Of a stretch of 64,000 nt of DNA, positions 1 to 64,000 are shown in pieces; the first letter of the stretch is position 1; the number at the start of each line of letters is the position of its first letter. The notes beneath the pieces were generated by a model. That model saw only the letters and a program-made list of their open reading frames with translations, had not been told where the DNA came from and did not search any database. Source of the DNA: Xanthobacteraceae bacterium (GTDB lineage Bacteria > Pseudomonadota > Alphaproteobacteria > Rhizobiales > Xanthobacteraceae); contig JANINJ010000026.1 in NCBI GenBank assembly GCA_024508855.1, forward strand, positions 124,001-188,000, written 5' to 3'. Position numbers and translations under genes: made by a program.

Positions 1-96
1 CACACGATGGCCAGATTTGCGCAGGCAAGATAATTCCGACAGAGTTCGATCGATACGCATGGGCCGCGGGACGCCGGTATCAGACAGGAGAAAGCC

Positions 97-1320
97 ATGC
101 AGGCCAGCCTCAAAACGCAATGCTGCATCGTTGGCGGCGGTCCCGCCGGGATGATGCTCGGCTATCTGCTGGGGCGGGCGGGTATCGAGACGCTGGTGCT
201 TGAGAAGCACGCCGACTTCTTCCGCGATTTTCGCGGCGACACGGTACATCCGTCCACGTTGCAGGTGATGGACGAACTCGGACTGATCGACGATTTCCTG
301 AAACTCCCGCATGACAAACTGCAGAAACTCGACGGCTACTTCGGCACGACCACGCTGCGGCTTGCTGATATCAGCCGCACCGGCGCGAAACATCCGTTCA
401 TTGCTTTCATGCCGCAGTGGGATTTCCTGAATTTCCTCCGCGACAAGGGGCAGCGGTATCCGAAACTGAAGGTCATGATGAGCACCGAAGCGACCGATCT
501 GCTCTGGTCGGACGGCGTGGTGACCGGGGTAAAGGCCAAGGGCCCAGAGGGGCCGATCGAGATCAGCGCCGACCTGGTTGTGGCATGCGATGGACGACAC
601 TCGGTGGTTCGCCCCAGCGCCAAGCTCGATGTCGAGGAAATCGGGGCGCCCATGGATGTGCTCTGGTTCCGGGTCAGCAAGGGTTCCGAAAGCGAGAGTG
701 TGCTGGCGCGGATCGAAAGCGGCAAGATGATGGTGACGCTTGACCGGGGCACTTATTGGCAATGTGCCTACGTGATTGCCAAAGGGCAGTACGAGGTGGT
801 GAAGGCTCGGGGGATCGAAGCTTTTCGCGCCGACGTTGTCGAACTTGCTCCCATTCTCAAATCGGGAATAGCGGACGTCAAAAGCTGGGATGACGTGAAA
901 TTGCTGACGGTCGCGATCAACAGATTGACGCGATGGACGCGGCCCGGGCTGCTCTGCATCGGAGATGCGGCGCACGCGATGTCGCCGGTCGGCGGCGTAG
1001 GCATCAACCTTGCAGTGCAGGATGCAGTTGCTACCGCGAACCTGCTGGCGGCGAAGATGTTGAAAGGCCGTCTATCCGAGGACGATCTCGATGCCGTACG
1101 TCGGCGGCGCGAGTTCCCGGTTCGGATGACGCAGGCCATGCAGGTGATCGTGCAGAACAACGTCATCACGTTGGCGCTCAAGCCCGGTAGTGAGCCGATC
1201 AAGCCGCCACTGTTCGCGCGCGTTGTCAACGCCATGCCATGGCTACAGGGAATAACCGCGCGGTTCATCGCCATCGGTGTGCGGCCTGAACACGTCCACT
1301 CGCCGGAGGCGATCTCCTAG
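97..1320 (+). CDS. FAD-dependent aromatic-ring-type monooxygenase (UbiH/PheA family)
   Basis: Flavoprotein monooxygenase of 407 residues, expected to be cytosolic and NAD(P)H-dependent. A Rossmann dinucleotide motif (GGGPAGMMLG) sits at residues 13-22. A DG-type motif (VVACDGRHS) lies mid-protein, and the FAD-ribityl GD motif (CIGDAAHAMSP) near residue 287, in the order typical of the p-hydroxybenzoate hydroxylase fold. The start is supported by an AGGAGA Shine-Dalgarno 6-7 bases upstream. The substrate cannot be read from sequence; phenolic or polyketide-like substrates are usual for the family. No pathway partner is adjacent: the next gene is a convergent SDR whose stop codon overlaps this one in a shared CTAG. 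Family assignment is firm, specific function unknown. Confidence 0.88.
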   Translation: MQASLKTQCCIVGGGPAGMMLGYLLGRAGIETLVLEKHADFFRDFRGDTVHPSTLQVMDELGLIDDFLKLPHDKLQKLDGYFGTTTLRLADISRTGAKHPFIAFMPQWDFLNFLRDKGQRYPKLKVMMSTEATDLLWSDGVVTGVKAKGPEGPIEISADLVVACDGRHSVVRPSAKLDVEEIGAPMDVLWFRVSKGSESESVLARIESGKMMVTLDRGTYWQCAYVIAKGQYEVVKARGIEAFRADVVELAPILKSGIADVKSWDDVKLLTVAINRLTRWTRPGLLCIGDAAHAMSPVGGVGINLAVQDAVATANLLAAKMLKGRLSEDDLDAVRRRREFPVRMTQAMQVIVQNNVITLALKPGSEPIKPPLFARVVNAMPWLQGITARFIAIGVRPEHVHSPEAIS

Positions 1321-2087
1321 CCCGAAATGGAAAAGCCGCCGTCGACCGGAATAGCAGTGCCGGTGACGAAGTCGGATGCGGCCGAGCTCAGGAAGACGGC
1401 AATTCCCGCGAAGTCGGCGGAGACACCCCACCGTGCCGCCGGCGTACGGGCCAACACCTTGCCGTGCAGACCGTCGACTTCCTGACGAGCCCGCTGGGTC
1501 AATTCCGTGTCGATCCAGCCGGGGAGGATCGCATTGACCTGAATGTTGTCCGCCGCCCAGGCACAGGCGCAGGAACGGGTGAACTGCACGATGCCGCCTT
1601 TGCTTGCAGCATAGGCCGGCGCGAAACTGGCGCCGAAGATCGACATCATCGAGCCGATATTGATGATCTTGCCACCGCCCGTGGTCTTCATGGCAGCGTG
1701 CGCCGCTTGCGAGCACAAGAACGCGCTGGTGAGGTTGGTGCTGATGACGGCATTCCATTCGTCGGCGGCCAGATCCTGCGGCGGCTTGCGGATGTTGATG
1801 CCGGCATTGTTGACGAGAATATCGAGCCGTCCGAATTGATCGGCCGTGCGCGCCACTGCGGTTTTGACCGCGTTGCGGTCGGTGACGTCGGCCTCTATGG
1901 CAACGGCCTTGCCGCCTGCCTTGGCGATCCCGTCTGCGGCCGCGACTGACTTGGTCCGGTTCCTGCCGACAATCACGACGGCGGCGCCCGCATCCGCCAA
2001 TCCGCGCGCCATTCCCAGTCCGATGCCCCCATTGCCGCCGGTGATGATGGCAACCTTGCCGGTGAGATCGAAAAGCCTGTTTGTCAT
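1317..2087 (-). CDS. SDR family NAD(P)-dependent oxidoreductase
   Basis: Classical short-chain dehydrogenase/reductase of 256 residues with the cofactor-binding TGGNGGIG motif near residue 15, the NNAG structural motif, a catalytic Ser and the YAASKGG active-site Tyr-Lys pair, and a C-terminal SxxxxVTGxxxxVDGG tail as in FabG-like enzymes. I chose the ATG at 2087 (MTNRLFDLTGK) because it places the Rossmann motif at the usual distance. The open frame extends 16 codons further upstream, but those residues look unlike the family. Substrate unknown; gluconate- or 3-oxoacyl-type reductases are the nearest models. It reads toward the FAD monooxygenase and ends inside its stop codon. Confidence 0.87.
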   Translation of the reverse strand: MTNRLFDLTGKVAIITGGNGGIGLGMARGLADAGAAVVIVGRNRTKSVAAADGIAKAGGKAVAIEADVTDRNAVKTAVARTADQFGRLDILVNNAGINIRKPPQDLAADEWNAVISTNLTSAFLCSQAAHAAMKTTGGGKIINIGSMMSIFGASFAPAYAASKGGIVQFTRSCACAWAADNIQVNAILPGWIDTELTQRARQEVDGLHGKVLARTPAARWGVSADFAGIAVFLSSAASDFVTGTAIPVDGGFSISG

Positions 2088-2135
2088 GAGTTCGGCGCAA
2101 CCTCGCTTGAGAAAGTTGCGGTGCAGGCTAGTCAA

Positions 2136-2321
2136 CTACCGCCGGCTGCGCCAGATCAGGACCGCCCCCACAATTGCAAGGCAGGCTCCATAATAGGCCC
2201 ACTGGATCTGGCGAATCATGAAGCTCGATTGCGGCCAGGCGATCGTGCCGGTGCCTTGACCGACCCAGAGCAGGCCGATCGCCAATGCGAGAATGCCAAC
2301 GAGAAGGACCATCGTCCGCAT
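2136..2321 (-). CDS. small two-TM membrane protein
   Basis: A 61-residue hypothetical inner-membrane protein. Hydrophobic segments lie at about residues 4-21 (VLLVGILALAIGLLWVG) and 38-56, separated by a short polar loop containing WPQSSF, and it ends WRSRR. The ATG at 2321 is preferred over an in-frame GTG at 2330 because AAGGAGG lies 8 bases before the ATG, while the GTG falls inside that Shine-Dalgarno. The gene lies between parE and the SDR on the same strand. I cannot assign a function; the length and topology look like a conserved rhizobial small membrane protein. Confidence 0.7.
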   Translation of the reverse strand: MRTMVLLVGILALAIGLLWVGQGTGTIAWPQSSFMIRQIQWAYYGACLAIVGAVLIWRSRR

Positions 2322-2346
2322 GTCGGGCACCTCCTTGTAACCCGGT

Positions 2347-4383
2347 CTAAACGTCCAGCAATTCCTCGTCGGCGAACTCTGCCTTGTCGGAGATGAAGGC
2401 GAACCGTGCTTCCGCCTTGGTGCCCATCAGGCGCTCCACGGAATCGGCAGTGCCCTCGCGGTCGTCGGGCAGCAGCACCACGCGGAGCAGGGTGCGCCGC
2501 GCCGGGTCCATGGTGGTCTCCTTGAGCTGTGCGGGCATCATCTCGCCGAGGCCTTTGAAGCGGCCGACGTCGACCTTGGCATTGGCGTTGAATTCGCTCT
2601 TCAGCAGGGCGTCCTTGTGGGCGTCGTCCCGGGCATAGATCGTCTTGCTGCCATGGGTGAGCCGGTAGAGCGGCGGCACGGCGAGGTAGAGATGACCCTC
2701 GTCGATCAGCCGCGGCGTCTGCCGGTAGAAGAAGGTGATGAGCAGCGAGGCGATATGCGCGCCGTCGACGTCGGCATCGGTCATGATGATGATGCGGGCG
2801 TAGCGCAGGTCCTCTTCGCGATAGTGCGCGCCGGTGCCGCTGCCGATGGCCTGCATCAGGTCGGAGAGCTGCGCGTTGGCGGTCAGCTTGTCCTTGGTTG
2901 CGGAAGCGACGTTGAGGATCTTGCCTCGCAGCGGCAGCACGGCCTGCGTCTTGCGGTCGCGCGCCTGCTTGGCGCTGCCGCCGGCGCTGTCGCCTTCGAC
3001 GATGAACAGTTCCGAACCTTCGGCGGCTGTGTTGGTGCAGTCGGCAAGCTTGCCGGGGAGGCGGAGTTTCTTCACCGCGGTCTTGCGGGAGACTTCCTTC
3101 TCCTGCTTGCGCCGCAACCGTTCGTCGGCCCGCTCCAGGACGAATTCGAGCAGCTTGTTGGCCTGGACGGGATTCGCCGAAAGCCAGTGGTCGAACGGGT
3201 CCTTGATGGACTGCTCGACGATGCGCTGCGCCTCGGCGGTCGCCAGGCGGTCCTTGGTTTGCCCCTGGAATTCAGGTTCGCGGACGAACACCGAGAGCAT
3301 CACCGCGGCCCCCACCATCACGTCTTCGGAGGTGATCGACGAGGCACGCTTGCCCTGGCCGGCCCGCTCGGCGTGATCCTTGAGGCCGCGCGTCAGAGCA
3401 CTGCGCATCCCAGACTCGTGGGTGCCGCCATCCGGGGTCGGGACCGTGTTGCAGTACGAAGACAGGAAGCCGTCGGCGTCGGCGGTCCATGCCACCGCCC
3501 ATTCGCAGGCGCCGTGAGCTCCGTTGCGGCCGCTCTTGCCGGAGAAGATGTCCGGATGCACCAGCGTGTCGGAGTGGACGGCCGCCTCGAGATAATCCTT
3601 CAGCCCGCCCGGGAAGTGGAAGGTGTCTTCGGCCTTGACCTCGTCGAGGCCGCGCAACAGTTCCGGATCGCAACGCCACCGGATTTCCACGCCGCCGAAC
3701 AGGTAGGCCTTGGCGCGGGCCATCTTGTAGAGACGCTGCGGCTTGAACGCCGCCTTGGCTCCGAAAATCTCGGTGTCCGGCTTGAAGCGGATGCGCGTGC
3801 CGCGTCGGTTGTTGACCTTGCCGAGTTCTTCGAGCTTGCCCTTGGGATGGCCGCGCTCGAACACCATGCGGTAGAGCTTTTGCGCCTTCGCGACCTCGAC
3901 TTCGAGCCGGGAGGACAGCGCGTTCACGACCGAGACGCCGACGCCGTGCAGGCCGCCCGAGGTTTCGTACACCTTGGAGTCGAACTTGCCGCCGGAATGC
4001 AGCGTGCACATGATGACTTCGAGGGCGGACTTCTTCGGAAATTTCGGATGCGCATCGACCGGGATGCCGCGGCCGTTATCGGTGACCGTCAGAAATCCGT
4101 CGGCGCCGAGTTCGACTTCAATGAAGGTCGCGTGCCCCGCCAGCGCCTCGTCCATCGAGTTGTCGATGACTTCGGCGAAGAGGTGGTGGAGCGCCTTTTC
4201 ATCGGTCCCGCCGATATACATGCCGGGCCGACGCCGAACCGGCTCCAGTCCCTCCAGCACCTCGATATCGGCGGCGGTGTAATCGCCTTCGGAGCCGGAT
4301 GACCGCGCTGCAGCCTTCGGCGCAGGCCGCGCTTCAGCGCCACCGAAAAGGTCGTCAGATTTCTTTTTAGCGTTTTTCGTCAA
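2347..4383 (-). CDS. parE: DNA topoisomerase IV subunit B
   Basis: ATPase subunit of topoisomerase IV, the type IIA enzyme that decatenates chromosomes. The GHKL ATPase motifs appear in order: the NSMDEA Asn/Glu box near residue 75, DNGRGIP near 103 and the SGGLHGVGVSVVNALS loop near 142. They are followed by the transducer and a TOPRIM domain with EGDSAGGSA, PLRGKILNV and TDADVDGAHI. The open frame runs to 4869 upstream, but that extension is Arg/Pro-rich, unlike ParE, and overlaps the neighbouring gene. The first plausible start is TTG at 4383 (TKNAKKKSDDLFGG follows), giving 678 residues, normal for alphaproteobacterial ParE. No strong Shine-Dalgarno is visible, so the exact start is uncertain. 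The TOPRIM half distinguishes topoisomerase from MutL or HSP90 GHKL proteins. ParE rather than GyrB is inferred from the N-terminal style. Confidence 0.95.
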   Translation of the reverse strand: MTKNAKKKSDDLFGGAEARPAPKAAARSSGSEGDYTAADIEVLEGLEPVRRRPGMYIGGTDEKALHHLFAEVIDNSMDEALAGHATFIEVELGADGFLTVTDNGRGIPVDAHPKFPKKSALEVIMCTLHSGGKFDSKVYETSGGLHGVGVSVVNALSSRLEVEVAKAQKLYRMVFERGHPKGKLEELGKVNNRRGTRIRFKPDTEIFGAKAAFKPQRLYKMARAKAYLFGGVEIRWRCDPELLRGLDEVKAEDTFHFPGGLKDYLEAAVHSDTLVHPDIFSGKSGRNGAHGACEWAVAWTADADGFLSSYCNTVPTPDGGTHESGMRSALTRGLKDHAERAGQGKRASSITSEDVMVGAAVMLSVFVREPEFQGQTKDRLATAEAQRIVEQSIKDPFDHWLSANPVQANKLLEFVLERADERLRRKQEKEVSRKTAVKKLRLPGKLADCTNTAAEGSELFIVEGDSAGGSAKQARDRKTQAVLPLRGKILNVASATKDKLTANAQLSDLMQAIGSGTGAHYREEDLRYARIIIMTDADVDGAHIASLLITFFYRQTPRLIDEGHLYLAVPPLYRLTHGSKTIYARDDAHKDALLKSEFNANAKVDVGRFKGLGEMMPAQLKETTMDPARRTLLRVVLLPDDREGTADSVERLMGTKAEARFAFISDKAEFADEELLDV

Positions 4384-4520
4384 TTGTTTAATCGCAGATT
4401 TTGATGTTTTGCATTCGCGAAATTCGCGCGAATCGACTTCCCCGACTATGCCACGGTTGGGGTCCGAAATGTGACTTGGAACGGAGCACGGATCGAACGG
4501 CCGTCGCTGGCGCCGGAGGG

Positions 4521-4889
4521 TTACGCCTGCGCAGTCCGGAAGACAATGACGACGAACAGCGCCATGGCCGCGACCACGATCAGCGACCCGAGCACGGGTG
4601 CAATCAGGAAAGCCGTCCCCTTGAGCACCACGAGGGCGACACCGGCCGGAAATAGGATCGCGCCGGTCATATGCAGCCAGCCCTGAGCCTTGGCCAGCGT
4701 CGATCGGCCGGCTGCGGGGATGAGCCGGTAGTAAAGGCCGAACAGGAAAAGCAGGACGCCGCCGACCAGATTGAGGTGCGCATGGGCGGGTGCGAGGACG
4801 AAATTTTCCTGGATGCCCATGACGATGCCGCCGAGCATTCCGATCAGCAGCAGGACGACACTCAGGCACATCATCAGCGAAGCGATCAT
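4521..4889 (-). CDS. four-TM membrane protein with HAHxNL motif (heme-copper-oxidase subunit I-like fragment family)
   Basis: A 122-residue integral membrane protein with four predicted helices (about residues 4-25, 38-56, 68-88 and 96-116). It carries an APAHAHLNLVGG motif followed by LFGLYYR, a pattern shared with cbb3/NnrS-like heme-binding membrane proteins, so the His residues could bind heme or metal. That is inference from the motif. The ATG at 4889 has AGGA seven bases upstream; the longer frame to 4976 adds an Arg-rich stretch with no signal character. It lies upstream of parE on the same strand, about 140 bases away, and divergent from dedA. Function unknown. Confidence 0.72.
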   Translation of the reverse strand: MIASLMMCLSVVLLLIGMLGGIVMGIQENFVLAPAHAHLNLVGGVLLFLFGLYYRLIPAAGRSTLAKAQGWLHMTGAILFPAGVALVVLKGTAFLIAPVLGSLIVVAAMALFVVIVFRTAQA

Positions 4890-5064
4890 TCGGGTTCCTG
4901 TTTTTGGGAAGCGGACCCGATATTCGGCCCGGAGCGATGGCGCGCGTACGTGCCGCGTGCCGTGACTTGATGTCACGCGGGGCGCCGGTTACGCCTGCTT
5001 AGGTTATGAAATCGCAGAAAGGTTCAATCGTGAATCAGGTCCCTGCGGTGAGGGAAGCGGCGAC

Positions 5065-5595
5065 ATGGACGGATATGTGCACGGCCTGATCGATTTCGTG
5101 CGCGATCATCGGGCCTGGGCGGCGCCTGTCGTTCTGGTTCTGGCTTTCGGGGAGTCGCTGGCGTTCCTGTCGCTTCTGATCCCGGCATGGGGCGTCCTCG
5201 TTGCGATCGGCGCCATGTTGGGAGCCGGGCAGATTGCCTTCTGGCCGGTCTGGCTGGCGGGCGGAATCGGCGCGGCTCTGGGCGACTGGTTGTCCTACTG
5301 GCTGGGATTCAAATTCAAGGACCGCGTCGCGCACATCTGGCCCTTGTCGCGTTACCCGGACTTGCTGCCGCGGGGCGAAGCCTTTGTAAAACGCTGGGGC
5401 GTTCCGGGAATTTTCATCGGCCGTTTTTTTGGTCCGCTGCGCGCCTCGGTTCCGCTGGTGGCGGGCATTTTCGAGATGCCGTACTGGCGCTTTCAACTGG
5501 CGAATTTTTCGTCCGCGCTGGTGTGGTCAGCAGTGCTGCTGTTGTTTGGCGACGTCATTTCCCGATTGGCCGAGTGGATCTGGCGGAGCGTATAG
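5065..5595 (+). CDS. DedA family membrane protein
   Basis: A 176-residue DedA/SNARE-associated (VTT domain) inner-membrane protein. The family includes undecaprenyl-phosphate and phospholipid flippases that support envelope integrity and proton-motive force. The signature GRFFGPLRASVPLVAG lies near residue 119, preceded by an E-x-L-F/S reentrant segment (FGESLAFLSLLIPAWGVL) and by GDWLSYWLG. Hydrophobic segments flank each. The start is supported by GAGGGAAG about 7 bases upstream. The protein is at the short end of the family but covers the whole VTT core. It is divergent from the HAHxNL gene and followed after 166 bases by the MBL hydrolase, probably a separate unit. Confidence 0.9.
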   Translation: MDGYVHGLIDFVRDHRAWAAPVVLVLAFGESLAFLSLLIPAWGVLVAIGAMLGAGQIAFWPVWLAGGIGAALGDWLSYWLGFKFKDRVAHIWPLSRYPDLLPRGEAFVKRWGVPGIFIGRFFGPLRASVPLVAGIFEMPYWRFQLANFSSALVWSAVLLLFGDVISRLAEWIWRSV

Positions 5596-5761
5596 GAGGC
5601 TCCCGGGAATAAGACCTCGGCTGCGGTGTCATGAAGTGCAGTCCAGCGGGCGGTCGCGACGTCGTGACTACGCGGAAAGAACGGCGCTTGATAGGTTTCC
5701 GAAACAGGCGGGACTCATCGGAAATCCACCTCGACTGATTGCTTCACCGGGAGAGAAACAA

Positions 5762-6748
5762 ATGCAATTGTCACGGCGACAGGCGCTCATAGGCGCGACT
5801 GCGGCGGCAGCCTTGCCGCTGATCAAATCCGAAGCGGCACACGCCGAAGCTCCGGCCGCCACCCGGCAGGCTGCGAGCTTTTATCGCTACAAGGTCGGCG
5901 ACGTCGTGGTGACGGCGGTGTCCGACGGTGCCGCCACGTTTCCGATACCGGACAATTTCGTCATCAACGCGAGCAAGGATCAGGTCAACACGGCGCTCGA
6001 AAAGGCATTCCGGCCGAAGGACAAGGTCACGATCGCATTCGGTCCGCTAGTCCTGAACGTCGGCGGCAAGGTGGTCGTGGTCGACACCGGCAGCGGGGCG
6101 GGCGCCTATGCGAAGTCCAAGGGAGCGATCGGGCAGTTCGGGGTCAACGCGGCCGCCGCCGGCTTCGACCTCAGCAAGGTCGACACGGTGGTCATCTCGC
6201 ACTTCCACAGCGATCACGTCGATGGCCTTCTGACGGCCGACGACAAGCCGGCATTTCCCAACGCGGAAATCCTGGTGCCCGCGGTTGAGTGGAAATTCTT
6301 CATGGACGATGGCGAGATGAGCCGCGCGCCCGCGGGGCGAATGCAGGCGGTCTTCAAGGACAATCGCCGCGTGTTCGATGCGCTCGGCCGCAAGGTCACG
6401 CCTTACGAATGGGGCAAGGACGTCGCCCCCGGACTGCTGGCGGTCGAGACCATCGGCCATACGCCGGGTCATACGTCGTTCGTGCTGTCGTCGGGTAATG
6501 ACAAGGTCTTCATCCAGTCGGATGTCACCAATAATCCCGACCTGTTCGCGCGCAATCCCGGCTGGCACGTCTTCTACGACCAGATTCCGGATGTCGCCGA
6601 GGCCACCCGCCGCAAGATTTACGACATGCTGGTCGCCGAGCGCCTGAAGGTGCAGGGCTATCACTATCCGTTCCCGGGCGTCGGTAACATCGAGAAGGAC
6701 GGCGCGGGATACCGCGTAGTGCCGGCCGCCTGGAATCCGTCGATTTGA
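5762..6748 (+). CDS. Tat-exported MBL-fold metallo-hydrolase
   Basis: A 328-residue metallo-beta-lactamase-fold hydrolase of the quorum-quenching lactonase/alkylphosphonate-like group. The N-terminus has a twin-arginine signal (SRRQALIGATAAAALPL, RR at residues 5-6) with a likely AHA-EA cleavage site, so it should fold in the cytoplasm and act in the periplasm. The dinuclear metal motif SHFHSDHVDGL gives H147, H149, D151 and H152. Later ligands fit GHTPGHTSF and the SDVTNNP Asp. The open frame extends upstream of the Tat signal, but those codons are not signal-like; AGAGAAACAA lies just before the ATG. Substrate not predictable; lactone or ester hydrolysis is plausible. Confidence 0.88.
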   Translation: MQLSRRQALIGATAAAALPLIKSEAAHAEAPAATRQAASFYRYKVGDVVVTAVSDGAATFPIPDNFVINASKDQVNTALEKAFRPKDKVTIAFGPLVLNVGGKVVVVDTGSGAGAYAKSKGAIGQFGVNAAAAGFDLSKVDTVVISHFHSDHVDGLLTADDKPAFPNAEILVPAVEWKFFMDDGEMSRAPAGRMQAVFKDNRRVFDALGRKVTPYEWGKDVAPGLLAVETIGHTPGHTSFVLSSGNDKVFIQSDVTNNPDLFARNPGWHVFYDQIPDVAEATRRKIYDMLVAERLKVQGYHYPFPGVGNIEKDGAGYRVVPAAWNPSI

Positions 6749-6763
6749 CATTGTGGAATCGGC

Positions 6764-6792
6764 TTGACGAAAACGAGGTGCGGCTCTATAGC
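6764..6792 (+). promoter_or_regulatory. sigma-70-type promoter in front of the leader ORF and paiB-argC
   Basis: TTGACG at 6764-6769 and TATAGC at 6787-6792 are separated by exactly 17 bases, a close match to the housekeeping consensus. The expected transcription start, about seven bases after the -10 box, falls at 6799-6800, which is the A of the leader ORF's ATG. Prediction from sequence only. Confidence 0.6.
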
Positions 6793-6799
6793 CGCGCCC

Positions 6800-6874
6800 A
6801 TGATCAACGCAGCGACCATCATCATCGCCCGCCGCCGCCGTACGTTTGCGGTATGGGCGGACGCTCGCGTTTAA
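6800..6874 (+). CDS. candidate leaderless regulatory leader peptide, Arg-codon-rich
   Basis: A 24-codon ORF beginning MINAATIIIARRRRTF. It contains three consecutive Ile codons (ATC ATC ATC), then Ala, then four consecutive Arg codons (CGC CGC CGC CGT), and ends at TAA 6872-6874. No Shine-Dalgarno is possible if transcription starts where the promoter at 6764-6792 predicts, because the ATG would be the first codon of the transcript. Leaderless leader peptides are known for rhizobial trpL. The downstream genes are a paiB-like gene and argC (arginine synthesis), and a terminator-like hairpin follows at 6886-6912. Together these suggest arginine-responsive attenuation. This is inference; a chance ORF remains possible. 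Confidence 0.45.
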   Translation: MINAATIIIARRRRTFAVWADARV

Positions 6875-6885
6875 GATCGTCACCC

Positions 6886-6917
6886 CTGCCGCCGGATACG
6901 GTCCCGCGGCAGTTTCT
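6886..6917 (+). terminator. candidate attenuator hairpin upstream of paiB-argC
   Basis: CTGCCGC at 6886-6892 pairs perfectly with GCGGCAG at 6906-6912 around a 13-base loop, followed by TTTCT. It lies 12 bases after the stop of the leader ORF and 54 bases before the paiB-like start. CCGCC segments inside the leader's Arg codons can instead pair with GGCGG at the end of the leader, or with GGCGGC near 6935, so mutually exclusive folds are possible. The T-run is short, so termination strength is uncertain. Confidence 0.4.
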
Positions 6918-6966
6918 CAAGACAGCGTGATCGATCCGGCGGCTTCCTCACAAGCAGGAGCCTGTC

Positions 6967-7650
6967 ATGTACGTGCCACCCAGATTTAAGCCCGAACGCG
7001 CCGCCAGCCTGGCGTTTGCGGAAGCGCGCGGATTCGGCGTGGTTTGCGCCCATGACGGCCGGAAACCGGTCGCGTCGCCGCTGCCGTTCTGTCTCGACTA
7101 CGGCAGCGACGGCACGCCCTATGCGGCGTTCCATGTTGCGCGCGGCAACGGCCTTGCGGCGTTGGCCGACGGCAAGAGTCCATGGCTGATCGCCGTGACC
7201 GGCGCGGACGCCTATGTCTCCGCGGATTGGTATCTGTCTCCCGACCAGGTGCCGACCTGGCTTTACCAGGCGGTGCATTTGTCAGGGCCGGTCCATGTGA
7301 TGTCGGATGACGATCTCGGCCGGCATGTCGATGCGCTGAGCGAGAAGTTCGAAACCCGGCTTGCACCCAAGCCGCCGTGGACCTCCGCAAAAATGACGGC
7401 CGGCCGGCTCAATGCAATGAAGAACGGCATTGTCGGGCTCGTCATGACGGTTGAAGACGTGGAGGGCAGCCTCAAGCTCAACCAGCACAAGTCCGACGCC
7501 GATCATATCGCTGTCGCAAATGCGCTGATACTGCGTGCCGAACCTGCCGCGCAGGAGATCGGACGGCAGATGGTCGCGCTGCGGCCCCACTTGGATTACA
7601 TAACACAGGCGCCGGTCAGCGGGCCCGCCGAAGCAAGGAAGACGTCATGA
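6967..7650 (+). CDS. PaiB-like FMN-binding negative transcriptional regulator family protein
   Basis: A 227-residue PaiB-family protein, a split-barrel flavin-binding fold. Family landmarks include MYVPPRFKP at the extreme N-terminus, the FHVARGNGL segment, the YVSADWY motif with YLSPDQVPTWLYQAVHLSGPV near residue 85-105, and the KMTAGRLNAMKNGIVGL C-terminal region. In Bacillus, PaiB represses sporulation and degradative genes; in proteobacteria the role is unknown and some members may be flavin enzymes. The start has AGGAG 7 bases upstream. The stop overlaps the argC start by four bases (ATGA), so the two are translationally coupled. That pairing is unusual and suggests a shared arginine-related regulation. 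Confidence 0.88.
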   Translation: MYVPPRFKPERAASLAFAEARGFGVVCAHDGRKPVASPLPFCLDYGSDGTPYAAFHVARGNGLAALADGKSPWLIAVTGADAYVSADWYLSPDQVPTWLYQAVHLSGPVHVMSDDDLGRHVDALSEKFETRLAPKPPWTSAKMTAGRLNAMKNGIVGLVMTVEDVEGSLKLNQHKSDADHIAVANALILRAEPAAQEIGRQMVALRPHLDYITQAPVSGPAEARKTS

Positions 7651-8651
7651 CTGTCGCCGACACAAAACAGCCGAAAGGCCCGTCCTCGTCGAAAGAGGTT
7701 TCAACCAAGCCCAGCGTATTCGTCGATGGCGCGGCCGGGACGACGGGGCTCGGCATCCGCGAGCGTCTCGATCAGCAGGGCGACGTGACGATCAGGAGCA
7801 TTGCCGACGACAAGCGCAAGGATGCTGGAGCCAAGCGCGCGCTGATGGAGGAGGTCGATATCGTCATCCTCTGCCTGCCGGATGACGCCGCGAAGGAAAC
7901 CGTCGCATTGATCGACAGCATGGGCACTTCGGCCCCGAAAGTGCTGGATGCTTCCACGGCATTTCGTGTGGCGCCGGACTGGACTTATGGCTTTCCGGAA
8001 CTCGCGCCCGATCAGGCCGACAAGATCCGCACGGCGCGGAAAGTCTCGAACCCCGGTTGCTATCCGACCGGCGGAATCGCGCTGCTGCGCCCGCTGGTCG
8101 ATGCCAGTCTTGTGCCGTCGGATTACCCGATCTCCATCAATGCGGTGAGTGGCTACTCCGGCGGCGGCAAGTCCATGATCGAGAGTTTCGAGAACGGCAC
8201 GGCGCCGGCGTTCGAACTGTACGGGCTCGGGCTGGAGCACAAGCATCTGGCGGAAACGCAACTCTACTCGAAGCTTTCGCGGCGGCCGATTTTCGTGCCG
8301 TCGGTCGGCAACTACCGGCAGGGCATGCTGGTGTCCGTGCCGCTGCATCTCGATACGCTTCCGGCAAAGCCGGACGGCGCGGATCTGCATGCCGCGCTCG
8401 CGAAGCGCTACGCAGGCAGCACCTACGTCTCGGTCATGCCGCTCGACAATGCGGCGACCAAGGGAGGGCGGATCGAGCCGGAAGCGCTCAACGAAACCAA
8501 CATGCTGGAGCTTTATGTCTTTGCCAGCGCCAGGCATCGTCAGGCGGTTCTCGTCGCGCGTCTCGATAACCTGGGTAAAGGCGCCTCTGGCGCGGCCGTG
8601 CAGAACATGCGGCTGATGCTGGGTCTTCCCGATGCGGCCGGTCTCGCCTAG
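7647..8651 (+). CDS. argC: N-acetyl-gamma-glutamyl-phosphate reductase (type 2)
   Basis: Third step of arginine synthesis: NADPH-dependent reduction of N-acetylglutamyl phosphate to the semialdehyde. The 334 residues carry a Rossmann start (VFVDGAAGTTGLGIRERL, residues 24-41), the catalytic Cys in SNPGCYPTGGIALLRPL, and the GYSGGGKSMI segment characteristic of the shorter type 2 ArgC class. About 20 polar residues precede the Rossmann strand, somewhat more than usual. It overlaps the paiB-like gene by four bases and is probably controlled by the upstream promoter and leader. A strong hairpin follows the stop codon. No other arg genes are in the window. Confidence 0.95.
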   Translation: MTVADTKQPKGPSSSKEVSTKPSVFVDGAAGTTGLGIRERLDQQGDVTIRSIADDKRKDAGAKRALMEEVDIVILCLPDDAAKETVALIDSMGTSAPKVLDASTAFRVAPDWTYGFPELAPDQADKIRTARKVSNPGCYPTGGIALLRPLVDASLVPSDYPISINAVSGYSGGGKSMIESFENGTAPAFELYGLGLEHKHLAETQLYSKLSRRPIFVPSVGNYRQGMLVSVPLHLDTLPAKPDGADLHAALAKRYAGSTYVSVMPLDNAATKGGRIEPEALNETNMLELYVFASARHRQAVLVARLDNLGKGASGAAVQNMRLMLGLPDAAGLA

Positions 8652-8658
8652 GGCCTTT

Positions 8659-8755
8659 CCGGTTCTGATGGAATCAGAACCGGGGCTCTATTGTTTTGAT
8701 GTGACGCGTTTTCTTCACGCGAACCGGTATCCACTTCGCTTGAAAACGCTCCAGT
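8659..8755. repeat. palindromic intergenic repeat (REP-like) doubling as argC terminator
   Basis: A first palindrome, CCGGTTCTGAT-GGA-ATCAGAACCGG (8659-8683), forms an 11-bp stem just after argC. A second inverted pair, GCGTTTTC near 8706 and GAAAACGC near 8742, encloses ACGCGAACCGGTATCCACTTC. I recall near-identical intergenic sequences as dispersed repeats in Bradyrhizobiaceae, but only one copy is seen in this window, so repeat status rests on memory. The first stem could terminate argC transcription. Confidence 0.5.
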
Positions 8756-8781
8756 CGGCGAAGTCGCAATAGGCGGACATC

Positions 8782-9222
8782 ATGATTACGATAGCAACAT
8801 ATGCCGACCGATATTTCGGCGGAGTGGACGGGCTGTGGCGCGAAGCGTTTTCCGACGATGCGCCACGCAATACCGCAGCTATTGCGATCCCACAGAAGCA
8901 GCAGTTTCAGCCGGAACTGTTCTTGGTGGCGATCGAGGAAGATGAAGTCATCGGCTCGCTGATGGCCGGTTACGACGGTCATCGCGGCTGGATTTCTCGC
9001 GTGGCGGTGAGGCAGACGCATCGCCGGCGTGGCATTGCGCGCGCGATGTTTGAGGAAATCGAACGACGGCTGGCGGCGCTTGATTGTCCGAAGGTGAACC
9101 TTCAGGTGATTACGTCAAACGCCGCCGTGGTGCCGGTTTACGAGCGGCTCGGCTATCTGGTCGAGCCGCGGATCAGCATGGGCAAAACACTGCCCAGCGG
9201 CGGTGCGCTCAAAACACCTTGA
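8782..9222 (+). CDS. GNAT family N-acetyltransferase
   Basis: A 146-residue single-domain acetyltransferase. The acetyl-CoA-binding motif A region reads ISRVAVRQTHRRRGIARAMFEEIE (residues 73-96; Q/RxxGxG/A in the form RRRGIA), preceded by the VIGSLMAGYDG strand and followed by VNLQVITSNAAVVPVYERLGY, the usual C-terminal pattern. Acceptor substrate unknown; small molecules or RimI-like protein N-termini are both possible. Its 3' end overlaps the convergent MAPEG gene by 14 bases. Confidence 0.86.
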   Translation: MITIATYADRYFGGVDGLWREAFSDDAPRNTAAIAIPQKQQFQPELFLVAIEEDEVIGSLMAGYDGHRGWISRVAVRQTHRRRGIARAMFEEIERRLAALDCPKVNLQVITSNAAVVPVYERLGYLVEPRISMGKTLPSGGALKTP

Positions 9223-9607
9223 AGATCGCCAGCGCCAGAACCGCCTGAGCGAGGAAGCCGACCGTGAAGGCGAGGGTCCGGAACACCGGGATGCCCAGCG
9301 CATAGACGATCAGGTGCGCGACGCGCGCCCAGAAATAGACCGCGCAGGCCAGCACTGTCCATTTGGTGGAATAGTCGATGGCGTTGAGGATCAACACCAG
9401 CGGCGCAAAGATGACGAGGTTCTCGATCGCGTTGTCATGGGCGAACATCAGGCGGTTGGCCCATTCCGCTTGCGGCTTGTCGTTACGCGTCGGGTTGGCC
9501 ATTGCTCCGCCGAGCCCCCGGACCTGGCAACGGTTGAGGACATACGGCACCCACAGCAGCCCGGTCAGAATCACCGTCAGCGTGAGCCAGAACAATTCCC
9601 GTGTCAT
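9209..9607 (-). CDS. MAPEG family membrane protein
   Basis: A 132-residue four-helix membrane protein of the MAPEG family (microsomal glutathione transferase/FLAP-like). Helices lie at about residues 5-25, 58-76, 79-100 and 110-130. The ANRLMFAHDNAIENLVIFAPLVL segment matches the conserved N-E-N region of family members. Bacterial homologues are mostly of unknown function; glutathione-dependent detoxification is possible but not shown. The ATG at 9607 has AGGAAG five bases upstream and is preferred to the in-frame GTG at 9610. Confidence 0.82.
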   Translation of the reverse strand: MTRELFWLTLTVILTGLLWVPYVLNRCQVRGLGGAMANPTRNDKPQAEWANRLMFAHDNAIENLVIFAPLVLILNAIDYSTKWTVLACAVYFWARVAHLIVYALGIPVFRTLAFTVGFLAQAVLALAIFKVF

Positions 9608-9787
9608 CACTTCTTCCTTTCAAGATCGCGATCGCTGCGGGAGTCGATGACGCAGCCTCAAGACTCGTAGTTTATGCCCGTTCGCATGCCTGATTGTCGA
9701 GTGGAAGTACGCTGCTGCCGGACACTGCCATAGCCCACGCCCGTTCCGTGGCCCGTTGCTCCGGAGCTTGCAGCCCCGCTCTAGCGG

Positions 9788-12718
9788 TCACCAACTGGCA
9801 CGAAGGCCGACATTGCCTTGCACGGTGTCCCGCTGGTTGCCGTCCAGATTGGTCGTATATCCGGCCGATGCAAAAACACCGAAGCCATTGGAGAGCTTCG
9901 CTACCACGCCGCCGCCGATTTCGAATGCGGTGGCCATGCGCTGAGTATCGATAACGTCGGTGCCCGCGAATGTAACTGTGTCGTGACCACCGAAATTTCT
10001 CCAGAAGTTTGCCTTCAGGTACGGCTGCAACAGGCCGGCCTCGCCCTGGAAGTTGCCCTGGAGTCGCAAGCCAATTCGGCCGCTGACGGCATCGGAGGCA
10101 CCATATGAAACCGCGGAAACGAGGTCCTGCGTGTTATCGAGGGAGAGGTGCTGATAGATCAGCTGAGCCTCGGGTTCGAGAGTGATGTTTGGTGCGATCA
10201 ACACCGGATAACCACCTTCGAGCGACACGATCTGTCCAGTGCCGTTTGCGCCAGCCGTGAGGCTGTTAATGGAATGCGGCGTGCCGGTGTACCAGGTCTG
10301 CATTGCAACGGCATCGATGTACCAACCACTCGGCCCGATATGGGTCCAGTATCCGCCCGCACTGGTGGCGTTTATCGACAAACTACCGACCGCTACGTTC
10401 TGGAAGCCGCCGGCAAAGCCTCGCACGTCACCGACCGCGCGCCCATAGGACGCAAAGAACCCCACGCGATCGCGATGACCATTGTTGTTGTCCCAGCCCA
10501 AGATATCGAAGCCTGACTGAACGCCGATCACCGATCCACTGAATGAAGGATCGGCCATGCCGGACCACTGTTGGTTGGTGTGTTCGCCGTACGCGCGTGC
10601 CCAGGCTGCAGAGACGGGGCCGGTGCCGCCCATCAGAGTCTGGTCGCCCTGACGGTCATGAAAGGTGCCGAGATTGGCCATTCCAAGTTCACGCGCCACA
10701 AACGGCATTGCCGAATAGAGCGCAACTTCCGGTCGATATAGTGGGATCGGCGATACGACTGGAACGGCAGCGGGCGGACTACCGGGCTCGCCGCCGGGCG
10801 ATCCCGGCTCCCCTGGCGGCGTCCCGGGTTGCGTTTCGGGGGAAGTCGGCAAGACCACAACGGGTGTCGTTGGTGTGGGTGGCGGCGGCAAGGCCGGCGT
10901 GCCCGGTGCGGCGACCGGCGGGGGCACTGCCGGCGGAGGAGTGGGATTGGTCGGCGTTGCCGGTGGCGCAACCGGAACAGGCGGTACGCTGGAGCGCAGA
11001 TACCAGTTGTTTTCGGTGCCCGCGGTAACACCGCCGTGGAACAAATAGTACTCATAAGCGCCTGCAACGAGTGGGCCGCTGCTCAGGGCGAATGCGGTTG
11101 GCGCGGTCGTTGCCCCATTTGTCGCCTGCACCACAAGAATGCCGCTGTCGATCGTCAGGCCGCCTGAGCCGCCAAGATTGGTAACACCGAGGCTGGTCAT
11201 CCCCGATGCGGTCCCGCCGGAAATCACAAGCTTGTCGGAGGGAGAGTTGTCGGCGCCGAGCACCGTTTTAACATTCATCCGTCCGTTGTTGCCGACATAG
11301 TTGCCGACGATTGTGAGGCTGTTGGCGGCTGGCGACGATCCATTGGTGAGATCGATCAGGCCCGCGTTGGTCACAGTGATCGCGGGGCCACCGGGATAGG
11401 GTGTAATCGATGGATTGGCGCCGTTGCCGGCGAGAAGGCTGGTGCCTGCCGCGATGGAGACATTGCCGGTCAGGGAGCTTTGCAAACGAAAGGTGCCGCC
11501 ATTGATGAAGGTATCCGCGAATGTGCCGCTGCCGTGCCAGGTCCAATCCGTGCCTTCCATGTTCAAGGTTTGAAAGTTTGCGAACGTGTTGGTGATTTCA
11601 CCGGTGCCCTCGAGTCGCACCACGTTCGCACCGGCGCCCCCATCCGCGAGGCCAATGATTTGGGAACCAGTTTGAAGCGTAAAATTGATGTTGCCGTTAC
11701 CGCCATTCAGAGTGATGCCGTTTCCACCGCTCAGCAAACCCGCATTGTTGATCGTTGTGGCACCGTTCAAGGTGCGAAGGGCCGGGCCTTGATCGCTGAT
11801 GATCTGACCGCCGACCAGGTTGTCGATCGTCGCGACGAAACCGGAGCCTGCGGTATTCGAAAATACGCCCTCCGAGCCGCTGCCGGTCGCATGGATCGTA
11901 CCGCTGTTGATCAGGTGGTCGTTGTTTCCTTGCATGTAGACAGCAGTGCTGCGTGCGCCATTCGTCAGCAGAGTGCCGGTATTCGTGACGGTGCCGTTCT
12001 GCCCCAGAATGGATGCTGCGCGGGCGTTACTGCCGTTAGTTGTCACCGAGCCGTTGTTGACGACGGTGTTGTTGGACTGCCCGACGTTTGTTTGTCCCCA
12101 GCTTGCGGTCATGCCATACGCGTTCGGCCCTGCTGTGGTGATTGTGCCATCATTAATGAGAGTGTTGCTGCTCCCATTCGCTGCCATGCCATCATTGAAT
12201 GCGCCGGTGGTATCGATGACTCCCGACGCACTGTTGGTCAGCGTGTTGTTATTGTTCATGCCAAGCATGGCAGCACCACGATTGCCGCCAGTACCGCCAC
12301 CGCCGGTCAGCGATATCGTGCCAGCGTTATTGATTTGGCTTTCGGTGTCGACGCCGACTGCGACCGGCGATGTCGTTCGCGCGATGGAGAGGGAGCTGTT
12401 CGGCTCAATATTGACTATGACATTCGAACTTCCAGGGACGGCCTGAATGTTGGTCGATGTCGGATTCGGCGGCGCTGTATCGCAGGTGACTGTTTGGCCC
12501 GATGCCGGAGCCGCGCTGCTGCAAGCCGCGATTGCCGAACTCGAAGCAAAAAGTGCGCTACCGATCGTCAATCCCGCTACACAATGCCCGCGCAACCTTT
12601 GCTTTAGCGGTGAGTGTGGTTGAGTAGTTTGGCCGATTGCTTCGATGCATCGACGGCCTGAACGAGTTGCGGGTTTCTCCCGCAGACGAAAGCGGCGGCC
12701 AGTTTTTGTTTTTGCCAT
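9788..12718 (-). CDS. autotransporter outer-membrane beta-barrel protein
   Basis: Type Va secretion protein of about 976 residues. An extended basic N-terminus is followed by a hydrophobic signal ending SSSAIAAC. The passenger is rich in Asn, Gly and Thr and contains recurrent NNTxxNxGxI/VxTxG units, as expected for a beta-helix. A Pro-rich linker (about 10750-10985) precedes the C-terminal beta-barrel, which begins near PFVARELGMANLGTFHDRQG and ends in an aromatic residue (LRASW), fitting BAM recognition although Trp rather than Phe is terminal. I prefer the ATG at 12718 (MAKTKTGRRF); the open frame extends to 12856. Likely surface exposed, perhaps adhesive; no protease triad was recognised. 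It is transcribed alone. Confidence 0.88.
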   Translation of the reverse strand: MAKTKTGRRFRLREKPATRSGRRCIEAIGQTTQPHSPLKQRLRGHCVAGLTIGSALFASSSAIAACSSAAPASGQTVTCDTAPPNPTSTNIQAVPGSSNVIVNIEPNSSLSIARTTSPVAVGVDTESQINNAGTISLTGGGGTGGNRGAAMLGMNNNNTLTNSASGVIDTTGAFNDGMAANGSSNTLINDGTITTAGPNAYGMTASWGQTNVGQSNNTVVNNGSVTTNGSNARAASILGQNGTVTNTGTLLTNGARSTAVYMQGNNDHLINSGTIHATGSGSEGVFSNTAGSGFVATIDNLVGGQIISDQGPALRTLNGATTINNAGLLSGGNGITLNGGNGNINFTLQTGSQIIGLADGGAGANVVRLEGTGEITNTFANFQTLNMEGTDWTWHGSGTFADTFINGGTFRLQSSLTGNVSIAAGTSLLAGNGANPSITPYPGGPAITVTNAGLIDLTNGSSPAANSLTIVGNYVGNNGRMNVKTVLGADNSPSDKLVISGGTASGMTSLGVTNLGGSGGLTIDSGILVVQATNGATTAPTAFALSSGPLVAGAYEYYLFHGGVTAGTENNWYLRSSVPPVPVAPPATPTNPTPPPAVPPPVAAPGTPALPPPPTPTTPVVVLPTSPETQPGTPPGEPGSPGGEPGSPPAAVPVVSPIPLYRPEVALYSAMPFVARELGMANLGTFHDRQGDQTLMGGTGPVSAAWARAYGEHTNQQWSGMADPSFSGSVIGVQSGFDILGWDNNNGHRDRVGFFASYGRAVGDVRGFAGGFQNVAVGSLSINATSAGGYWTHIGPSGWYIDAVAMQTWYTGTPHSINSLTAGANGTGQIVSLEGGYPVLIAPNITLEPEAQLIYQHLSLDNTQDLVSAVSYGASDAVSGRIGLRLQGNFQGEAGLLQPYLKANFWRNFGGHDTVTFAGTDVIDTQRMATAFEIGGGVVAKLSNGFGVFASAGYTTNLDGNQRDTVQGNVGLRASW

Positions 12719-12972
12719 ATCCAATCTCGCCAATTGGAATCGGATTTTATTTGTCGAGCGCGCGCCACTTTCGTCGAGAAGCACCGTTCCGTCAATTTTT
12801 CGCCACGAGCATGAAAGTTCCATAGCTGCAGAGATCCCGCAGCTATGGAGAATCAAACCTGGAAATGTCGGGCTTTTAAAAAAGATTTGCGAAATTGCTC
12901 ACAGTCGGAGCGTTGACTTCATTAGAAAATAACGATTCCAGAGCACTCGATTGCAAATCGAACGCGTCCCGA

Positions 12973-14778
12973 TCAGGCCTTAACCCGGACGTAACTACCC
13001 GGCGCATCCTCTATGGGTGGCAAGGCTTCACTGCCGACCGTGCGCGCGGGAACTTCGTCGGAATCAAGGTCGCCGAGCCAACCGCGCCAGTCCGGCCACC
13101 AAGAGCCCTTGTGCTCCTCGGCGCCCTCGAGCCAGTCCGAAAGCGTGACTTTGTCGGTCGCCTTGTTGGTCCAGTACTGGTACTTCCCGGACGCCGGTGG
13201 ATTGACGACGCCCGCGATGTGTCCCGAACCGGACAGCACATATTTCACGGCACCGCCAAAGAATTGCGAGCCGTAGAGCACGGATTCGGCCGGCGCGATG
13301 TGATCCTCGCGGGTTGCGAGATTGTAGATCGGGATTTTGACCTTCGACAGATCGAGCAACGTATTGTCGATCACCATGGTGCCGCTCGACAGTTTGTTGT
13401 CGAGATAGCAGTTGCGCAGATAGTAGGAATGGTTCGCGGCCGGCATCCGTGTCGCATCGGAATTCCAGTGCAGCAGATCGAATGCCGTGGGCGCCTGGCC
13501 TTTCAGATAATTGCTGACGACATAGGACCAGATCAGGTCGTTCGAGCGCAGCATGTTGAAGGCCATCGCCATCTTGCTACCCTCGAGCACACCTTCTGCC
13601 TGCATCGTGCGTTCGAGTGCGGAGATCTGATCCTCGTCGACGAATACCAACAGGTCGCCCGCATGCGTGAAGTCCACTTGCGCCGCGAGGAAAGTGGCCG
13701 ACGTCACACGGACGCGCCGTTTCTCGGCCAGCCATGCGAGCGTCGTGGCGAGCAGGGTGCCGCCGACGCAATAGCCCATCGTGTGAACCTTCAACTCGCC
13801 GGTGGCCTGTTCGATGACGTCCATCGCGGCGAGCGGGCCTTCCTTCATATAGTCCTCGAAAGATTTTTCTCCGAGGCGCTTGTCCGGATTGACCCACGAG
13901 ATCACGAACACCGTGACGCCTTGATCAACGCACCATTTGATGAACGATTTTTCCGGACGAAGATCGAGGATGTAGAACTTGTTAATCCACGGCGGCACGA
14001 TCAGCAGCGGCGTGCGCATCACATTCGGCGTCGTCGGCTCGTACTGGATGAGCTGCATCACTTCGTTCTGGAAGATCACCTTGCCGGGGGTGAGGGCAAG
14101 CTGTTCGCCGACGCGCAAGTTGACCGAGTCGGATTGCCGGATGCGTAGATTGCCGTGACCGGCCTCGATGTCCTCGGCCAGCATCTTCATGCCCTGCGCC
14201 AGATTATCGCCGTTCGACGACACAGTCTGCCGCAACACTTCGGGATTGGTGAGGACGAAGTTGGATGGCGCGATCGCATTGGTGATCTGCTGGACGTAAA
14301 ACTCCGCTTTCTTCCGGGTGTGCGGGTCTAATCCTTCCGCATTGCGCACCAGGTCGTGCGCCCATTGCGTCGTCAGCAGATACGCCTGCATGACGAAGTC
14401 GAAAAACGGATTCGACTTCCATTCCGGATCGCTGAACCGCTTGTCGCGCGGCGCGGGTGCAATCGTCGGGGGCGCTTCCTCGCCTGCCATCCGGCGCATC
14501 GCCGAGCCCCACAGTTCGAGATATGCCTTGCCGAGTTTCATCTGCAACTCGGCCGATCGCGTCTGGTCGGCCAGCCAGTATTCCGCAACGGTGCCCAATG
14601 TCTTGATGACCTCGGCGATCTCGCTCGGGGGCCGATCGTTCGGATCGATGTTCTGTCGCGGTTTGAGAAAGGCCGCGAGCGCGCGGCCGCTGTTCTCCAT
14701 GGCGCGCGCCAGATTGAGCGAAAAGGCTTCGGGATCGAATTTCCCTTGAGGCTTGGTTTCGGTCGTGACGCTATTCAT
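12973..14778 (-). CDS. phaC: class I poly(3-hydroxyalkanoate) synthase
   Basis: Polymerises 3-hydroxyacyl-CoA into PHA at the granule surface. The 601-residue protein has the PhaC N-terminal region followed by an alpha/beta-hydrolase-like domain with the lipase-like box GYCVGG, giving nucleophile C337. The catalytic Asp is in TREDHIAP and the His in [31 protein letters not shown] is diagnostic of class I enzymes, and no PhaE partner is nearby. The start at 14778 (MNSVTTETK) is preferred; upstream residues in the open frame are Pro-rich and the gene has only a weak Shine-Dalgarno. phaA, phaB and phasin genes are not in the window. Confidence 0.96.
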
Positions 14779-15037
14779 GACGGGCACTTCGAACGTGTTG
14801 CTGTGGCCCGGCGGTCCTGTCGTCGGGCAGGGGAATGATGGCACAGTTCAATAGGATCGGGTGATTTCAATGTATTGCAATGCGACAAGACATCTTTGTT
14901 CGGTCATATTGAGGTCTTAAGTCAGCACTCGTTTTCGGGGGCTTAATTGTTACGCGGGATATTGTCGCGAGTTTGGATTTGACGATCTGTGTCTGACGTC
15001 AAACTGTCGCAAATATCTTCGGCAAAGGATCGGGCGA

Positions 15038-15361
15038 TTGTTAGGACGAGTTTGTAACGGCGGTAGGATTTTGCTGGTGGCGGGGTCGGCAATCACGTCG
15101 CTTGCGTTGGCTTCCTGCTCCGTGCCGATTGCGGATTTGCCGGGCATCGGCGTGCCTGATGGAGCGCCGGCGCGTCCCAAGGATCCTGGAAGCTTTCCAG
15201 CCGTTCACGATATGCCGGCCGACCGCAGCCAGCCTGCGCTGGCGCCAGACGAGCAGGCCAAGATCGAGGGCGAACTCGCCGCCGCGCGCGATCAGCAGGC
15301 CCGAGCCGCTGCGGCGGCCAATGCAGCAGACGCGCCAAAGCAGGCGCAGACCGGAAACTAA
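15038..15361 (+). CDS. small putative lipoprotein
   Basis: A 107-residue protein of unknown function with a lipoprotein-type signal: a basic start (LGRVCNGGR), a hydrophobic core and the lipobox LASC, so Cys27 would be lipidated. The mature part is Pro/Ala-rich and ends with an Ala/Gln-rich helical tail (EGELAAARDQQARAAAAANAA), as in periplasmic spacer lipoproteins. The start is TTG at 15038, chosen because AAAGGA lies about nine bases upstream and no ATG or GTG gives a signal peptide. Divergent from phaC. Confidence 0.65.
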   Translation: MLGRVCNGGRILLVAGSAITSLALASCSVPIADLPGIGVPDGAPARPKDPGSFPAVHDMPADRSQPALAPDEQAKIEGELAAARDQQARAAAAANAADAPKQAQTGN

Positions 15362-15576
15362 TGAAAACCTTCGGTCTTTCGCTGGCGGAACGGCGCTACC
15401 GTGTTAAAAAGAACCCGATTCAATCATCACCCGTCGAATGCAGCCATGGCCGCAGCGACCGGCAATTTGAATCTGTTGTAAGTATTTGAAACTTATCACG
15501 TATCCTTGTGTCTCTGGAATCGTCCAGCTCCCCAAGGGCGTGGTTTTCCATCGTCGTCGCCCCGGAGTCTAAGCTC

Positions 15577-16794
15577 ATGGAAGAGTTTTACCGCATCCGC
15601 CGTCTGCCGCCCTACGTGTTCGAGCAAGTCAATCGAGCCAAGGCCGCCGCGCGGAACGCCGGGGCCGACATCATCGATTTGGGGATGGGCAACCCGGACC
15701 TGCCGACCCCACCCCACGTCATCGAAAAACTCAAGGAGACCTTGGGCAAGCCGCGGACCGATCGCTATTCGGCGTCGAAGGGAATTAACGGGCTACGTCG
15801 CGCCCAGGCTGGCTATTACGCTCGCCGGTTTGGCGTGAAGCTCAATCCGGAGACCCAGATCGTCGCGACCCTCGGGTCGAAGGAAGGCTTTGCCAACGTC
15901 GCGCAGGCAATCACCGCGCCGGGCGACGTCGTGCTCTGTCCCAATCCCAGCTATCCAATCCATGCCTTCGGGTTCCTGATGGCTGGCGGTGTCATCCGTT
16001 CGGTGCCGTCCGAGCCGACGCCGCAGTTCTTCGAGGCTGTCGAGCGAGCGATCATTCATTCGATCCCGAAGCCGATCGCGCTGATCGTTTGCTATCCGTC
16101 GAACCCGACCGCCTGCGTTGCAAGCCTCGATTTCTATAAGGATCTCGTCGCATTCGCGAAGAAGCACGAAATCTTTATCCTGTCGGATCTGGCCTATTCG
16201 GAAGTGTATTTCGACGACAATCCGCCGCCATCGGTATTACAGGTGCCCGGCGCCATCGATGTGACCGTTGAATTCACCTCGATGTCGAAGACGTTCTCCA
16301 TGGCTGGGTGGCGCATGGGTTTTGCGGTGGGCAACGAGCGGATTATCGCTGCACTCGCTCGGGTCAAATCCTATCTCGACTACGGCGCCTTCACGCCGAT
16401 CCAGGTGGCGGCGACCGCAGCGCTCAATGGGCCAGACGACTGCATCCGCGAGATGCGCGAGACCTATCGCAAGCGGCGCGACATCATGGTCGAGTCCTTC
16501 GGTCGTGCCGGATGGGATGTTCCGCCGCCGAAAGCATCGATGTTCGCATGGGCGCCGTTGCCGGAAGCTTTCCGCGAGCTGGGCAGCATGCAGTTCGCGA
16601 CCTTGATGGTGGAGAAATCCGGCGTCGTGGTTTCGCCCGGCGTCGGCTTCGGCGAGCACGGCGAAGGCTACGTCCGTATCGCCATGGTGGAAAACGAGCA
16701 ACGCATCCGCCAGGCGGCCCGCAATATCCGACGCTTCCTTGAAAGCGGCGTCGAAACATTGCACAACGTGGTTCCGCTCGCCACCCGGCGATAG
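15577..16794 (+). CDS. class I/II aminotransferase, AlaC/LL-diaminopimelate-aminotransferase-like
   Basis: PLP-dependent fold-type I aminotransferase of 405 residues. It opens with MEEFYRIRRLPPYVFEQVN and contains IIDLGMGNPDLPTP, NPSYPIHAFGF, the YPSNPTA motif (PLP ring contact), the SDLAYSEVYFD Asp and the Schiff-base lysine in SMSKTFSMAGWRMGF, with an R-binding FGEHGEGYVRIA near the end. This set matches the alanine/valine-type AlaC transaminases often annotated as LL-diaminopimelate aminotransferase. ATG 15577 has GGAG eleven bases upstream; a longer frame from 15508 lacks family similarity. It lies 27 bases before hom in the same direction, so an amino-acid operon is likely. Confidence 0.9.
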   Translation: MEEFYRIRRLPPYVFEQVNRAKAAARNAGADIIDLGMGNPDLPTPPHVIEKLKETLGKPRTDRYSASKGINGLRRAQAGYYARRFGVKLNPETQIVATLGSKEGFANVAQAITAPGDVVLCPNPSYPIHAFGFLMAGGVIRSVPSEPTPQFFEAVERAIIHSIPKPIALIVCYPSNPTACVASLDFYKDLVAFAKKHEIFILSDLAYSEVYFDDNPPPSVLQVPGAIDVTVEFTSMSKTFSMAGWRMGFAVGNERIIAALARVKSYLDYGAFTPIQVAATAALNGPDDCIREMRETYRKRRDIMVESFGRAGWDVPPPKASMFAWAPLPEAFRELGSMQFATLMVEKSGVVVSPGVGFGEHGEGYVRIAMVENEQRIRQAARNIRRFLESGVETLHNVVPLATRR

Positions 16795-16821
16795 TTTCTT
16801 CTCCGACAGGTCAAATTAGCG

Positions 16822-18144
16822 ATGGTCGCACCACTGAGAGTGGGGATCGCGGGCCTCGGCACCGTGGGTGCCGAGGTGGTCCGCACCATTGAACAGCAGG
16901 GACGGGTGCTGTCCGCCCGATGCGGCCGCGGTGTCCGCGTGGTCGTGGTGACCGCGCGTTCCAAGGCCAAGAAGCGTGGCGTCGATTTGCGCGGCATCAC
17001 GTGGGCGAAAAACGCGCTGGCGATCGCCACCGATCCAAACGTCGATTGCTTTGTTGAATTGATGGGCGGTGCCGGTGACCCGGCGCTGTCGGCCATCGAA
17101 GCGGCGCTCAAATCCGGCAAATCGGTTGTGACCGCTAACAAGGCGCTGATCGCCCGTCACGGACTGCGGCTCGCCAAGATTGCCGAAAAGCATGGCGGCC
17201 CGCTGAACTACGAGGCCGCAGTCGGCGCGGCCATTCCCGTCGTGAAGACGTTGCGCGAAGGGCTTGCCGGGACCGATATCGATCGCGTTTATGGTATCCT
17301 CAACGGCACCTGCAATTACATCCTGACACGAATGGAACAGGAAGGCCTGTCGTTCGCCGAATGCCTGAAGGATGCGCAGCGGCTCGGCTATGCCGAGGCC
17401 AATCCGTCGTTCGACGTCGACGGTCACGACACCGCGCAGAAACTGGCGATCCTTGCTAGCCTCGCGTTCGGCACTAAGGTGGCGCAGAGTGCCGTCTATG
17501 TCGAAGGCATTTCGTCCATTGCGCCGGAAGATTTGCGCGCCGCGGCGGAGCTTGGCTACCGCGTCAAGCTGCTGGGTGTGGCGGTGCGGACCAAGACCGG
17601 GATTGAGCAGCGCGTGCATCCGACCATGGTGCCGCGCTCGTCATCGATCGCGCAGGTCATGGGCGTCACCAACGCGGTGACGATCGACGGTCAGGGCATC
17701 TCACCGATCACGCTGGTGGGTCCGGGAGCCGGTGGCGCTGCGACCGCATCGGCGGTGATCGCGGATATCGCCGACGTTGCCCGCGGCATTCAGGTCAAGC
17801 CGTTCGGCCGGCCAGCCGCGCGGTTGCGCGCAACCCGCAAGGCGCCGATGGAGCGCCATGAAGGCGGCTATTATATCCGCCTGATGGCACGTGACTTGAC
17901 TGGAACCGCTGCCACGATCGCGACGCGCCTTGCGGAACGCAAAATTTCGATTGAATCCATTGTGCAGCGCCATCCCGATCGATCGTCAGACGGTGGACGC
18001 GCGAATGGCAAGTCTTCACCGGTGCCGGTAATTCTGATTACCTACGCGACCAATGAAGATGCGATGCGGAGCGCGCTCCAGGCCGTGCAACGCGACAAGG
18101 TGATCAGCGGACGTCCGCAGGTGATACGGATTGAAAAGAACTAA
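16822..18144 (+). CDS. hom: homoserine dehydrogenase
   Basis: Reduces aspartate semialdehyde to homoserine in the threonine/methionine branch. The 440 residues comprise a nucleotide-binding domain (VGIAGLGTVGAEVVRTIE), the catalytic domain with SVVTANKALIARHG, NYEAAVGAAIPVVKTLREG, and the signature GILNGTCNYILTRME followed by AEANPSFDVDGHDTAQKLAIL. A C-terminal ACT-type domain (YYIRLMARDLTGTAATIATRLAE) is probably a threonine sensor. No aspartokinase domain is fused. It follows the AlaC-like aminotransferase by 27 bases and precedes glpX by about 100 bases. Confidence 0.97.
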   Translation: MVAPLRVGIAGLGTVGAEVVRTIEQQGRVLSARCGRGVRVVVVTARSKAKKRGVDLRGITWAKNALAIATDPNVDCFVELMGGAGDPALSAIEAALKSGKSVVTANKALIARHGLRLAKIAEKHGGPLNYEAAVGAAIPVVKTLREGLAGTDIDRVYGILNGTCNYILTRMEQEGLSFAECLKDAQRLGYAEANPSFDVDGHDTAQKLAILASLAFGTKVAQSAVYVEGISSIAPEDLRAAAELGYRVKLLGVAVRTKTGIEQRVHPTMVPRSSSIAQVMGVTNAVTIDGQGISPITLVGPGAGGAATASAVIADIADVARGIQVKPFGRPAARLRATRKAPMERHEGGYYIRLMARDLTGTAATIATRLAERKISIESIVQRHPDRSSDGGRANGKSSPVPVILITYATNEDAMRSALQAVQRDKVISGRPQVIRIEKN

Positions 18145-18192
18145 CACACGGCCGTGGAGCAGGGTGACGCGCTTCGCACTGGGTCGTGTGTT
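18143..18192 (+). terminator. weak terminator-like stem after hom
   Basis: AACACACG at 18143-18150, overlapping the hom stop codon, can pair with CGTGTGTT at 18185-18192, followed by TCTTAAATT. The loop is long (34 bases) but contains smaller stems. It may attenuate rather than stop read-through into glpX. Confidence 0.35.
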
Positions 18193-18245
18193 TCTTAAAT
18201 TGTGACGGACGGTTGGTTCGTCCGGATCGTCAAGGAGTAGTATCG

Positions 18246-19247
18246 ATGTCGACACACATTTCCGTTCCGCCGCAGCAGTTGCTGGAGCGCATCCTGACGC
18301 TCGAAATCGTGCGCGTGACAGAGCGTGCCGCGGTATCGGCAGCTCGATTGCGCGGTCACGGCAACGAAAAGGCCGCGGACCAGGCGGCGGTGGACGCCAT
18401 GCGCCGCGAGCTCAACAAGATGCCGATCGAGGGCACGGTCGTGATCGGCGAGGGCGAGCGCGACGAAGCTCCGATGCTGTTCATCGGCGAAAAGGTCGGC
18501 ATCAATGCCGGGCCGCAGGTCGACATCGCAGTCGATCCGCTCGAAGGCACCACGCTATGCGCCAAGAACATGCCGGGTGCGATTGCCACCATGGCGATGG
18601 CCGACGGCGGTACGCTGCTGCACGCGCCCGACGTCTACATGCAGAAGATCGCGATCGGTCCCGGCTATGCGAAGGATGTCATTGATCTCGATGCCTCGCC
18701 GGCTGAAAACATCAAGCGCCTCGCCAAGGCCAAGGGTGTCGAGATGTCGGCGATCACCGCGCTGGTGCTCGATCGTCCGCGCCATGCGGATATCATCACT
18801 GCGATCCGAGGCACCGGCGCGGCTGTGCGGCTGATCACCGACGGTGACGTCGCCGGCGTCATCCATACGGCGGACCCGGAGAACACCGGCGTCGATATTT
18901 ATATGGGCACTGGCGGCGCTCCCGAGGGCGTGCTGGCCGCAGCAGCGCTGCGTTGCATCGGTGGCCAGATGCAGTGCCGGCTCATTCTCGATACCGAAGA
19001 GAAGCGCGACCGCGCCGCCAAGATGGGTGTCAAGGATCCCAAGATGATCTACGGCATCGAGGACATGGTGCGGGGCGACTGCCTGTTCGCCGCGACTGGC
19101 GTCACCAGCGGCTCACTGTTGTCCGGCGTCAAGTTCCGCAAGGATGGCGTGATCGAAACAGATACCGTCGTGATGCGGTCGGTGACCGGCACCGTGCGTT
19201 ACATCAAGGGCGAGCATCGCCAGCTGGAAAAATTCCATCTCGACTGA
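18246..19247 (+). CDS. glpX: class II fructose-1,6-bisphosphatase
   Basis: Dephosphorylates fructose-1,6-bisphosphate (and often sedoheptulose-1,7-bisphosphate) in gluconeogenesis and the Calvin cycle. The 333 residues contain the Li-sensitive phosphatase motifs EGTVVIGEGERDEAPMLFIGE, DIAVDPLEGTTLCA (metal-binding DPLEGT) and the substrate-binding IYMGTGGAPEGVLAAAAL, diagnostic of GlpX rather than class I FBPase. ATG 18246 is preceded by a perfect AAGGAG; the longer frame from 18186 is unlike the family. It shares orientation with hom and the following GNAT gene. Confidence 0.96.
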   Translation: MSTHISVPPQQLLERILTLEIVRVTERAAVSAARLRGHGNEKAADQAAVDAMRRELNKMPIEGTVVIGEGERDEAPMLFIGEKVGINAGPQVDIAVDPLEGTTLCAKNMPGAIATMAMADGGTLLHAPDVYMQKIAIGPGYAKDVIDLDASPAENIKRLAKAKGVEMSAITALVLDRPRHADIITAIRGTGAAVRLITDGDVAGVIHTADPENTGVDIYMGTGGAPEGVLAAAALRCIGGQMQCRLILDTEEKRDRAAKMGVKDPKMIYGIEDMVRGDCLFAATGVTSGSLLSGVKFRKDGVIETDTVVMRSVTGTVRYIKGEHRQLEKFHLD

Positions 19248-19256
19248 GTGGGGAAT

Positions 19257-19706
19257 ATGGGCGCGAACGTTGTCATCAAGCCTGTCGGGCAGGATGAGCG
19301 TGAGGCGTGGGCTCCGCTGTGGGCCGGCTACCTCACGTTCTACAAGACCAGCGTCCCTCCCGAGACGAGCGACATCACATGGGCGCGCTTCCATGATCCG
19401 GCCGAGCCGATGTTCGTGCTCGGCGCCTATGTGGACGGTAAGCTGACAGGGATCGTCCATTACCTGTTTCATCGCTCGACCTGGACGCCGGGCAACTACT
19501 GTTATCTGCAGGACCTGTTCGTGGCGGACAGCGCGCGCGGACTGGGGCTCGGGCGCGCGCTGATCGAGGCGGTCTACGAGAAGGCCAAGGCGGCCGGCGC
19601 CAGCCGCGTACATTGGCTTACCCATGAGACCAATGCGCAGGCACGCATTCTCTACGATCAGGTCGCCGACTATCCCGGGTTCATCCAGTACCGCAAGATT
19701 TTCTGA
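19257..19706 (+). CDS. GNAT family N-acetyltransferase
   Basis: A 149-residue acetyltransferase. The CoA-binding region reads YLQDLFVADSARGLGLGRALIEAVYEKA (Q/R-x-x-G-x-G as RGLGLG), followed by VHWLTHETNAQARILYDQV, typical of spermidine/diamine acetyltransferase-like GNATs. The start may be ATG 19257 or the GTG at 19248 directly after the glpX stop; GAGTGGGGAA serves as the best available ribosome site for the ATG. Tight spacing to glpX suggests co-transcription, but a functional link is not evident. Confidence 0.85.
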   Translation: MGANVVIKPVGQDEREAWAPLWAGYLTFYKTSVPPETSDITWARFHDPAEPMFVLGAYVDGKLTGIVHYLFHRSTWTPGNYCYLQDLFVADSARGLGLGRALIEAVYEKAKAAGASRVHWLTHETNAQARILYDQVADYPGFIQYRKIF

Positions 19707-19742
19707 CCGATCGCATCCGCCGATATCTGAAGCGAGGCACGC

Positions 19743-20471
19743 ATGAATACGTCGTCCGGGGTTCCCGCCGTCAAAGCCTTGGTGTTCGATGTGTTCGGCA
19801 CGGTGGTCGACTGGCGGATCAGCCTCATCGACGATTTCACGGCGTGGAGTAAAACGCGCGGCATTCAAGGCGACTGGACCGGTCTCGTCGATGCCTGGCG
19901 CGGCGCTTACGTTCCGTCGATGGACGAGGTGCGGAAGCATCCGGAGCGCGGCTATCTGGCGCTGGATACGCTGCACCGGCAGTCGCTCGAAAAGCTGGTC
20001 ACGCAGTTCGCCATTTCGGGATTGACGGAAGACGACCTCAGCTACATGACGCTGGGCTGGCATCGCCTGCATCCGTGGTCCGACAGCGTCAGCGGGCTCA
20101 CACGGCTAAAGACCAAGTTCACCATCGGCACGCTGTCGAACGGCAACGTCGCGCTGCTCAACAATATGGCCAAACATGCCGGCTTGCCGTGGGATCTGAT
20201 CTTGAGTGCCGAATTATTCGAGCACTACAAGCCGGATCGCGAAGTTTATCTGGGCGCCGCGCGGCTGCTTGGTCTGCAGCCGGAGCAGGTGATGATGGTC
20301 GCGGCCCACAACAACGACCTCAAGGCTGCGCAGGACCTGGGCCTGAAAACCGGCTTCGTTGCGCGGCCTACGGAATATGGCCCGCTGCAGAAGCGCGATT
20401 TCAAGGCCGACGGCGATTGGGATGTCGTCGCAACGGATTTCAACGATCTGGCCGCCCGACTCGGATGCTGA
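19743..20471 (+). CDS. haloacid dehalogenase type II (HAD superfamily)
   Basis: A 242-residue HAD hydrolase of the L-2-haloacid dehalogenase class. Motif I is FDVFGTVVDWR with nucleophile Asp near residue 18, and a helical cap follows. Motif II is TLSNGN, motif III the Lys in HYKPDREVY, and motif IV VAAHNNDLKAA. These match the type II dehalogenase signature, although many members hydrolyse phosphate esters or unknown substrates. It lies between the GNAT gene and recJ in the same orientation, 36 bases after GNAT; no halogenated-compound pathway genes are adjacent. Confidence 0.87.
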   Translation: MNTSSGVPAVKALVFDVFGTVVDWRISLIDDFTAWSKTRGIQGDWTGLVDAWRGAYVPSMDEVRKHPERGYLALDTLHRQSLEKLVTQFAISGLTEDDLSYMTLGWHRLHPWSDSVSGLTRLKTKFTIGTLSNGNVALLNNMAKHAGLPWDLILSAELFEHYKPDREVYLGAARLLGLQPEQVMMVAAHNNDLKAAQDLGLKTGFVARPTEYGPLQKRDFKADGDWDVVATDFNDLAARLGC

Positions 20472-20532
20472 TCGCGTGCATCGGGTCGCGAATCATTGAA
20501 GCCCTGAGCGCGATGCTTATGTGCTGCACACC

Positions 20533-22374
20533 ATGACGCCTCCCGCATCCGCATTGCCTGTCGAAATGCCAACCGCATTCCTCGGCGTTTCGAAATCGGC
20601 AACCGGACGCATCTGGCTCGATCGCCTCGATCCGCGTGGCGCGGCCCGCGCGCTGGCTATCGTGCAACGCTACCAACTGCCCGAAATGCTGGCGCGGGTG
20701 CTGGCGGGGCGCGGCGTCGAGATCGACGCCGTCGAGGATTTTCTCGACCCCACGATCCGCAAGCTGATGCCGGATCCGCACACCGTGACGCAGATGGAAA
20801 CGGCAGCGGCGCGGATCGCCGATGCCGCCATGCGCAAGGAGAAGGTGGCGATCTTCGGCGACTATGATGTCGACGGCGCAACCTCGGCGGCGCTGCTTGC
20901 CTGGCATCTGCGGCACTGCGGGCTCGATCCGCTGATCCACATTCCGGACCGTATCTTTGAAGGCTATGGCCCCAACGTCGAAGCGGTGAGGGGGCTGGCC
21001 GCGAAGGGCGCGACGCTGCTGGTGACGGTTGACTGTGGCACCACAAGTATCGAAGCGCTGGCGGAAGCCAAGAAACTCGGGATGTCGGTCGTGGTGATCG
21101 ATCATCACCAGTGCGGCGACGATCTGCCGGAGGTCGATGCATTGGTGAATCCCAATCGGCCGGACGATCTGTCGGGGCTCGGCCATCTCGCCGCGGTCGG
21201 GCTGGTGTTCGTGACGCTGGTCGCGGTCAACCGCGAGTTGCGGCAGCGCGGATTCTGGACCGGCGAAAAGCCCGAGCCGGATTTGCTCGGCATGCTGCAT
21301 CATGTGGCGCTGGGCACGGTCGCTGACGTTGCGCCGCTGACGGGACTTAATCGCGCCTTCGTCGCCAAGGGCCTGATTGCGCTACGCCGCCGCGATCACG
21401 TCGGCCATACGGCGTTGATGGATGTCGCGCGCCTCAGCGGACCGCCGGAGGCGTGGCATCTCGGCTTCATGCTGGGCCCGCGCATCAATGCCGGCGGCCG
21501 CATCGGGCGCGCCGATCTCGGCGTGCGGTTGCTGCTCGAAGGCGATGTCTCGGAGGCCGCGCGGGTCGCCGCCGAACTCGACCGCCTCAATACCGAGCGC
21601 CGCGCGATCGAACAGGTTGCGGAGGCGCAGGCGGAGGCCGAAGCGCTGGCGGCGCTCGGCCTCGAAGACAAGGGCGCGGTGATCGTCACGGCGTCCGAAG
21701 GCTGGCATCCCGGCGTCGTCGGTCTCGTGGCGTCGCGGCTGAAGGAAAAATTTTCGCGGCCGGCATTTGCCATCGCGCTGGAGCCGGGTGGCATCGGCAC
21801 CGGGTCAGGGCGCTCGATTTCCGGTGTCGATCTCGGCAAGACCGTGCGTCAGGCGGTGGCCGATGGTCTGCTGATCAAGGGCGGCGGCCATGCGATGGCG
21901 GCCGGCATCACGTTGCGCAAGGAAAGACTCGCGGAGTTTCGCGCCTACGCGGAGGCTGCGCTCGCGGAGGACGTCGCGCAGTCGCGCCATGCGAATGAGT
22001 TGTTCATCGATGGCGCGGTCAGCGCGCGCGCGGTGACGCCCGAACTCGTCACGACGTTGAATCGTGCCGGTCCCTATGGGAGCGCCAATCCCGAACCGGT
22101 CATCGCGCTGCCATCGCATCAACTGGTCTTTGCCGACGAAGTCGGGCAGGCGCATGTGCGCGTGCGCTTCAGGTCCGGCGATGGCGCCATGGTCAACGGC
22201 ATCGCGTTTCGCGCCATCGGCCAGAAACTCGGCAACGCCTTGAAGGAAAACCGCGGCCAGCTGTTGCACGTCGCCGGATCGCTCACGGTAGACCGCTGGC
22301 AGGGATCGGAGCGCGTACAGTTGCGGGTGATCGACGTCGCCGTTCCGGACGAGGGGCCGGCGCAGATCCGCTGA
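20533..22374 (+). CDS. recJ: single-stranded-DNA-specific 5'-3' exonuclease RecJ
   Basis: Nuclease of RecF-pathway recombination and mismatch repair, 613 residues. The DHH phosphoesterase motifs are present in order: FGDYDVDGATSAALL, VTVDCGT, IDHHQCGDD and NPNR, then the DHHA1 domain with ASEGWHPGVVGLVASRL and KGGGHAMAAGITL, and a C-terminal OB-type region. ATG 20533 is preferred over the in-frame GTG at 20521. It ends a co-oriented run from the aminotransferase through hom, glpX, GNAT and HAD, and converges on the lytic transglycosylase. Confidence 0.96.
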   Translation: MTPPASALPVEMPTAFLGVSKSATGRIWLDRLDPRGAARALAIVQRYQLPEMLARVLAGRGVEIDAVEDFLDPTIRKLMPDPHTVTQMETAAARIADAAMRKEKVAIFGDYDVDGATSAALLAWHLRHCGLDPLIHIPDRIFEGYGPNVEAVRGLAAKGATLLVTVDCGTTSIEALAEAKKLGMSVVVIDHHQCGDDLPEVDALVNPNRPDDLSGLGHLAAVGLVFVTLVAVNRELRQRGFWTGEKPEPDLLGMLHHVALGTVADVAPLTGLNRAFVAKGLIALRRRDHVGHTALMDVARLSGPPEAWHLGFMLGPRINAGGRIGRADLGVRLLLEGDVSEAARVAAELDRLNTERRAIEQVAEAQAEAEALAALGLEDKGAVIVTASEGWHPGVVGLVASRLKEKFSRPAFAIALEPGGIGTGSGRSISGVDLGKTVRQAVADGLLIKGGGHAMAAGITLRKERLAEFRAYAEAALAEDVAQSRHANELFIDGAVSARAVTPELVTTLNRAGPYGSANPEPVIALPSHQLVFADEVGQAHVRVRFRSGDGAMVNGIAFRAIGQKLGNALKENRGQLLHVAGSLTVDRWQGSERVQLRVIDVAVPDEGPAQIR

Positions 22375-22423
22375 GGCACGGACCGCCCGCCCTTCGCCGC
22401 ATCGTCAGGCAAGCCGTCTGCGT

Positions 22424-23653
22424 TCACGGCCCTTGGCGCAGCCGCGCGAGGACCTTCAATCCGGCGTAGCCGTCGGCGGGCAGGCCGGTCTTGGTCTGGA
22501 AATCCTTCACCGCCTTCATGGTGTCGTTGCCGACGCGGCCGTCGGTGCCGCCGGTGTCGAAGCCGGCTTTGGTCAGGCGTGTCTGCACTTCCTGCACTTC
22601 GGCCAAGGTCAAGGCGCGCTCGGAACCGGGGAAGGGGTGGATGAACGGGCCGGCACCGAGGATGCGGTCGCCGAGATGGCAGATCGCCAGCGCGTAGTTC
22701 ATCGACGGATTGTAGCTGCGCACCGCATAGAAATTCGGACCCAGCAGAAAGGCCGGACCGCCTGCGACGGGCACCCACAGTTTCGCCGAGGCATTCGGTT
22801 GCGGAAACGGCTGGCCATCGGCGCGGCTGATGCCGGATGCCGCCCAGGCGGCATAGCTGCGGCTCGCATTGGAGGAGCCACCCTGCGCGCGGACTTCGTA
22901 GCCCCAGTGTTCGTTGCGATGATAGTGACCGCGATTGACGAGGAATTTTGCCGTAGAGCCGAGTGCATCGTCCGGCTTGCCGAACGGCGAGACGCGGCCA
23001 TCGTGATCGTAATCGATGCCGACATTGAGCCAGACCTCGGGCATCCATTGTGTATGCCCCATCGCGCCGGCCCATGAGCCGCGCATTTCTTCCGGCGTGC
23101 TCCAGCCGCGCTGCACGATGCGCAGCGCGTTGATGAGTTCGGCTTCCCAATAGGTGCGGCGACGCGGTTCGTTCCAGGCCAGTGCCGCGAGCGATGGAAA
23201 TACCGGGCGCATATGGTTCTGCTGCACCAGCGGATCGCCATAGGCGGACTCGACGCCCCACAGCGCCAGCAATGTGCCGCGCTCGACGCCGAAATCCTTT
23301 TCGATCCGCGCGAACAGCGGCAGATGTTTTCGCAACGCTTCCTTGCCCGCAATGATGCGCCAGTCCGAAACGCGGCGGTTGATGTATTGCCAGGTCTGCT
23401 CGCGAAACTCCGGCTGGTTGCGCATCTGCTTGAACACGCTCATGTCGGGCTCGATCCGGCCCATCACGCGCGTGTAGGTCGCATCCGAAATGCCGCGCGC
23501 CGTGGCGCGTGCGCGGAAGGTCTCGCGCCATGCGTCGAATGCGGCTGGCGCGGCGGTCGCTGGATTGCCTCCGGCGAGCAGGGCACCCATCGCCAACGTG
23601 GATTGCAGCAACGTTCGCCGGTTCAGGCCGGCAGGGGAATCGGTTTCATCCAT
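22424..23653 (-). CDS. MltB-like lytic murein transglycosylase with peptidoglycan-binding domain
   Basis: Cleaves the MurNAc-GlcNAc bond to form 1,6-anhydro products. The 409 residues start with a twin-arginine-like signal (NRRTLLQSTLAMGALLAGG). The SLT_2 domain follows, with the catalytic Glu in GVESAYG and the conserved GSWAGAMGHTQWMP and DYDHDGR segments. The C-terminal peptidoglycan-binding repeat (VQTRLTKAGFDTGGTDGRVGNDTMKAVKDFQ) is complete. It is downstream of, and in the same direction as, an M23 peptidase, so two wall hydrolases are paired. Confidence 0.94.
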   Translation of the reverse strand: MDETDSPAGLNRRTLLQSTLAMGALLAGGNPATAAPAAFDAWRETFRARATARGISDATYTRVMGRIEPDMSVFKQMRNQPEFREQTWQYINRRVSDWRIIAGKEALRKHLPLFARIEKDFGVERGTLLALWGVESAYGDPLVQQNHMRPVFPSLAALAWNEPRRRTYWEAELINALRIVQRGWSTPEEMRGSWAGAMGHTQWMPEVWLNVGIDYDHDGRVSPFGKPDDALGSTAKFLVNRGHYHRNEHWGYEVRAQGGSSNASRSYAAWAASGISRADGQPFPQPNASAKLWVPVAGGPAFLLGPNFYAVRSYNPSMNYALAICHLGDRILGAGPFIHPFPGSERALTLAEVQEVQTRLTKAGFDTGGTDGRVGNDTMKAVKDFQTKTGLPADGYAGLKVLARLRQGP

Positions 23654-23724
23654 GGCCGCAGTCTAGGGTCTGACTGCGCACGCGTACAAAGGCTTTTGGT
23701 CGCGGCACGGTTCCCGGCCGAGGT

Positions 23725-25422
23725 TCAGCCGTTGGTTCCCGCGGACGGCGGCGGCTTCGCACTGTCGGCCGTGGGTGCCTTGGTGTCGGCAGGCGGCAAG
23801 GCGGGAGCGCGTTTGATCTCGCGGCCGCGGCCGTCGATCAGGCGTTCGTACGCGGAGATCAGCGTGACGTAGGGATTTACCCACAGCCATCCTTCGCGCG
23901 TAAACACCTGCACGTCGAAGTGGAGGTGACTGGTCGTTCCGCCGGGATAATCCTGATAGTTGGAAACCATGCCAAGCTTCTCGCCTTCCGCGACGCGGCG
24001 TCCGCTCAATACGCCATCGGCATCCATCTGCGACGGGTTCATGTGCATGTAGCGAAAGCGAATGTGCTCGGTCATGGTGTTGACCAGCAATGTTGCAGCC
24101 TGCTGTTTCGGCGCGCGGATCAACACGCCGTCGCGCACGGCGACGACGGGGAAATGGTTCGGCTCGCAGCGGTCGGCGCCGTCGTTGCGCAGAATGCAAG
24201 ACGAGGGGCGAATGTCCTGTCCCTGATGGCCGAAGCCGCTGGCGCATTGCCCGACGCCGAAATCGCGCGCTTCGCAGAAATTGTCCTGCCACGGATAGGA
24301 GTAATTTTCGGCGGCGGATTCATCGAACACCAGCGGCTTGTCGTTCGACTTGCAGTGATAGTGCGCGCCCTTGCGATGCGGAGGCGGCACGCGGCCGCGC
24401 ATGAAGCAGTCGCCCCAGTTCAGGAACGATTGCGAATTCGCGTAGGCCGGCGCGTTCTGCAGGGGAAAGCGAATTTGCGAATAGACGGCGAGATCCGGAT
24501 GGCCGTCCTGCTCGCGATAACCGCTCTTCTCGATGATCTCGCCCGAGGGACGGTAGGTGAAATCCGGCGAGGCCGTGAACGGACGCGCGGCGACGGTCGA
24601 CGGCGCATTGGAGCGCGGCCGCGACGGTAAGCCGCCGGCGATGCGCAGTGCTTTCAGGAATCGCTCGGCAACGGCGGACGCTTCATGACATGACAAGCGT
24701 AAGCTGCGCGGCGCGCTGTCGAGGCAATGGATCGAGACGACATAGGGCACGCCGAAGCGGCTGAAATGATAGCGCACAAAGCCTTCGCGGATCACGCGGC
24801 GCAAATCCGTGAACTGCCCCTCGAGGGCGCGAACCGCTTCGCCCTTGCCGGCGAAGGGATCGTCGATGTCGTAGACCAGGATCGATCCGGTGATCTGCAC
24901 CATCACCGGTTTCGTGTAGACCCGATCCGGCGCGCCTTGTCCCGGCGGCAGGGCAAACACGGCGTCGTAACCAGACAGTCCGGCAGCAAACATTTCGGCC
25001 GGCCGGAAGCCCGACTGGTAGTGCGAGACCGAGATGCCTTCGGGAACGCCGCCGGCGCGGTCATTCAGATAGGAGGCCGTGTCGAACGGCAGCAGCACCG
25101 GGATCGGGCTTCGGCTGATGCCGGTATAGATCTGCGATGTGACGGCGTTGAGTTGTTCGAACGCCGGCATGCTGCGTGGATCGAATGCCGGCAGCCGGCG
25201 GCGGCTTGCGAAGGTGAAACGTTCGGCGATCGAGGGCTGCGAGCGCAACTCGGATTTGAGTTGATCCAGCGCAGCCCGCCATTCGACATGAACGGCCGAC
25301 ACCGAAGGCGTCTTGAATTCATCGGCGCGGGCCGCGTTGCATGAAGCAAGAAGAACGACCGACGCTGCGAGCCAACGTAAGCTTGACCTGATCGCAGCGT
25401 ATCTGGAGGTCGTTCGTCTCAA
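23725..25422 (-). CDS. M23 (LytM-type) peptidase-domain protein
   Basis: A 565-residue exported protein with a C-terminal LytM/M23 metallopeptidase domain. The zinc motif appears as GHQGQDIRPS (HxxxD), and the second metal motif as TSHLHFDVQVF, so the active site is intact. The N-terminal signal reads WLAASVVLLASCNAARA, which fits either a lipobox (LASC) or a signal peptidase I site after ARA. The large central region matches no domain I recognise. The start is TTG at 25422 with GGGGGAG upstream; no ATG gives a signal peptide. Likely an endopeptidase or an amidase activator. It follows efp by 50 bases and precedes the MltB-like gene by 71. Confidence 0.86.
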   Translation of the reverse strand: MRRTTSRYAAIRSSLRWLAASVVLLASCNAARADEFKTPSVSAVHVEWRAALDQLKSELRSQPSIAERFTFASRRRLPAFDPRSMPAFEQLNAVTSQIYTGISRSPIPVLLPFDTASYLNDRAGGVPEGISVSHYQSGFRPAEMFAAGLSGYDAVFALPPGQGAPDRVYTKPVMVQITGSILVYDIDDPFAGKGEAVRALEGQFTDLRRVIREGFVRYHFSRFGVPYVVSIHCLDSAPRSLRLSCHEASAVAERFLKALRIAGGLPSRPRSNAPSTVAARPFTASPDFTYRPSGEIIEKSGYREQDGHPDLAVYSQIRFPLQNAPAYANSQSFLNWGDCFMRGRVPPPHRKGAHYHCKSNDKPLVFDESAAENYSYPWQDNFCEARDFGVGQCASGFGHQGQDIRPSSCILRNDGADRCEPNHFPVVAVRDGVLIRAPKQQAATLLVNTMTEHIRFRYMHMNPSQMDADGVLSGRRVAEGEKLGMVSNYQDYPGGTTSHLHFDVQVFTREGWLWVNPYVTLISAYERLIDGRGREIKRAPALPPADTKAPTADSAKPPPSAGTNG

Positions 25423-25472
25423 TCCTTCGGCTCCCCCGAGCGTCGATCGAATCCTCTGCTATGTCGCGGGGC

Positions 25473-26039
25473 TCAGTCCTTGGCGCGTTCGACGTAGGAG
25501 CCGTCTTCCGTCAGGACGACGATGCGGGTGCCGACGGCGACATGCGGCGGCACGCCGGTACGCACGCCGTTCGAGAGCAGCGCGGGCTTGTAGGACGACG
25601 ACGCCGTCTGGCCCTTGGTGACCGGCTCGGTTTCGACGACTTCGAGCGTCGCGCGCTGCGGCAACGTGATGGCGACCGGCACCATTTCGTGCAGCGAGAG
25701 TTTCACCACCATGTTTTCCTGCAGATAAGGCGCGGCATTGCCGACGATATCCTTCGGCACCTGGACCTGATCGTAGGTCTCGCCATTCATGAAGTGGAAG
25801 CCGTCCGCGTCTTCATAGAGATAGGTGAAGTTGTGATCCTCGATGGTGGCGCGCTCGACCGGATCGGTGGTCTTGTAGCGTTCGGAGATCTTTACGCCGT
25901 CGCTGATTCGGCGCATTTCGATCTGGCTCACCGGGGTTCCCTTGCCGGGATGGATGTTTTCGGCGGACAGGACCACATAGAGCTTGCCGTCTTGATCGAT
26001 GACGTTGCCCTTGCGAATAGAACTGGCGATGACTCTCAC
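25473..26039 (-). CDS. efp: elongation factor P
   Basis: Rescues ribosomes stalled on polyproline. The 188 residues have a KOW-like N-domain, EFP and C-terminal OB domains, with [17 protein letters not shown] start, YMHFMN-like [12 protein letters not shown] and the C-terminal [18 protein letters not shown]. The modifiable lysine sits in HPGKGTP as K33, equivalent to E. coli K34. The start is GTG at 26039, with AGGAA eight bases upstream; upstream residues in the open frame are not EF-P. epmA and epmB begin divergently 150 bases away, which predicts beta-lysylation of K33. Confidence 0.97.
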
Positions 26040-26192
26040 AGATAAAATTCCTAGTGTTCGGGTTCGGGACCGATCCGGGCTTGACCGATCCAGACTTGGA
26101 CGTCCCGGGGCCGGCGAAGCGGTTTCGGGCTGCAACATACTGATTTGGAGTGCAGATGCCAGCATTTTGCGCCCCAAGCGCCAGGAACCTTG

Positions 26193-27248
26193 ATGAGTTT
26201 GGTTGATCAGCCGTCCCCCTGGTGGACCCCGGACCGCCACGCCGACCGCCGGGGTTTTCTGGCCGCGCGGAGCGCGATTACGGCGGCCGTTCGCGGCTGG
26301 TTTGCCGGGCAGGGGTTTATCGAGGTCGAAACCGGCATCCTGCAGGTCTCGCCGGGTAACGAGACCCATCTCCATGCCCCCCGGACCGAGGTGACTGACG
26401 CGGCCGGGGAACGGTTGTCGCGATATTTGCGGACCTCGCCGGAATTCGCCTGCAAGAAGCTACTGGCGGCAGGCGAGGACAAGATCGTCGAGTTCGCGCG
26501 GGTGTTCCGGGATCGCGAGCGCGGGGACCTGCACCTGCCGGAATTCACCATGCTGGAATGGTATCGGGCTAACGAGACCTATGAGGCCGTGATGACCGAT
26601 TGCATCGTCGTTATCGCCCAGGCCGCGCAGGCCGTGGGGAGCAGCCGATTTTCATTCCGTGGCAGGATCGCCGATCCGTTTGCGGAGCCGGAACTGCTGA
26701 CCGTCGCGGCGGCCTTCGAGCGTTTCGCCGGCATCGACCTGCTGCCGACGATCCGGGATGGCGAGGGCGACCTCGACGCTTTGGCTGCGTCGGCCAAGGA
26801 TCGTGTCCGGGTCGCTGCGGACGACACCTGGTCGGATATCTTCAGCAAGGTGCTGGTCGAACATGTCGAACCGAATCTCGGGCAGGAGCGGCTGACGGTG
26901 CTGTTCGAATATCCGTCGCCGGAAGCGGCGCTCGCCAAGACGAAATCTTCCGACCCGCGCGTCGCGGAGCGGTTCGAGGTCTATGCCTGCGGTGTTGAAC
27001 TCGCCAACGGCTTCGGTGAACTGACCGATGCGGCGGAGCAGCGGTTGCGGTTCGGGCAGGCCATGGACGAGAAGGATCGACGCTACGGCGAACGCTATCC
27101 GCTCGACGAGGAGTTTTTGGCGGCGCTGGCACATATGCCGCCGGCCAGCGGCGTCGCGCTCGGCTTCGACCGTCTGGTGATGCTGGCCAGCGGCGCGCAG
27201 AAAATCGAGCAGGTGGTCTGGACGCCGCCGATGGATCGCTCGCAATGA
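26193..27248 (+). CDS. epmA: EF-P--lysine ligase EpmA
   Basis: Class II aminoacyl-tRNA-synthetase-like enzyme (GenX/PoxA) that attaches (R)-beta-lysine to EF-P. The 351 residues cover only the catalytic core, without the tRNA-binding domain of LysRS. Motif 2 is visible as [25 protein letters not shown], with GNETHLHAP and [10 protein letters not shown] before it, and motif 3 as [17 protein letters not shown] 26193 has AGGA ten bases upstream; a longer frame from 26145 lacks similarity. It is divergent from efp and overlaps epmB by four bases. Confidence 0.96.
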
Positions 27249-28321
27249 ACAAGCCGATGATGACACTGCGCCAGCCCCGAGAGCTGGTAGCCGAGGGGCT
27301 TGTTTCCCCGAACGTGCTGCCTGAACTCGAGAAGGTCGCCGGCCGCTACGCCGTGGCGCTGACGCCGCACGTCGTGTCGCTGATCGATCCGTCCGATCCC
27401 TCCGATCCGAACGATCCGATCGCCTTGCAATACGTGCCGACCGCGAAAGAGCTGGAAAGCGAACCGGGTGAGCGCGCCGATCCGATCGGCGATGCCGCGC
27501 GTTCGCCGGTCGAGGGCATCGTGCACCGTTATCCCGATCGCGTGCTGTTCAAGCTGGTGCATGTCTGCGCGGTGTATTGCCGGTTCTGTTTCCGGCGCGA
27601 GATGGTCGGGCCGGGCAAGGACTCCGCGCTGTCAGCGGAGGTTTATGCCAAGGCGCTCGATTATATCCGCGCGCATTCCGAAATATGGGAAGTGATCCTC
27701 ACCGGCGGCGATCCGCTGATGCTGTCGCCGCGTCGCATGGCTGAGGTGATGCACGATCTGGCCGCCATTCCGCATGTGAATATCATCCGCATCCATACGC
27801 GCGTGCCGGTGGCCGATCCGGCGCGGGTCAGCGATGAGATGGTGGCGGCGCTGCGCGTTGCCGGCGCGAGCACATGGATGGCGTTGCATGCCAATCACGC
27901 GCGCGAGTTGGACGACGCGGCGCGCGGCGCGTGTGCACGGCTCGTGAATGCCGGCATTCCGATGGTCAGCCAATCCGTGTTGCTGCGGGGCGTCAACGAC
28001 AATCCCGCTGCGCTGGAGGCGCTGATGCGCGCCTTCGTCGAATGCCGGATCAAGCCATATTATCTGCATCACGGCGATCTGGCGCCCGGCACACGGCATC
28101 TTCGAACGACGATCGAAGAAGGGCAGCAATTGATGCGGTCACTCCGCGGTCGTCTGTCGGGCCTGTGTCAGCCCGACTATGTGCTCGATATCCCCGGCGG
28201 TTTCGGAAAATCTCCGATCGGGCCGGGCTATTTGTCGCACGATCGTGATGAACGCGCGGAATCGCGTTATCGTATCGTGGATTACTGCGGTGACGTGCAC
28301 CTTTATCCGCCCGACTTGTAG
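27245..28321 (+). CDS. epmB: EF-P beta-lysylation protein EpmB (lysine 2,3-aminomutase-like)
   Basis: Radical SAM/PLP enzyme that isomerises L-lysine to (R)-beta-lysine for EpmA. The 358 residues contain the [4Fe-4S] cluster motif CAVYCRFCF (C108, C112, C115) and the TGGDPLML radical-SAM glycine region. The C-terminal DIPGGFGKSP carries the likely PLP lysine. It lacks the long C-terminal extension of catabolic KamA. The start overlaps the epmA stop (ATGA), so production is coupled. Alternative: a catabolic lysine 2,3-aminomutase, made unlikely by the efp-epmA context. Confidence 0.94.
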   Translation: MNKPMMTLRQPRELVAEGLVSPNVLPELEKVAGRYAVALTPHVVSLIDPSDPSDPNDPIALQYVPTAKELESEPGERADPIGDAARSPVEGIVHRYPDRVLFKLVHVCAVYCRFCFRREMVGPGKDSALSAEVYAKALDYIRAHSEIWEVILTGGDPLMLSPRRMAEVMHDLAAIPHVNIIRIHTRVPVADPARVSDEMVAALRVAGASTWMALHANHARELDDAARGACARLVNAGIPMVSQSVLLRGVNDNPAALEALMRAFVECRIKPYYLHHGDLAPGTRHLRTTIEEGQQLMRSLRGRLSGLCQPDYVLDIPGGFGKSPIGPGYLSHDRDERAESRYRIVDYCGDVHLYPPDL

Positions 28322-28439
28322 CAATGGCGGATGCATGAAAAGGGCTTGATTGTTTGCCGCAGGGAAGGCGCAATGGCGGAACGATCGAGATTCTTCGTCG
28401 TTTGCAATTTGCACCGTTCTCCGTGGGTGGGAGGGTTGA

Positions 28440-28700
28440 ATGAAAAAAATCGTTTTGCTGGCAGGGCTCGTACTTCTCGCTTCGGGGCCGCTGGCTGTCG
28501 CTCAAACCGGGCAGGGTGCCGCAGGCTCTTCGTCCTCGATGCAGAATTCCGGCGGAATTCCTCAAGCGCCGATCGGTCACCGCCAGCCGCGCAGATCGGA
28601 TACACCCTCAGAGAAAAATCTGAGCAATCCGAACGATCCGGCCAACCGTGAAGACGCGGCCCTTGACCGCAAGATCAAGAGCATCTGCCGAGGGTGCTGA
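28440..28700 (+). CDS. small secreted protein, unknown function
   Basis: An 86-residue hypothetical protein with a clear Sec signal (KKIVLLAGLVLLASGPLAVAQ, cleavage likely after AVA). The mature 65 residues are polar, with Ser/Gly/Pro-rich stretches and a C-terminal KIKSICRGC containing two Cys that could form a disulfide. GGGAGGG precedes the ATG. It follows epmB by about 120 bases and converges on the HdeD-like gene. No family recognised. Confidence 0.68.
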   Translation: MKKIVLLAGLVLLASGPLAVAQTGQGAAGSSSSMQNSGGIPQAPIGHRQPRRSDTPSEKNLSNPNDPANREDAALDRKIKSICRGC

Positions 28701-28709
28701 GACGCGCCG

Positions 28710-29282
28710 TCAGTTGTTTCGCGCGGCCAGCGCCATGGCGATCAGCGAGGCGCCGCCAAACAGCAGGTTGATTCCGACCAGAAGGCCGATCGCCCACAGC
28801 GCAGAGCCGGGAAGTCCGGCCACGATGATGCCGGCGACGATGATGTCCATGATGCCGGCCGCGACCATCCAGCCCCAGCGCCGTGAAAGCTCCTTGCGGT
28901 GCTCCAGCGCATACATGATGGAAGTGACGCCCTCGGCGAGGAAGTAAGCGCCGACTACGATTGTCAGCGTCAGCGTGCCCTGGATCGGCCGTGCCAACAG
29001 GACGATGCCGACGGCAATTCCCAGCAGCGCGGAAACCAGCGACCACCAGAAGCCCGGCATCTGCCGCGCCCAGAAGGTGAGGATCAGCCCGGCGACGCCG
29101 CTGATCAGAAACATCCAGCCGAGGAAGATCGTGACGGCCAGGCTGGCGAGTGGCGGAATGACCATCGCCGCAAGCCCGAGGATCACGAACAGAATGCCCT
29201 CGAACAAAAACACCTTCCAGTGCTCTCGAACGGCCGCACTCATTTTGGCCTGAAGATCACTTGCGTCATGCGGAAGCGTCAT
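28710..29282 (-). CDS. HdeD family membrane protein (DUF308)
   Basis: A 190-residue membrane protein with six predicted helices arranged as repeated pairs, typical of HdeD/DUF308. Diagnostic segments include FEGILFVILGLAAMVIPPLASLA, FLGWMFLISGVAGL, WWSLVSALLGIAVGIVLL and the C-terminal LVGINLLFGGASLIAMALA. In E. coli, HdeD contributes to acid resistance at high density; the alphaproteobacterial role is unproven. A perfect AAGGAGG sits seven bases before the ATG. It stands alone between convergent neighbours. Confidence 0.88.
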   Translation of the reverse strand: MTLPHDASDLQAKMSAAVREHWKVFLFEGILFVILGLAAMVIPPLASLAVTIFLGWMFLISGVAGLILTFWARQMPGFWWSLVSALLGIAVGIVLLARPIQGTLTLTIVVGAYFLAEGVTSIMYALEHRKELSRRWGWMVAAGIMDIIVAGIIVAGLPGSALWAIGLLVGINLLFGGASLIAMALAARNN

Positions 29283-29406
29283 CGATCAACCTCCTTGCGC
29301 CAGGAGCGGCATCAGTGGTCCATGATAGCTTACCCGATGTGGATGTCAGCACGTCAAATCGGCTTCGAGCGCCGCCGCGCGGCAGCATCGCACCGGCGCA
29401 TAGCGC

Positions 29407-30183
29407 CTATTCGTCGATGATGGCCACGGCGCGCGTCCAGCCGGCAGAGGCGCGTTCGATCTTCACCGGAAAGCACGAGACCGTGAAGCCGGTGGATGGC
29501 AGTTGCTCGAGGTTATGCAGCTTCTCGATGTGGCAATAGCCGATGTGGCGGCCGGCCTTGTGCCCTTCCCAGATCAGGCTGGCGTCCTTGGTCTGCGCAT
29601 ATTTCTGCGCGGTGTAAACGAATGGCGCGTCCCAGCTCCAGCCGTCTATGCCGGTGAGGCGTACGCCGCGTTCGAGCAGATACATCGTTGCCTCGTAGCC
29701 CATGCCGCAACCGGAAGTGACGTAATCGGCCTGACCATACTTGGCGCCGGCGCTGGTGTTGACGACAACGATGTCGAGCGGTGTGAGCGTATGCCCGATG
29801 CGTTTGAGTTCATTTTCGACGTCGGCCGCTGTCGCCACATAGCCGTCCGGCAGATGACGGAAATCCAGTTTGACGCCGGGCTGCAGGCACCATTCCAGTG
29901 GCACTTCGTCGATGGTCCAGGAGCGCTCGCCGCGATTCATGGTGGGATGGAAGTGCCAAGGCGCATCGAGATGCGTGCCGTTGTGCGTGGACAGGTTGAC
30001 CGTCTCCACCGCCCAGCCCTGACCGTCCGGCAGATCCTCGGCTTTCAGGCCGTCGAAGAATTGCAGCATGCGCGGCAGGCCCTGCTGGTGATCGATATAT
30101 TGAATCGTTGGATGATTGCCCGGTGGGTCGGCCGGCACATCGTTCTGCAGGGGGACGGAAATATCGATCAACCGGCGCGACAT
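29407..30183 (-). CDS. cyclase family protein (KynB/isatin-hydrolase-like metal-dependent hydrolase)
   Basis: A 258-residue member of the cyclase/arylformamidase superfamily. The Mn/Zn-binding signature STHNGTHLDAPWHFH (HxGTHxDxPxHF) is intact near residue 80. Other landmarks are LIDISVPLQNDVPADPPG at the start and an acidic CxxH-type C-terminal region. Family members hydrolyse N-formylkynurenine, isatin or lactone/amide substrates; which applies here is not evident. ATG 30183 has AAGGAG six bases upstream, and the frame's 14-codon extension is discarded. No kynurenine genes are adjacent. Confidence 0.86.
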   Translation of the reverse strand: MSRRLIDISVPLQNDVPADPPGNHPTIQYIDHQQGLPRMLQFFDGLKAEDLPDGQGWAVETVNLSTHNGTHLDAPWHFHPTMNRGERSWTIDEVPLEWCLQPGVKLDFRHLPDGYVATAADVENELKRIGHTLTPLDIVVVNTSAGAKYGQADYVTSGCGMGYEATMYLLERGVRLTGIDGWSWDAPFVYTAQKYAQTKDASLIWEGHKAGRHIGYCHIEKLHNLEQLPSTGFTVSCFPVKIERASAGWTRAVAIIDE

Positions 30184-30249
30184 GGTGGCTCCTTGTGAGG
30201 CTTTGAAATTCTGTACGCGCCGCAATTCAATGCTATCCGCGGGTGGCCT

Positions 30250-31263
30250 TTAGCCGGAGTTTGACGCCCACAGCCGATTGCGGCCCTGAACGTAAACCGC
30301 TGCGGTCATCACCAGCAGACCGACGCCGATCAGGATCGAGGCTATACCGGCGGGTGCGAAGGTTGGGGGCACCTGAGCATCGGTGGCGATCCACCAGCGG
30401 CGCAGCGTCGAGAGTACGAACGCGAAGCCGGCGAACCCGGCGCCGCCGCCGCCGACCAGCAGAGCCCACATGCCGCGCAGATGGCGCAGGCGCACCCGCG
30501 CCAGTTCCGTACGAGGCGCGTGATGCGCGCCGACCCGCCATACCAGGCGCGCGGCAAGGCCGATGGTGCCGAACCCGATCACGAGCCCTGCGGCCTCGAG
30601 AGCGGCACTGACCGATCCGTCGAATTCCGGATGCATCTGCAGCGCCAACAAAGGAAGGTCGAAACTGGCATGGAGCAGGATCGGCACAAGGATGACCGAT
30701 AGTCCCAGCCGCATGCGCGCCCCGCCGCGGTCGCGATGGTGTGCGCCGAGTGCAAGGCCCGAGCGCGCGATCGCGAGATAGGCCCCGGCGATGATCCCGA
30801 GCGCGCCGTGGAACGGAACCGTGAGGATGCTGCGGATCAACGCAAGCGATCGCCACATCTCGGGATATCGCGTGAGATAGACCAGGTTTTCGTAAGCGGC
30901 AAAACCAAGACCGACAGCGGCGCCATAGATCACGGCATCCATCGGATCGGCCAGCGGCCTGCGCCATGCGGCTACCAGCACGATGACCGCGACTTTGACG
31001 ATCTCCTCCGGCGTCGCAATGGCGAAGATCGAATGCAGCGCCAATGCCGGCCATGGATCTCCTGCAGTCGCGGTGAACAGCACGAATGGCGCACGCACGA
31101 TGCCCAGCATCGAAATGCTCGCCGCTCCGAGCAGAAATGCCGTCCATACGCGCAGTGGTGACGCCGGCCGCTCGTCTGTGGCAATCACCAGCCACAGCAC
31201 CAGCAGCGCGGGCGCCAAGGCGGCCGTACCGACAACGGTGGGAACCGCTTCAATGAAATGCAT
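30250..31263 (-). CDS. PrsW family intramembrane protease
   Basis: A 337-residue polytopic membrane protein of the PrsW/glutamic intramembrane protease family. Conserved motifs are EEIVKVAVI (EExxK), GFAAYENLVYL (FxxxEN) and the later membrane His motifs PFHGALG and LLHASFD, which together form the active site. Eight to nine hydrophobic segments are visible. PrsW cleaves anti-sigma factor RsiW in Bacillus; no anti-sigma gene is adjacent here, so the substrate is unknown. No strong Shine-Dalgarno precedes the ATG. Confidence 0.82.
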   Translation of the reverse strand: MHFIEAVPTVVGTAALAPALLVLWLVIATDERPASPLRVWTAFLLGAASISMLGIVRAPFVLFTATAGDPWPALALHSIFAIATPEEIVKVAVIVLVAAWRRPLADPMDAVIYGAAVGLGFAAYENLVYLTRYPEMWRSLALIRSILTVPFHGALGIIAGAYLAIARSGLALGAHHRDRGGARMRLGLSVILVPILLHASFDLPLLALQMHPEFDGSVSAALEAAGLVIGFGTIGLAARLVWRVGAHHAPRTELARVRLRHLRGMWALLVGGGGAGFAGFAFVLSTLRRWWIATDAQVPPTFAPAGIASILIGVGLLVMTAAVYVQGRNRLWASNSG

Positions 31264-31585
31264 GCGTGCAATCGGGTTGGGTTAAGGCACCGTATATATC
31301 TATGCGGAGGCGATCCTTCGTACAGGCATGATAACCGAGGTTATTCCGAAACGCCGCGCGGAGAAGATTCCGGCCGGATTGTTCCACAACATGCGCTGGA
31401 ACATCGAAGCGGGCTTGCCCACCCGGACAAACGACACTATACGTTCGCCGCTGTCTACCGATCACGTGCGCGTGGCCGTTCCAATCTACTTTCAATGTCT
31501 TCTATAAGCCATTGATTCAATTTGATTATTGGATGACAGTGCAAAGCGGTGTGCGGCCGAATCCTATCGGATGCCACCCGGTTTT
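31264..31585. other. intergenic region, no gene seen
   Basis: 322 bases between the PrsW start and tRNA-Glu. Short frames on both strands overlap each other and have no coding character. It presumably holds the divergent promoters for prsW-like and tRNA-Glu, but I could not pick a convincing -35/-10 pair. Confidence 0.5.
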
Positions 31586-31660
31586 GCTCCCTTCGTCTAT
31601 CGGTTAGGACGCCACCCTTTCACGGTGGAGAGAGCGGTTCGATTCCGCTAGGGAGCGCCA
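31586..31660 (+). tRNA. tRNA-Glu (TTC)
   Basis: A 75-base tRNA including encoded CCA. The acceptor arms GCTCCCT and AGGGAGC pair, the D arm contains CTATCGGTTAGG, the anticodon stem CCACC/GGTGG encloses CTTTCAC with anticodon TTC, and the T arm GCGGTTCGATTCCGC is complete. No insertion or duplicated 3' end is seen nearby. Confidence 0.97.
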
Positions 31661-32053
31661 TTCGGTCTTTTCCTCACAACGCGATCCGGAAACTGTGACC
31701 GATTCCGCATCGGGATGAACCGTCGTTCTGTGCTGGAAGTGCCGCACGACGCTCGATGACGCGTTTCGCGACGCGGCGTCGTTGAAAGGTCACGAGGCCG
31801 CGCATCCTGTGCGAATGGCCGTTGTGGCAATCTGCATATAACCGAATTTCGGGTTCCGCAGATGCTCCGGTAACGAGCCGCCTGCGGCATCCGTATGCCT
31901 TCAAGGCAAAAGCTGTCGTCGAACGATGCCATCACAAATCCCGAATGCTAAGGTCTTTCGGAACTTGCGCTGGCGCATAGACGCCATCGAAAAGCCGGTG
32001 GCATTTGGTGGCGCCATACGCCGCAGGCTAGAGGGACACAGGCAGGGACTGAA
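31661..32053. other. intergenic region, no gene seen
   Basis: 393 bases between tRNA-Glu and the GrlR-like gene. A 95-codon minus-strand frame exists, but it is Arg/Ser/Pro-rich with no ribosome site or recognisable motif, so I do not call it. It follows a tRNA gene, a common insertion point, but no duplicated tRNA end is present. Confidence 0.5.
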
Positions 32054-32380
32054 ATGCTCAATGGTTTATACAAGGTGGAATTCGAAACACCGCGTCGACG
32101 GAACGTTGGAGTGATTTACGCGAGCGGTGGCAAGCTGTACGGCGGAAGCGGGACGTTCTCCTATATCGGCACGTATGAGCAGCACGGCAATACGATCCGC
32201 GGCGTCGTTACAACCAAACGCCACACGGATGATCCCGACCATCCGCCTGTATTTGAGTTCAGCGGTGTGAGAATTACATTTAACGGTGTCGAGAAGAACG
32301 GCCTCGCGTCGATCGAGGGGACTGCCGACGAGGCGCCTGGCACGGCGTTCAAGGCGCTGCTTACTCACTTGTCCGATTGA
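32054..32380 (+). CDS. GrlR-like small beta-barrel regulator family protein
   Basis: A 108-residue protein resembling the GrlR/T3SS negative regulator fold: it begins MLNGLYKVEFETP, continues with GVIYASGGKLYGGSGTFSYIGTYEQHGNTIRG, and has alternating beta-strand character throughout. GrlR sequesters GrlA in pathogenic E. coli; distant rhizobial homologues are common and their role is unknown. AGGGA lies 7 bases before the ATG. No type III secretion genes are in the window. The assignment is by pattern only. Confidence 0.6.
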   Translation: MLNGLYKVEFETPRRRNVGVIYASGGKLYGGSGTFSYIGTYEQHGNTIRGVVTTKRHTDDPDHPPVFEFSGVRITFNGVEKNGLASIEGTADEAPGTAFKALLTHLSD

Positions 32381-32448
32381 TGTCGCCTTGCAGGTAGAAT
32401 GGCTTTCGCCCGTTAGTCGATGAACAGGATTTGAAACGGATATCGGCC

Positions 32449-32703
32449 ATGCGCCTTCTCACCATTTCGGCCACTGCGATGGCACTCTCGATCTCGGCGG
32501 TAGCAGCCCAGCCGACCAGTCATCTCGGTGACAACACGGCACGCAAGCAGGAAACCAAGCGCCTGACTGCCAAGCCGGCTCCCGCGCGATCCTGCGCCGA
32601 ATTCGGTCCTGGATTTATGATGGTCGAAGGCTCGACGACGTGCGTGCGGGTCGGCGGTTCGATCAGCGTCGGTGTGGGCGGCAGCACGGGCCGTGGACGC
32701 TGA
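32449..32703 (+). CDS. small exported protein with porin-like N-terminal motif
   Basis: An 84-residue protein with a Sec signal (LLTISATAMALSISAVAAQ). The mature part contains SCAEFGPGFMMVEGSTTCVRVGG, which resembles the Cys-containing N-terminal strand of rhizobial porins (CxxYGxGFYYIPGTDTCxKIGG). Instead of continuing into a barrel it stops after a Gly-rich GGSISVGVGGSTGRGR. Two Cys could form the disulfide seen in the porin motif. It could be a conserved mini-protein or a truncated porin; its own signal peptide and stop argue for a stand-alone gene. ATG 32449 is preferred over TTG 32431. Confidence 0.62.
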   Translation: MRLLTISATAMALSISAVAAQPTSHLGDNTARKQETKRLTAKPAPARSCAEFGPGFMMVEGSTTCVRVGGSISVGVGGSTGRGR

Positions 32704-32732
32704 ACGGATCGTTTCTTTGTCGAGGCAAGGTA

Positions 32733-32885
32733 ATGAACCTCGAGATACTCGTCCCATTCCTGATGTGCTGTGCGCTGTTGTGGTGGTTCGGCCAGGGAAT
32801 GAGCTGGACGCGGCGCGCAGCCGTTACCGCAGTTACCCTTGCCGTGATCGTGTGTATTCTTTTGTTCGAGCGATGGGGCGGCTGA
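32733..32885 (+). CDS. 50-residue two-TM membrane protein
   Basis: A small hydrophobic protein with helices at about residues 2-19 (LEILVPFLMCCALLWWFG) and 27-46 (AVTAVTLAVIVCILLFERW), separated by MSWTRR, so both ends face the same side. AAGG lies 4-5 bases upstream of the ATG. A bidirectional terminator follows 28 bases after the stop, supporting a real transcript, possibly shared with the preceding porin-like mini gene 30 bases upstream. Function unknown. Confidence 0.6.
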   Translation: MNLEILVPFLMCCALLWWFGQGMSWTRRAAVTAVTLAVIVCILLFERWGG

Positions 32886-32912
32886 ATCCACGTCGCGCCG
32901 CAATCTCGCTCC

Positions 32913-32943
32913 GAAAAAAAGCCCCGTTAACCGGGGCTTTTTC
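32913..32943. terminator. bidirectional rho-independent terminator
   Basis: AAAAAAAGCCCCG-TTAA-CGGGGCTTTTT-type stem (GCCCCG with CGGGGC) has an A-run before and a T-run after. It therefore ends rightward transcripts of the 50-residue gene and leftward transcripts of the 25-residue ORF and glyoxalase. Confidence 0.85.
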
Positions 32944-32954
32944 GCGTGCAACCG

Positions 32955-33032
32955 TTATCGGAAGAACAACCAAAGCAGAATAATAATTGGAATCGGCACT
33001 CCCAACAGCCAAAGCAAAATACCGCGTCCCAT
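32955..33032 (-). CDS. 25-residue hydrophobic micro-protein
   Basis: A tiny ORF starting MGRGILLWLLGVP and ending in IIILLWLFFR. GGAGG lies five bases before the ATG, and a terminator follows 12 bases past the stop. The whole peptide is one membrane helix with a Gly-Arg start, a kinked central Pro pair and an Arg cap. I recall near-identical micro-proteins in many proteobacteria, but cannot check. It lies between the glyoxalase gene and the terminator on the same strand. Function unknown. Confidence 0.7.
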   Translation of the reverse strand: MGRGILLWLLGVPIPIIILLWLFFR

Positions 33033-33101
33033 CCTCGCCTCCGTACATTTGAAATGTCGAAGAAAGAACGCGGCTGCAGGTCACTAGTTCCTGCTGGTTA
33101 C

Positions 33102-33551
33102 TCACCAATGTCCGGTGTTGGGCATCGATGTCCACGGCTCCGCCGGCGGCAAGGCATCGCCCTTCTGAAGCAGTTCGATCGAATGCAGGTCCGGTGAACG
33201 GACGAACGCCATCTGGCCGTCGCGCGGCGGACGATTGATGGTGATGCCGAGCTTCATCAGCCGATCGCAGGTGGCGTAGATGTCGTCGACTTCGTAAGCG
33301 AGATGGCCGAAGTAGCGGTCTTCGCCGTAGGTCTCTTCGTCCCAGTTGTAGGTGAGTTCGACCAGCGGTGCGCCGCGGCCCTTGCACTGCGCGAGCAGGC
33401 CTTCGTCCTCGGGAGCGCACAGGAACACCAATGTGAACTTCGCCTTGTCGTTGTCGACGCGGCGGACTTCCTTCAGTCCCAGCGCGTCGCTGTAGAATTT
33501 CAATGCGGCGTCAAGATTACGCACGCGCAGCATGGTGTGCAGATATCGCAT
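33102..33551 (-). CDS. gloA: lactoylglutathione lyase / VOC family protein
   Basis: Glyoxalase I converts the methylglyoxal-glutathione hemithioacetal to S-lactoylglutathione. The 149 residues form two betaalphabetabetabeta modules. Metal ligands fit H5 in RYLHTMLRV, the Glu in LVELTYNW, the His in FGHLAYEV and the Glu in LHSIELLQ. YEVDDIYATCDRL and FVRSPDLHSIELL are typical of GloA. The 14-residue C-terminal tail is slightly longer than E. coli GloA. Transcribed toward the shared terminator. Confidence 0.92.
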   Translation of the reverse strand: MRYLHTMLRVRNLDAALKFYSDALGLKEVRRVDNDKAKFTLVFLCAPEDEGLLAQCKGRGAPLVELTYNWDEETYGEDRYFGHLAYEVDDIYATCDRLMKLGITINRPPRDGQMAFVRSPDLHSIELLQKGDALPPAEPWTSMPNTGHW

Positions 33552-33747
33552 CGTCTGGTTCTCCCGGCATTTCTTCCGATTGGGTGAGACTGCGGTTCAA
33601 TATCAGCAAAATGCCGCAAGGGGCAGGGTGCGTGCGGGGCGGGGCCGCCGTTCGAGCGGTCGATATCCGCAATCGAATATCAATCTTTTGTTAACACTGG
33701 ATCGCATGGCCGCTTGGGCGGAGTTCTGGCGATGATAATCTGGCGGA

Positions 33748-33945
33748 ATGATCCACCTCGCACCAGTCGCTGTCGTTCAAGCATCCGACACCGGTGTACG
33801 GCCGCCCGCCGTCATCGATGCGGCGGATGCCACGCAGGCGGATTATTGGGCCTATCGCCTGAGCGTCTCGCACGACGAGTTGTTCGCGGCGATCAACCAC
33901 GTCGGCTCGTCCGTTGCTGCGGTGCGACGGCATCTCGGAAAATAG
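33748..33945 (+). CDS. DUF3606 family small protein
   Basis: A 65-residue protein matching the DUF3606 pattern: an Asp/Ala-rich start, then DYWAYRLSVSHDELFAAINHVGSSVAAVRRHLGK, a helix-turn-helix-like helical pair conserved in many rhizobia. Function unknown. The ATG has only a weak GCGGA directly upstream. It lies between the divergent glyoxalase gene and the sirtuin gene. Confidence 0.75.
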   Translation: MIHLAPVAVVQASDTGVRPPAVIDAADATQADYWAYRLSVSHDELFAAINHVGSSVAAVRRHLGK

Positions 33946-34084
33946 CTGCACGCTTTTCCGCCTTCGACTGCACGCGCGCTCATCATCCACAGGCGATATC
34001 CAGCCGGACTGGTCTGGGACAGAATGCGCCCACATATATTCGGACCGGACCGTCCCTTTCGGATCAACAGCCTGGAATTTTTGA

Positions 34085-34846
34085 ATGATCGCAGCAGATC
34101 TTCGTCACGGCGTCGAGCAACTCGGCGACATGATCGCGTCGGCAAAAGTCATCGTTCCCTTCACGGGCGCCGGAATTTCGACGGAGAGCGGCATTCCCGA
34201 CTTCCGCTCGCCAGGCGGATTGTGGAGCCGCAACCGGCCGATTCCCTTCGACGAATTCGTGGCGAGCCAGGACGCACGCGACGAGTCGTGGCGCCGTCGT
34301 TTCAACATGGAACCCACCTTTGCTGCCGCGCGGCCCGGCCGCGGCCACCGCGCGCTTGCTTCGCTATACAAGGCCGGGAAAGTCCCCGCGGTGATCACGC
34401 AAAACATCGACAATCTGCATCAGTCTTCCGGCTTTGAGGCCGACCATGTGGTGGAACTGCACGGCAACACCACATATGCGCGATGTCTCGGCTGCGACAA
34501 ACATCACGACCTGGTGTGGGCGAGGGAACGTTTCGAAACGACGGGCAAGGCTCCGGATTGCGACGACTGCGGTGAGCCCGTGAAGACGGCGACGATTTCC
34601 TTCGGGCAACCGATGCCGGAAGACGCGATGCGTCGCGCCAGCGAACTGGCACAGAACTGCGACCTGTTTCTCGTCGTCGGATCGTCGCTTGTCGTGTGGC
34701 CTGCTGCGGGCATGCCGTTGCTCGCCAAGAACTGCGGTGCGCGGCTTGTGATCGTCAACAACGAACCCACCGAGCAGGACGAGGTTGCCGATCTGGTCAT
34801 CCGTCACGACATCGGCGAAACGCTCGGACCGTTCGTCGGCAACTGA
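34085..34846 (+). CDS. cobB: SIR2 family NAD-dependent protein deacylase
   Basis: A 253-residue sirtuin. The NAD-binding GAGISTESGIPDFRS lies at residues 28-42, TQNIDNLHQ at 105-113, catalytic H126 in VELHGNT, and zinc Cys pairs C134/C137 and C159/C162. ISFGQPMPE and VGSSLVVWPAAGMP follow. It lacks the Y/R pair spacing I would need to assign desuccinylase versus deacetylase activity with confidence. It is a single gene between DUF3606 and the cold-shock gene. Confidence 0.93.
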   Translation: MIAADLRHGVEQLGDMIASAKVIVPFTGAGISTESGIPDFRSPGGLWSRNRPIPFDEFVASQDARDESWRRRFNMEPTFAAARPGRGHRALASLYKAGKVPAVITQNIDNLHQSSGFEADHVVELHGNTTYARCLGCDKHHDLVWARERFETTGKAPDCDDCGEPVKTATISFGQPMPEDAMRRASELAQNCDLFLVVGSSLVVWPAAGMPLLAKNCGARLVIVNNEPTEQDEVADLVIRHDIGETLGPFVGN

Positions 34847-34934
34847 ACCCGCGTGATTCGTTTCCGCGCAAGCTGTTTATAGATCGGGAAACGTCGGTTT
34901 TTTGCCTTTGCCACCGATGCGAGAATGTTATCTT

Positions 34935-34950
34935 CGAATCAGAAGATTCG
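34935..34950 (+). promoter_or_regulatory. hairpin in the 5' region of the cold-shock gene
   Basis: CGAATC-AGAA-GATTCG forms a perfect six-base stem with a tetraloop about 100 bases upstream of the annotated cold-shock start and 44 bases before an in-frame-looking ATG at 34979. It might be a 5' UTR thermo-responsive element, but the evidence is only the stem. Confidence 0.3.
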
Positions 34951-35048
34951 CGGAGCTTCATCGCCAAGTTATTGCCGATGAATGAATCCGTTGCCGGTGT
35001 CACCGAGGTGGTGCGCCTGAATTCAATGCCGATGTGGGGTCCGGGGTC

Positions 35049-35696
35049 ATGGGGTCGGACGGATTTGATTCAAAACGACTGGGGGGACAGCTGGGTTCTA
35101 CGGGCAGGACCCGCTCCGAGGCGTTTGCCGCAACCGATACCAGGGCAGGTGTCGACATTGCCGGACTGGGCGATGGCACGAACCTCGTCGAGATCAGCGG
35201 CGCCATCAAATGGTTCGACGCTTCGAAGGGATACGGCTTCATCGTGCCGGATAACGGCGCGGCCGATGTCCTGCTGCACGTCACGGTACTGCGCCGCGAT
35301 GGTTACCAAACCGCTTACGAGGGCGCGCGCATCGTTTGCGAATGCGTACAGCGGGCCAAGGGCTATCAGGCATTCCGCGTGGTCTCGATGGACGAATCCA
35401 CCGCGATCCACCCCGCGCAGATGCTGCCGCCGCGCACCCATGTCAGCGTTACACCGACCAGTGGGCTCGAGCGCGCGCAGGTCAAGTGGTTCAACCGCTT
35501 GCGCGGCTTCGGCTTCCTGACCTGCGGCGAGGGGACACCGGACATTTTCGTGCACATGGAGACCCTGCGCCGCTTCGGCATGACCGAACTTCGCCCCGGT
35601 CAATATGTGCTCGTTCGCTTCGGGCCCGGCTCGAAGGGAATGATGGCCGCCGAAATCCAGCCGGAAAACGGCCCGCCGGGATTGCTCTCGCACTAG
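35049..35696 (+). CDS. cold-shock protein with two CSD domains
   Basis: A 215-residue protein with two cold-shock domains. The first, near residues 49-110, has IKWFDASKGYGFIVPD (RNP1 KGYGFI) and DVLLHV (RNP2). The second, near 146-205, has VKWFNRLRGFGFLTC and DIFVHM. The domains are joined by a linker with STAIHPAQMLPPRTHVSVTPTS. Such tandem CSDs are typical of rhizobial CspA-like RNA chaperones. The start is uncertain: ATG 35049 or GTG 35034. A plausible N-terminus in another frame begins at ATG 34979, see the finding on a possible frameshift. Confidence 0.88.
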   Translation: MGSDGFDSKRLGGQLGSTGRTRSEAFAATDTRAGVDIAGLGDGTNLVEISGAIKWFDASKGYGFIVPDNGAADVLLHVTVLRRDGYQTAYEGARIVCECVQRAKGYQAFRVVSMDESTAIHPAQMLPPRTHVSVTPTSGLERAQVKWFNRLRGFGFLTCGEGTPDIFVHMETLRRFGMTELRPGQYVLVRFGPGSKGMMAAEIQPENGPPGLLSH

Positions 35697-35805
35697 CTGG
35701 CCAGACCGCTCCAGCGGATTTTGAATTTCGTGCCGCTGGACGGTGCATCGTTGCCTTCTCCACCGGTATCGGCCATATCGTTGCGCCAAGAGACGGAGGC
35801 GCATC

Positions 35806-36648
35806 ATGCCCGCTCGCATCAACTGGACCTGCATGTCCCGACGAGGGTTTGTCGGCGGGCTCGCCCTTGGCCTCATGTCTGTCCGCGCGTTGGCGCAGGG
35901 TATGGGTGACCTTTCCCAGATCGTTGCCCGCGGCAAACTTCTGATCGCCATGCCGGACTTTGCGTCGCCGCCGTTTTTTCGGGCCGCTGGCGAAGCCGAA
36001 GGCGGACTGGATGTCGAAATGGGACGGCAGATTGCGGCCGCCATACAGGTGCCTGCGGTATTCGTCCGCTCGGGGAAGACGTTCGACGACGCGGTGGAGC
36101 AGGTCGCGAACGGGCAGGCGGATTTGGCGCTCTGCAAATTGAGTCGTACGCTCCGCCGCGGCCGTATCATTCGATATGCGCGTCCCTATGCCGAATTTCA
36201 TCATGGGCTGATCGCCAATCGGGTGCGTTTCGCACGCCTGGCGAACGGGCGTGAAGGCGCGGACGTGGTTCGGAATTTCCGTGGCGAACTCGGCGTGATC
36301 GCACAATCGGCTTTTGCGGAATTTGCCGCCACATCGTTTCCCGATGCACACGTTCGGGAATTCGAGAACTGGCCTTCGATGGTCGATGCGGTTCGCTCGG
36401 CGGCGATCGACATGGCCTATCGCGACGACTTCGAGATCAAGAAATTGCTTGTCGACGATCCCTCGCTGACCGTCGTCGCCCGTTCGATCACACTGACGGA
36501 CAGGACCGATACGCTGGCGATCGGCGTCCGGCCGGATGCCCCGCATCTGGCATCGTTTACGGACCTGTTCCTCGATCTGACACGACACGGAGCGGTAATG
36601 AAAACCGATCAGCTCCTTGCCCGCTATCGCGCGGATTCGGGTATCTGA
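35806..36648 (+). CDS. periplasmic family-3 solute-binding protein linked to a DAACS symporter
   Basis: A 280-residue exported binding protein of the amino-acid (SBP_bac_3) type. A Tat-like signal (CMSRRGFVGGLALGLMSVRALAQ) precedes LSQIVARGKLLIAM, and a GLDVEMGRQIAAAI segment matches the family's G-F/L-D-V-E/D-x-x-x-x-A core. GQADLALCKLSRTLRRGRIIRYARPY corresponds to the ligand-contacting region (usually TxxxR). GGAGG lies six bases before the ATG. Two bases separate its stop from the DAACS symporter start. No ABC permease or ATPase is nearby, so it probably serves that symporter or senses its substrate. The likely ligand is an acidic amino acid, inferred from the neighbours. Confidence 0.85.
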   Translation: MPARINWTCMSRRGFVGGLALGLMSVRALAQGMGDLSQIVARGKLLIAMPDFASPPFFRAAGEAEGGLDVEMGRQIAAAIQVPAVFVRSGKTFDDAVEQVANGQADLALCKLSRTLRRGRIIRYARPYAEFHHGLIANRVRFARLANGREGADVVRNFRGELGVIAQSAFAEFAATSFPDAHVREFENWPSMVDAVRSAAIDMAYRDDFEIKKLLVDDPSLTVVARSITLTDRTDTLAIGVRPDAPHLASFTDLFLDLTRHGAVMKTDQLLARYRADSGI

Positions 36649-36650
36649 GC

Positions 36651-38024
36651 ATGTCGGCATCGGTTGCGGTTCAGAAGGCAGATGTTCGGTTCGGCGCTGT
36701 CTTGAAGCGCATTCTGCGTTCGCCGGTTACGATCCTCCTTGTGATCGCGCTGGGCGTCGTCTGTGGGCTCTATGCCCCCGCGGTCGCACACGCCCTGGCG
36801 CCGGTCGCTTACGCCTATTTGAATCTTCTGAAGATGGTTGTTCTGCCGCTTCTGATTGCTTCGGTGATCTTTTCGATCTCCTTGATGATGCAGGATCCGC
36901 AGACGGTAAAATATCTGGGTCGCGTCGCCGTGGCCGTAGTGATTATATCGTTCGTCGCGGTTGTCGTGGCCGGCACGCTTTCGCTTATTCTGCAACCGGG
37001 CAACATCGTCGATCCCCAATCGCGCATCGAACTCGGCAAATTCATCAACTCACAGGGAACGGTCTCAACCGATCTGGAACTTGCCCTGACACCGCCGACC
37101 GATCTCGCGCCGCCCAAGGGATTGCTGTCGATCGTCCTGAACCTGATCCCGAATAACGTGTTTGGATCGCTCGCGAGCGGCAACACGATTCAAGTCCTGC
37201 TGTTTTGTTTGTTGTTCGGGCTGGCCATCGGCCGAGTACCGAAGCACACGACGACCAGCTTCGCCCAGGGGCTGGATGCCGTTTACAGAGCCTGCCTCAT
37301 TCTCACCGGTTGGTTTATCTGGGCGCTTCCCTTCGCCACCTTTATCCTGATTGCGGATCAGACGGCGTCCATCGGACCACAGCCGATCATGCTCATGGCC
37401 GGGTTTCTGCTTGTGATGGGCATCGCTGCCGCGATCTTCATGGTTGCCGCTTCGGTGATCGTTTCCCTGCAGTCCGGACGTCGTTTCTGGGCGACGGTCA
37501 AAGCATTTCAGCCCCTGGTCATGGTGGCGATCACAACCCGCTCATCGGTCGCCTCCATTCCGTGGATCGTCGAGTTGCTGGTGGAGAGGTTGAAGTTCGA
37601 CAAGGTGACGGTCGAACTGCTGGCCCCGCTGCAGATTGCCCTGCTGCGGACCGGGCCGACATTGCTTTACGTCTCCGGAACGATCTTCATCGCCCAGCTT
37701 TATGGCCGCTCGCTATCTGGCGGCGATCTCGCTTTGATTGGCGTCGCCTCAGCCTTGCTGGCGTTGACCACGGCCGGTATGGCCGGATTGGTCATCACGT
37801 CCCAGATATCCGTCCTGTGCGGTTACCTGAACTTGCCTTTCGAGGCGGCATTCGTGCTGTTCGTCGCAGTAGACACGGTTACGGACATGTTCATGACGCT
37901 TGCCACGGTCTCCATGGTCACAGCCAGCACCGCGACGATTGCGCCGCAGGGAGCCGAGGAGGCGATATCCCAAGAGGATGCGATCTCCGAAGAGTCATTG
38001 GTGGCTGTGGCTGGCCGGCCATGA
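36651..38024 (+). CDS. dicarboxylate/amino acid:cation symporter (DAACS, GltP/DctA family)
   Basis: A 457-residue secondary transporter of the SDF family. Landmarks are NLLKMVVLPLLIASVIFSI (TM2), LNLIPNNVFGSLASGNTIQVLLF, the hairpin-1 Ser-rich loop TRSSVASIPW, and hairpin-2/TM8 regions with FEAAFVLFVAVDTVTDMFMTLATVS (D-x-x-x-D substrate/Na site). About eight helices plus two reentrant loops fit the GltPh fold. Typical substrates are aspartate, glutamate and C4-dicarboxylates. It starts two bases after the binding-protein stop and overlaps the racemase start by four bases. The C-terminal tail is acidic. Elevator-type transport is known for the family; cooperation with a binding protein is not. 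Confidence 0.93.
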   Translation: MSASVAVQKADVRFGAVLKRILRSPVTILLVIALGVVCGLYAPAVAHALAPVAYAYLNLLKMVVLPLLIASVIFSISLMMQDPQTVKYLGRVAVAVVIISFVAVVVAGTLSLILQPGNIVDPQSRIELGKFINSQGTVSTDLELALTPPTDLAPPKGLLSIVLNLIPNNVFGSLASGNTIQVLLFCLLFGLAIGRVPKHTTTSFAQGLDAVYRACLILTGWFIWALPFATFILIADQTASIGPQPIMLMAGFLLVMGIAAAIFMVAASVIVSLQSGRRFWATVKAFQPLVMVAITTRSSVASIPWIVELLVERLKFDKVTVELLAPLQIALLRTGPTLLYVSGTIFIAQLYGRSLSGGDLALIGVASALLALTTAGMAGLVITSQISVLCGYLNLPFEAAFVLFVAVDTVTDMFMTLATVSMVTASTATIAPQGAEEAISQEDAISEESLVAVAGRP

Positions 38025-38773
38025 CAGGAAATTGCAAATTGCGCCTCGGCGTGATCGGCGGTCTCGGACCGCTCGCTTCCGCGGATTTTTATCGAAAGAT
38101 CACCTTACTGACGCCGGCAACGAAAGATCAGGATCACCTGTCGCTCGCATTGTTGAGCCTGCCCGATCTTCCCGACCGGTCGAGCGCGATACTCGATCAG
38201 CAGGACGCTCCGCTCGATTCCCTGCTTGAGGCCGTGGCGATGCTGAATGCGATGGGCGTGGAGTGCATCGCCATGCCCTGTAATACCGCGCACCATTGGT
38301 ACGGCACTCTGACTGCCGCCTCGAAAGCGGATATCCTTCATATCGTCGATAGTGTGCTTGCAGATTTGAAAGAGCGAGGTTGCGGCTTACGTGTTGCGTT
38401 GCTGGCGACCCAGGGGACGCTAGCCTCCGGCTTCTACCAGTCGCGGCTGATGGATTGCGGATATCGGATATGTCTTCCGAGGGGCGCTGCGTTCCAGTCT
38501 CGTGTGGACAGTGCCGTGGCGCTGGTGAAGGCAGGCGTTCTTGACAGGGCCTTGGAGGACTTGCGCCGCGCCGTGCAATATTGCGTGGAAGCCGATGCGG
38601 ACGTTGCGATTCTTGCTTGTACCGAATTGTCAGTTCTCAGCGATCAATTAACGGAATCGCCCATTGAGGTGGTGGACAGCAACGAGGCTTTGGCCAGATC
38701 GAGTCTGCGCAGATTGGGTATCGCCCCTTTCGGCGTTACGGCGGTGAGTTCGCCAACCGGTCTCACCGCTTGA
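38021..38773 (+). CDS. aspartate/glutamate racemase family protein
   Basis: A 250-residue PLP-independent racemase with the YgeA/RacD pattern: GVIGGLGPLASADFYRKI at the start, the first catalytic Cys in AMPCNTAHHW (C87) and the second in ILACTELSVL (C200). Both acid/base Cys are present, so racemase activity is likely, interconverting L- and D-Asp, D-Glu or a broader set. ATG 38021 overlaps the symporter stop, so expression is coupled. The context suggests processing of an imported D- or L-acidic amino acid. Dedicated murein glutamate racemase MurI is unlikely, since MurI has different flanking motifs. Confidence 0.9.
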   Translation: MTGNCKLRLGVIGGLGPLASADFYRKITLLTPATKDQDHLSLALLSLPDLPDRSSAILDQQDAPLDSLLEAVAMLNAMGVECIAMPCNTAHHWYGTLTAASKADILHIVDSVLADLKERGCGLRVALLATQGTLASGFYQSRLMDCGYRICLPRGAAFQSRVDSAVALVKAGVLDRALEDLRRAVQYCVEADADVAILACTELSVLSDQLTESPIEVVDSNEALARSSLRRLGIAPFGVTAVSSPTGLTA

Positions 38774-38887
38774 GACAACCCGCCGCCGATGTCGAGCTTT
38801 ACGACATCTTGGGTCTGGCGGTTTTGCTGTTTCGTCCTACCTTCTTGTTCGATAACAATTCCCAATCTCGTCAACGGGTCTGCTCTC

Positions 38888-39379
38888 ATGTCCATCCATC
38901 ATCGTTCTGGCTTGCGCGGTTGGTGCGCGGCGCTGTCGATCGCAATCCTGACGCTGTTGGTCTGCGGCGGGCTTACGGCCACCGACGTTCGGGCGGCCGA
39001 TCTCAAGACGCTCGAGATTGCCACCAAAACTGGCGTTCAGGTGTTTTCCATCGAGGTGGCAACCACCGAGGAGGAGAAGCGAACGGGCCTGATGTACCGC
39101 AAGGAACTGCCGGACGGACGCGGCATGCTGTTCGATTTCACCCCCGAACAGGAGGTGTCGATGTGGATGAAAAACACCTACATTCCGCTCGACATGATCT
39201 TCATCCGTGCCGATGGCCGCATCCTTCGGATTGCCGAGAATACCCAGCCTCTCTCGACCAGGATCATCCCGTCGCGGGGGCTTGCCAAAGGGGTGCTGGA
39301 GGTGATCGGCGGGACGGCGAAGAAATATGGCATCGCGCCCGGTGACCGGGTGGCTTATCCGCTCTTCAATGGGCAATGA
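38888..39379 (+). CDS. DUF192 family exported protein
   Basis: A 163-residue protein with a signal segment (WCAALSIAILTLLVCGGLTATDVRA) and a DUF192 domain: EVATTEEEKRTGLMYRKELPDGRGMLFDF, then SMWMKNTYIPLDMIFIRADGRI and a C-terminal GVLEVIGGTAKKYGIAPGDRV. Conserved Met, Trp and Asp residues line a small beta-barrel; the function is unknown. ATG 38888 is preferred over 38789, where the extra N-terminus is not signal-like. A hairpin and tRNA-Pro follow. Confidence 0.9.
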   Translation: MSIHHRSGLRGWCAALSIAILTLLVCGGLTATDVRAADLKTLEIATKTGVQVFSIEVATTEEEKRTGLMYRKELPDGRGMLFDFTPEQEVSMWMKNTYIPLDMIFIRADGRILRIAENTQPLSTRIIPSRGLAKGVLEVIGGTAKKYGIAPGDRVAYPLFNGQ

Positions 39380-39386
39380 AGCGGGC

Positions 39387-39407
39387 GCGGCGCCTTGCTG
39401 GCGCCGC
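39387..39407 (+). terminator. strong hairpin between DUF192 and tRNA-Pro
   Basis: GCGGCGCC-TTGCT-GGCGCCGC is a perfect 8-bp GC stem eight bases after the DUF192 stop. It has no T-run, so it may pause or stabilise mRNA ends rather than terminate intrinsically. Confidence 0.5.
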
Positions 39408-39441
39408 CGCAAGCGTGTATCGACACGTTTTCCAGGAGGTT

Positions 39442-39518
39442 CGGGGTATAGCGCAGCCTGGTAGCGCGGCAGTTTTGGGTACTGCAGGTCGTTGGTTCGA
39501 ATCCAGCTGCCCCGACCA
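39442..39518 (+). tRNA. tRNA-Pro (TGG)
   Basis: A 77-base tRNA with encoded CCA. The acceptor CGGGGTA pairs with TGCCCCG (A-T at the inner end), the anticodon stem GCAGT/ACTGC encloses TTTGGGT with anticodon TGG, and the T arm TGGTTCGAATCCA is complete. The first base pair C-G is typical of bacterial tRNA-Pro. No 3' duplication is seen. Confidence 0.96.
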
Positions 39519-39549
39519 TTTGAACGAGTGGCATCCCATCAGTTCGGAA

Positions 39550-39630
39550 TTAGTCCCGGATCTTGCCGAAGCCGATCCACAGGAATCCCGTCAGCACGAC
39601 GAGAACGCACATTGCTTCCAGGCAAGACAA
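39550..39630 (-). CDS. candidate 26-residue membrane micro-protein
   Basis: A TTG-initiated ORF encoding LSCLEAMCVLVVLTGFLWIG then FGKIRD. GGGGGA lies about six bases upstream of the TTG. The body is one transmembrane helix with a charged C-terminal KIRD cap and two Cys. An internal ATG would leave only 20 residues. It lies just beyond tRNA-Pro on the opposite strand. Evidence is limited to composition and ribosome site. Confidence 0.4.
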   Translation of the reverse strand: MSCLEAMCVLVVLTGFLWIGFGKIRD

Positions 39631-40003
39631 GAAATCCCCCGATCCAAAACAAATTCACTTGTTAAGCATCGATTTGTTGTTTGGTTCGGCGGTACAGAAA
39701 AATTTCCAAATGATACCGGCGCAGCGGTTGTCAATTACCGGTTGCGCGGCTTTCGGAACGTCCGGGGAAGAGGGGCGTTAGCGTTGGCTGGCAGCCCTTA
39801 GCCTTAACCCCCATCGGGCTGTCACAGCGTAACGACGCAATCTCTAACTGGCTCGGCTGTAATGCCGGGCTTTATTTTTCGCGCGCGGACGAACCTCAGC
39901 TATCGCCTATATCCCCGCTAGTGGTGTTGTGTTGCAGATCGACCGGCCGGACATGAATTCGGCGAGCGGGCTGTCGGTTGGCGACGATAGTTTCAATCGA
40001 TCG
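39631..40003. other. intergenic region, no gene seen
   Basis: 373 bases, less GC-rich in part (AAACAAATTCACTTGTTAAG near 39647). No frame has a ribosome site plus coding character on either strand. It may hold the promoter of the micro-ORF at 39630 and transcription ends of the 64-residue gene at 40004. Confidence 0.45.
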
Positions 40004-40198
40004 TCACGCGACCTTGGACCTGGCGGCCTCGGTGGCGACAGCCTCGAACTCTTCTTTCGATCGGGCTCCATTCTTTGCCGACCGGAGGATTTGTTCAGCC
40101 ATCAGCGCCTGCGTGGATGAATCGGCGCGCATGTAAGCGGCGACCTGAGCAAGCGCCGCACGCATCAAGGCAAGTTGTCCCGGCTCGAATGTCTGCAT
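40004..40198 (-). CDS. 64-residue helical hypothetical protein
   Basis: A small soluble, helix-rich protein (MQTFEPGQLALMRAALAQVA; later QALMAEQILRSAKNGARSKEEF). GGAGG lies seven bases before the ATG. Alternating hydrophobic heptad-like positions suggest a helical hairpin. No family is recognised; the composition and ribosome site support a real gene. It stands alone between tRNA-Pro and the HU gene. Confidence 0.62.
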   Translation of the reverse strand: MQTFEPGQLALMRAALAQVAAYMRADSSTQALMAEQILRSAKNGARSKEEFEAVATEAARSKVA

Positions 40199-40390
40199 CT
40201 GGTTGCCTCCGCTGTGGCCACCGCTGTACCGCGGGCGGGTGACAGTGTTGTTGCGGAAATCGGGCAGCCGTGAGTCGAGTGCATTACACTTCGGTCATTT
40301 TGAATCACGCTGATGCGAGCGCGTATTCGCAAGCAACCTTGTGCGAGCAGGCACGATCAGAGGCGCAGTCGTGCATGCCCGTGCGGCGCG

Positions 40391-40468
40391 TTAGGTTGTC
40401 GCAGCGAGGAACACGTATCCGGCGACGATGGCGGCGGTGAAGCAAAAGAGAGCCTGAACTTCGAACAT
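40391..40468 (-). CDS. candidate 25-residue membrane micro-protein
   Basis: A tiny ORF starting MFEVQALFCFTAAIVAGYVF and ending LAATT. GGAG sits seven bases upstream of the ATG. The peptide is a single hydrophobic helix with one acidic residue near the N-terminus. It lies upstream of the 64-residue gene on the same strand. Prediction only. Confidence 0.42.
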   Translation of the reverse strand: MFEVQALFCFTAAIVAGYVFLAATT

Positions 40469-40742
40469 GGCAGCGCTCCATTATGGCCAACGAACCATGA
40501 ATCGATTTGGTTAAGTCCCGGTAAATCGGCCGAACGGCCAATTTACCGTGCCGAGCCGGCCGTCGGACCGCCATTGTCGTGATGACAGTCATTTCGGCGT
40601 CCAGGGGCATAGGTGGCTTGACACCGACTCAGCCCCAAAAAGGGGGCCTGGAACTCGTCAAGAGGTGGATTACCAGCGAAAACCCTTTCCGCAAAAGCCA
40701 CTTCCGCTAGTGTTTTCGCATTGCGAATCAGAGGAGACTAAA

Positions 40743-41042
40743 TTGGCCACGCAAATGTCGAAGTCGCAGCTCGTCGAGCAGATCGCGACCAAGTCCGAAC
40801 TTTCCAAGCGGGACGTGAAAGCGGTCCTGGAGCTGATGACCGAAATCGGTCACAAGGAACTGAAGAAGAACGGTGCGTTCGTCGTTCCCGGCTTTGCAAA
40901 GTTCGTCGTCATCAAGAAGCCCGCCACCAAGGCGCGCAAGGGTACCAATCCCTTCACCGGCGAAGAGATGATGTTCAAGGCGAAGCCTGCACGGAAGATC
41001 GTGCGTGCACGGCCGGTGAAGGCTGCCAAAGACGCGGTCTGA
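40743..41042 (+). CDS. HU family DNA-binding protein
   Basis: A 99-residue HU/IHF-fold protein. KSQLVEQIATKSELSKRDVKAVLELM forms the N-terminal helical part; the beta-arm region KFVVIKKPATKARKGTNPFTGEEMMFKAKPARK carries the conserved Arg/Pro arm tip. The C-terminus has a basic extension (KIVRARPVKAAKDAV) beyond classical HU. TTG at 40743 is preferred because AGGAG lies seven bases upstream, whereas the in-frame ATG at 40755 lies 19 bases away. A terminator follows the stop by seven bases. Confidence 0.93.
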   Translation: MATQMSKSQLVEQIATKSELSKRDVKAVLELMTEIGHKELKKNGAFVVPGFAKFVVIKKPATKARKGTNPFTGEEMMFKAKPARKIVRARPVKAAKDAV

Positions 41043-41048
41043 AATTAA

Positions 41049-41071
41049 GAGGCCCCCGAAACGGGGGCCTC
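41049..41071 (+). terminator. rho-independent terminator of the HU gene
   Basis: GAGGCCCCC-GAAAC-GGGGGCCTC is a perfect 9-bp stem, followed by TCTTCGTCC. It lies 7 bases after the HU stop codon. Confidence 0.8.
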
Positions 41072-41162
41072 TCTTCGTCCGGGCGTCTTAAGTCCCAACG
41101 AGGAATCAATTTCCGGACGGGACAACTATGACCGCGCCCCGTGACCGAGAGCAAGCGGCTCG

Positions 41163-42368
41163 TTAGCCGCCAGCCGACGATTGCGTCGTTTCTGGTGATT
41201 TCGCCGGGGCGGTCGGCGTTGCCGCGGTCGTCGCAGGCGCGGGCTTTGGCAGGGGCTTGTCCTGCTTCTTCGACCACGAGATGTAATAGGCGACCACCGT
41301 CATCATGGCGATGCCGGCGATGCTGACGACGATCTGCGCCAGCAGCGATCCGGAGCTCATCAGCAAGGTGAAGTGAGCCACGAACGACAGGAATACGCCG
41401 ACACAAAACACAGCCAGCGATTGCTGACCGCATTTGATGACCGGCTCGAAGATACGCCACTGCAGACCGACCCAATCCTTCGAAACGAAGCGCGTCACGA
41501 AGAACGCGATGATGACGAAGTGCAGCACCCGATAGGGAGCCAGATTGGTTTTGTCGTTAGGGTTGAAGGCATCGTACAGCCACTGCGGAAACAGGGCTCC
41601 GAATTCCGGAAATCGTCCGGCCATGGTCATGACGAGCGCAAATATCAAATACGCCAGCCCAAAATATAACAGGATCGGCGAGTTGATGATGGACCGGGAT
41701 TCCGTGGCGCCGCCGAGCGCAAACCAGGCGCCGAACATGAACAACAATTGCCAGGCGAACGGATTGAAATACCAGCCGCCCTCCGGATAGGCGTGCAAAT
41801 TCCAGCCGAACTGGCGGGCCAGGAAATACAGCACCAGCGATCCGAGCATGGTCATGTCCGGCCGGCGCAGCATCATCCACAGTACCGGCGGGAAGAATGC
41901 CATCAGCACGATGTAGAGCGGCAGTACATCCAGATTGAGCGGCTTGAACCGCAGCAACAGGCCTTGCGTCAGGGTCTGTATCGGATTGTCGACCAGTCCC
42001 GCGACGTTGAACTCGTTGATGATCTCTGCATCGTTGTAGCGCTGCGCGACGTAACCGATTGCGGCAACGTAAATCACGAAAAGAACAACGTGCGCGACAT
42101 AGAGTTGCCACACGCGCTTGAACAGCCGCGTCGCGCCGACGATAAAGCCGCGGTCCAGCATCATCTTGGCGTAGACGAAGGACGCGGTGTAGCCTGAGAT
42201 GAAAACGAACAGGTCGGCGGCATCGCTGAACCCGTAATTCCGGGTCGTGATCCAGTTCACCGCGTTGTCGGGGATGTGATCGAGGAAGATCGCCCAGTTC
42301 GCGATACCGCGGAACAGATCGAGCCGGAGGTCGCGGCCTTTGGGGGGAAGGGTTGCGTGGATGTCCAT
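41163..42368 (-). CDS. opgC: OpgC domain-containing membrane protein
   Basis: A 401-residue polytopic acyltransferase-3-like protein of the OpgC family, which succinylates osmoregulated periplasmic glucans. Conserved features are DLRLDLFRGIANWAIFLDHIP at the N-terminus and ITTRNYGFSDAADLFVFISGYTASFVYA. About ten hydrophobic helices follow, with a Pro/Ala/Thr-rich C-terminal tail. ATG 42368 (MDIHATLPP) fits the family; the 24-codon upstream extension is excluded. No opgG or opgH is in the window, so actual substrate is inferred. Confidence 0.88.
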   Translation of the reverse strand: MDIHATLPPKGRDLRLDLFRGIANWAIFLDHIPDNAVNWITTRNYGFSDAADLFVFISGYTASFVYAKMMLDRGFIVGATRLFKRVWQLYVAHVVLFVIYVAAIGYVAQRYNDAEIINEFNVAGLVDNPIQTLTQGLLLRFKPLNLDVLPLYIVLMAFFPPVLWMMLRRPDMTMLGSLVLYFLARQFGWNLHAYPEGGWYFNPFAWQLLFMFGAWFALGGATESRSIINSPILLYFGLAYLIFALVMTMAGRFPEFGALFPQWLYDAFNPNDKTNLAPYRVLHFVIIAFFVTRFVSKDWVGLQWRIFEPVIKCGQQSLAVFCVGVFLSFVAHFTLLMSSGSLLAQIVVSIAGIAMMTVVAYYISWSKKQDKPLPKPAPATTAATPTAPAKSPETTQSSAGG

Positions 42369-42595
42369 AATGGGCCGTTGGCGTGATTTAAATCGGGGTA
42401 ATTGGGACGAGAGCAGGTAGTGTCGTGCCGCGATTGTCACAAGGCTGAGGACAGATTATACCAAAATACCAGATCGGCAGCCGGTTACTTCTGCCGTCCG
42501 AATCCTCGAACGGCTAACCTATCGTGAGGTCGCCGTTTGCACAAATTGACGTATCTTTGAACGACAGCCCTCTGAACACAGGCCGCATTACCCAA

Positions 42596-42901
42596 ATGAC
42601 CGCACGCATTTTCAAGCCCGCCAAAACCGCGATGCAATCTGGGGTCGCCAAGACCAAGGAATGGCAGCTCACCTATGAACCGGAACAGCCGCGGATGGTC
42701 GAACCGCTAATGGGCTGGACGAGTTCGGGGGACATGAAGCAGCAACTGACGCTTCGTTTCGACACCAAGGAAGATGCCATCGCTTATTGCGAGCGGGAAG
42801 GCATCCCCTACGAGGTGTTGGAGCCGAAGGAGCCCATTCGTCGCCAGGTCGCCTATGCCGACAATTTTGCATTTCGTCGGATCGATCGCTGGACGCACTG
42901 A
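42596..42901 (+). CDS. NADH:ubiquinone oxidoreductase 18-kDa accessory subunit (NDUFS4-like)
   Basis: A 101-residue homologue of the NDUFS4/ETC complex I conserved region. It starts TARIFKPAKTAMQSG, then WQLTYEPEQP and LMGWTSSGDMKQQLTLRFDTKEDAIAYCEREG, and ends AYADNFAFRRIDRWTH, matching the domain from end to end. In alphaproteobacteria this accessory subunit associates with complex I although its gene lies outside the nuo operon, as here. ATG 42596 is preferred over an upstream frame start. Confidence 0.92.
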   Translation: MTARIFKPAKTAMQSGVAKTKEWQLTYEPEQPRMVEPLMGWTSSGDMKQQLTLRFDTKEDAIAYCEREGIPYEVLEPKEPIRRQVAYADNFAFRRIDRWTH

Positions 42902-43055
42902 ATACCGTTTCTGCGTGGCTCGTGCCGGACGCGTTGCCTGTCCGGGGCTCGGCGTGCGACCGGTCGCATTCCCCAAAGTTGATGTTGCGTCGCGCCCGGT
43001 CTCAATGACAACATAACCGCTCCTTCGACGCGACCGCGTAACCCATTGGTAGGCC

Positions 43056-44660
43056 ATGCCGCTTCATTCCAACATCGATCCCACCTCGCAGGAATTCCAG
43101 CAGAACTCTTCGGCGATGCGGGGGCTGGTCGAAGAACTGAAGAACAAGCTGAAGGGCGTTGCGGAAGGCGGCGGCAAGGCGTCTCGCGCCAAGCACATCG
43201 CGCGCGGCAAGATGCTTGCACGCGAACGCGTCGATCTTCTGATCGATCCGGGGACCGCGTTTCTCGAATTGTCGCCGCTGGCGGCGAACGGCCTTTATGG
43301 CGGTGACGTTCACTCGGCAAGCATCGTTACCGGCGTGGGGCGCGTCTCGGGGCGCGAATGTATGATCGTCGCCAACGATGCGACCATCAAGGGCGGCACC
43401 TATTACCCGATGACGGTGAAGAAGCATCTGCGCGCGCAGGACATCGCACGGCAGAACAACTTGCCCTGCATCTACATGGTGGATTCCGGCGGCGCGTTCT
43501 TGCCGCAGCAGGACGAGATCTTTCCGGACGAACGGCATTTCGGCCGCATCTTCTACAATCAGGCTAACCTCTCGGCGCTGGGTATTCCGCAGATCGCTAT
43601 CGTGATGGGTTCTTGCACGGCAGGCGGCGCCTACGTGCCGGCGATGTCGGACGAGAGCATCATCGTCCGCAATCAGGGCACCATCTTCCTCGGCGGTCCG
43701 CCGCTGGTGAAGGCCGCGACGGGCGAGGTGGTGACCGCGGAAGAACTCGGCGGCGCGGACGTGCATTCGCGCCAATCCGGCGTGACGGATCACTATGCGC
43801 AGAACGACGGCCACGCCATCGGCATCGCACGCCGCATCGTTAGCACCCTGAAGCCGCCGCAGCGGGCGGTGCTGAACTGGCGCGAACCGCGCGAGCCGCT
43901 CTATGCGCGCGATGAAATTTATGGCGTTGTGCCCGCCGACAATCGCAAACCGTTCGACGTCCATGACATCATCGCGCGGATCGTCGACGGTTCGGAATTC
44001 GACGAATTCAAGAAGCTGTATGGGCAGACACTTATTTGCGGCTTCGCGCACATCTGGGGATACCCGGTCGGCATCATCGCCAACAATGGCATCCTGTTCA
44101 GCGAGAGCTCGCTGAAGGGGGCGCACTTCATCGAACTGTGCTGCCAGCGGAATATTCCGCTGCTGTTCCTGCAGAACATCACCGGCTTCATGGTCGGCAA
44201 GAAATACGAGGCCGGCGGCATCGCGCGCGATGGCGCAAAACTCGTGACGGCGGTTGCGACCGCAGGCGTGCCGAAATTCACCGTGGTGATCGGCGGTTCC
44301 TATGGCGCGGGCAATTACGGCATGTGCGGCCGTGCCTACTCTCCACGATTTTTGTGGATGTGGCCGAACGCCCGCATCTCGGTGATGGGCGGCGAGCAGG
44401 CGGCCATGGTGCTGAGCCAGTTGCGCCGCGACAATATCGAAGCCAAGGGCGGCACCTGGTCGGTCGAAGAGGAAGAAGCGTTTCGCGCCCCGACGCGCGC
44501 GCAGTTCGAGCATCAGGGCAGCCCGTATTACGCCACGGCCCGGCTGTGGGATGACGGCGTCATCGATCCGGCGGATACGCGGCTGGTGCTAGGTCTGGGA
44601 TTGTCCGCGGCGGCCAATGCGCCGATCGAGCCGACCCGCTTCGGCATTTTCAGGATGTGA
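43056..44660 (+). CDS. mccB: 3-methylcrotonyl-CoA carboxylase, carboxyltransferase (beta) subunit
   Basis: Transfers CO2 from biotin to 3-methylcrotonyl-CoA in leucine breakdown. The 534 residues have the two crotonase-like carboxyltransferase halves; [24 protein letters not shown] opens the first, and [26 protein letters not shown] and [16 protein letters not shown] form the acyl-CoA site. [27 protein letters not shown] is the biotin-side signature distinguishing MCC from propionyl-CoA carboxylase. It overlaps mccA by one base (ATGTGATG region), and hmgL follows, confirming the pathway. Confidence 0.95.
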
Positions 44661-46669
44661 TGATGGCTGGCTCAGCAAACTATCGACGCTTCAACACTCT
44701 GTTGATCGCCAATCGCGGTGAGATCGCCTGCCGTGTCATTCGCACCGCGAGGGCGATGGGACTGCGGACCGTTGCGGTCTATTCCGAAGCCGATCGCGAC
44801 GCGGTGCATGTGGCTATGGCCGACGACGCCGTGCTGCTCGGTCCGGCGCGGGCGCGCGATAGCTATCTCAACATCGAGCGCGTGCTTGAGGCTGCGCGAT
44901 CGAGCGGTGCGGAAGCGATCCATCCCGGTTATGGCTTCCTGTCGGAGAATGCCGAGTTCGCGCAGGCTTGCGCCGATGCCGGACTGGTGTTTGTCGGTCC
45001 GACCGCAGCGATGATGACGGCGATGGGCTCGAAATCCGGGTCAAAGGCGCTGATGGAGAAGGCCGGGGTGCCACTGGTGCCAGGCTATCATGGCGAGGCG
45101 CAGGATGACGCCACCCTGGCCGCCGCGGCGAAGAAGATCGGCTTCCCGGTTCTGGTCAAGGCTTCGGCGGGCGGCGGCGGCCGTGGCATGCGGATCGTGC
45201 GTTCGGCCGACGAACTTGCTCCGGCCATCGTCAGCGCCAAACGCGAAGCCAAGGCGGCGTTCGGCGATGACCTGATGCTGATCGAGAAGTATGTCGACAA
45301 TCCGCGTCATATTGAGGTGCAGGTGATTGGCGACAGCCACGGCAACCTGCTGTCGCTATTCGAGCGCGAATGTACCTTGCAGCGGCGGCATCAGAAGGTG
45401 ATCGAGGAAGCGCCGTCGCCAACGCTCGACGCCAAGCAACGCGAGGCGGTGTGCGAAGCCGCGCGCAAGGCGGCGGGTGCCGTCGACTATGTTGGCGCGG
45501 GCACCATCGAATTCGTTTCCGATGGCAAGGACGTGTTCTTCATCGAGATGAACACGCGACTCCAGGTCGAGCATCCGGTGACCGAGTTGATCACCGGGAT
45601 CGACCTCGTGGAATGGCAGCTTCGCGTCGCGTTCGGTGAGAAACTGCCGCGGACGCAGGACCAGATCGAACTGAACGGCCACGCCATCGAGGCACGCGTT
45701 TACGCGGAAAATCCGAACAAGAACTTCATGCCGTCAGTCGGCCGCATCAGGACCTGGCGCACGCCGCCGGAAACTGACGGCCTTCGCATCGACACCGGCT
45801 ACCGGCAGGGCAGCGAGGTCTCGCCGCACTATGACGCGATGCTGGCCAAGGTGATAGCCTGGGCGCCGACACGGGATGCCGCGATCAGCCGGCTCAATCG
45901 CGGGCTCGAAGAGACCGATGTGCGCGGTGTTGTCACCAACATTCCGTTCCTTTCCGCGCTGGTGACGCATCAGGACGTTCGCAAGAATGCCATCGACACC
46001 GGATTCATCGAGCGGCACCTGCAGCAACTGACGCCCGCAACGCCGGCGCCGTCCGACCTCGAACTTGCGGCCGCGGTTGCTGCCATCCTCGATCATGAGG
46101 ATCAGTCGGCTCGGATAGACGCGCAGTCGCCGTGGCATGTGTCGGGCTGGATGCCGGTCGGGCACCGCAAGCGGACTTTTCTGTTTCGTCAGGGGACTGC
46201 GGCCGAACACAAGGTCGTGCGGCACTATGGCGAAGGCGTTTCGACGCTGACGATCGGCGATCGGGAGACGCCGTTCGCTTACAAGTCCAATGGTGCGGGC
46301 GCGCTGGACCTGACGCTCGGCAATACGCGCAGCCATTGCGTCGTCGTTATCGAGGGTCACGAAGTATATCTGCGCACCCGCAACGGCCGTTTCGATCTGC
46401 ATTGGGTCGATCCATTCGGCGGCGACGATGAGGAGCAAGTCGGTGAGGACAGGATCGTCGCGCCATTGCCGGGCACGGTCGTCGCGTTGCTGGCCGAGGA
46501 GGGGGCAACGCTCGAAAAGGGCGCCGCCATCCTCACGTTGGAGGTGATGAAGATGGAGCAGACGCTGCGTGCGCCGTTTGCCGGCGTCCTGAAGCGCGTG
46601 AAGTGCAAGGTCGGTGACATCGTTCAGGAAGGCGCCGAACTGGCGGAAATCGAGCCGGCAGAGGCGTGA
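44660..46669 (+). CDS. mccA: 3-methylcrotonyl-CoA carboxylase, biotin carboxylase (alpha) subunit
   Basis: A 669-residue biotin carboxylase with fused carrier. The ATP-grasp domain includes LLIANRGEIACRVIRTARAMG, ASAGGGGRGMRIV (glycine loop), ERECTLQRRHQK and EMNTRLQVEHPVTEL. The carrier domain at the end carries the biotinyl Lys in LEVMKMEQTL. ATGs at 44660 and 44663 and a GTG at 44657 are all possible; the 44660 ATG overlaps the mccB stop by one base. Together with mccB this makes an alpha6-beta6-type holoenzyme. Confidence 0.95.
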   Translation: MMAGSANYRRFNTLLIANRGEIACRVIRTARAMGLRTVAVYSEADRDAVHVAMADDAVLLGPARARDSYLNIERVLEAARSSGAEAIHPGYGFLSENAEFAQACADAGLVFVGPTAAMMTAMGSKSGSKALMEKAGVPLVPGYHGEAQDDATLAAAAKKIGFPVLVKASAGGGGRGMRIVRSADELAPAIVSAKREAKAAFGDDLMLIEKYVDNPRHIEVQVIGDSHGNLLSLFERECTLQRRHQKVIEEAPSPTLDAKQREAVCEAARKAAGAVDYVGAGTIEFVSDGKDVFFIEMNTRLQVEHPVTELITGIDLVEWQLRVAFGEKLPRTQDQIELNGHAIEARVYAENPNKNFMPSVGRIRTWRTPPETDGLRIDTGYRQGSEVSPHYDAMLAKVIAWAPTRDAAISRLNRGLEETDVRGVVTNIPFLSALVTHQDVRKNAIDTGFIERHLQQLTPATPAPSDLELAAAVAAILDHEDQSARIDAQSPWHVSGWMPVGHRKRTFLFRQGTAAEHKVVRHYGEGVSTLTIGDRETPFAYKSNGAGALDLTLGNTRSHCVVVIEGHEVYLRTRNGRFDLHWVDPFGGDDEEQVGEDRIVAPLPGTVVALLAEEGATLEKGAAILTLEVMKMEQTLRAPFAGVLKRVKCKVGDIVQEGAELAEIEPAEA

Positions 46670-46676
46670 GGTTTGT

Positions 46677-47588
46677 ATGAGCGATGACGTCCGCATCATC
46701 GAGATGGGTCCGCGCGACGGGCTGCAGAATGAAAAAACCACGATAAGCGTCGAGGCCCGTATTGCGTTCGTCGAGGCGCTGGTGGCGGCGGGTCTGCATA
46801 CCTGCGAGGTCGGCTCATTCGTGTCACCCAAGGCCATTCCGCAGATGATCAATTCGGATCAGGTCCTGCGGGCGGCCAATCGCTTGCCGGGCGAATTCCA
46901 CGTCCTGGTCCCCAATGAGAAGGGATACGACGCGGCGATCGCTGCCGGCGCGAAGGTGGTATCCGTCTTTGCATCGGCCTCGGAGGGATTTTCGCGGGCG
47001 AATATCAACTGTTCGGTTGACGAGTCGATCGAGCGGTTCAAGCCGGTCACTGCGCGCGCCAAGACGGACGGCATCAAGGTGCGCGGCTACGTGTCGTGCG
47101 TGCTCGGATGCCCGTTCGACGGCGAGGTGAAGCCTACCGCTGTCGCCAAAGTTGCCCGACAGCTTTCCGACCTCGGCTGCTACGAAATCTCGCTCGGCGA
47201 TACGATCGGCGTCGGCACGCCGGCCAAGGCTCGGCAATTGCTCCGTGTCGTCGGGCAAGAGGTGCCGGTATCCAACCTCGCGATGCACTTCCACGACACC
47301 TACGGGCAGGCACTGGCCAATCTGTATGCCGGGATGGAAGAGGGCGTGCGCGTGATCGATTCCGCTGCGGGCGGGCTCGGCGGCTGTCCCTATGCGCCGG
47401 GGGCCACCGGTAATGTCGCTACCGAGGATGTCGTCTACATGCTGGAAGGCATGGGGATCGCTACCGGCGTTGACATGCAGAAGCTGCTGGCGGCGACCAA
47501 TCAGGTCAGCAGCCTGATCGGGCGGCCGCCGGTCAGCCGCGTCGCGACCGCGCTCAACGCCAAGCGGGCCAAGTCAGCAAAGCACTGA
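46677..47588 (+). CDS. hydroxymethylglutaryl-CoA lyase
   Basis: Cleaves HMG-CoA to acetyl-CoA and acetoacetate, the last step of leucine catabolism (gene usually named hmgL, mvaB or liuE). The 303 residues form a TIM barrel with EMGPRDGLQNEK at strand 1, SVFASASEGFSRANINCS, the divalent metal HFHDTYGQALANL motif and the catalytic Cys in GGLGGCPYAPGATGN. ATG 46677 lies seven bases after the mccA stop. The enoyl-CoA hydratase (AuH) step is not encoded in the window. Confidence 0.95.
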   Translation: MSDDVRIIEMGPRDGLQNEKTTISVEARIAFVEALVAAGLHTCEVGSFVSPKAIPQMINSDQVLRAANRLPGEFHVLVPNEKGYDAAIAAGAKVVSVFASASEGFSRANINCSVDESIERFKPVTARAKTDGIKVRGYVSCVLGCPFDGEVKPTAVAKVARQLSDLGCYEISLGDTIGVGTPAKARQLLRVVGQEVPVSNLAMHFHDTYGQALANLYAGMEEGVRVIDSAAGGLGGCPYAPGATGNVATEDVVYMLEGMGIATGVDMQKLLAATNQVSSLIGRPPVSRVATALNAKRAKSAKH

Positions 47589-47589
47589 C

Positions 47590-48948
47590 CTAACGGCCCG
47601 GTTCGGCGCCCATCAGGATGTCCGGGATCGCCGTCGAAATCTGCGGCACGAAACACAGGATGACGACCGCCACCATCATCAGGAGAACGAAGGGCAGCGT
47701 TCCCCAGATCACTTCGTTCAATGGAATGTCCGGCGCGACGTTTCGGATGACGAAAATGTTCAGTCCGACCGGTGGATGTATCAGTCCCATCTCCATCACG
47801 ATCGTCATGACGACGCCGAACCAGATGATGTCGAAGCCGGCAGCCCGCAGTGGCGGTAGGATAATCGGTGCCGTCATCAGGATGATCGACACCGGCGGCA
47901 GGAAGAAGCCGAGGATGACCACCATCACCAGGATCGCCGCTAGTAATTCCCAGCGCGGCAACTGCATCGCCACGATCGATTCCGCGGCCGATTGCGAGAT
48001 GTGCAGATAGCTCATTACGTACGAATAGAGCAGCGACATGCCGATGATCATCATCAGCATGGTCGACTCGCGCACTGTCGCCTTCAGGATGGGCGCGAGG
48101 GCGCTTGGCCGCCAGACGCTGTAGATGGTGGCAATCAGGAACAGCGCCAGCAGACCACCGAGACCGGCAGTCTCCGACGGCGTGGCGTAGCCGCCATACA
48201 GCGCGACCATGACACCGGTGAGCAGCAGCACGAACGGCAGCACGCGCGGCAGGGCGCTGAAACGCTCTGCCATGGTGAAATCGTCGCGCTTGAGGATCGC
48301 GGAGGTCTCGCCCGTCGCCTCATAGGCGGCGCTCGCGGCGGCATATTCCTTGCGGAAGCGGAACACCGCATAGATGCCGAACAGGGTCACCAGCAGCAGG
48401 CCCGGACCGATGCCGGCGAGAAATAGTCGTCCGAGCGATTGCTCGGCAGCCACCGCGAACAGGATCATGGTGATCGACGGCGGCAACAGAATGCCGAGCG
48501 TGCCGCCGGCTGCGATGATGCCGGCCGCGAACCCGCCGGAATAGCCGCGCTTGCGCATTTCGGGAATGCCTGCAGAGCCGATGGCCGAGCAGGTTGCCGG
48601 CGACGATCCAGCCATCGCCGCAAACAGCGCGCAGGCAAAGACGTTGGCGATGCCAAGCCCGCCCGGCACGCGATGCAGCCAGGCATGCAACGCCGAATAC
48701 AGATCCTGACCGGCGCGGGATCGGCCGATGGCTGCACCTTTGAGGATGAAAAGCGGAATCGAGAGCAGCGTGATCGAGGCGATTTCCTCGTAGACGTTCT
48801 GCGTGACCGTATCGAGCGATGCGCCCGGCATATAGATCGCCATGAAGACCACGGCGACGGCGCCGAGCGCGAACGCGATCGGCATCCCGGAAAACATCGC
48901 GACCAGCGTCGCAATGCCGTAGCTGATCCCAATTCCAAAAACCGTCAT
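47590..48948 (-). CDS. TRAP transporter large permease (DctM)
   Basis: A 452-residue membrane protein with about twelve helices. GMPIAFALGAVAVVF, LLSIPLFILKGAAIGRS and SSPATCSAIGSAGIPEMRKRGYSGGFAAGIIAAGGTLGILLPPSI are the signature of DctM permeases, repeated in the second half by PVSIILMTAPIILPPLRAAGFDIIWFGVVM. Drives Na-coupled uptake with DctQ and DctP. ATG 48948 overlaps the DctQ stop by four bases. Its stop lies one base beyond the HMG-CoA lyase stop, with no visible terminator between the convergent operons. Confidence 0.95.
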   Translation of the reverse strand: MTVFGIGISYGIATLVAMFSGMPIAFALGAVAVVFMAIYMPGASLDTVTQNVYEEIASITLLSIPLFILKGAAIGRSRAGQDLYSALHAWLHRVPGGLGIANVFACALFAAMAGSSPATCSAIGSAGIPEMRKRGYSGGFAAGIIAAGGTLGILLPPSITMILFAVAAEQSLGRLFLAGIGPGLLLVTLFGIYAVFRFRKEYAAASAAYEATGETSAILKRDDFTMAERFSALPRVLPFVLLLTGVMVALYGGYATPSETAGLGGLLALFLIATIYSVWRPSALAPILKATVRESTMLMMIIGMSLLYSYVMSYLHISQSAAESIVAMQLPRWELLAAILVMVVILGFFLPPVSIILMTAPIILPPLRAAGFDIIWFGVVMTIVMEMGLIHPPVGLNIFVIRNVAPDIPLNEVIWGTLPFVLLMMVAVVILCFVPQISTAIPDILMGAEPGR

Positions 48949-49496
48949 GAATGCGTCCGCCGCATCAGGTGTCCCACGATTTGCATCACGATTTGCAGAC
49001 AGAGCAGCGTCATGCCCGCAGCCATCAGCGCGTAGGGAATCGCGAGCGGCGGCGACCACATCGAGTTGGAGACCTGTCCATCGACCCATGCTTCATGCGT
49101 GAGCGTCCACGACTTCCACGCGAAGAACGCGCAGAACAAGAGCGTCGCGACATCGACAAGGAGGACGCGCAGCCGGTTCATGGTGGGCGAGAGCAATCCG
49201 ACGAAGGCCTCGATGCCGATATGGCCGCGCTGGCTTTGCACGAAGGCCGACGTCATGAAGGTGACGCCGACCAGCAGGAATACCGACGCTTCATCCTGCC
49301 AATAGGTTGCGCTGTGGAAGAGGCTGCGGGTAATGACGCTGTAGCTCAGGATCGCGCAGGCGGCGACCAGCGCAATCGACGCGAGAACGACCATGAAGTC
49401 GTTGAGGATGCTGAGCCCACGATCAATCGCCGCGACAAACGGGTTGTTTGCCGCGGCGGATGGGAGGTCGCTTTGGTCCTGAGCAGGGCCGTGCAT
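48945..49496 (-). CDS. TRAP transporter small permease (DctQ)
   Basis: A 183-residue four-helix protein with the DctQ pattern: LNDFMVVLASIALVAACAILSYSVITRSLF, then ATYWQDEASVFLLVGVTFM (W-x-D-E motif) and RGHIGIEAFVGLLSP, and two further helices. The N-terminus is polar. Its ATG at 49496 overlaps the DctP stop (TAATG arrangement) and its stop overlaps the DctM start, so the three TRAP genes are tightly coupled. Confidence 0.92.
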   Translation of the reverse strand: MHGPAQDQSDLPSAAANNPFVAAIDRGLSILNDFMVVLASIALVAACAILSYSVITRSLFHSATYWQDEASVFLLVGVTFMTSAFVQSQRGHIGIEAFVGLLSPTMNRLRVLLVDVATLLFCAFFAWKSWTLTHEAWVDGQVSNSMWSPPLAIPYALMAAGMTLLCLQIVMQIVGHLMRRTHS

Positions 49497-50512
49497 TATG
49501 CGGGAACGTCGCTCGCGAGTTTCAACAGGTTTGCTGCGGTGGCGGACTTCTTGCTGTAGTCCACCCATGCGGTATCGCGGGCGATATCGCGCCATTTTCC
49601 GACGGTCGCGGCATCGAGCGAACTGACCTTGGCGCCGGCCTTCTCGTAGACCTTGGCGACTTCGATATCGTCGTCCTGCGCGCCCTTCTTGCCGAACGCT
49701 TCCATCTCGGTGCCGACGGCCAGGATGATATCCTGATGCTTCTGCGGCAGCTTGTCGAAGATGGCTTTCGACATCATCAGTGGCTCGCACATGAACCAGT
49801 AGGAGTGCCCGGCACCGGACGTCAGGCTCTTGGCAACTTCCTCGAGCCGGAACGAGATCAGGCTGGTGGAGGAGGTGATGCCGGCGTCGCAAGCGCCGGT
49901 CTGCATCGCGGCATAGATTTCGTTGGAAGGCACCGACAGCACCGCAGCGCCGGCCTTTTGCAGCACCATGTCCATCTCGCGGGAGCCGCCGCGCACCTTC
50001 AGACCCTTAGCGTCTTCGGGGGCCACGATGGCACGCGAGCGGCTGGCGACGCCGCCGGCCTGCCAGACCCAGGTCACGATGACGATGCCCTTGTCCGCTA
50101 GGAAGTCCGTCAGTGCCTTGCCGACCGGCTTGGTCTTCCAGGCCAGGCCCTGATCGTAGGTAGACACCAGCCCCGGCATCAGGCCGATGTTGGTTTCCGG
50201 CAACTCGCCGCCGGCATAGGGCATCGGGTAGAGGCTCATATCGAGCGCGCCCTTGCGCATGGCCGAGAACTGCGCATTCGTCTTCATCAGCGACGAGCCG
50301 GGATAGATTTCGGCGGTCAACTCACCACCGCTGCGTTTGGCGATCTCGGCAGCGAACACACGCGTCAGGCGGTCGCGGAAGTCACCCTTGTCGATCGTGC
50401 CGCCCGGAAACTGGTGAGAAATCTTCAGCGTCGTCGCGGCTTGCGCGGCTCCGAAACGGAGAATGGCGGGCGCGGCGAGAGCCGATGCGATGACATGGCG
50501 ACGTGTGATCAT
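49496..50512 (-). CDS. TRAP transporter substrate-binding protein (DctP)
   Basis: A 338-residue periplasmic binding protein. A Tat-like signal (MITRRHVIASALAAPAILRFGAAQAA) precedes TTLKISHQFPGGTIDKGDF. GGELTAEIYPGSSLMKTNAQFSAMRKGALDMSLYPMPY fits the family, and the carboxylate-binding Arg is in LKVRGGSREMDMVLQKAGA. Ligand: probably a carboxylate, unspecified. Its convergence with leucine genes hints at a branched-chain acid, but that is inference. Starts the TRAP operon; AGGGAGAG precedes the ATG. Confidence 0.94.
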   Translation of the reverse strand: MITRRHVIASALAAPAILRFGAAQAATTLKISHQFPGGTIDKGDFRDRLTRVFAAEIAKRSGGELTAEIYPGSSLMKTNAQFSAMRKGALDMSLYPMPYAGGELPETNIGLMPGLVSTYDQGLAWKTKPVGKALTDFLADKGIVIVTWVWQAGGVASRSRAIVAPEDAKGLKVRGGSREMDMVLQKAGAAVLSVPSNEIYAAMQTGACDAGITSSTSLISFRLEEVAKSLTSGAGHSYWFMCEPLMMSKAIFDKLPQKHQDIILAVGTEMEAFGKKGAQDDDIEVAKVYEKAGAKVSSLDAATVGKWRDIARDTAWVDYSKKSATAANLLKLASDVPA

Positions 50513-50754
50513 AAATCTCTCCCTGATGATTTTTCTTTGTGCCGGAGCGTCCCCGATCCGGAACTTCTATTTAGCCGCTTTAAGCGTGGGCTGTCTAACA
50601 TCTTAGTCGACTTATAGAAACGACCATGCCTCGTTGTTGCACCGCACGCAGATGAAGAAGGCTTACAGCTGCGGGCGTAACAAATCGCCTCCACGAACGT
50701 AGAGCGTCAATAGCGACATTCGTCGCAGCAATGTTTCAACAGGATGATACGCCC

Positions 50755-50982
50755 ATGACCTTCAGCGCCCGCCTTGCACTTGGATTGTCCGCCATCGCCG
50801 TTTCGCTCAGCCTGGCCTTGGCGCCGGCGGCGTTTGCTCAGGATAAAATGAGCAAGGACAACGCCATGAAGAAAGACACCATGTCGAAGGATCACATGTC
50901 GAAAGATTCGAAGGATTCAATGTCGAAGGACGGAATGAAGAAACATGACGGCATGATGAAGAAAGACGAGATGAAGAAGTAA
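50755..50982 (+). CDS. pentapeptide MXKDX-repeat exported protein
   Basis: A 75-residue secreted protein with a Sec signal (LALGLSAIAVSLSLALAPAAFAQ) followed by a mature region made almost only of M-S/K-K-D-x units (about ten copies of MSKD- or MKKD-type). Known as the MXKDX repeat family; function unknown, perhaps metal or polyanion binding. ATG 50755 is preferred over 50731. A 12-bp hairpin follows the stop by 13 bases. Confidence 0.85.
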   Translation: MTFSARLALGLSAIAVSLSLALAPAAFAQDKMSKDNAMKKDTMSKDHMSKDSKDSMSKDGMKKHDGMMKKDEMKK

Positions 50983-50995
50983 TCCGCCCGATGCT

Positions 50996-51024
50996 GACTT
51001 CGCTCCGGTCTGCGGAGCGAAGTC
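50996..51024. terminator. strong hairpin after the MXKDX gene
   Basis: GACTTCGCTCCG-GTCTG-CGGAGCGAAGTC is a perfect 12-bp stem-loop located between the MXKDX stop and the DUF6481 stop on the other strand, so it can end both convergent transcripts. No T-run follows. Confidence 0.65.
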
Positions 51025-51068
51025 ATTGCCGCGAATCCTACAACGTCGATGAGTGAACGGGGCGCGGC

Positions 51069-51416
51069 TTATTTTTTCCGTGCCTTCCGGGCGGCATAGC
51101 GTGCGTCGCGCGCGGCCTTGCGCTCCGCCTCGAGCGCTACTTCCCGGGCGGCCTGTTCGGCCTTCTCACGCTCCAGTTGTTCGGCTGCCTGTTGAGCCAG
51201 TTCGGCTTCACGGGCCTTCTGTTCGGCCCTGGCGGCCTCGCGGACTCGCTTTGCTTCTGCCTGGACGGCGGCACGCGCCTCGCGCTCCGCGCGGCGCTGC
51301 TGCACGGCCGGATCGTCCGCGCCGGGCTGCGCGCGGAACTTTTCGAGAATGTTTTTCTTGGCTTCGCGTGCCGCCTGCTGACGGTCGGCAAAGCCCGGTT
51401 CCTTGAATCGGCTCAT
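51069..51416 (-). CDS. DUF6481 family coiled-coil protein
   Basis: A 115-residue, highly charged Ala/Arg/Glu/Lys/Gln-rich protein, predicted as one long helix or coiled coil from residue 14 onward. SRFKEPGFADRQQAAREAKK at the start is the DUF6481 signature I recall from rhizobia. The C-terminus ends in RYAARKARKK, suggesting nucleic-acid contact. The ATG overlaps the stop of an upstream 60-codon ORF by four bases. Function unknown. Confidence 0.8.
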   Translation of the reverse strand: MSRFKEPGFADRQQAAREAKKNILEKFRAQPGADDPAVQQRRAEREARAAVQAEAKRVREAARAEQKAREAELAQQAAEQLEREKAEQAAREVALEAERKAARDARYAARKARKK

Positions 51417-51595
51417 AAGTCGCTTTCGATAGATTGCAGATAGCGCGGCAGACAGGGCCCGCCAGGTCCACTGTCAATACGGCGCTTGTCGCACTCAGAT
51501 ATCCGCTTGTTCAGGTTCTGTCGCGCGGAATCTTGCGGTACGGGCAACTGCAAGCAAGGTATGGCGATCTTCGGGCAGAGCCGGCGAGAAGGCAA
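51413..51595 (-). CDS. candidate 60-residue ORF coupled to DUF6481
   Basis: A TTG-initiated frame whose stop overlaps the DUF6481 ATG (ATGA). The second half (RQNLNKRISECDKRRIDSGP, then PCLPRYLQSIESDL) looks helical and protein-like. The N-terminal 20 residues do not, so the true start may be internal. The TTG sits in the T-run of the terminator at 51597-51628, which argues against the long form. Unknown function. Confidence 0.35.
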   Translation of the reverse strand: MPSRRLCPKIAIPCLQLPVPQDSARQNLNKRISECDKRRIDSGPGGPCLPRYLQSIESDL

Positions 51596-51596
51596 T

Positions 51597-51628
51597 AAAA
51601 AGCCCCACCTCGCGCGCGCGAAGTGGGG
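51597..51628 (-). terminator. rho-independent terminator, leftward
   Basis: On the minus strand GTGGGG-type stem halves (51623-51628 and 51603-51608) around a CG-alternating loop are followed by CTTTTTATTG. It would end a leftward transcript from the structured region or read-through from the deacetylase gene. Confidence 0.65.
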
Positions 51629-51806
51629 TCAGTTGATGTCCACGGACGTACCGCTATGAAGTCAGCCCGTGGGCCGATGCTGCCACGGCTCGGACTTCAG
51701 AAAAACCTGCCCGGATAGGTGGAGGCGGGCGGTAAGGATCGTCGTTGGCCCTGCGAGAAGTGGCTGCGGCAGAAGCAGTTATCCCATTCCGTCTGGCGGA
51801 GTGGGA
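51597..51806. ncRNA. candidate structured non-coding RNA region
   Basis: A 210-base stretch without a credible ORF, packed with stems: GAAGTC/GACTTC (51658-51698, extended inward by AGCC-CGTGG against CCACGGCT), TGCCCG/CGGGCG (51708-51731), CCCATTCCG/CGGAGTGGG (51783-51805) and a CCCCAC/GTGGGG stem at 51603-51628. The last has a T-run on the minus strand, suggesting a minus transcript. Two stems have G-T wobble only on the plus strand, suggesting the opposite, so I leave the strand open. I cannot match it to 6S, tmRNA, RNase P or SRP RNA. Confidence 0.4.
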
Positions 51807-51909
51807 AGTTCGCCAACTGGTGAGTGACAAAAAATCCCGAGCGTCAAAGAACCAGGTTTAGTGGCCGTAGTGAGCTGCCGCGTGGGTGGTTGCCATCGTC
51901 GGCGATGCA

Positions 51910-52962
51910 TCAGTCGACTGTCTGCACCACCGCGGAGATTGCACGCGCATTGCTGGATTTGACCGGTTGCGCCAGCTTGGCGATCATCTCGTCATATTCC
52001 GGCAGCGTGGTCAGCATCTCCTTCGGCCGCAGGTGAACCACCTTGTAGCCATTGGCCTTGAGCTGGGCGAGCAGTTGCGGCACGGCGGCAGCTGACCACT
52101 TGTGCAGGTCGTGCATCAGAATGATGCCCTTCTGCTTCTTCTTGAGCTGCGTCATGATCGAGACGACAAGCTGGTCGGGATTCTTGACCTTGAAGTCCTG
52201 CGAGTCGATGTCGATCGAGAACGCGGCGATATTGCGCTGGGCGAGATAGGCCTTGAGCTCGGGCGTCTGGCGCAATTGCGGATAACGGAAGAAGGGGGCG
52301 ACCGGCGTGCCGGCCATCATCGTCACCGCGCTGATACCCTTCTCGATTTCGTCCTTGGCCTGCTGGAACGGCATGTGCGCGAGGTTCTTGTGCGACCAGG
52401 TGTGCGTGCCGACGGTATGGCCGGCCGCGATCACCTGCTTCAACACACTCGGGTGCCACATGGCGTGCTCGCCGATATTGAAGAAGGTTGCCTGCAGGCA
52501 TTCGGCCTTCAACGCCGCCAGCACCTGCGGCGTCGTCACCGGCCACGGGCCGTCATCGAAAGTGAGCACTACTTCGCCGGGCTGGAGGAAATCGTAGTCG
52601 CGGTATTGCGACATGCCGAAGCCGGGGCCGCCTGTAGTATCGATCTGTACCGTACGCGAAACGCCCATTGCGCTCGGGTTGTCGCAAGCCGGCTTGGTCA
52701 CGGTCGCTTGCTTTTCAGGAGCGGGCGGCGGCGGTGCGGTTTCCGGTGCTGCGACCTGCGGCTCCGGTTGGGGTGCCGCGGCGGCCTGTCGCTCGACGCC
52801 AGGCTTGGGCCAGCGGGTTTCGATCGAGCCGGTGGTCAGTTCCGATTTCGCGGCTGCCGTCGTCTCAACGGCAGTGGAACCGAGAAAATGATAGGCCGTA
52901 ACCGAAACGACGCTAAGGGTCGCGATGGCGGCGGCGGCGACGAGAGCCGGAAACTGACGCAT
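51910..52962 (-). CDS. polysaccharide deacetylase (NodB-domain) family protein
   Basis: A 350-residue exported or membrane-anchored carbohydrate esterase 4. One N-terminal helix (ALVAAAAIATLSVVSVTAYHFLG) is followed by a Pro/Ala-rich spacer. The NodB domain then shows VVLTFDDGPWPVTTPQVL (catalytic Asp and metal Asp), GHTVGTHTWSHKNLAHM (HxxxH metal site), FFRYPQ and the C-terminal GIILMHDLHKWSA His. All catalytic elements are present. Substrate may be peptidoglycan, chitin-like or capsular GlcNAc. ATG 52962 has GGAG eight bases upstream. Monocistronic by position. Confidence 0.93.
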   Translation of the reverse strand: MRQFPALVAAAAIATLSVVSVTAYHFLGSTAVETTAAAKSELTTGSIETRWPKPGVERQAAAAPQPEPQVAAPETAPPPPAPEKQATVTKPACDNPSAMGVSRTVQIDTTGGPGFGMSQYRDYDFLQPGEVVLTFDDGPWPVTTPQVLAALKAECLQATFFNIGEHAMWHPSVLKQVIAAGHTVGTHTWSHKNLAHMPFQQAKDEIEKGISAVTMMAGTPVAPFFRYPQLRQTPELKAYLAQRNIAAFSIDIDSQDFKVKNPDQLVVSIMTQLKKKQKGIILMHDLHKWSAAAVPQLLAQLKANGYKVVHLRPKEMLTTLPEYDEMIAKLAQPVKSSNARAISAVVQTVD

Positions 52963-53076
52963 GGGGACTCCGCTGAACAAAGAGGACGTCGTGCCGAGTC
53001 AAGACATCCTCGCCCGACAATCCGGCGAAATAGTTAATTGAGCGTATGTTCAGCGCGTCGTTGAAAAATTTTTGCC

Positions 53077-53340
53077 TTGAAAATCAGAAGGTCAGTACCG
53101 AGAACCTGCCCCTCCGGACGCCAATACCTATTGCCGCTTCAGTTCCTGGCCGCCGCACATCATGACCTCGACGCCGCCGGCCAGGTCGTCGCGCGTCATA
53201 TCGAGGCCACCTGTCACGCAGCGAAGGACCGTCATCCACCTGCAGAATTGATCCGGCGGAAGCAGGAGTTATCGCGGGAAGACGGTTGGCTGGAGCAGCC
53301 TATGCTGTGCGCCCCCGGATTGCTCGCCACAGGAATATGA
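53077..53340 (+). CDS. doubtful 87-residue ORF
   Basis: An open frame in the 337-base gap between the deacetylase and GlsB genes. Its middle part (LPLQFLAAAHHDLDAAGQVVARHIEAT and KDRHPPAELIRRKQELS) has helical, protein-like composition and GC-rich third positions. The N-terminus lacks a ribosome site, and the 3' end overlaps the convergent GlsB gene by 41 bases. No family recognised; it could be a decayed gene. The rest of the gap shows nothing I can support. Confidence 0.25.
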   Translation: MKIRRSVPRTCPSGRQYLLPLQFLAAAHHDLDAAGQVVARHIEATCHAAKDRHPPAELIRRKQELSREDGWLEQPMLCAPGLLATGI

Positions 53341-53560
53341 TGATGCAAGCGCCGACAAAGCCGGCGATGAGGTAGCCGAGCCAGCCACCGATCGCGATAC
53401 CAAATAGTCCGAGGAGCCAATTTGCGAGGGCTGCACCGACGATACCCAGGATGATATTCGCCAATATCCCGGTTCCGGACTTCATGAACATTTCGGCGAA
53501 CCAGCCTGCAAGTCCGCCAATGATGATGGCAGCGATCCAGCCAATTTCTGCGTCGTTCAT
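53300..53560 (-). CDS. GlsB/YeaQ/YmgE family stress-response membrane protein
   Basis: An 86-residue protein with three hydrophobic, Gly-rich helices: IGWIAAIIIGGLAGWFAEMFMK, GILANIILGIVGAALANWLLGLFG and WLGYLIAGFVGACIIIFLWRAI. This is the transglycosylase-associated/YeaQ signature. Expression in this family is often stress-induced; the molecular role is unknown. Single gene. Confidence 0.9.
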   Translation of the reverse strand: MNDAEIGWIAAIIIGGLAGWFAEMFMKSGTGILANIILGIVGAALANWLLGLFGIAIGGWLGYLIAGFVGACIIIFLWRAIRGRTA

Positions 53561-53731
53561 ATTTGATCTCCCGACAGAGTGTGCATCAGAACCTTAGCAA
53601 GAGAATCATCTCACATAAACACAAGACCGTATTCGTCGCGGTCCCGAATGCCTGCCGAGGAACAGCGGCTCGGCACCAGCCGAATCAGCACGCGGCGTTC
53701 ATCCGTCGTTTCGCCGGCGCGTATCGTCAGG

Positions 53732-54622
53732 CTAGCTGATGAACACGACGCGGGTATCCAGAGAAACCCGTTTGTAGAGATCCTCAACGTCGGCATTCAC
53801 GAGCCGGATGCAACCGGAAGCGACGAGGTGGCCGATGGTTTGCGGCGAGTTTGTCCCGTGGATGAACAGCGATGGCTTGTCCAGCAACAGCGCTCGCGCA
53901 CCCAGTGGGCTGCCGGGTTGAGCGGTTGCCGACAGCAGCACATCGGTGCTTTTGCTATTCGAGTCCGACGGCCGCCACTCGGGCCATTCGAGTTTTTTGA
54001 TGACGTGAAAGAAGCTGCCGCCCTTGAGGCATTCCTGCGCAACTCCGATGCCGTAGCGGCGCGCGGAATTGTTGGAATCGATCAGATAAAGGAAGCGGTT
54101 TTCCCGATCGATCACGATCGACCCCGGAACGATGGTCGTGCGATAGAACACCACCTGCCGCTGCAGCGCGAACGGAAGGCCTTCGCCGGTCGAGCCGCCA
54201 TCGACGCCGGCCTTCAGGTCCGCCACAACGGTATCGCGGCGTTGCGCCGCTTTTGATGAGGACGCGGTGATGCCAGCCTTTGCGCCGGAATTCCTGGTTG
54301 CGACGTATTTGTAGAGCAGCGTCGAGGCGGCAACGACGGCGACGACCGCGCATAGGCTGACGATCAATGGCTTCCAGTTTCTGCCTGTCGACAGCAATTC
54401 GTTGATCTCAGCGTCGTTTCCGACGCTCGTTTCCTGGGAAGCGATATCGTCTTCGATGCGCTGGATAGCCTCTCTCAGCGCAGCCTTGTGGGAGGCCGCG
54501 GCCTCGGGCGAGAGCTGCGAGCGCGCGATCAAACCAATGGCATCCTTGTAAATCCTGTCGCGTGATGCCGCATCCTTGCCGCCAACCGCGTTCGTGAGCA
54601 GCGAATAGTAATCTACGGCCAT
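53732..54622 (-). CDS. membrane-anchored L,D-transpeptidase (YkuD domain) with cytosolic N-terminal region
   Basis: A 296-residue protein: a soluble helical N-terminus (residues 1-80, DYYSLLTNAVGGKDAASRDR then AALREAIQRIEDDI), one TM helix at about 84-105, and a C-terminal YkuD domain. The catalytic motif HGTNSPQTIGHLVASGCIRL is intact, with His and Cys. The domain would form 3-3 crosslinks or attach proteins to peptidoglycan in the periplasm. The cytosolic N-terminal region is unusual for this family, which normally has a plain signal peptide. GGGGAG precedes the ATG; the gene lies 17 bases after the upstream binding-protein gene, probably one operon. Confidence 0.88.
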   Translation of the reverse strand: MAVDYYSLLTNAVGGKDAASRDRIYKDAIGLIARSQLSPEAAASHKAALREAIQRIEDDIASQETSVGNDAEINELLSTGRNWKPLIVSLCAVVAVVAASTLLYKYVATRNSGAKAGITASSSKAAQRRDTVVADLKAGVDGGSTGEGLPFALQRQVVFYRTTIVPGSIVIDRENRFLYLIDSNNSARRYGIGVAQECLKGGSFFHVIKKLEWPEWRPSDSNSKSTDVLLSATAQPGSPLGARALLLDKPSLFIHGTNSPQTIGHLVASGCIRLVNADVEDLYKRVSLDTRVVFIS

Positions 54623-54639
54623 GCTGTGCTCCCCGAAAA

Positions 54640-55674
54640 TTACCTGACGGGAGGTGCGTACTGGATGCCGCCTCGCGTCCAGAGCGCGTTCAATCCACGC
54701 GGAATGCTAAGTTGGGACTGCGTTCCGACGTTTCTCTCATATATCTCGCCGTAGTTGCCCACTGCTCGGATGGCATTCGCTGCCCAGTCCTTTGAGAGCC
54801 CCAATTGCGCGCCAAATTCGCCTTCCGTACCGACCAGACGCCGGATATCGGGGTGAGACGATTGCATCGCAGAGTCGATCGTTGACGACTTGACGCCCAG
54901 TTCTTCAGCGTTGATCAACGAATAGAGCGTCCACTTGACCAGGTTGAACCACTGATCATCGCCTTGTCGCACCACGGGTCCGAGCGGTTCTTTTGAAATG
55001 ACCTCCGGAAGGATCATGTGGCTGTCGGGTGCGGTGAGCTTGAGGCGCTCGGCGTAGAGCTGCGAAACGTCGCTCGTGAGCACGTCGCATTTGCGATCGT
55101 CGTACGCCTTCCGGCTTTCTTCGGCCGTGGCGAACGTCGCGACTTTCAGCGTCATATCGTTGGCGCGGAAATAGTCCGACAGGTTCAATTCGCTTGTCGT
55201 ACCGGTTTGGGCGCATACGGTTTTGCCGCTCAATTGCAGGGCGGTGTCGATGCCGGCATCCCGGCGCAGCAGGAAGCCCTGGCCGTCGTAATACGCCACG
55301 CCGGCGAACAGGAGGCCCAGCGAGCTTTCTCGTGACATCGCCCAGGTGGAATTGCGCGACAGCATGTCGATCTTGTTCGACTGCAGCGCCGTGAAGCGGG
55401 TCGCCGCATCAAGCGGTACGAACGTCACTTTTGCCGGATCGCCAAAGATCGCCGCCGCCACCGCCCGACAGATATCGACGTCAAAACCTGTCCATGCATT
55501 CTTGTCGTCCATGCTGGAGAACCCGAGCAATCCCTGACTGACGCCGCAATTCAGCGCGCCACGCTCCTTGACTGCATTCAAGGTCTGGGCATGTGCTGGA
55601 TCGCCGCTTGCGAAAACGAAAGTCAGGAACACGATGATTGGGAAGACGATGGATCGCTTTTTAGAACCGGGCAT
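54640..55674 (-). CDS. general L-amino acid ABC transporter substrate-binding protein (AapJ-like), solitary
   Basis: A 344-residue exported binding protein. A signal (IVFPIIVFLTFVFASGDPAHAQ) precedes TLNAVKERGALNCGVSQGLLGFSS. DVDICRAVAAAIFGDPAKVTFVPLDAATRFTALQSNKIDMLSRNSTWAMSRESSLG is the AapJ/BztA signature, and CAQTGTTSELNLSDYF fits the hinge. The membrane components AapQ, AapM and AapP are absent here. It is followed 17 bases later by the L,D-transpeptidase gene, an odd partner; scavenging of amino acids released from the wall is conceivable but speculative. Confidence 0.88.
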   Translation of the reverse strand: MPGSKKRSIVFPIIVFLTFVFASGDPAHAQTLNAVKERGALNCGVSQGLLGFSSMDDKNAWTGFDVDICRAVAAAIFGDPAKVTFVPLDAATRFTALQSNKIDMLSRNSTWAMSRESSLGLLFAGVAYYDGQGFLLRRDAGIDTALQLSGKTVCAQTGTTSELNLSDYFRANDMTLKVATFATAEESRKAYDDRKCDVLTSDVSQLYAERLKLTAPDSHMILPEVISKEPLGPVVRQGDDQWFNLVKWTLYSLINAEELGVKSSTIDSAMQSSHPDIRRLVGTEGEFGAQLGLSKDWAANAIRAVGNYGEIYERNVGTQSQLSIPRGLNALWTRGGIQYAPPVR

Positions 55675-55936
55675 TTGGCTCTCGTAATCGGGTGGAGATG
55701 CGTTCGTCACAGTGATCCGCGCAAGCTAACATAACCGGAAGAGCTACCAATACCCTTCCACGAACAGGTGCTCGTCCGGTTTCGCTTGGGCCAAAAACAG
55801 TATCGGTCCGGGCGCAACATCTTGCTGCCGTCTTTCAGTGGAGAGGTTGCGAGGGTCGATAGAGCCGTGGGGTCGCCTATCGTCCACCGCTTGCCGCACA
55901 GGGGTGCGGAGAGACCACTTTTTTGCAGAAGCCGAG

Positions 55937-55981
55937 TGGCGATCCCAGCAGGATTCGAACCTGCAACCCACGGAGTAGAAA
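55937..55981 (-). repeat. att site: duplicated 3' end of tRNA-Arg (distal copy)
   Basis: These 45 bases are identical to 57523-57567 and, on the minus strand, span from the seven-base anticodon loop to the encoded CCA. No 5' half of a tRNA adjoins it, so it is not a functional gene. The next bases (a few near TACTC) resemble the tRNA only partly. Confidence 0.85.
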
Positions 55982-56084
55982 ACTGCTACTCGCCGAGGCA
56001 GAACATGCGACAGAACAAATGCTTATGCCGATCCATGGCGCGTCTTCGGGGGGGCTTCGGGATTTCCAGATACGGCGGTTGGAT

Positions 56085-56729
56085 CTAGAACGGGGTGAAC
56101 GCAGGCAAGCTGATGTCATGGTTCTTTGCTGCTGCCTGCAATTTCGCATTTACGATGTTGAAGTCACCTCTCGTTTTCATCCTCGCAACGTCCGAGGCCA
56201 AAGTAAGTCGGGCTCCATCATCCATGAAGGGTGCAACAATTGTTTGTGCCTGCGCCAGATAGTGGACGCCGTTTGAGATAAATGCAGTCCGCACAAGATC
56301 GAGCATGAACGTGACGCCGATCACACCACCGATGAATATCATCATCATCATCAAATATTTTAATCGGCGAACAGATCGGACCCATGATGGCTGGGGTTTT
56401 GGTGGGCGAGGGATATATCGTTCAACCGACGTTCTTATGTCGCGCATCACGAACTTGGAGACGTAAATTGCGATAATCAAAAAAGTGGGTGCAACTAAAC
56501 TCGTTGCAAGGCTGAACATACTTAAGCTCGTTTGATCGCCGCGAGCTATCCGTAGATATAGGTCATCTCGCAACGACGTCATTCCGAGGGTGGCAACATT
56601 CAACCCGAAATCGGTCAGTAGAATGATTGCTGGTTTGAGAAGCAATTCCCAAATAGCATTCCCCAAAACGCCCAAGCCGATCGCGCCCAATATCGTGATG
56701 AGCGCCCGTCGTGAACGAAGCCTCTGCAT
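56085..56729 (-). CDS. three-TM membrane protein, island cargo
   Basis: A 214-residue unrecognised protein carried between the att repeats. Hydrophobic segments lie at about residues 9-38, 72-92 and 124-147. A basic loop (SVERYIPRPPKPQPSWVRSVRR) sits between the second and third, and a soluble C-terminus of about 60 residues follows. Base composition and codon use are visibly more AT-rich than the flanking genes, which supports acquisition. No toxin, defence or transport motif is recognised. Confidence 0.65.
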   Translation of the reverse strand: MQRLRSRRALITILGAIGLGVLGNAIWELLLKPAIILLTDFGLNVATLGMTSLRDDLYLRIARGDQTSLSMFSLATSLVAPTFLIIAIYVSKFVMRDIRTSVERYIPRPPKPQPSWVRSVRRLKYLMMMMIFIGGVIGVTFMLDLVRTAFISNGVHYLAQAQTIVAPFMDDGARLTLASDVARMKTRGDFNIVNAKLQAAAKNHDISLPAFTPF

Positions 56730-56841
56730 TGATTCCCCCGCCGTTTCTTATGACCCTCCTTAATATAATCCTCGGAAAGCCTCAATTGGCGAGGGCGCTC
56801 GACAGCGCGGGCCACACGTGCGTTTCTGGCGCCTGGGCGGG

Positions 56842-57429
56842 TTAGTCGTCGTTCCCGGCGCCGCGCTTGGCGGCGGGCTTCGGCGCCGGCGTTGCCGCGG
56901 CCGTGGTTTCCATCGCGGCACGGACGTCCTTGAGCAGGACGTGGGTGTAGAATTTCGCGGTGATGGCGATGTCCTTATGGCCGAGCAGCATCTGGGTGCT
57001 GCGTAGGTTTCCCGTGGCGCGTAGCACGCGGGATCCTGTGGTGTGGCGCATGTCGTGGATCCGGGCGTCGACACCGGCCTTCTTTTTCCAGCTCCGCTTG
57101 TTCGATCCCATGCCGTAGTAGGTGATCGGGTAACGCTGGCCCTTGATGAACAGGAACGGCTCGCCGGTTTTAGGGTCCTTCGTCTTGGGGCATTTGCGGG
57201 TGCGCTGGGCCACGAAGGTGAAAACGAACTCGGGGTGATGGCCTCGCCGCGACCACAGGATGGCGTAAGCTTCCTTGCTCAGCGGCACCTCGCGAAACAC
57301 GCTGCCCTTGGTGATGACGCGCACCACGGCCTCGTCAAAATCTACCTGCGACCAGGTCAGGATCAGGTTGCGACGGCGCAGCCCGGTGATGATGGCAAAG
57401 CGGTGTTGCGCGATATCGGTTTTGACGGT
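56842..57429 (-). pseudogene. tyrosine-type site-specific integrase, 5'-truncated
   Basis: An open frame of about 195 codons, blocked upstream by TAA at 57430-57432 and lacking a proper start for the missing N-terminal and core-binding domains. It retains the catalytic domain: the first Arg region in FAIITGLRRRNLILTWSQVDF, the HxxR motif in IHDMRHTTGSRVL, LLGHKDIAITAKFYTHVL with the Tyr nucleophile, and a Pro/Ala/Lys tail. Adjacent tRNA-Arg and the duplicated tRNA end show its former target. Without the arm-binding and core-binding parts it should be inactive. An internal start at 57327 is possible but would lose the first Arg. Confidence 0.82.
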
Positions 57430-57485
57430 TTAGGCCCCTTCTGTTCTTCGTTAAGGCCGCGGCAACGCCAGCTTTCACTTTTTAA

Positions 57486-57512
57486 AAGAACCCCATAAAG
57501 TCGGGGCTTTTC
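57486..57512. terminator. terminator downstream of tRNA-Arg
   Basis: CCCC at 57491-57494 and GGGG at 57503-57506 flank ATAAAGTC. The minus strand continues TTCTTTTAAA and the plus strand CTTTTCTTT, so it works in both directions. It lies about 11 bases past the tRNA-Arg CCA end. Confidence 0.6.
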
Positions 57513-57522
57513 TTTGCTGCGT

Positions 57523-57567
57523 TGGCGATCCCAGCAGGATTCGAACCTGCAACCCACGGAGTAGAAA
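57523..57567 (-). repeat. att site: 3' end of tRNA-Arg (integrase-proximal copy)
   Basis: This second copy of the 45-bp direct repeat lies inside the functional tRNA-Arg gene, from anticodon loop to CCA. Its left edge adjoins the integrase pseudogene side of the element. Confidence 0.85.
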
Positions 57568-57599
57568 TCCGTTACTCTATCCAGTTGAGCTATGGGACC
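57523..57599 (-). tRNA. tRNA-Arg (TCT)
   Basis: A 77-base tRNA with encoded CCA at 57523-57525. The acceptor GGTCCCA pairs with TGGGATC (one G-T), the anticodon stem ACGGA/TCCGT encloses TTTCTAC with anticodon TCT, and the T arm CAGGTTCGAATCCTG is perfect. Its 3' 45 bases form the att repeat, and the gene remains intact beside the element. Confidence 0.96.
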
Positions 57600-57899
57600 G
57601 TCGAATCTCTTTTATCACTATCGTTCGGAATTCAAAAAAGCCGACCTTTGGGCAAGCAGCAGGACCTTCGCACGGCCGCTCGCCCATCCGAACCATTTAG
57701 CTGTTCATGACGACAAAGCGAAGAGGTGCGGCCGCATCTTGTTTTCAATAATGTCGCACCGGCACAGGCGCGTCAGGTTTGAGGCCTATCCATGAGTGAT
57801 CGGACGACCTCCGGGGCAGGCGGCGCAGGCGCCATCAGCCTGTCACGATTTGCCGCATCTTTTAAGACCGGCGGGCGAGACCCGCGAAGGGAGTCCAGC
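57600..57899. other. intergenic region, no gene seen
   Basis: 300 bases between tRNA-Arg and the alpha-2-macroglobulin start. The macroglobulin frame is open from 57792, but those 36 codons have no signal character. I see no further ORF. It should contain the tRNA-Arg and macroglobulin promoters; no clear pair was identified. Confidence 0.45.
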
Positions 57900-60800
57900 A
57901 TGATCGGAATGGTCCGCGCAGTCGGCATTTGCGCTGTTCTGGCATTCGGTCTGGCAACGGCGCAGGCGGCGGACAAGACCTTCAAGCGCGACGATCTGGC
58001 CGATTCCGCCGTCAAGCTGGAGGCTCAGATCAAGAGCGAGGCGGGTAACATCGTCAAAACGGTGCCGACCTTGCGGGCTGATGCGGATGCAGCCTTCAAA
58101 CGGGGCAATTTCCGGGAAGGGCTGCAAATCCTCGGGCAGATCGCGGTGATCGCCCCGGACGACAGTGGCAACTGGCTGCGGCTCGCCAAGACCATTTTCC
58201 AGGTTCGCCCGACCACGAATTCCGAGCAGACGTTTTTGCGTGAGCGGGCTTCCACCGCCGCCTATATCGCCTACCAGCGCGCTGGCAATCCGGCCGACGA
58301 GGCCGATGCGTTGGCGGTGCTGGGGCGCGCCTTCTCGGAGCGAAAGCTGTGGCGGCCGGCGCTCGACACGATGCGGCTGTCGCTGGACCTGAAGGAAGTC
58401 GCGGACGTTCGCGGCGCTTACGAAAAGCTGCGCGACGATCACGGTTTCCGGCTGCTCGATTACACGATCGACTCGGATTCCGCGTCGCCGCGGGCCTGCT
58501 TCCAGTTCTCGGAAGACTTGGCGAAGCGCACCGATTTCTCGCCGTTCCTGGCCCTTGCCGACAACGACAAGCCGGCCATTTCCGCCGAAGGGAAGCAGTT
58601 GTGTGTCGATGGCCTGAAACATGGCGAGCGCTATAACGTCAACCTGCGCGCCGGGCTTCCGTCGACCGTGAGGGAGACACTGCCGAAGTCCGCCGAGTTC
58701 AATATCTATGTGCGCGACCGCAAGCCCTTCGTGCGATTTACCGGGCGGGCCTACGTGCTGCCGCGCACCGGGCAACAGGGAATTCCTGTTGTCAGCGTCA
58801 ACACCCAGACGGTTTCCGTGCAGGTGTTCCGGATCGGTGACCGCAATCTCATCAACACGGTGCTCGGCAGCGATTTTCAGCGCTCGCTCAGCAGCTACGA
58901 CCTGTCGACGCTGGGTGGTGAGCGCGGCGTGAAGGTGTGGTCGGGCGAACTCGCGACGGCTTCGACCCTGAACGCGGACGTCACCACCGCCTTTCCAGTG
59001 GATCAGGCGATCGGCGAATTGCAGCCGGGCGTCTATGTGATGACGGCCGCACCCAAGGGACCTCAGGCGGGCAGCGATGAGGACTCCGGATCGCTGGCCA
59101 CGCAGTGGTTCATCGTCTCCGATCTCGGCCTGACGGCGTTTTCCGGCAACGACGGAATCCACGTTTTCGTCAATTCGCTGGCGACTACCGACGCCAAGGC
59201 CGGTGCCGAGGTTCGGCTGGTCGCGCGCAACAACGAAATTCTGGCCACCCGTAAGACCGATGCAGTTGGGCACGTATTGTTCGAAGCCGGGCTGGCGCGC
59301 GGCGAGGGCGGGTTGTCGCCCGCGATGCTGACGGTGACCGGCGAAAACGCCGACTATGCTTTCCTGAGCCTGAAATCGACCGCGTTCGACTTGACCGACC
59401 GCGGCGTCTCGGGCCGTGCGACTCCCGTGGGCGCCGATGCCTTCGTCTATGCCGAGCGCGGCGTCTACCGTTCCGGCGAGACCGCCTACCTCACTGCCTT
59501 GCTGCGCGACGGTCAGGGCAAGGCGCTGCCCGGCGCTCCGCTGACTTTTGTCGTCGAACGTCCGGACGGCGTCGAATATCGCCGGGCACTCGTCGCCGAC
59601 CAGGGCGCGGGCGGTCACAGTCTGACGCTGCCGCTCAATTCGGCTGTGCCGACCGGGACCTGGAGGGTACGCACCTTCACCGATCCGAAGGGGAGTTCGG
59701 TCGGCGAAACGACCTTCATGGTGGAAGACTATGTTCCGGATCGGATCGAATTCGATTTATCCAGTACAGCCAAACAGATTACGGCAGAAGCTCCTGTAGA
59801 ACTTAAGGTCGATGGCCACTTCCTCTACGGAGCACCGGCCTCGGGGCTGCAGCTCGAAGGCGACATGCTGGTCTCCAACGCTGCCGGCAGGCCCGGTTAC
59901 GCCGGCTATCAGTTCGGCGTTGCGGATGAAGAGGAGAGCAACAGCACCGAACGCACGCCGATCGAGGATCTGCCGGAATCGGATGCCAATGGCGTGGCGA
60001 CCTTCCCGGTGAGCCTGGCCAAGCCGCAGGCGTCGAGCCGCCCTCAGGAAGCGCAGATTTTCATCCGGATGGCGGAAGCCGGCGGCCGCGCCGTGGAGCG
60101 CAAGCTGGTGTTGCCGGTCGCGCCTGCGGCGGCGATGATCGGCGTGAAACCGCTGTTTCAGGACAAGAACGTCGCGGAAGGCGACAACGCCAACTTCGAC
60201 GTGGTGTTCGTCGCTCCGGACGGCAAAGCATTGCCGCGCAGCGGTCTCCGCTATGAACTGTTGAAGGTTGAATCCCGCTATCAATGGTATCGGCAGAATT
60301 CCTCGTGGGAATACGAGCCGATCAAGTCAACCCAGCGCGTGGCCGACGGCGACGTGAACATTGTGGCCGACAAGCCGGCACGCATCCAGCTCTCGCCGCA
60401 ACCCGGCCGGTATCGGCTCGACGTCAAGTCGACCGAGGCCGACGGACCGCTGACCTCCGTGACGTTCGACGTGGGCTGGTATTCCGACGGCAGCGCCGAC
60501 ACGCCCGATCTGCTCGAAACCTCGATCGACAAGGCGGAATATCAGTCCGGCGACACCATGGCGGTGTCGGTGAACGCGCGTACTGCGGGCAAACTGACCG
60601 TCAATGTGCTCGGCGACCGCCTGCTGACCACGCAGACCGTCGACGTCAAGGAAGGGACGACGCAGGTCAGCATTCCGGTCGGCAAAGATTGGGGCACGGG
60701 TGCCTATGTGGTCGCCACGCTCCGACGCCCGCTGGATACCTCGGCCAAGCGGATGCCGGGCCGAGCCATCGGCCTGAAGTGGTTCGGCATCGACAAGAAA

Positions 60801-63122
60801 GAGCGAACGCTCTCGGTGAGCCTGTCGCCGCCCGCCCTGGTGCGGCCGAGTACGACGCTGAAGCTTCCGGTGAAACTTGGCGGGCTCAGCCCCGGCGAAG
60901 ACGCTAAGATCGTGGTTGCCGCGGTCGATGTCGGCATCCTGAATCTCACCAACTACAAGCCGCCGGCGCCCGATGATTATTATCTCGGCCAGCGTCGTCT
61001 CTCGGCAGAAATCCGCGACCTCTACGGTCAGTTGATCGACGGCATGCAGGGCACGCGCGGCCAGATTCGTAGCGGCGGCGATGCGCCCGGTGCGGAATTG
61101 CAAGGCAGCCCGCCCACGCAGAAGCCGCTGGCGCTATATTCCGGCATTGTGACCGTAGCCTCCGACGGCACGGCCGAGATCGATTTCGAAATACCGGAAT
61201 TCGCCGGCACGGCACGCGTCATGGCGGTGGCGTGGACGGCGACCAAGCTCGGTCGCGCGACAACCGACGTGACGGTCCGCGATCCTGTAGTGCTCACCGC
61301 GACGCTGCCGCGCTTCCTGCTCAGCGGCGATCACGGCACCATGAGTTTCGATCTCGACAACGTGGAAGGCGAAGCCGGCGATTACACGATCACGGTGAAT
61401 GCCACGGGACCGGTGAAGGCTTCTGGAAATTCGACGACAGTGGTGAACCTGAAGGCTAAGCAGCGATCGTCAACGTCGTTGGCGCTCGAAGCCAGCGGCA
61501 CCGGCACCGCGCAGATCGATGTCGCGATCAAGGGACCGAACGGACTGACGCTGGCGCGCCACTATGCGCTCGACGTCAAGGCCGCGACGCAAATCCTTGC
61601 GCGCCGTACGGTGCGGACCTTGGCGAAGGGCGAAAGCCTGACGCTGACGTCGGACATGTTCTCCGACCTGATATCGGGCACGGGCGGCGTGTCGCTGTCG
61701 GTGAGCCAGTCCACGGCGCTCGACGCCGCGACCATTCTCAAGGCACTCGACCGCTATCCGTTCGGCTGCTCCGAACAGATCACCAGCCGCGCGATGCCGC
61801 TGCTCTACGTCAACGATCTCGCAGCGGGCGCGCACCTTGCGATGGATACCGCCGTCGATCAGCGCATCAAGGACGCCATCGATCGGCTGCTGTCGCGGCA
61901 AGGTTCGAACGGCTCGTTCGGACTGTGGTCGTCGGGTGGAGACGATGCGTGGCTCGATGCCTATGTCACCGACTTCCTCTCGCGCGCCCGCGAAAAGGGC
62001 TTTGCGGTTCCTGACTTTGCCTTCCGCAGCGCGTTGGATCGCGTTCGCAACTCGGTGGTCAACGCCGACGAGCCGGAAAAGAACGGCGGCCGCGACCTGG
62101 CTTATGGGCTGTACGTGCTGGCCAAGAATGGCACCGCGCCCGTCGGCGATCTGCGTTATCTCGCCGACACCAAGATCAGTAATCTCGCCACGCCGATCGC
62201 CAAGGCACAATTGGCCGCGGCGTTGGCATTGGTGGGCGATCGTACGCGTGCCGAGCGGGTCTACGCGGCCGCCGTCGAAAGCCTCAATCCGAAGCCGGTG
62301 CTGGAGTTCGGCCGTACCGATTACGGTTCGGCGCTGCGCGATGCTGCCGCGCTGGTTTCGCTCGCCAGTGAAGGCAATGCGCCGCGTGCGACGCTGACAC
62401 AGGCTGTTCAGCGGGTTGAATCGGCGAGGGGGCTGACGCCCTATACGTCGACGCAGGAGAACGCGTGGCTTGTGCTGGCATCGCGGGCTTTGGCGAAGGA
62501 GGCGAACACCATCTCGCTCGATATCGACGGCAGTCCGGTGAAGACGGCGCTGTACCGGAACTACAAGGCGGCGGAACTGACCGGCAAGCCGATCAAGATC
62601 ACCAACACCGGCGAGACGCCGATGCAGGCGGTGATCTCGGTTTCCGGCGCGCCCATCACGCCGGAACCGGCGGCATCGAACGGGTTCAAGATCGAGCGGA
62701 ACTATTTCGCGCTCGACGGCACATCGGCCGATCCCGCGAAAGCCAGGCAGAACGACCGCTTCGCCGTCGTGCTGAAAGTCACCGAGGCCAAGCCGGAGTA
62801 CGGCCACATTATGGTGGTCGACTATCTTCCGGCAGGCTTTGAGATCGACAATCCGCATCTGGTCTCGTCCGGCGATACTGGTACGCTGGACTGGATCGAG
62901 GACGGTAAAGATCCTGCGCATACCGAGTTCCGCGACGATCGCTTCAGTGCCGCGATCGATCGTGCCAGCAACGACAAGGCGGTGTTCACGGTGGCTTACG
63001 TCGTCCGCGCGGTGTCTCCCGGCAAATACGTGCTGCCGCAGGCCTATGTCGAGGATATGTATAATCCCTCGCGCTATGGCCGCACGGGAACGGGAGCAGT
63101 CGAGGTGCGTTCGGCAAAATGA
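57900..63122 (+). CDS. bacterial alpha-2-macroglobulin family protein (YfhM-like)
   Basis: A 1740-residue periplasmic protease trap. The Sec signal is MVRAVGICAVLAFGLATAQAA with no lipobox, so it may be soluble rather than a lipoprotein. A long N-terminal part with an apple/MG-type strand pattern leads to MG domains, a bait region, and the complement-like TED with the thioester motif GCSEQ (C1290, Q1293), intact and therefore able to bind attacking proteases covalently. A C-terminal receptor-binding-like MG domain ends NPSRYGRTGTGAVEV. ATG 57900 has GGGAG seven bases upstream. The stop overlaps pbpC by four bases, the conserved pairing in which PBP1C repairs wall damage after protease attack. 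Confidence 0.94.
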   Translation: MIGMVRAVGICAVLAFGLATAQAADKTFKRDDLADSAVKLEAQIKSEAGNIVKTVPTLRADADAAFKRGNFREGLQILGQIAVIAPDDSGNWLRLAKTIFQVRPTTNSEQTFLRERASTAAYIAYQRAGNPADEADALAVLGRAFSERKLWRPALDTMRLSLDLKEVADVRGAYEKLRDDHGFRLLDYTIDSDSASPRACFQFSEDLAKRTDFSPFLALADNDKPAISAEGKQLCVDGLKHGERYNVNLRAGLPSTVRETLPKSAEFNIYVRDRKPFVRFTGRAYVLPRTGQQGIPVVSVNTQTVSVQVFRIGDRNLINTVLGSDFQRSLSSYDLSTLGGERGVKVWSGELATASTLNADVTTAFPVDQAIGELQPGVYVMTAAPKGPQAGSDEDSGSLATQWFIVSDLGLTAFSGNDGIHVFVNSLATTDAKAGAEVRLVARNNEILATRKTDAVGHVLFEAGLARGEGGLSPAMLTVTGENADYAFLSLKSTAFDLTDRGVSGRATPVGADAFVYAERGVYRSGETAYLTALLRDGQGKALPGAPLTFVVERPDGVEYRRALVADQGAGGHSLTLPLNSAVPTGTWRVRTFTDPKGSSVGETTFMVEDYVPDRIEFDLSSTAKQITAEAPVELKVDGHFLYGAPASGLQLEGDMLVSNAAGRPGYAGYQFGVADEEESNSTERTPIEDLPESDANGVATFPVSLAKPQASSRPQEAQIFIRMAEAGGRAVERKLVLPVAPAAAMIGVKPLFQDKNVAEGDNANFDVVFVAPDGKALPRSGLRYELLKVESRYQWYRQNSSWEYEPIKSTQRVADGDVNIVADKPARIQLSPQPGRYRLDVKSTEADGPLTSVTFDVGWYSDGSADTPDLLETSIDKAEYQSGDTMAVSVNARTAGKLTVNVLGDRLLTTQTVDVKEGTTQVSIPVGKDWGTGAYVVATLRRPLDTSAKRMPGRAIGLKWFGIDKKERTLSVSLSPPALVRPSTTLKLPVKLGGLSPGEDAKIVVAAVDVGILNLTNYKPPAPDDYYLGQRRLSAEIRDLYGQLIDGMQGTRGQIRSGGDAPGAELQGSPPTQKPLALYSGIVTVASDGTAEIDFEIPEFAGTARVMAVAWTATKLGRATTDVTVRDPVVLTATLPRFLLSGDHGTMSFDLDNVEGEAGDYTITVNATGPVKASGNSTTVVNLKAKQRSSTSLALEASGTGTAQIDVAIKGPNGLTLARHYALDVKAATQILARRTVRTLAKGESLTLTSDMFSDLISGTGGVSLSVSQSTALDAATILKALDRYPFGCSEQITSRAMPLLYVNDLAAGAHLAMDTAVDQRIKDAIDRLLSRQGSNGSFGLWSSGGDDAWLDAYVTDFLSRAREKGFAVPDFAFRSALDRVRNSVVNADEPEKNGGRDLAYGLYVLAKNGTAPVGDLRYLADTKISNLATPIAKAQLAAALALVGDRTRAERVYAAAVESLNPKPVLEFGRTDYGSALRDAAALVSLASEGNAPRATLTQAVQRVESARGLTPYTSTQENAWLVLASRALAKEANTISLDIDGSPVKTALYRNYKAAELTGKPIKITNTGETPMQAVISVSGAPITPEPAASNGFKIERNYFALDGTSADPAKARQNDRFAVVLKVTEAKPEYGHIMVVDYLPAGFEIDNPHLVSSGDTGTLDWIEDGKDPAHTEFRDDRFSAAIDRASNDKAVFTVAYVVRAVSPGKYVLPQAYVEDMYNPSRYGRTGTGAVEVRSAK

Positions 63123-64000
63123 CGACCACGGTTGCATTATCACCGCCAGTCCGATCCGGGCGCCTCTGGCGCGGGATCAAATGGGCGACCGTGCTGGTGC
63201 TGGCGTCGTGTCTGGTCGTGGCGGCTGCAATCGGTGCCTGGACGATTTCGCTCGGGCCGCTCTCGCTCAAGGAAGCGAGACAAGTCTCCACTACGGTCGT
63301 TGACCGGAACGGCAAGCTGCTGCGCGCCTATGCGATGAGCAACGGCCGCTGGCGCTTGCCGGTCGATGCCAGGACCGACGTCGATCCCGGTTATGTCGAC
63401 CTGTTGCTTGCTTATGAAGACCAGCGCTTCCGGTCGCATATCGGCGTCGATCCGTGGGCGCTGGGCCGCGCGGCATTCCAGTTGGTGACGCGGGGACACA
63501 TCGTTTCCGGCGGCTCGACGATCACCATGCAGTTGGCGCGGTTGATCGAGCCGCGCCGTCGCCGCTCGTTCTACGCCAAGCTGCATCAGGTCGTGCGCGC
63601 GCTGGAGATCGAGCGACGGCTCGACAAGGATCAGATCCTCAATCTGTATCTGGCGTTGGCACCGTATGGCGGCAACCTGGAAGGCATTCGCGCGGCATCG
63701 ATCGCCTATTTCGGCAAGGAGCCGAAACGTCTCTCGCTGGCGGAAGAGGCACTGCTGGTCGCCTTGCCGCAGTCCCCGGAGACGCGACGGCTGGACCGGC
63801 ATCCCGCGGCGGCGCAGGCGGCGCGTGACCGCGTGCTGGATCGCATGGTCGAAGAGGGCAAGGTGTCGGCGGAAGACGCTGCGCAGGCGAAATCCGTTGC
63901 GGTGCCTCGGATGCGCAAGCACATGCCGATCCTGGCGCCGCATTCCGCGGATCGCGCTACGGCTACGGTCAAGGACGCAACGACGATCCGGCTGACATTG
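63119..64000 (+). CDS. pbpC: penicillin-binding protein 1C, partial (5' end)
   Basis: The first 294 codons of a bifunctional class A PBP, open to the window edge. A TM anchor lies at residues 22-44. The glycosyltransferase 51 domain has the catalytic Glu in LLAYEDQRFRSHIGVDPWALGRAA (E100), GGSTITMQLARL at 131-142, and LALAPYGGNLEGIRAASIAYFGK, which fits PBP1C. The transpeptidase domain lies beyond the window. ATG 63119 overlaps the macroglobulin stop (ATGA), so the two are co-translated. Confidence 0.94.
   Translation, partial: MTTTVALSPPVRSGRLWRGIKWATVLVLASCLVVAAAIGAWTISLGPLSLKEARQVSTTVVDRNGKLLRAYAMSNGRWRLPVDARTDVDPGYVDLLLAYEDQRFRSHIGVDPWALGRAAFQLVTRGHIVSGGSTITMQLARLIEPRRRRSFYAKLHQVVRALEIERRLDKDQILNLYLALAPYGGNLEGIRAASIAYFGKEPKRLSLAEEALLVALPQSPETRRLDRHPAAAQAARDRVLDRMVEEGKVSAEDAAQAKSVAVPRMRKHMPILAPHSADRATATVKDATTIRLTL

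Follow-up and report, generated by a model that had tools for sequence, protein, structure and literature searches.

The window, the whole stretch of 64,000 nucleotides analysed here, contains a tight cassette of three genes on the forward strand. The first gene (35806..36648, +) encodes a family 3 solute-binding protein (SBP) of 280 amino acids (Pfam PF00497, SBP_bac_3, 38.6 bits), the second (36651..38024, +) an SDF/DAACS membrane carrier of 457 amino acids belonging to what we call the cassette lineage (Pfam PF00375, 189 bits), and the third (38021..38773, +) an Asp/Glu-type racemase of the PLP-independent type of 250 amino acids (Pfam PF01177, Asp_Glu_race, 142.6 bits). All three Pfam scores exceed the cut-off, and SBP_bac_3, SDF, and Asp_Glu_race are the only Pfam domains matched within the cassette. 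A preliminary description of this DNA had placed the three genes correctly, including the gap of 2 bases between the SBP and SDF genes and the overlap of 4 bases (ATGA) between the SDF and racemase genes. An alternative start of the SBP lies at 35833 (MSRRGF), and we take SRRGFV to resemble a twin-arginine signal.

The cassette lies in an interval with approximate limits (35697..38887, no strand assigned) between the gene of a cold-shock protein with two CSD stretches (Pfam CSD; 35034..35696, +) and that of a DUF192 protein (Pfam DUF192; 38888..39379, +), with a tRNA-Pro(tgg) gene beyond (ARAGORN; 39442..39518, +). A DUF192 match was found in six of eight same-genus genomes, the genome of the window included. 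In all five other same-genus loci, the cold-shock gene, DUF192, and tRNA-Pro occur together without SBP, SDF, or racemase. Because both flanking protein genes are kept at these five empty sites, the cassette looks like an insertion between the cold-shock gene and DUF192, as had been suspected. Pfam assigns the seven tested flanking proteins to Glyoxalase, SIR2, cold-shock, DUF192, HU-type, OpgC, and NDUS4. As also described earlier, the cassette lacks an ABC permease and an ABC ATPase, and neither occurs among these seven proteins.

Residues of the three cassette proteins

The Pfam SDF match covers nearly the full length of the window carrier (residues 27-430 of 457). The 50 PDB matches listed for its structure model (pLDDT 87.6; all models are monomers) are Glt homologues, EAAT1, ASCT2, or ancestral relatives, with target TM-scores of 0.50-0.81, and include structures of GltPh, GltTk, EAAT1, and ASCT2. 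The carrier is thus predicted to have the elevator-type fold of GltPh/GltTk. An ordinary DctA/GltP identity was rejected on scores of 81-86 bits on the NCBIfam GltP and DctA models, compared with cut-offs of 513 to 638. In TM7 of the window SDF, LRTGP replaces NMDGT, and a T occupies the position of GltPh N401. Given that the NMDGT motif and the TM8 asparagine of the Na+ sites are missing, we assign this protein to a divergent DAACS lineage and not to the canonical Na+:dicarboxylate symporters.

In the cassette SDFs, TM7 mostly reads [LIF]R[TVIA]GP instead of NMDGT. GltPh D312 is kept in none of 36 cassette SDFs compared with 58 of 59 ordinary SDFs, whereas N310 is kept in 5/36 and N401 in 6/36, compared with 59/59 ordinary SDFs at both positions. 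The TM7 arginine is also present in 4 of the 59 ordinary SDFs, and the position of GltPh D405 does not discriminate, with N rather than D in most ordinary SDFs compared. Based on the frequent loss of N310, D312, and N401 together with the TM7 arginine, these carriers probably do not operate by the usual symport with three Na+; judging from these residues, H+ coupling, coupling to fewer Na+, or exchange is possible. The cassette carrier lineage retains the TM8 aspartate whose GltPh counterpart binds the amino group of the substrate. The window SDF has a Met at the position of GltPh R397, the residue that holds the side-chain carboxylate of the substrate in carriers of acidic amino acids.

For the SBP, amino-acid SBPs are among the best fold matches of the model (pLDDT 91.4). 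Residues T115 and R118 are kept in 36/36 rows of the alignment and D207 in 35/36. We take the motif S-x-T-x-x-R (T115, R118) and an Asp of the second lobe to be amino-acid-binding residues, and their presence together with the PF00497 match identifies the protein as a member of SBP_bac_3. Cyclohexadienyl-dehydratase-like enzymes and their ancestors are also among the fold matches; such an identity was rejected because the SBP keeps the amino-acid-binding residues.

The two racemase cysteines singled out in the preliminary description, C87 and C200, are invariant in 44/44 racemase rows, two of which (L003 and L004) come from the window itself. The window racemase scores 205.2 bits on the NCBIfam model of the cysteate racemase CuyB (NF052483; cut-off 190), and 9/9 other cassette racemases tested also score above the cut-off. 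By best score, the enzyme is a putative cysteate racemase. In view of this result and of the Met at the R397 position, Asp/Glu is one candidate ligand of the system among others.

Pairing and fusion of SBP and SDF across genomes

The preliminary description had called for a search for adjacency or fusion of SBP_bac_3 and SDF genes across genomes, and both were found. In named genomes, 47 of the 49 SDF loci of the cassette lineage have an SBP gene next to them, compared with none of the ordinary SDF loci of two sets (0/30 and 0/29). Counting against an SBP-dependent system, SDF and racemase are present at L111 and L112 and no SBP was found; the L111 SDF matched from residue 215 onward only. Starting from the SBP, all 12 matches at E<=6e-30 in an order search (397 genomes) and all 8 matches at E<=1e-25 in a phylum search (397 genomes, 3 of them common to both sets) have a neighbouring SDF. 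In the phylum of the Opitutaceae locus, SBP matches occur in 3/145 genomes, all 3 with an SDF. Two SBP matches were obtained in the phylum of the Chlorobium locus; one, L158, was suspected of being a fusion and turned out to be an ordinary ABC-type multi-SBP protein.

The operon-paired lineage is present in Alpha-, Beta-, and Gammaproteobacteria, Chlorobiota, and Verrucomicrobiota. Because it recurs across phyla, the adjacency is far beyond chance, a local accident was rejected as its source, and the possibility raised earlier that the genes might be adjacent only in this strain does not hold. SBP and SDF distances are correlated (r=0.94 for 36 pairs, 0.79 for 16 divergent pairs, with 0/2000 permutations as high), which is also expected from shared vertical descent. 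Gaps between SBP and SDF genes were measured for 89 pairs, duplicates included; this measurement leans short, since the start nearest the SBP stop was chosen, and is not counted as evidence.

In Verrucomicrobiota, SDF and SBP are joined in a single chain. Both SDF and SBP_bac_3 were above the cut-off in 11/11 proteins scanned with Pfam, a set without L174, which has one stop, and L185/L188 of G1402, which have several. By inspection, which left out L180 and L181, the fused proteins have one open frame and a further hydrophobic segment C-terminal to the SDF part. A search of 200 Pseudomonadota genomes gave no relative of the fusions. The conserved neighbourhood of the two genes, their co-divergence, and the natural fusions together give strong genomic support to the view that the partnership is general, so that the earlier interpretation is supported in part.

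A first tree skipped 10 duplicate or broken loci, omitted short rows, and was thinned of close relatives from 144 to 82. The final tree left out two very long rows (L143_n2 and the SBP-paired L006_S1) and 22 relatives, and added 11 of 15 fused rows and two paired Verrucomicrobiota rows; in its labels, L149_n1 is paired and L096_S2 is a second SDF. A 100/100 branch sets apart 40 cassette-lineage rows, and the fused SDFs form a separate long branch (3.22). As the fused SDFs also lack the TM8 aspartates according to our inspection, they support the principle rather than the exact lineage of the window.

Proposed transport mechanism and alternatives

Taken together, these findings favour the interpretation that the cassette is a binding-protein-dependent elevator transporter of the DAACS fold, in which the SBP hands a zwitterionic amino acid to the SDF. 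We consider this to be the likely function; the system probably serves an amino acid and probably differs from other DAACS carriers in its cation coupling. The SBP would be exported to the periplasm and capture the amino acid there, passing it to the dedicated SDF carrier, which would move it inward across the inner membrane by a coupling changed from the GltPh type. The racemase, where present, would act in the cytoplasm and convert whichever of the D and L forms is imported. Given the TM7 arginine and the lost Na+-site residues of the paired lineage, the SBP may supply the affinity and direction that Na+ gives GltPh. With somewhat less confidence, we lean towards an additional class of secondary transporters that depend on a binding protein and use the DAACS/EAAT elevator fold, comprising the paired lineage and the single-chain lineage of Verrucomicrobiota.

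Alternatively, the SDF could work alone on its ligand, with the SBP sensing or buffering this ligand in the periplasm. It would then report or modulate the ligand, for instance through regulation of the carrier or, in betaproteobacteria, of the type VI secretion system (T6SS). Adjacency and fusion are also compatible with the SBP being a sensor or regulator, SBP-fold domains can have a sensor function (the sequence matches include BvgS), and some SDFs are flanked by two SBPs (L108-L110; also L166, where one of the two is below the Pfam cut-off). The authors of a report on P. phymatum (PMC8356804) propose that the symporters encoded in the T6SS-b cluster may sense dicarboxylates. However, the seven tested flanking proteins of the window include no sensor kinase, the SBP retains its amino-acid-binding residues, pairing persists in differing gene contexts, and in the fusions every carrier chain is tied to a single SBP domain. 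We regard a sensor role as possible and considerably less probable than delivery to the SDF.

According to the same report, the cassette is already in print as a component of a T6SS cluster: the P. phymatum T6SS-b accessory genes Bphy_5989-5992 have the order SBP-SDF-racemase-SDF, and 15 other strains are reported to carry the cluster, one without the racemase (PMC8356804). We observed T6SS genes at 23/49 cassette loci, all betaproteobacterial, with a second cassette-lineage SDF in most of the 23. T6SS was rejected as the general setting because these loci are all betaproteobacterial and the window has no match to the T6SS queries. Since they are located in T6SS clusters, the betaproteobacterial cassettes may have another role there. 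It is conceivable that the racemase makes a D-amino acid that the carrier releases and the SBP retains or senses in the periplasm, in the service of the betaproteobacterial T6SS, as the T6SS loci, their second SDFs, and the Na+-site changes of cassette SDFs would allow. We think such export improbable: the racemase was not found at 10/49 cassette loci (L087 ends at a contig edge), the window lacks a T6SS match, and SBPs are known from uptake systems. Least probable by our estimate is that the SBP feeds an ABC permease encoded elsewhere in the genome and lies beside the SDF for co-regulation on one substrate; solved members of its family are mostly named as ABC-importer SBPs, but in both the order and the phylum search every strong match of this subfamily adjoins an SDF, ABC genes are absent from the seven tested window neighbours, and natural fusions join the SBP to an SDF.

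Relation to known transport systems

The cassette carrier resembles DAACS/SDF proteins (GltPh, GltTk, GltP, DctA, EAAT, ASCT2) in its Pfam SDF domain and predicted fold, and differs in having a partner SBP, in the replacement of most NMDGT motifs, and in the change of most N401 residues. To our knowledge, the described DAACS members work alone. Amino-acid ABC importers share the SBP family and, in SBP-permease fusions, also the joining of an SBP to a membrane protein (the sequence matches of the SBP include a glutamine ABC permease-SBP protein), but have the permease and ATPase that are absent from the cassette and its seven tested flanking proteins. In a 2018 review (PMC5812351), three families of SBP-dependent transporters are distinguished: ABC, TRAP, and tripartite tricarboxylate transporters (TTT). 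TRAP transporters (TC 2.A.56) likewise combine an SBP with an elevator-type secondary carrier. According to the same source, they use DctP or TAXI SBPs with DctQ/DctM, whereas the cassette has SBP_bac_3 and one SDF protein, without a Pfam match to DctP-type SBPs or DctQ/DctM. The TTT systems (TC 2.A.80), also secondary transporters dependent on an SBP, consist of the membrane proteins TctA/TctB with TctC SBPs (PMC5812351), for none of which a Pfam match was found in the cassette.

An SBP-dependent DAACS system was not named in the titles and abstract openings searched in the open-licence PMC literature, a scope that does not imply absence from print. The available part of the P. phymatum account (PMC8356804) reads the SBP as an 'amino acid ABC transporter' and the SDFs as dicarboxylate symporters, and does not mention an SBP-SDF partnership, the spread outside T6SS clusters, fusions, or residue changes. 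Our results suggest that DAACS carriers paired with or fused to an SBP form a family of binding-protein-dependent transporters that has gone unrecognised. Should the SBP supply the SDF with its ligand, this would be a fourth SBP-dependent family, on the fold of the human glutamate transporters, and the natural fusions would allow the hand-over to be tested directly. Such a system would also show how an elevator carrier manages without canonical Na+ sites, and genes in T6SS clusters annotated as 'amino acid ABC transporter' or 'dicarboxylate symporter' would need to be renamed.

The idea that the cassettes belong to a catabolic operon from which the substrate could be read was rejected, because the tested neighbours vary from locus to locus. 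Weak hints include a DAO-family oxidoreductase near the cassette at L159 and, near L172, a glutamine synthetase together with an RpiR-type regulator.

The cassette and its site

The window carries an SBP_bac_3 binding-protein gene (SBP; 35806-36648), an SDF/DAACS symporter gene (SDF; 36651-38024) and an Asp/Glu-type racemase gene (38021-38773), spaced by +2 and -4 bases, respectively, and each with a Pfam score above the cut-off, in agreement with the preliminary description. NCBIfam models do not place the symporter as GltP or DctA (81-86 bits, cut-offs 513 to 638). The racemase exceeds the cut-off of the NCBIfam model for the cysteate racemase CuyB. Among the three SDF matches in its own genome, the cassette SDF scores lowest by the Pfam model (188.9 vs 369.5 and 351.2 bits).

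DUF192 was matched in six of the eight genomes of the genus, own included. In all five of the others bearing it, the cold-shock gene, DUF192 and tRNA-Pro occur together, and no SBP, SDF or racemase is present at this site, so that either this genome acquired the cassette or the sampled sister genomes lost it. The rarity of the symporter in the family, with two clear orthologues among 296 genomes, own included, favors gain over loss. The empty sites support the possible insertion raised from the sequence.

Association of binding protein and symporter

In the family genome that is next best by SDF query (L005), all three genes are present (SBP 61, SDF 64 and racemase 50% identity), and at L006 an SBP of 35% identity adjoins a very divergent SDF (23%). 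The SBP query gave 12 matches at E<=6e-30 in 397 genomes of the order, followed by one at 6e-12, and an SDF lies directly downstream in all 12, with broken frames at L044. In a profile search of 397 genomes of the phylum, a set sharing three genomes with the order set, an SDF adjoins the SBP in all eight matches at E<=1e-25; at L152 the SDF is ahead of the SBP. In Verrucomicrobiota, the phylum given for the Opitutaceae locus in its record's lineage, three of 145 genomes had matches, each with an SDF. Two of 148 genomes in the phylum of the Chlorobium locus had matches: one is the Chlorobium cassette itself, the other an ordinary ABC-type protein. The adjacency extends beyond this strain, and because it occurs in few genomes of several phyla, the system is widespread but sparse.

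An SDF-alignment scan of named genomes gave 79 loci, a top slice drawn from the 80 highest-ranking of at least 552 relatives, which divide by a profile derived from paired loci and containing no SBP sequence into 49 at 220 bits or more and 30 at 178 or less. Near the SDF we observed an adjoining SBP (47/49 vs 0/30), a racemase (39/49 vs 0/30) and type VI secretion system (T6SS) genes (23/49 vs 0/30), the 49 being non-independent (15 Mesorhizobium and 23 betaproteobacterial T6SS loci). The exceptions, where no SBP was found, are L112 and L111, in which the SDF match starts at residue 215. No SBP was found beside 29 further ordinary SDFs from the family and the own genome.

Fusion of the two domains, proposed earlier as a search, was found in Verrucomicrobiota (L168:410-2692 and L173-L190). 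L168 contains both domains in a 761-residue frame, in addition to a separate SBP-SDF pair. Searched with this fusion, 240 genomes of its phylum gave matches at E<=1e-25 in 13, and at 16 of the 18 listed places the match covers nearly the whole query; a stop interrupts one of the places, another genome has its copy broken into two pieces, and G1074 has four matches. Both domains exceeded the cut-off in all ten further fusion proteins scanned. By hydropathy, an extra hydrophobic stretch follows the last SDF helix and would place the SBP part in the periplasm. A search of 200 Pseudomonadota genomes, run without a dedicated positive control, returned no fusion relatives.

The SBP-SDF partnership is real at the genomic level, and the cassette is best explained as a binding-protein-dependent transporter, a reading that we consider fairly probable.

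Divergence of the cassette symporters

SBP and SDF distances correlate (r=0.94 for 36 pairs, 0.79 for 16 divergent pairs; reached in 0 of 2000 permutations in either case), as would equally be expected from vertical descent alone. In an 82-row tree, a branch with 100/100 support sets off the 30 ordinary rows. A 71-row tree, limited by long branches and excluding two very long rows, groups 29 paired rows with 11 second SDFs behind a 100/100 branch and sets 11 fused rows behind another such branch. Its 20 ordinary rows are split across the sides, and since a constraint uniting them was not rejected (p-AU 0.187), the partnership may have had one or two origins.

Residues were counted over 36 cassette and 59 ordinary SDFs after alignment to GltTk, at positions whose GltPh numbering and roles we assume (D312, N310, N401, D390, D394, R397 and D405). 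D312 is retained in 0/36 cassette vs 58/59 ordinary SDFs, N310 in 5/36 vs 59/59 and N401 in 6/36 vs 59/59. Position 311 is arginine in 31/36 cassette SDFs and in four of the 59 ordinary ones, which retain N310 and D312. Cassette SDFs mostly keep D390 (34/36) and D394 (31/36); at R397 they have arginine (21/36) or methionine (10/36, including the window's), vs arginine in 59/59 ordinary SDFs. D405 does not discriminate, being N in most ordinary SDFs of this sample. From the aligned residues, we infer that the usual Na+ chemistry has probably been lost in cassette SDFs.

The SDF model (pLDDT 87.6) matches the folds of Glt homologues, EAAT1 and ASCT2, among them GltTk with D-aspartate. For the SBP model (pLDDT 91.4), the fold matches include amino-acid SBPs and dehydratases derived from SBPs, and T115, R118 and D207 are retained.

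Genomic settings

At 23 loci (L083-L107 except L098 and L099) the cassette, mostly with a second SDF, lies beside betaproteobacterial T6SS genes in the order ClpV, VgrG, MORN protein, cassette, homologue of an unassigned 159-residue protein, TssK and TssL, the short L087 excepted. For T6SS-b of P. phymatum, PMC8356804 already shows this placement, with the SBP named an amino acid ABC transporter, and gives T6SS-b expression as highest on citrate and low on glutamate. The second SDF, downstream of the racemase (L083:7000-8439 and like), has a TM7 arginine, [VL]RAGS, falls in the cassette lineage in the 71-row tree and might assemble with the first SDF into a mixed oligomer.

Outside T6SS loci, cassettes occur in alphaproteobacteria and on a Gemmobacter plasmid. 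In Chlorobium and Thiocystis, ABC-exporter-type genes are nearby, lying upstream at L112:1637-4192 and L099:32-3872 (Thiocystis violacea, Chlorobium); no SBP was found at the L112 locus. L167 (3506-8043) has two convergent SBP-SDF pairs, and L166 (6763-9717) has SBP-like proteins on both sides of one SDF, one below Pfam's cut-off. A clostripain-family protease gene (L168:4950-7046) is two genes upstream of L168's separate pair. Opitutaceae cassettes have a two-SBP form, as at L110:12-7817, amid a methyltransferase, a beta-lactamase-family protein and a phosphopantetheinyl transferase.
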